Source: Deltaproteobacteria bacterium (lineage in GTDB: Bacteria; Desulfobacterota; Desulfobulbia; Desulfobulbales; BM004). Taken from it: a stretch of DNA of 7,407 nucleotides. Both the position numbers and the translations under genes were made by a program. The DNA lies in NCBI GenBank assembly GCA_020346205.1, contig CP070776.1:812173-819579 (forward strand), given 5' to 3'. Under the pieces are notes generated by a model, which made no database searches, had not been told where the DNA came from, and saw nothing but the letters and a program-made list of their open reading frames with translations. This document shows positions 1 through 7,407 of this stretch, piece by piece. Each line of letters begins with the position of its first letter. Position 1 is the stretch's first letter.

Positions 1-316
1 CATCAATTACAGTTGGCATCCAGCCTTTTTTTAAACCGACCGCTTTAGCCAGGGCCTGGCCGCGTCCACCACCATGTTTCAGCCGGTATGTCATGGTTTT
101 GCTTGTAAAGCTCACCATGACAGGTTTGAACCCTTTCCTGCCGGTCTGCGTCAGGGCAAGGCCTTCAGAAGAATAAAGCAGCAAAAATTCATATTTTTCG
201 CTAATGCTCTGCACCAAAGGGATGGAAAGCTTCCTGGAAAGGTTTAAGGCCCTGTCATAAAGCTCAACCTCAGAGGGGCTGATTGCTATGGCTACTGTTT
301 TGTTGCTATGAATCAC
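1..316 (-). CDS. rsmJ: 16S rRNA (guanine-N2) methyltransferase RsmJ, N-terminal part (cut by left edge)
   Basis: The first 105 codons of a minus-strand gene are visible; the rest lies beyond position 1. Near the end of the visible part the protein reads YRLKHGGGRGQALAKAVGLK, then about six residues, then VID. This matches the RsmJ (YhiQ) signature, in which RRKFGGGRGEAVAKAVGIK precedes the SAM-binding VVDATAGLGRD loop; the next, incomplete codon begins with G, as Ala would. RsmJ methylates G1516 of 16S rRNA using S-adenosylmethionine. I chose GTG at 314-316 as the start: the frame is open up to a stop at 359-361, but no ATG or TTG lies between, only an ATA at 353-355. The ribosome site is weak, so the start is uncertain. 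The gene is divergent from kdsB. The catalytic part cannot be checked here, so the family call rests on the N-terminal motif. Confidence 0.8.
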   Translation of the reverse strand, partial: MIHSNKTVAIAISPSEVELYDRALNLSRKLSIPLVQSISEKYEFLLLYSSEGLALTQTGRKGFKPVMVSFTSKTMTYRLKHGGGRGQALAKAVGLKKGWMPTVID

Positions 317-355
317 GATATTTTTGTATAAAAAGGTATCAAGTGGCCCAAATAT

Positions 356-384
356 TTGTTAAATAAGCTGCATATTATTAGATT
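356..384 (+). promoter_or_regulatory. possible sigma70-like promoter for kdsB
   Basis: TTGTTA (356-361) and TAGATT (379-384) are separated by 17 bases, each matching four of six consensus positions. They lie in an A+T-rich gap between the divergent rsmJ and kdsB genes, about 40 bases before the kdsB start. This is a weak match, and other hexamer pairs could be chosen in such A+T-rich DNA. Confidence 0.25.
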
Positions 385-426
385 AAATTTTACCTATCAT
401 ACCCGTATCAAAACGATAAGGAAACC

Positions 427-1197
427 ATGGATCATCACGATATAGCAGATCCCAAAGTTGTGGCAATTATTCCGGCCCGATATCATTCCAACCGGTTCGA
501 AGGTAAACCTGTTGCTCCCATACTTGGAAAGCCAATGATACAGCATGTATACGAAAGGGCCCTTTCCGTGCCAATACTCTCCAGGGTTGTGGTAGCAACC
601 GATGACGAGCGCATAGCAGACTGTGTAAAAGCCTTTGACGGAGAGGTGGTCATGACGCGGTCTGATCATGCCTCCGGTACTGACAGGCTTGCTGAAGCTG
701 CAACCAAGCTGGACATCCCGGAGCAGGATGTAGTGGTCAATATCCAGGGAGACCAGCCTCTTTTTCCGGCAGAAGTTGTTGAGCAGGTTGCCCGCCCGCT
801 ACTCGATGATCCGGCCCTACCCATGTCCACCCTGATCTATAAAATAGTTCGCAAGGAGGAAATAGGAGATCCTAATCATGTAAAAACCGTTTTTGACCGG
901 AACGGCTATGCCCTTTATTTTTCACGCTCATCCATACCATTCCAGAGAGATCCGAACGAGGTTGTGGAACCCACCTATTACAAACATCTTGGCTTTTATG
1001 GTTACCGCAAGGGGTTTCTCCTTACATTTGTAAGTCTGCCGGAAGGTGAATGGGAGCGGTTTGAGAAGTTGGAGCAGCTGAGGGCCCTTGAATTCGGTTA
1101 CAGAATCAAGGTTGTGCTCACAAAACATGATTCTGTTGAAGTTGATACCATACATGACTTGAAACGAGTTGAGGAAATTCTGCGCAGCCAGCAGTAG
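427..1197 (+). CDS. kdsB: 3-deoxy-manno-octulosonate cytidylyltransferase (CMP-Kdo synthetase)
   Basis: Couples CTP to Kdo, giving CMP-Kdo and pyrophosphate. This is the activation step that feeds Kdo into the lipid A inner core, and the enzyme is cytosolic. The 256-residue length is normal for KdsB. Visible motifs are the N-terminal nucleotide-binding segment IPARYHSNRFEGKP (residues 15-28) followed by GKPMIQHVYERA, VVATDDERI (55-63), SGTDRLAEAA (83-92), NIQGDQPLFP (105-114, with the metal-binding Asp109) and VDTIHDL near the C-terminus (239-245). E. coli KdsB has QGDEP where this protein has QGDQP; I treat that as family variation. The ATG at 427 is preceded by AAGGAA at 418-423. It is followed after 53 bases by mdh on the same strand, probably in one operon. 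Its presence implies a Kdo-containing outer membrane. Confidence 0.96.
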   Translation: MDHHDIADPKVVAIIPARYHSNRFEGKPVAPILGKPMIQHVYERALSVPILSRVVVATDDERIADCVKAFDGEVVMTRSDHASGTDRLAEAATKLDIPEQDVVVNIQGDQPLFPAEVVEQVARPLLDDPALPMSTLIYKIVRKEEIGDPNHVKTVFDRNGYALYFSRSSIPFQRDPNEVVEPTYYKHLGFYGYRKGFLLTFVSLPEGEWERFEKLEQLRALEFGYRIKVVLTKHDSVEVDTIHDLKRVEEILRSQQ

Positions 1198-1250
1198 GAT
1201 TTGCAGAATTATTGCTATTTAGAATAACAATAAAGAAAAAGGTTTGAACA

Positions 1251-2177
1251 ATGCGAAAGAAAATTACAATCATTGGTGCAGGTAATGTTGGTGCAACCGC
1301 AGCCCATTGGGCGGTTGTCCGTGGTCTTGGTGATGTGGTTCTACTGGATGTTGTGGAAGGTGTGCCGCAGGGTAAAGCTCTTGACCTCTGGCAATCCGGC
1401 CCGGTGGAGAATTTTGCCTGGGGAGTAAAAGGCAGCAATGATTATGCCGACACTGCAGGCTCGGATATTGTTATTATAACTGCCGGCCTGGCAAGGAAAC
1501 CAGGGATGTCCAGGGATGACCTGCTGGCCAAGAACGTTGCCATAGTAAAGGCGTGCACGGAAGAGGCTGTTAAACATTCACCGGACTGTGTTCTGATCGT
1601 AGTAACAAATCCGATTGATGCCATGGTATACACCTCTTTTAAAATTTCGGGGTTTCCGCGTAACAGGGTGATAGGCATGGCCGGGGTTCTTGATTCAGCC
1701 CGCTACCGTACCTTTCTTGCCGATGCCCTCGGCGTTGCACCAGGAGATGTAAATGCAATGGTCATGGGGATTCACGGTGATAATATGCTGCCCCTGGTTC
1801 GCTTGGCCAATGTTGCAGGTATACCGATAACCGATCTTCTTTCTGAAGATAAGATCAATGAAATTGTCAAGCGCACCCAGATGGGCGGTATAGAGATTGT
1901 AAACCACCTGAAAACAGGAAGCGCTTTTTATACACCTGGCCTCTCAGCTGTTGATATGGCCGAAGCCATTGTCAAGGACTCCAAAAGGGTCCTCCCATGT
2001 GCCGCATATCTTGACGGGGAATTCGGAATATCAGGATGTTTCCTAGGGGTGCCGGTTGTTCTTGGCGACAAGGGTGTTGAGCGTATCGTGGAGTTTGAAC
2101 TTACCAGTGAGGAAAAGGATGCACTGGACGAGTCCGTGGCTGCAGTACAGAATCAGATGGCTGCCACCGGCCTTTAA
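1251..2177 (+). CDS. mdh: malate dehydrogenase, LDH-like (NAD-dependent)
   Basis: Interconverts malate and oxaloacetate with NAD(H) in the TCA cycle. The 308-residue length fits the LDH-like Mdh group. The Rossmann motif [10 protein letters not shown] is at residues 9-18, and Asp33 at the end of the second strand favours NAD over NADP. The substrate loop [13 protein letters not shown] (80-92) has Arg82 and Arg88. Arg82 takes the place of the Gln found in lactate dehydrogenases and points to malate. VTNPID lies at 118-123, and the Asp148/Arg151 pair at 148-151. The catalytic His175 is in [10 protein letters not shown], where the family usually has GGHGD. The ATG at 1251 follows AAAAAGG at 1236-1242. 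The gene lies between kdsB and the CofD-like gene, all on the plus strand with short gaps. The 53-base gap before it holds only an A+T-rich imperfect hairpin (1209-1233) and no clear terminator. Confidence 0.94.
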
Positions 2178-2215
2178 AATAAGCTGTTTTTGTTAAATTA
2201 TCAGAAGCCGCACCT

Positions 2216-4543
2216 ATGAGTTCGACAAAGGCAATAGAAGACTGTTTGACCTTTCTGGGGAGCCTTATCCAGTCGCCTCTTGATCTCCTGCCACACCAGG
2301 ATTTTGCAGAAAAACTCATATATCTTGAGCTGCAGGGGCCCCCTGATGGTCTGCCCAATAAGGTAACTGCCGCATTGGATGACCTGGCTTCCTCGCTGTC
2401 TCAGTTTGATGTAAAAAACACCAAGGTAGTTGTCCTTGGGGGAGGCACCGGCCTCTCAAATATTATTGGCGGTGACAGTAGACTGCAAAGCTGGCCAGAG
2501 GAGCCTTTCCGCGGCCTGAAGGATATTTTTCCGCAAACAAAAGCTATCGTCTGTGTAACAGATGATGGGGGTTCCACCGGGGAGCTGTTAAAAGACTTGC
2601 CTCTCATAGCCCTGGGTGACCTTCGTCATGTCCTGCTCTCATCAATAAGGAAAAAAAGCCTTCAGGATAAATACGGGTTAGATGAAACCCAATGTTTGCA
2701 GGTATCCAGGGTTCTGCATGAACTGTTTAATTACCGTTTTGACAGTCACCCTGGATCAATGGAAAAGATCAGCGCTGAAACTGGCTTTGACGCTGCATTG
2801 CTCCCCGGTCCTATGCACGATTACCTCGCCGGACTTCTGGAAATGCTTTTCACTGATCCGGGTCTGGAAAAATTGTTATCCAGACCGCATTGCCTTGGGA
2901 ATCTTCTCCTGGCAGCAGCTATTTGGCAGGAAGCTGATGAATCAATCCATAAAGATCATAAAACCGAATCCTGCCATATGCCTTATACCAATGCTTACCA
3001 GGGACTGAAGCAATTGTGCAGGGCTATGGCACTGGCTGAAGATGCTGTTATGCCCTGTTCAATTACCCCTGCAGGGCTGCAGGTTTTATACAGTAACGGG
3101 ACCCTGGTTTCAGGTGAGTATAAATCAAGCCATGCCCGTAGAGGGTATCCAGTGGATCGCCTGTTTGTAAGCTTTGTGGAGGAACCAAAATTACCGGACG
3201 GGTTGCTCAATACCTTGAAAACAGCTGATGTCATTATCCTGGCACCCGGCAGCCTCTATACAAGCACAATACCTATCTTTCAGGTTCCAGGACTGGCTGA
3301 AGCTGTGTGCAGTAATGAAAAAGCGCTGAAGATCCTTGTTTCGAACCTTTGGGTCCAGAAAGGCGAAACCGATGTTGTGCGTGAAGATCCTAAAAGACGT
3401 TTTTATGTATCTGACCTCATAAAGGCATACCACCGTAACATTCCTGGAGGAGTCAGGGGGCTTTTCAGCCATGTACTGTCATTGGGACTGCAGGATATTT
3501 CCGGTTCCATCCTACAGAATTATGCCATGGAAGACAAAGTCCCGATTTTCCTGGACAGGGAAAAAATAGGGGCCCTGGGATTCAAGTCCATCGAGGCTGG
3601 TATTTTCTCTCAAGCCGCGCTCCGGGAACGCAACGTTATACAGCATGATCCAGGAATGCTTGCCCGGGCAACCCGTACCCTGGTTGCATCAATGTCGCTG
3701 CAGCTGCAGAACCAGGATAGCAGTAAAGAAATATCTGAGAATCTGCCTGGCAGCTTCAGCATGAAACAGGCCCTGGTGCAAAAAGACAACCTGTATCCCT
3801 GCAAAAGGTACACAGCACTGCAGAAATGGCTGGATGAGGTCAGTATCAGGCAAGAAACCGGTAGTGAAGATATATCCGGGAGATTGCTGAATATTCTCTG
3901 GTTCCACCAGGATATTCTTTTGGGCCATATGTCCAATATTAAGGCTATAGAGGTAATAGACCGGGCAACGTGGTCGCGCAGCCAGGAATGGGACAATGTG
4001 TACTCATTTTACGACCCGGTGGACAGCACAATAAAGATCTGCCAGGATGTTGTGACAGAAAAGAAACGCCTTGAGCAGGCTTTTCTGGTGGCCCTGGGGC
4101 AGGCCCTTTTGGGCAATTATGCCGCTGCTAAAGAAATGGAAGCCGTCAAACAGGACGGAGAAGCTGTTGGAAAGATGTTCAGGCTTACTGTCAGGCAACC
4201 TGCAGACAGAAATACGTTTTTTTCCGACCAGGAATTGTCCCAGTATTTAAAGCTGGCCAGGATGAAAAGATCTGAGTCTAACACACTACTGTACACAAGA
4301 CTGGTTAACGGAAATGAAGGTTTTACCCCACCAGGACTGCTTTTTGGGCTTATTTATGCCTGGTACCTGGATAATCGCTTAGCAGAGCACGTGGAGTATA
4401 AAATGGCGGTAATGCGCACTGATATATCTGACCTCATACCTGAGCAGGTGAGAGTGCATGCAAGAAGAAGGGCCCTTGTGGAATTCTTCCGCCGTTCAGT
4501 TTTTTGCCATTCCTCACAAATGTATGATGAAATACCTGTATAA
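2216..4543 (+). CDS. CofD/YvcK-family protein (gluconeogenesis-factor-like) with long extra C-terminal region
   Basis: The core belongs to the CofD/YvcK family. KVVVLGGGTGLSNIIGG (residues 70-86) is the nucleotide-binding loop, followed by CVTDDGGSTGELL (113-125), ALGDLRHVL (132-140), ILAPGSLYTSTIP (341-353) and NLWVQKGETD (377-386). CofD transfers a lactyl phosphate to make F420. YvcK relatives bind UDP-sugars and are needed for growth on gluconeogenic carbon sources and for cell shape. Those relatives are roughly 300-450 residues long, whereas this one has 775: about 68 residues precede the core and about 285 follow it (490-775). I recognise no domain in the tail; it looks soluble, mixed-charge and largely helical, and has no clear membrane segment. 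No F420 biosynthesis gene is visible, so a YvcK-like regulatory role is more likely than CofD activity, as inference. The ATG at 2216 has only a weak AGAAG (2203-2207) ahead. It lies 38 bases after mdh, probably in the same operon. Confidence 0.85.
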   Translation: MSSTKAIEDCLTFLGSLIQSPLDLLPHQDFAEKLIYLELQGPPDGLPNKVTAALDDLASSLSQFDVKNTKVVVLGGGTGLSNIIGGDSRLQSWPEEPFRGLKDIFPQTKAIVCVTDDGGSTGELLKDLPLIALGDLRHVLLSSIRKKSLQDKYGLDETQCLQVSRVLHELFNYRFDSHPGSMEKISAETGFDAALLPGPMHDYLAGLLEMLFTDPGLEKLLSRPHCLGNLLLAAAIWQEADESIHKDHKTESCHMPYTNAYQGLKQLCRAMALAEDAVMPCSITPAGLQVLYSNGTLVSGEYKSSHARRGYPVDRLFVSFVEEPKLPDGLLNTLKTADVIILAPGSLYTSTIPIFQVPGLAEAVCSNEKALKILVSNLWVQKGETDVVREDPKRRFYVSDLIKAYHRNIPGGVRGLFSHVLSLGLQDISGSILQNYAMEDKVPIFLDREKIGALGFKSIEAGIFSQAALRERNVIQHDPGMLARATRTLVASMSLQLQNQDSSKEISENLPGSFSMKQALVQKDNLYPCKRYTALQKWLDEVSIRQETGSEDISGRLLNILWFHQDILLGHMSNIKAIEVIDRATWSRSQEWDNVYSFYDPVDSTIKICQDVVTEKKRLEQAFLVALGQALLGNYAAAKEMEAVKQDGEAVGKMFRLTVRQPADRNTFFSDQELSQYLKLARMKRSESNTLLYTRLVNGNEGFTPPGLLFGLIYAWYLDNRLAEHVEYKMAVMRTDISDLIPEQVRVHARRRALVEFFRRSVFCHSSQMYDEIPV

Positions 4544-4552
4544 TCATACAGG
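4535..4552 (+). terminator. hairpin over the end of the CofD-like gene, weak terminator candidate
   Basis: CCTGTAT (4535-4541) pairs perfectly with ATACAGG (4546-4552) across a four-base AATC loop, and the stop codon TAA (4541-4543) lies within it. The following bases (CTCATAATTTCATTATTTC) are T-rich but do not form an uninterrupted T tract, so intrinsic termination is only possible. CTGTATAAT in its left arm also occurs in the regulatory repeat at 4912-4920. Confidence 0.35.
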
Positions 4553-4734
4553 CTCATAATTTCATTATTTCACTATTCCCAAAAAAAAATCCTCAATTAA
4601 GCAATTCTCAAGCAATATCCGATTTTTCATTGTTTTTGATTTTTCAATAAGAAAGTTTAGGGGACAGTGAAAACTAAATCAGGTCTTCTTAATATTTCTT
4701 ATCAATTTAATAGGCAGGTGACGTGTTTTAATGC

Positions 4735-4751
4735 ATTTATACTGTATAAAT
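4735..4751. promoter_or_regulatory. palindromic site 1 (perfect dyad)
   Basis: ATTTATAC-T-GTATAAAT is a perfect 8-1-8 inverted repeat and the most symmetrical member of the array. It has TATAC in place of the TAGAC arm used by most later copies. Confidence 0.7.
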
Positions 4752-4767
4752 AAAAATGGGCATAAAT

Positions 4768-4784
4768 TTATATACAGTATAAAT
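4768..4784. promoter_or_regulatory. palindromic site 2
   Basis: TTATATAC-A-GTATAAAT, whose core TATACAGTATA is a perfect dyad. It is centred 33 bases (about three helical turns) after site 1 and has the opposite central base, so the two sites also form an inverted pair. Confidence 0.65.
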
Positions 4785-4904
4785 AGAAGCAAATGGCGTT
4801 TAATGGTATTAGGTTCATTCCAAACGGCATTACCATGGGCTATTAGTATCTATTTCATAGTTAATATTAAACTTATTGTAAGAAATTAAAGAAACACAAT
4901 GTTT

Positions 4905-4921
4905 AGTTGAACTGTATAATT
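4905..4921. promoter_or_regulatory. palindromic site 3 (half-site strong on the right)
   Basis: AGTTGAAC-T-GTATAATT. The right arm fits the consensus and the left arm is degenerate. AACTGTATAAT (4910-4920) forms a 10-of-11 inverted repeat with ATTAGACAGTT at 4929-4939, across an eight-base spacer. Confidence 0.55.
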
Positions 4922-4927
4922 ATTTGT

Positions 4928-4944
4928 AATTAGACAGTTAAATG
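4928..4944. promoter_or_regulatory. palindromic site 4 (half-site strong on the left)
   Basis: AATTAGAC-A-GTTAAATG. The left arm TTAGAC fits the consensus. Its centre is 23 bases after site 3, the closest pair in the array. Confidence 0.55.
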
Positions 4945-4959
4945 GGCCATGAAAAAAAT

Positions 4960-4976
4960 ATTTAGACTGTATAAAA
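4960..4976. promoter_or_regulatory. palindromic site 5, just upstream of promoter P1
   Basis: ATTTAGAC-T-GTATAAAA is a full consensus copy. It ends six bases before the TTGACA hexamer of the candidate promoter P1, a position where a bound regulator could contact polymerase. Confidence 0.7.
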
Positions 4977-4982
4977 AAAAGC

Positions 4983-5011
4983 TTGACATGTGGTTTTTAG
5001 TATTGTACTGT
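4983..5011 (+). promoter_or_regulatory. candidate promoter P1 for the cyclase operon
   Basis: A perfect TTGACA (4983-4988) is followed after 17 bases by TACTGT (5006-5011), which matches only three of six -10 positions. Site 6 of the array overlaps this -10 element. A perfect -35 with a poor -10 is typical of a promoter that needs or is blocked by a regulator. Transcripts would start near 5018 and carry an untranslated leader of about 110 bases. Confidence 0.45.
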
Positions 5012-5017
5012 CTAGGC
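5001..5017. promoter_or_regulatory. palindromic site 6, overlapping the P1 -10 element
   Basis: TATTGTAC-T-GTCTAGGC is the weakest copy: it keeps the ACTGT centre and a GTCTA right arm (TAGAC read on the other strand). Binding here would cover the -10 of P1, suggesting repression. Confidence 0.5.
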
Positions 5018-5036
5018 GAAGTAAAAATTACGGTCT

Positions 5037-5053
5037 ATTTAGACAGTATAAAA
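5037..5053. promoter_or_regulatory. palindromic site 7, overlapping the P2 -35 element
   Basis: ATTTAGAC-A-GTATAAAA differs from site 5 only at the central base. It contains the TAGACA hexamer of candidate promoter P2, so occupancy would compete with polymerase or place the protein directly over the promoter. Confidence 0.7.
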
Positions 5054-5069
5054 AGTAATAAATTATAAT
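5040..5069 (+). promoter_or_regulatory. candidate promoter P2 for the cyclase operon
   Basis: TAGACA (5040-5045, five of six) and a perfect TATAAT (5064-5069) are separated by 18 bases. Transcription would begin near 5076, giving a leader of about 55 bases before the ATG at 5131. The -35 is embedded in palindromic site 7, and site 8 lies just downstream of the expected start. This is the better of the two promoters by total consensus match. Confidence 0.5.
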
Positions 5070-5082
5070 TACTTTGGCATCT

Positions 5083-5099
5083 AAATAGACAGTAAGCTT
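5083..5099. promoter_or_regulatory. palindromic site 8, closest to the gene
   Basis: AAATAGAC-A-GTAAGCTT. The left arm TAGAC and the centre fit the consensus; the right arm does not. It lies about 32 bases before the cyclase start codon, within the leader of either candidate transcript. Confidence 0.5.
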
Positions 5100-5130
5100 A
5101 AAAGGCATCTTAATCGTAAGAGGTCATGTT

Positions 5131-6723
5131 ATGGCAGATAGCAACTTAATTACAAGTAAAGATATAATCGAAAAAACAGGCATTTCAAGAGCAACCTTGA
5201 ATAATTACATCAAGCTTGGAATTCTTCCTAAACCTATTGTAAGGCGTCCAGGTCCTGAAGAGAAGGGAGCTAAACAGATAGGTTACTTTCCCTCTGATGT
5301 TTTGGAACGTATATTAAAGGTTAAGCTTTTAAAACAGCAGGGCAACTCAATGGAAGATATTGCCCAGATATTTCAGGACATAATGGGTGATGGTTCTGAG
5401 GAGTACGTTAAAGAAGATACTGAGAAGGAAGAAATTCGTCCATCTACTGAAAAAGTCCCTGCTACCAAGGCTGTACGCAGGATTTCAGACAGTGATTTGC
5501 ATGTCACAATTACAGATATCAGCTCTCCAGCATACTTGATCAATCACAATTTTGAGATTGAATGGGTGAATAAAGCTGCTGAGGAGCAAATATTTAACCA
5601 GAACGTGCGTACTATCATTAATGTTGAATCCAGGAATATTTTTAAATTGCTCCTTCGTGATGAACTGAAAAGCAATTTTAAGAACTGGATGGAATCAGTT
5701 GCAATGCACCTCACAGTATTGCAAAACCGGATTACTGCGAGCAAATTACGCAGGATCTACCACGGTATAAGCGACAAAGAGATAGACCTCCTTACTGAAC
5801 TATATGAACAGCGCAATGTCGCTAGCCCCGAAAGCCTTTATCATCTTCCTGCAACAATAGTAAAAGCTGATGATACCAGGTCGTCGTATTGGGTGCATAC
5901 AATGTCCTTCAGGGAAGGCACTTTTTTCGTGTATGTGCCTACTGACAGCATCAATACGGAATTGCTTGATATGCTTTCACAGCGCGGCAAGATCATCAAT
6001 GAGCTTCTGAAAAATAGAATGCCATCCCTGGTGTCGCTCTGTGTGTTGGTTGCTGACCTCCAGGATTCTGTCAAGATCAGTGCCGAGCTCCTCCCTGCAC
6101 AGTATTTTGAGCTGATTAATGAATTATGGCAGGCGGTCGGGCCGACCTTTGAAAAGTACAAAGGTATCTACGGTAAGCATGCCGGTGATGGAATGCTCTA
6201 TTATTTCATCCATAAACCCGGCGTAAATTACTTAATGAATGCTGTTAACTGTGCCCTTGAAATACGCGAAGTTATGAAAGAATTGAGTAGTAAGTGGAGA
6301 CTGCGCAAGGGTTGGAATAACGAACTTTTCCTGAACACAGGAATAAACGAGGGGCAGGAGTTTTTTGGAACCATACAGTCGTCAAATACCATCGAATTTA
6401 CAGCTTTAGGCGACACAATCAACATTGCAGGAAGACTTTCTGATTTGGCAGAAGATGGTGAGATTTGGACAACAAAAAACCTTATTAGCCGTCTTACCCA
6501 GGAAGAAAGAAAACTGATACGCTTTGGTGTCCACCACGATAACCAGACCGGTAAAATATTCATCCGTAATTCTTTCGCCCGTATCTGCGATATCATCCAG
6601 AAGAATAATTTGCATGATCGCCACTTATCATCGATTGCAGGACTTCCGATTACGGAAATTAAAGAAAAGGTAAGTCAAAACATTGAGTTACAGGATATTG
6701 GATCCCTTAAATCCACCGACTAA
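5131..6723 (+). CDS. MerR-like HTH / PAS-like / class III adenylate cyclase fusion protein
   Basis: 530 residues in three parts. Residues 6-83 resemble a MerR DNA-binding domain: TSKDIIEKTGISRATLNNYI (8-27), then LGILPKP, then YFPSDVLERI and LLKQQGNSMEDIAQIF. An acidic linker (88-118) follows. Residues 125-272 look PAS-like, with PAYLINHNFEIEWVNKAAEE (133-152) as the best-matching segment. Residues 300-490 are a class III nucleotide cyclase. All six expected catalytic positions are present: metal Asp309 and Asp353, adenine-binding Lys349 and Thr424, and transition-state Asn431 and Arg435. A Lys/Thr pair is typical of class IIIb adenylate cyclases, several of which respond to bicarbonate. Predicted reaction: ATP to cAMP and pyrophosphate. 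There is no membrane segment, so it is probably cytosolic and DNA-associated. ATG 5131 follows AAGAGG at 5118-5123; another ATG at 5126 is out of frame. It follows the palindrome array and is probably autoregulated. Confidence 0.88.
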   Translation: MADSNLITSKDIIEKTGISRATLNNYIKLGILPKPIVRRPGPEEKGAKQIGYFPSDVLERILKVKLLKQQGNSMEDIAQIFQDIMGDGSEEYVKEDTEKEEIRPSTEKVPATKAVRRISDSDLHVTITDISSPAYLINHNFEIEWVNKAAEEQIFNQNVRTIINVESRNIFKLLLRDELKSNFKNWMESVAMHLTVLQNRITASKLRRIYHGISDKEIDLLTELYEQRNVASPESLYHLPATIVKADDTRSSYWVHTMSFREGTFFVYVPTDSINTELLDMLSQRGKIINELLKNRMPSLVSLCVLVADLQDSVKISAELLPAQYFELINELWQAVGPTFEKYKGIYGKHAGDGMLYYFIHKPGVNYLMNAVNCALEIREVMKELSSKWRLRKGWNNELFLNTGINEGQEFFGTIQSSNTIEFTALGDTINIAGRLSDLAEDGEIWTTKNLISRLTQEERKLIRFGVHHDNQTGKIFIRNSFARICDIIQKNNLHDRHLSSIAGLPITEIKEKVSQNIELQDIGSLKSTD

Positions 6724-6738
6724 AAGGACTAACCACTA

Positions 6739-7407
6739 ATGAGAACAGCCATAATTCAACAATTGGGGAATCAACCAGTGGAAAATAAAATATCACAAGA
6801 TGAACTGTTCAGACGTGTAGAGCAGCTGGAAAGGGAGAGAGCTCAATACAAGCTTGATTCCCAGGAAACGCTGCGCAGGTGTGAATCAAAGTATCTTGCC
6901 ATGCTGGAATCGGTTGACGCTTATATGACCCTCGTTGACAGAAATCTTCATATTCTGTGGGCCAACCAGAAGGCGAAAAACATTTTTGGCTGGGATATTG
7001 TTGGAAAGTCCTGTTGTGAGGCCCTTTATGGCAAAAAAGAGATGTGCGGCAGTAATTCATCCTCCTGTCTGACACGGCAGGCTTTCAGCAGCACCAGGCC
7101 AATTAAGTGTCATTCCCTAAAATTGAAGGTGAAGGACGGTGACCTTAAATATTTTGAGGGAACTGCCAAGGTGGTATCCAGGGATAATGACGGCAAACCT
7201 TCGGTAGTGGTCAAGATTTATAAGGATATTACTGAACGCAAGCAGGCTGAAGAGGAACTGCGCAACAATATGAAGCAGATGCGAAGTAATCTGGATGGAA
7301 CTATCAAGGCAATAGCCAGAACTGTTGAAACCAGAGACGCATATACCGCCGGTCATCAGCGGCGAACCACTGAAATAGCCAGGGCAGTAGCATTTGAAAT
7401 GGGCCTC
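6739..7407 (+). CDS. PAS / HD-GYP protein, N-terminal part (probable cyclic-di-GMP phosphodiesterase, cut by right edge)
   Basis: 223 codons are visible and the frame is still open at the edge. Residues 16-52 are charged and probably helical or coiled-coil. Residues 52-166 form a PAS domain: YMTLVDRNLHILWANQKAKN (62-81) and NIFGWDIVGKS are typical, and it ends with VKIYKDITERKQAEEEL (158-174), the usual PAS/PAC exit. It contains clustered cysteines (92, 93, 103, 110, 124), as in PAS domains with a C-x(n)-C-x(n)-C pattern that may bind metal or sense redox state. Residues 185-223 match the start of HD-GYP domains: TIKAIARTVETRDAYTAGHQ and RRTTEIARAVAFEMGL. The HD and GYP motifs lie outside the window, so activity cannot be judged. 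HD-GYP enzymes usually hydrolyse c-di-GMP. The ATG at 6739 follows AAGGA (6724-6728), 15 bases after the cyclase stop, indicating co-transcription. Confidence 0.85.
   Translation, partial: MRTAIIQQLGNQPVENKISQDELFRRVEQLERERAQYKLDSQETLRRCESKYLAMLESVDAYMTLVDRNLHILWANQKAKNIFGWDIVGKSCCEALYGKKEMCGSNSSSCLTRQAFSSTRPIKCHSLKLKVKDGDLKYFEGTAKVVSRDNDGKPSVVVKIYKDITERKQAEEELRNNMKQMRSNLDGTIKAIARTVETRDAYTAGHQRRTTEIARAVAFEMGL

Follow-up and report, generated by a model that had tools for sequence, protein, structure and literature searches.

The stretch of DNA analysed here, hereafter the window (7407 bp), carries three genes on its forward strand, followed by a gap of 587 bp and by a gene (5131..6723, +) for a 530-aa protein that joins a MerR-type HTH (residues 8-82), a PAS-like middle part and a class III cyclase domain (residues 302-459). 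Two of the upstream genes are presumably KdsB-like and Mdh-like, judging from their sequence, and the third, which borders the gap, was assigned to the CofD family by domain analysis. A gene for a PAS domain protein (6739..7407, +) starts 15 bp after the cyclase gene and is cut by the end of the window. The MerR HTH family PF13411 matches the 530-aa protein at 23.8 bits (curated cut-off 21.6), with a MerR HTH match in 69 of 72 relatives at an E-value of 0.1, and the cyclase family PF00211 matches it at 36.8 bits (cut-off 21.9). The class III cyclases share a pair of aspartates for the metal, a lysine and a threonine that read the base, and an asparagine and an arginine; D309, D353, K349, T424, N431 and R435 of the window protein are each matched by the identical residue in the alignment with CyaC. 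By domain and catalytic residues, it is a predicted class III nucleotide cyclase. Its middle region matches PAS_4 at E-values of 0.03-0.09, below the Pfam cut-off. Within residues 125-290, PF17765, a MmyB-like ligand-binding domain, was matched in 12 of the 72 relatives (best 6.3e-5), which hints at a small ligand; a B12-binding domain is not among the 11 Pfam families matched by the window protein at an E-value of 0.1. The structure predicted from 72 sequences has a pLDDT of 85.7, an earlier prediction from 29 sequences having been poor (pLDDT 57), and the structural comparison covered mostly the cyclase part, the HTH and PAS folds receiving no confirmation from it. Among 8000 candidates scored, 2359 proteins fall into the DNA-binding cyclase family at an E-value of 0.001, some of them with a partial match; a search for viral relatives confirmed none.

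The gap between the CofD-family gene and the cyclase gene harbours eight 17-bp sites within 4735-5099, to which no strand is assigned and which are variants of one operator, TTAKAC-W-GTMTAA. A sequence-only reading of this DNA had described eight near-palindromes here, and all of them were recovered. Sites 1 and 2 form a distal pair, 33 bp apart from centre to centre: site 1 (4735..4751), ATTTATACTGTATAAAT, is indeed the perfect 8-1-8 dyad that had been claimed (8/8, 23 bits), and site 2 (4768..4784) has a dyad of 6/8 and 21 bits. They are followed by site 3 (4905..4921; 5/8, 20 bits), site 4 (4928..4944; 5/8, 14 bits), site 5 (4960..4976; 6/8, 23 bits) and, further downstream, site 7 (5037..5053; 6/8, 23 bits), sites 5 and 7 being the two copies correctly said to be identical save for the central base. 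The two weakest dyads, site 6 (5001..5017; 3/8, the weakest of all) and site 8 (5083..5099; 4/8), score about 10 bits against 14-23 bits for the remaining six. Counterparts of site 6 occupy the equivalent position in L001, L002, L004 and L013, and a site near -40, as site 8, is also present in these four loci (9-16 bits). The 17-mer, with up to three mismatches, gives eight strand-matches at four places, where shuffles average 0.07 and reach 2 at most. Six 17-mers centred on ACWGT with a dyad of at least 5/8 fall within 4544-5130, where 1000 shuffles average 0.23 and never exceed 3, and another three are found in the remainder of the window. By both measures the array clearly surpasses chance. 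The assertion that the motif is found nowhere in the flanking genes holds at a threshold of at least 13 bits save for one match of 13.7 bits near 2724, within the gene at 2216-4543.

A -35 hexamer, TTGACA (4983..4988, +), lies between sites 5 and 6, the centre of site 5 being 15 bp upstream of its start. It is followed after 17 bp by the candidate -10 TACTGT (5006-5011), which is contained in site 6 and agrees with TATAAT at 3 of 6 positions only; an alternative -10 gives a spacer of 15 bp, and the candidate -10 of the window is weak. A second candidate promoter (TAGACA at 5040, TATAAT ending at 5069) starts in site 7. The overlaps proposed from the sequence are borne out, that of one copy with a -10 by site 6 and that of another with the -35 of a different promoter by site 7. 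In classical MerR activators, the operator is located in a lengthened promoter spacer of 19-20 bp. A scan with a general promoter consensus returned three promoter-like matches versus 4.4 in shuffles, that is, no excess. The site-bearing stretch has no open reading frame of at least 70 aa. An RNA element gained no support, no Rfam match in the window reaching the gathering score.

The conservation of the sites was evaluated upstream of orthologues. Homologues were collected, aligned and sought in genomes, which yielded 278 relatives, of which the best 80 were kept; these loci were partly selected by the recognition-helix peptide, with a pattern that favoured RATLNNYI, and come from Desulfobacterota, Betaproteobacteria and others. 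Together with the window they make 81 records, and removal of one without an N-terminus and of three with fewer than 100 bases upstream left 77 usable loci. When 11-mers were counted without any prior motif, TAGACAGTATA came out on top, in 20 of the 77 loci against 3 at most in three shuffles, which ranks this motif first. With a palindromic 19-column matrix, 72 of the 77 loci show at least one site scoring 10 bits or more, against 3-6 loci in three sets of shuffled upstreams; the sites total 203, and 59 loci have two or more. As the matrix was trained on the same upstream regions, the flanks provide a fairer control: at a threshold of at least 13 bits, the upstream regions of 80 records contain 167 sites (4.5 per kb) and 813,190 bases of flanks contain 18 (0.022 per kb). 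Kinship was controlled for with 38 representatives at 60% identity (two clustered proteins being fragments of 2-3 residues), of which, at a threshold of at least 7 bits, 37 have a site and 35 have two or more. The arrays span 1 to 9 sites among orthologues; the high number seen in the window is particular to its clade, and many relatives have one to three sites. Neighbouring genes vary among the loci and the sites stay with the cyclase gene; a direct follower on the same strand from the protein cluster of the downstream PAS gene is found in 11 of the 77 loci.

The half-sites are arranged in two inverted forms. TAKAC and GTMTA with a gap of 1 bp occur 71 times against 0.31 expected from the flanks, and with a gap of 4 bp nine times against 0.09 expected, while fewer than four direct TAKAC repeats with an 11-bp period (gap 6) are seen in the 77 upstreams. 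Of the five loci that lack the main form, four show the 4-bp gap by eye, exactly in L060 and L061 and with one mismatch in L058 and L072. Half-sites with a 4-bp gap are seen upstream of L042, L046, L050, L060, L061, L068, L075 and L077, and the records of these loci are mostly titled Betaproteobacteria or Burkholderiales.

Occurrence away from the cyclase gene was assessed in the genomes of relatives, on which all genome-wide statements rest. Of 15 orthologue-bearing genomes, 9 contain the exact 13-mer TTAKACWGTMTAA, at 21 places altogether, of which 17 are at the regulator's own gene, and the reversed pattern occurs 8 times. With one mismatch allowed, seven genomes give totals, own sites included, that fall short of the reversed-pattern control in five cases (11/19, 11/17, 5/9, 9/22 and 14/23) and slightly exceed it in two (11/9 and 4/3). 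Among 96 genomes of one order, ten carry the regulator family, one of them as a fragment; the exact 13-mer is present in 4 of these 10 (13 places, counting one in miaB and four from an overlapping G071 contig end) versus 2 of the 86 genomes without it (3 places), and the reversed pattern totals 41 in this set by our own count. Six of the ten regulator genomes have no exact 13-mer, which indicates that the sites are often imperfect. Away copies lie within coding sequence in a transport-like gene of G009 and in miaB of G004 (names by eye). The exact 13-mer is present three times in G004, each time away from the cyclase gene of this genome, and one of these copies lies between two open reading frames. 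In the order set, with G090 left out, away copies lie in miaB in G089, and between divergent open reading frames and at the end of one in G099. At centre 1507 of L085, a 23-bit site precedes by 38 bp an open reading frame of G004 that is MarR-like by eye; at centre 1507 of L098 and L099, the exact 13-mer falls in miaB at about codon 66-67, in two genomes. The miaB copies are probably due to chance arising from conserved protein sequence. A wider regulon was rejected, exact and one-mismatch scans outside the own gene giving no excess over the reversed-pattern control, and the best reading of this is a control largely confined to the protein's own promoter; single imperfect sites at other genes could nevertheless exist. 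Orthologous loci lacking the palindromes and an equal frequency of the motif elsewhere, both raised by the sequence-only reading as grounds for doubt, did not occur, the former in view of the 72 of 77 loci that have them, the latter in the relatives' genomes scanned.

The fifth locus without the main form, L036, has the helix RDTLINYI, the other loci of the 80 having RATLNNYI, and a lone TAGAC half-site at -83 is located upstream of its gene. Given that the collecting pattern favoured RATLNNYI, an independent sample was drawn by protein similarity from 395 genomes of the phylum. A match was present in 24, of which eight weak ones were left out and two were already represented; of fifteen loci, five were already represented, leaving ten new loci from nine genomes, two of which (L112 and L113) are close kin. 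Sites of at least 10 bits are present in 8 of the 10. L111, with the helix RVTLHNYI, has none, nor has L115, a second family member in one genome (G236) with an unchanged helix, and L118 keeps its sites with a single change (RSTLNNYI). The altered helix coincides with operator absence in L036 and L111, at residues 21 and 24, and these residues may read the site, a link that rests on two changed helices. A sample of the Betaproteobacterial class gave matches in 2 of 274 genomes, the query's own among them, and no further helix comparison was obtained; the class of G260, searched with the changed-helix protein of G260, returned only that protein (1 of 17). Sites are also kept by L112 and L113 (about 280 aa), which consist of the HTH and the middle part with no cyclase, by L116 (163 aa), which has an HTH of the same kind and no cyclase, and by two more short relatives with such an HTH, L117 and L118, in which the cyclase seems diverged by eye. 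As relatives with no cyclase or a diverged one retain the sites, the operator seems to go with the HTH and not with the cyclase.

We propose that the palindromes are operators of the encoded protein and are used for autoregulation, with a probability of about 0.85, binding being deduced from comparative data. The conserved cluster at its own gene, combined with the rarity of the motif elsewhere, suggests that the protein most likely controls its own production. In a protein dimer, each MerR-type head would occupy one of the inverted half-sites TAKAC/GTMTA, dimerisation presumably being supplied by the cyclase and PAS-like parts, and dimers on neighbouring sites may bind cooperatively along one face of the DNA. 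Exact TTGACA is present in 64 of the 77 upstreams, with 72 copies where 20 single-base shuffles average 8.4. In 34 of these 64 loci, the centre of a site scoring 12 bits or more lies 13-16 bp upstream of the hexamer, against 1.9% for a random position. The nearest downstream centre lies 18-21 bp from TTGACA in 26 cases, 26 bp in 5, 39-42 bp in 8 and elsewhere in 5. As one site lies immediately before the -35 and another covers the spacer or the -10, occupancy would control the protein's own promoter. An upstream site that is fixed relative to the -35 and a downstream site that varies would suit polymerase contact upstream and blocking downstream. The net sign is probably repression rather than activation; the strictly placed upstream site would also be compatible with activation at low occupancy.

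The spacing of the sites bears on cooperativity. Pairs 32-34 bp apart number 27, ten of them with no TTGACA between, whereas 1000 rounds of jitter by up to 8 bp give 8 and at most 17; the typical spacing of 33 bp corresponds to about three helical turns. The distances between the sites of a pair show phasing with a period of about 10.5 bp (Rayleigh 0.53; maximum of the jitter null 0.33). Kinship inflates these geometry figures; the 33-bp and 14-15 bp peaks persist among the 60% representatives. Cooperative binding, which the sequence-only reading had suggested, gains support from the recurring 33-bp spacing. A second peak is found at 13 bp (21 neighbours with a 7-bit threshold, 7 pairs with one of 12 bits); 24 neighbouring pairs are 13-14 bp apart, for example in L069 and L076, and this peak fits no model here. 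Everted half-sites with 2 bp between them were seen in 13 loci.

The distal pair, with its sites 33 or 23 bp apart, is also present in L013, L001, L002 and L097. The order of a distal pair, about 160 bp and a pair near -195/-160 is common to the window (33, 160 and 32 bp), L013 (33, 158 and 34), L001 (23, 160 and 32), L002 (33, 159 and 32) and G071 (23, 162 and 33), the last taken from a contig end that is almost identical to L004, though not entirely so. In the window and L013, an additional site near -220 lies between the distal pair and the -195 site. The stretch between the distal pair and the proximal sites is 32-51% identical to that of the window in L013, L001, L002 and L004. It can tentatively be suggested, at slightly under even odds, that the distal pair of the window's clade joins the proximal group by looping. 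The pair might instead serve a separate promoter or a small RNA, a role that would be compatible with autoregulation and is in keeping with its position about 160 bp from site 4. Against this, five loci preserve a separation of 158-162 bp between the pair and the site near -195 despite the low identity of the sequence between, and we consider this role rather unlikely.

A further reading takes the array chiefly as an assembly platform, on which dimers gathered on the DNA would alter cyclase activity, transcription control being secondary. The sites of the window's clade do outnumber the needs of repression and are nearly confined to one place, their helical phasing (Rayleigh 0.53 at 10.5 bp) is in agreement with such an assembly and the cyclase has its catalytic residues, but sites are retained in L112, L113 and L116, which have no cyclase, and in L117 and L118, where it is diverged by eye, and they are positioned relative to the -35; this reading appears improbable. 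It would be equally improbable that the array is the sole chromosomal landing place, the occupancy of which pairs cyclase domains and couples second-messenger output and expression, the number and phase of occupied sites setting both. It is very improbable that another cellular regulator binds the palindromes and the cyclase is a mere target gene, as might be argued from binding by the encoded protein being putative and from L115, which has the standard helix yet no site, since the array tracks the cyclase gene across several phyla and changing neighbourhoods, the loci with helix changes at residues 21 and 24 have no array, and a motif at background outside the array would leave such a regulator with hardly any other target.

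Returning to autoregulation, no other target was detected, and the DNA-binding part therefore seems mainly to set the amount of cyclase. A fusion of transcription factor and enzyme whose sole detectable target is itself is unusual. A previously uncharacterised family of DNA-binding cyclases thereby gains a concrete candidate operator and a testable function, and arrays of 1 to 9 sites with recurring phases constitute a natural series for studies of cooperativity and looping.

The mycobacterial protein Rv0386 also joins a cyclase and a DNA-binding domain in one chain, and differs from the window protein in that its HTH is of the LuxR type and lies at the opposite end. The class III adenylate cyclases CyaB, CyaC and Cya2 have, to our knowledge, neither a MerR head nor such an operator array. 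CarH has a MerR-type head. In the titles and opening lines of abstracts among the papers listed for MerR-cyclase and HTH-cyclase combinations, no account of the fusion or of the operator was found, and the excerpt of PMC2447327 has no HTH wording. According to the excerpted account of CarH, its half-site repeat is TnnACA, in tandem 11-bp direct repeats nnnnTnnACAn, and the dimers of Cystobacter CarH bind cooperatively (PMC9304148). The array described here resembles that of CarH/CarA (LitR) in its half-site TAKACA, which fits TnnACA, in the repeated sites covering the -35 and in the proposed cooperative dimers (PMC9304148). It differs in that its half-sites are inverted with a gap of 1 bp (or 4 bp) instead of being direct 11-bp repeats, and the tail of the protein is a cyclase where CarH uses B12. 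BldC, in the part of its description consulted, likewise has a MerR-like head and forms cooperative multimers on binding sites of varying length, but it consists of 68 residues with no effector domain, binds head-to-tail on direct repeats and governs a regulon (PMC5859096). Both CarH and BldC illustrate, as far as these excerpts go, the ability of MerR-type heads to line up cooperatively on DNA.
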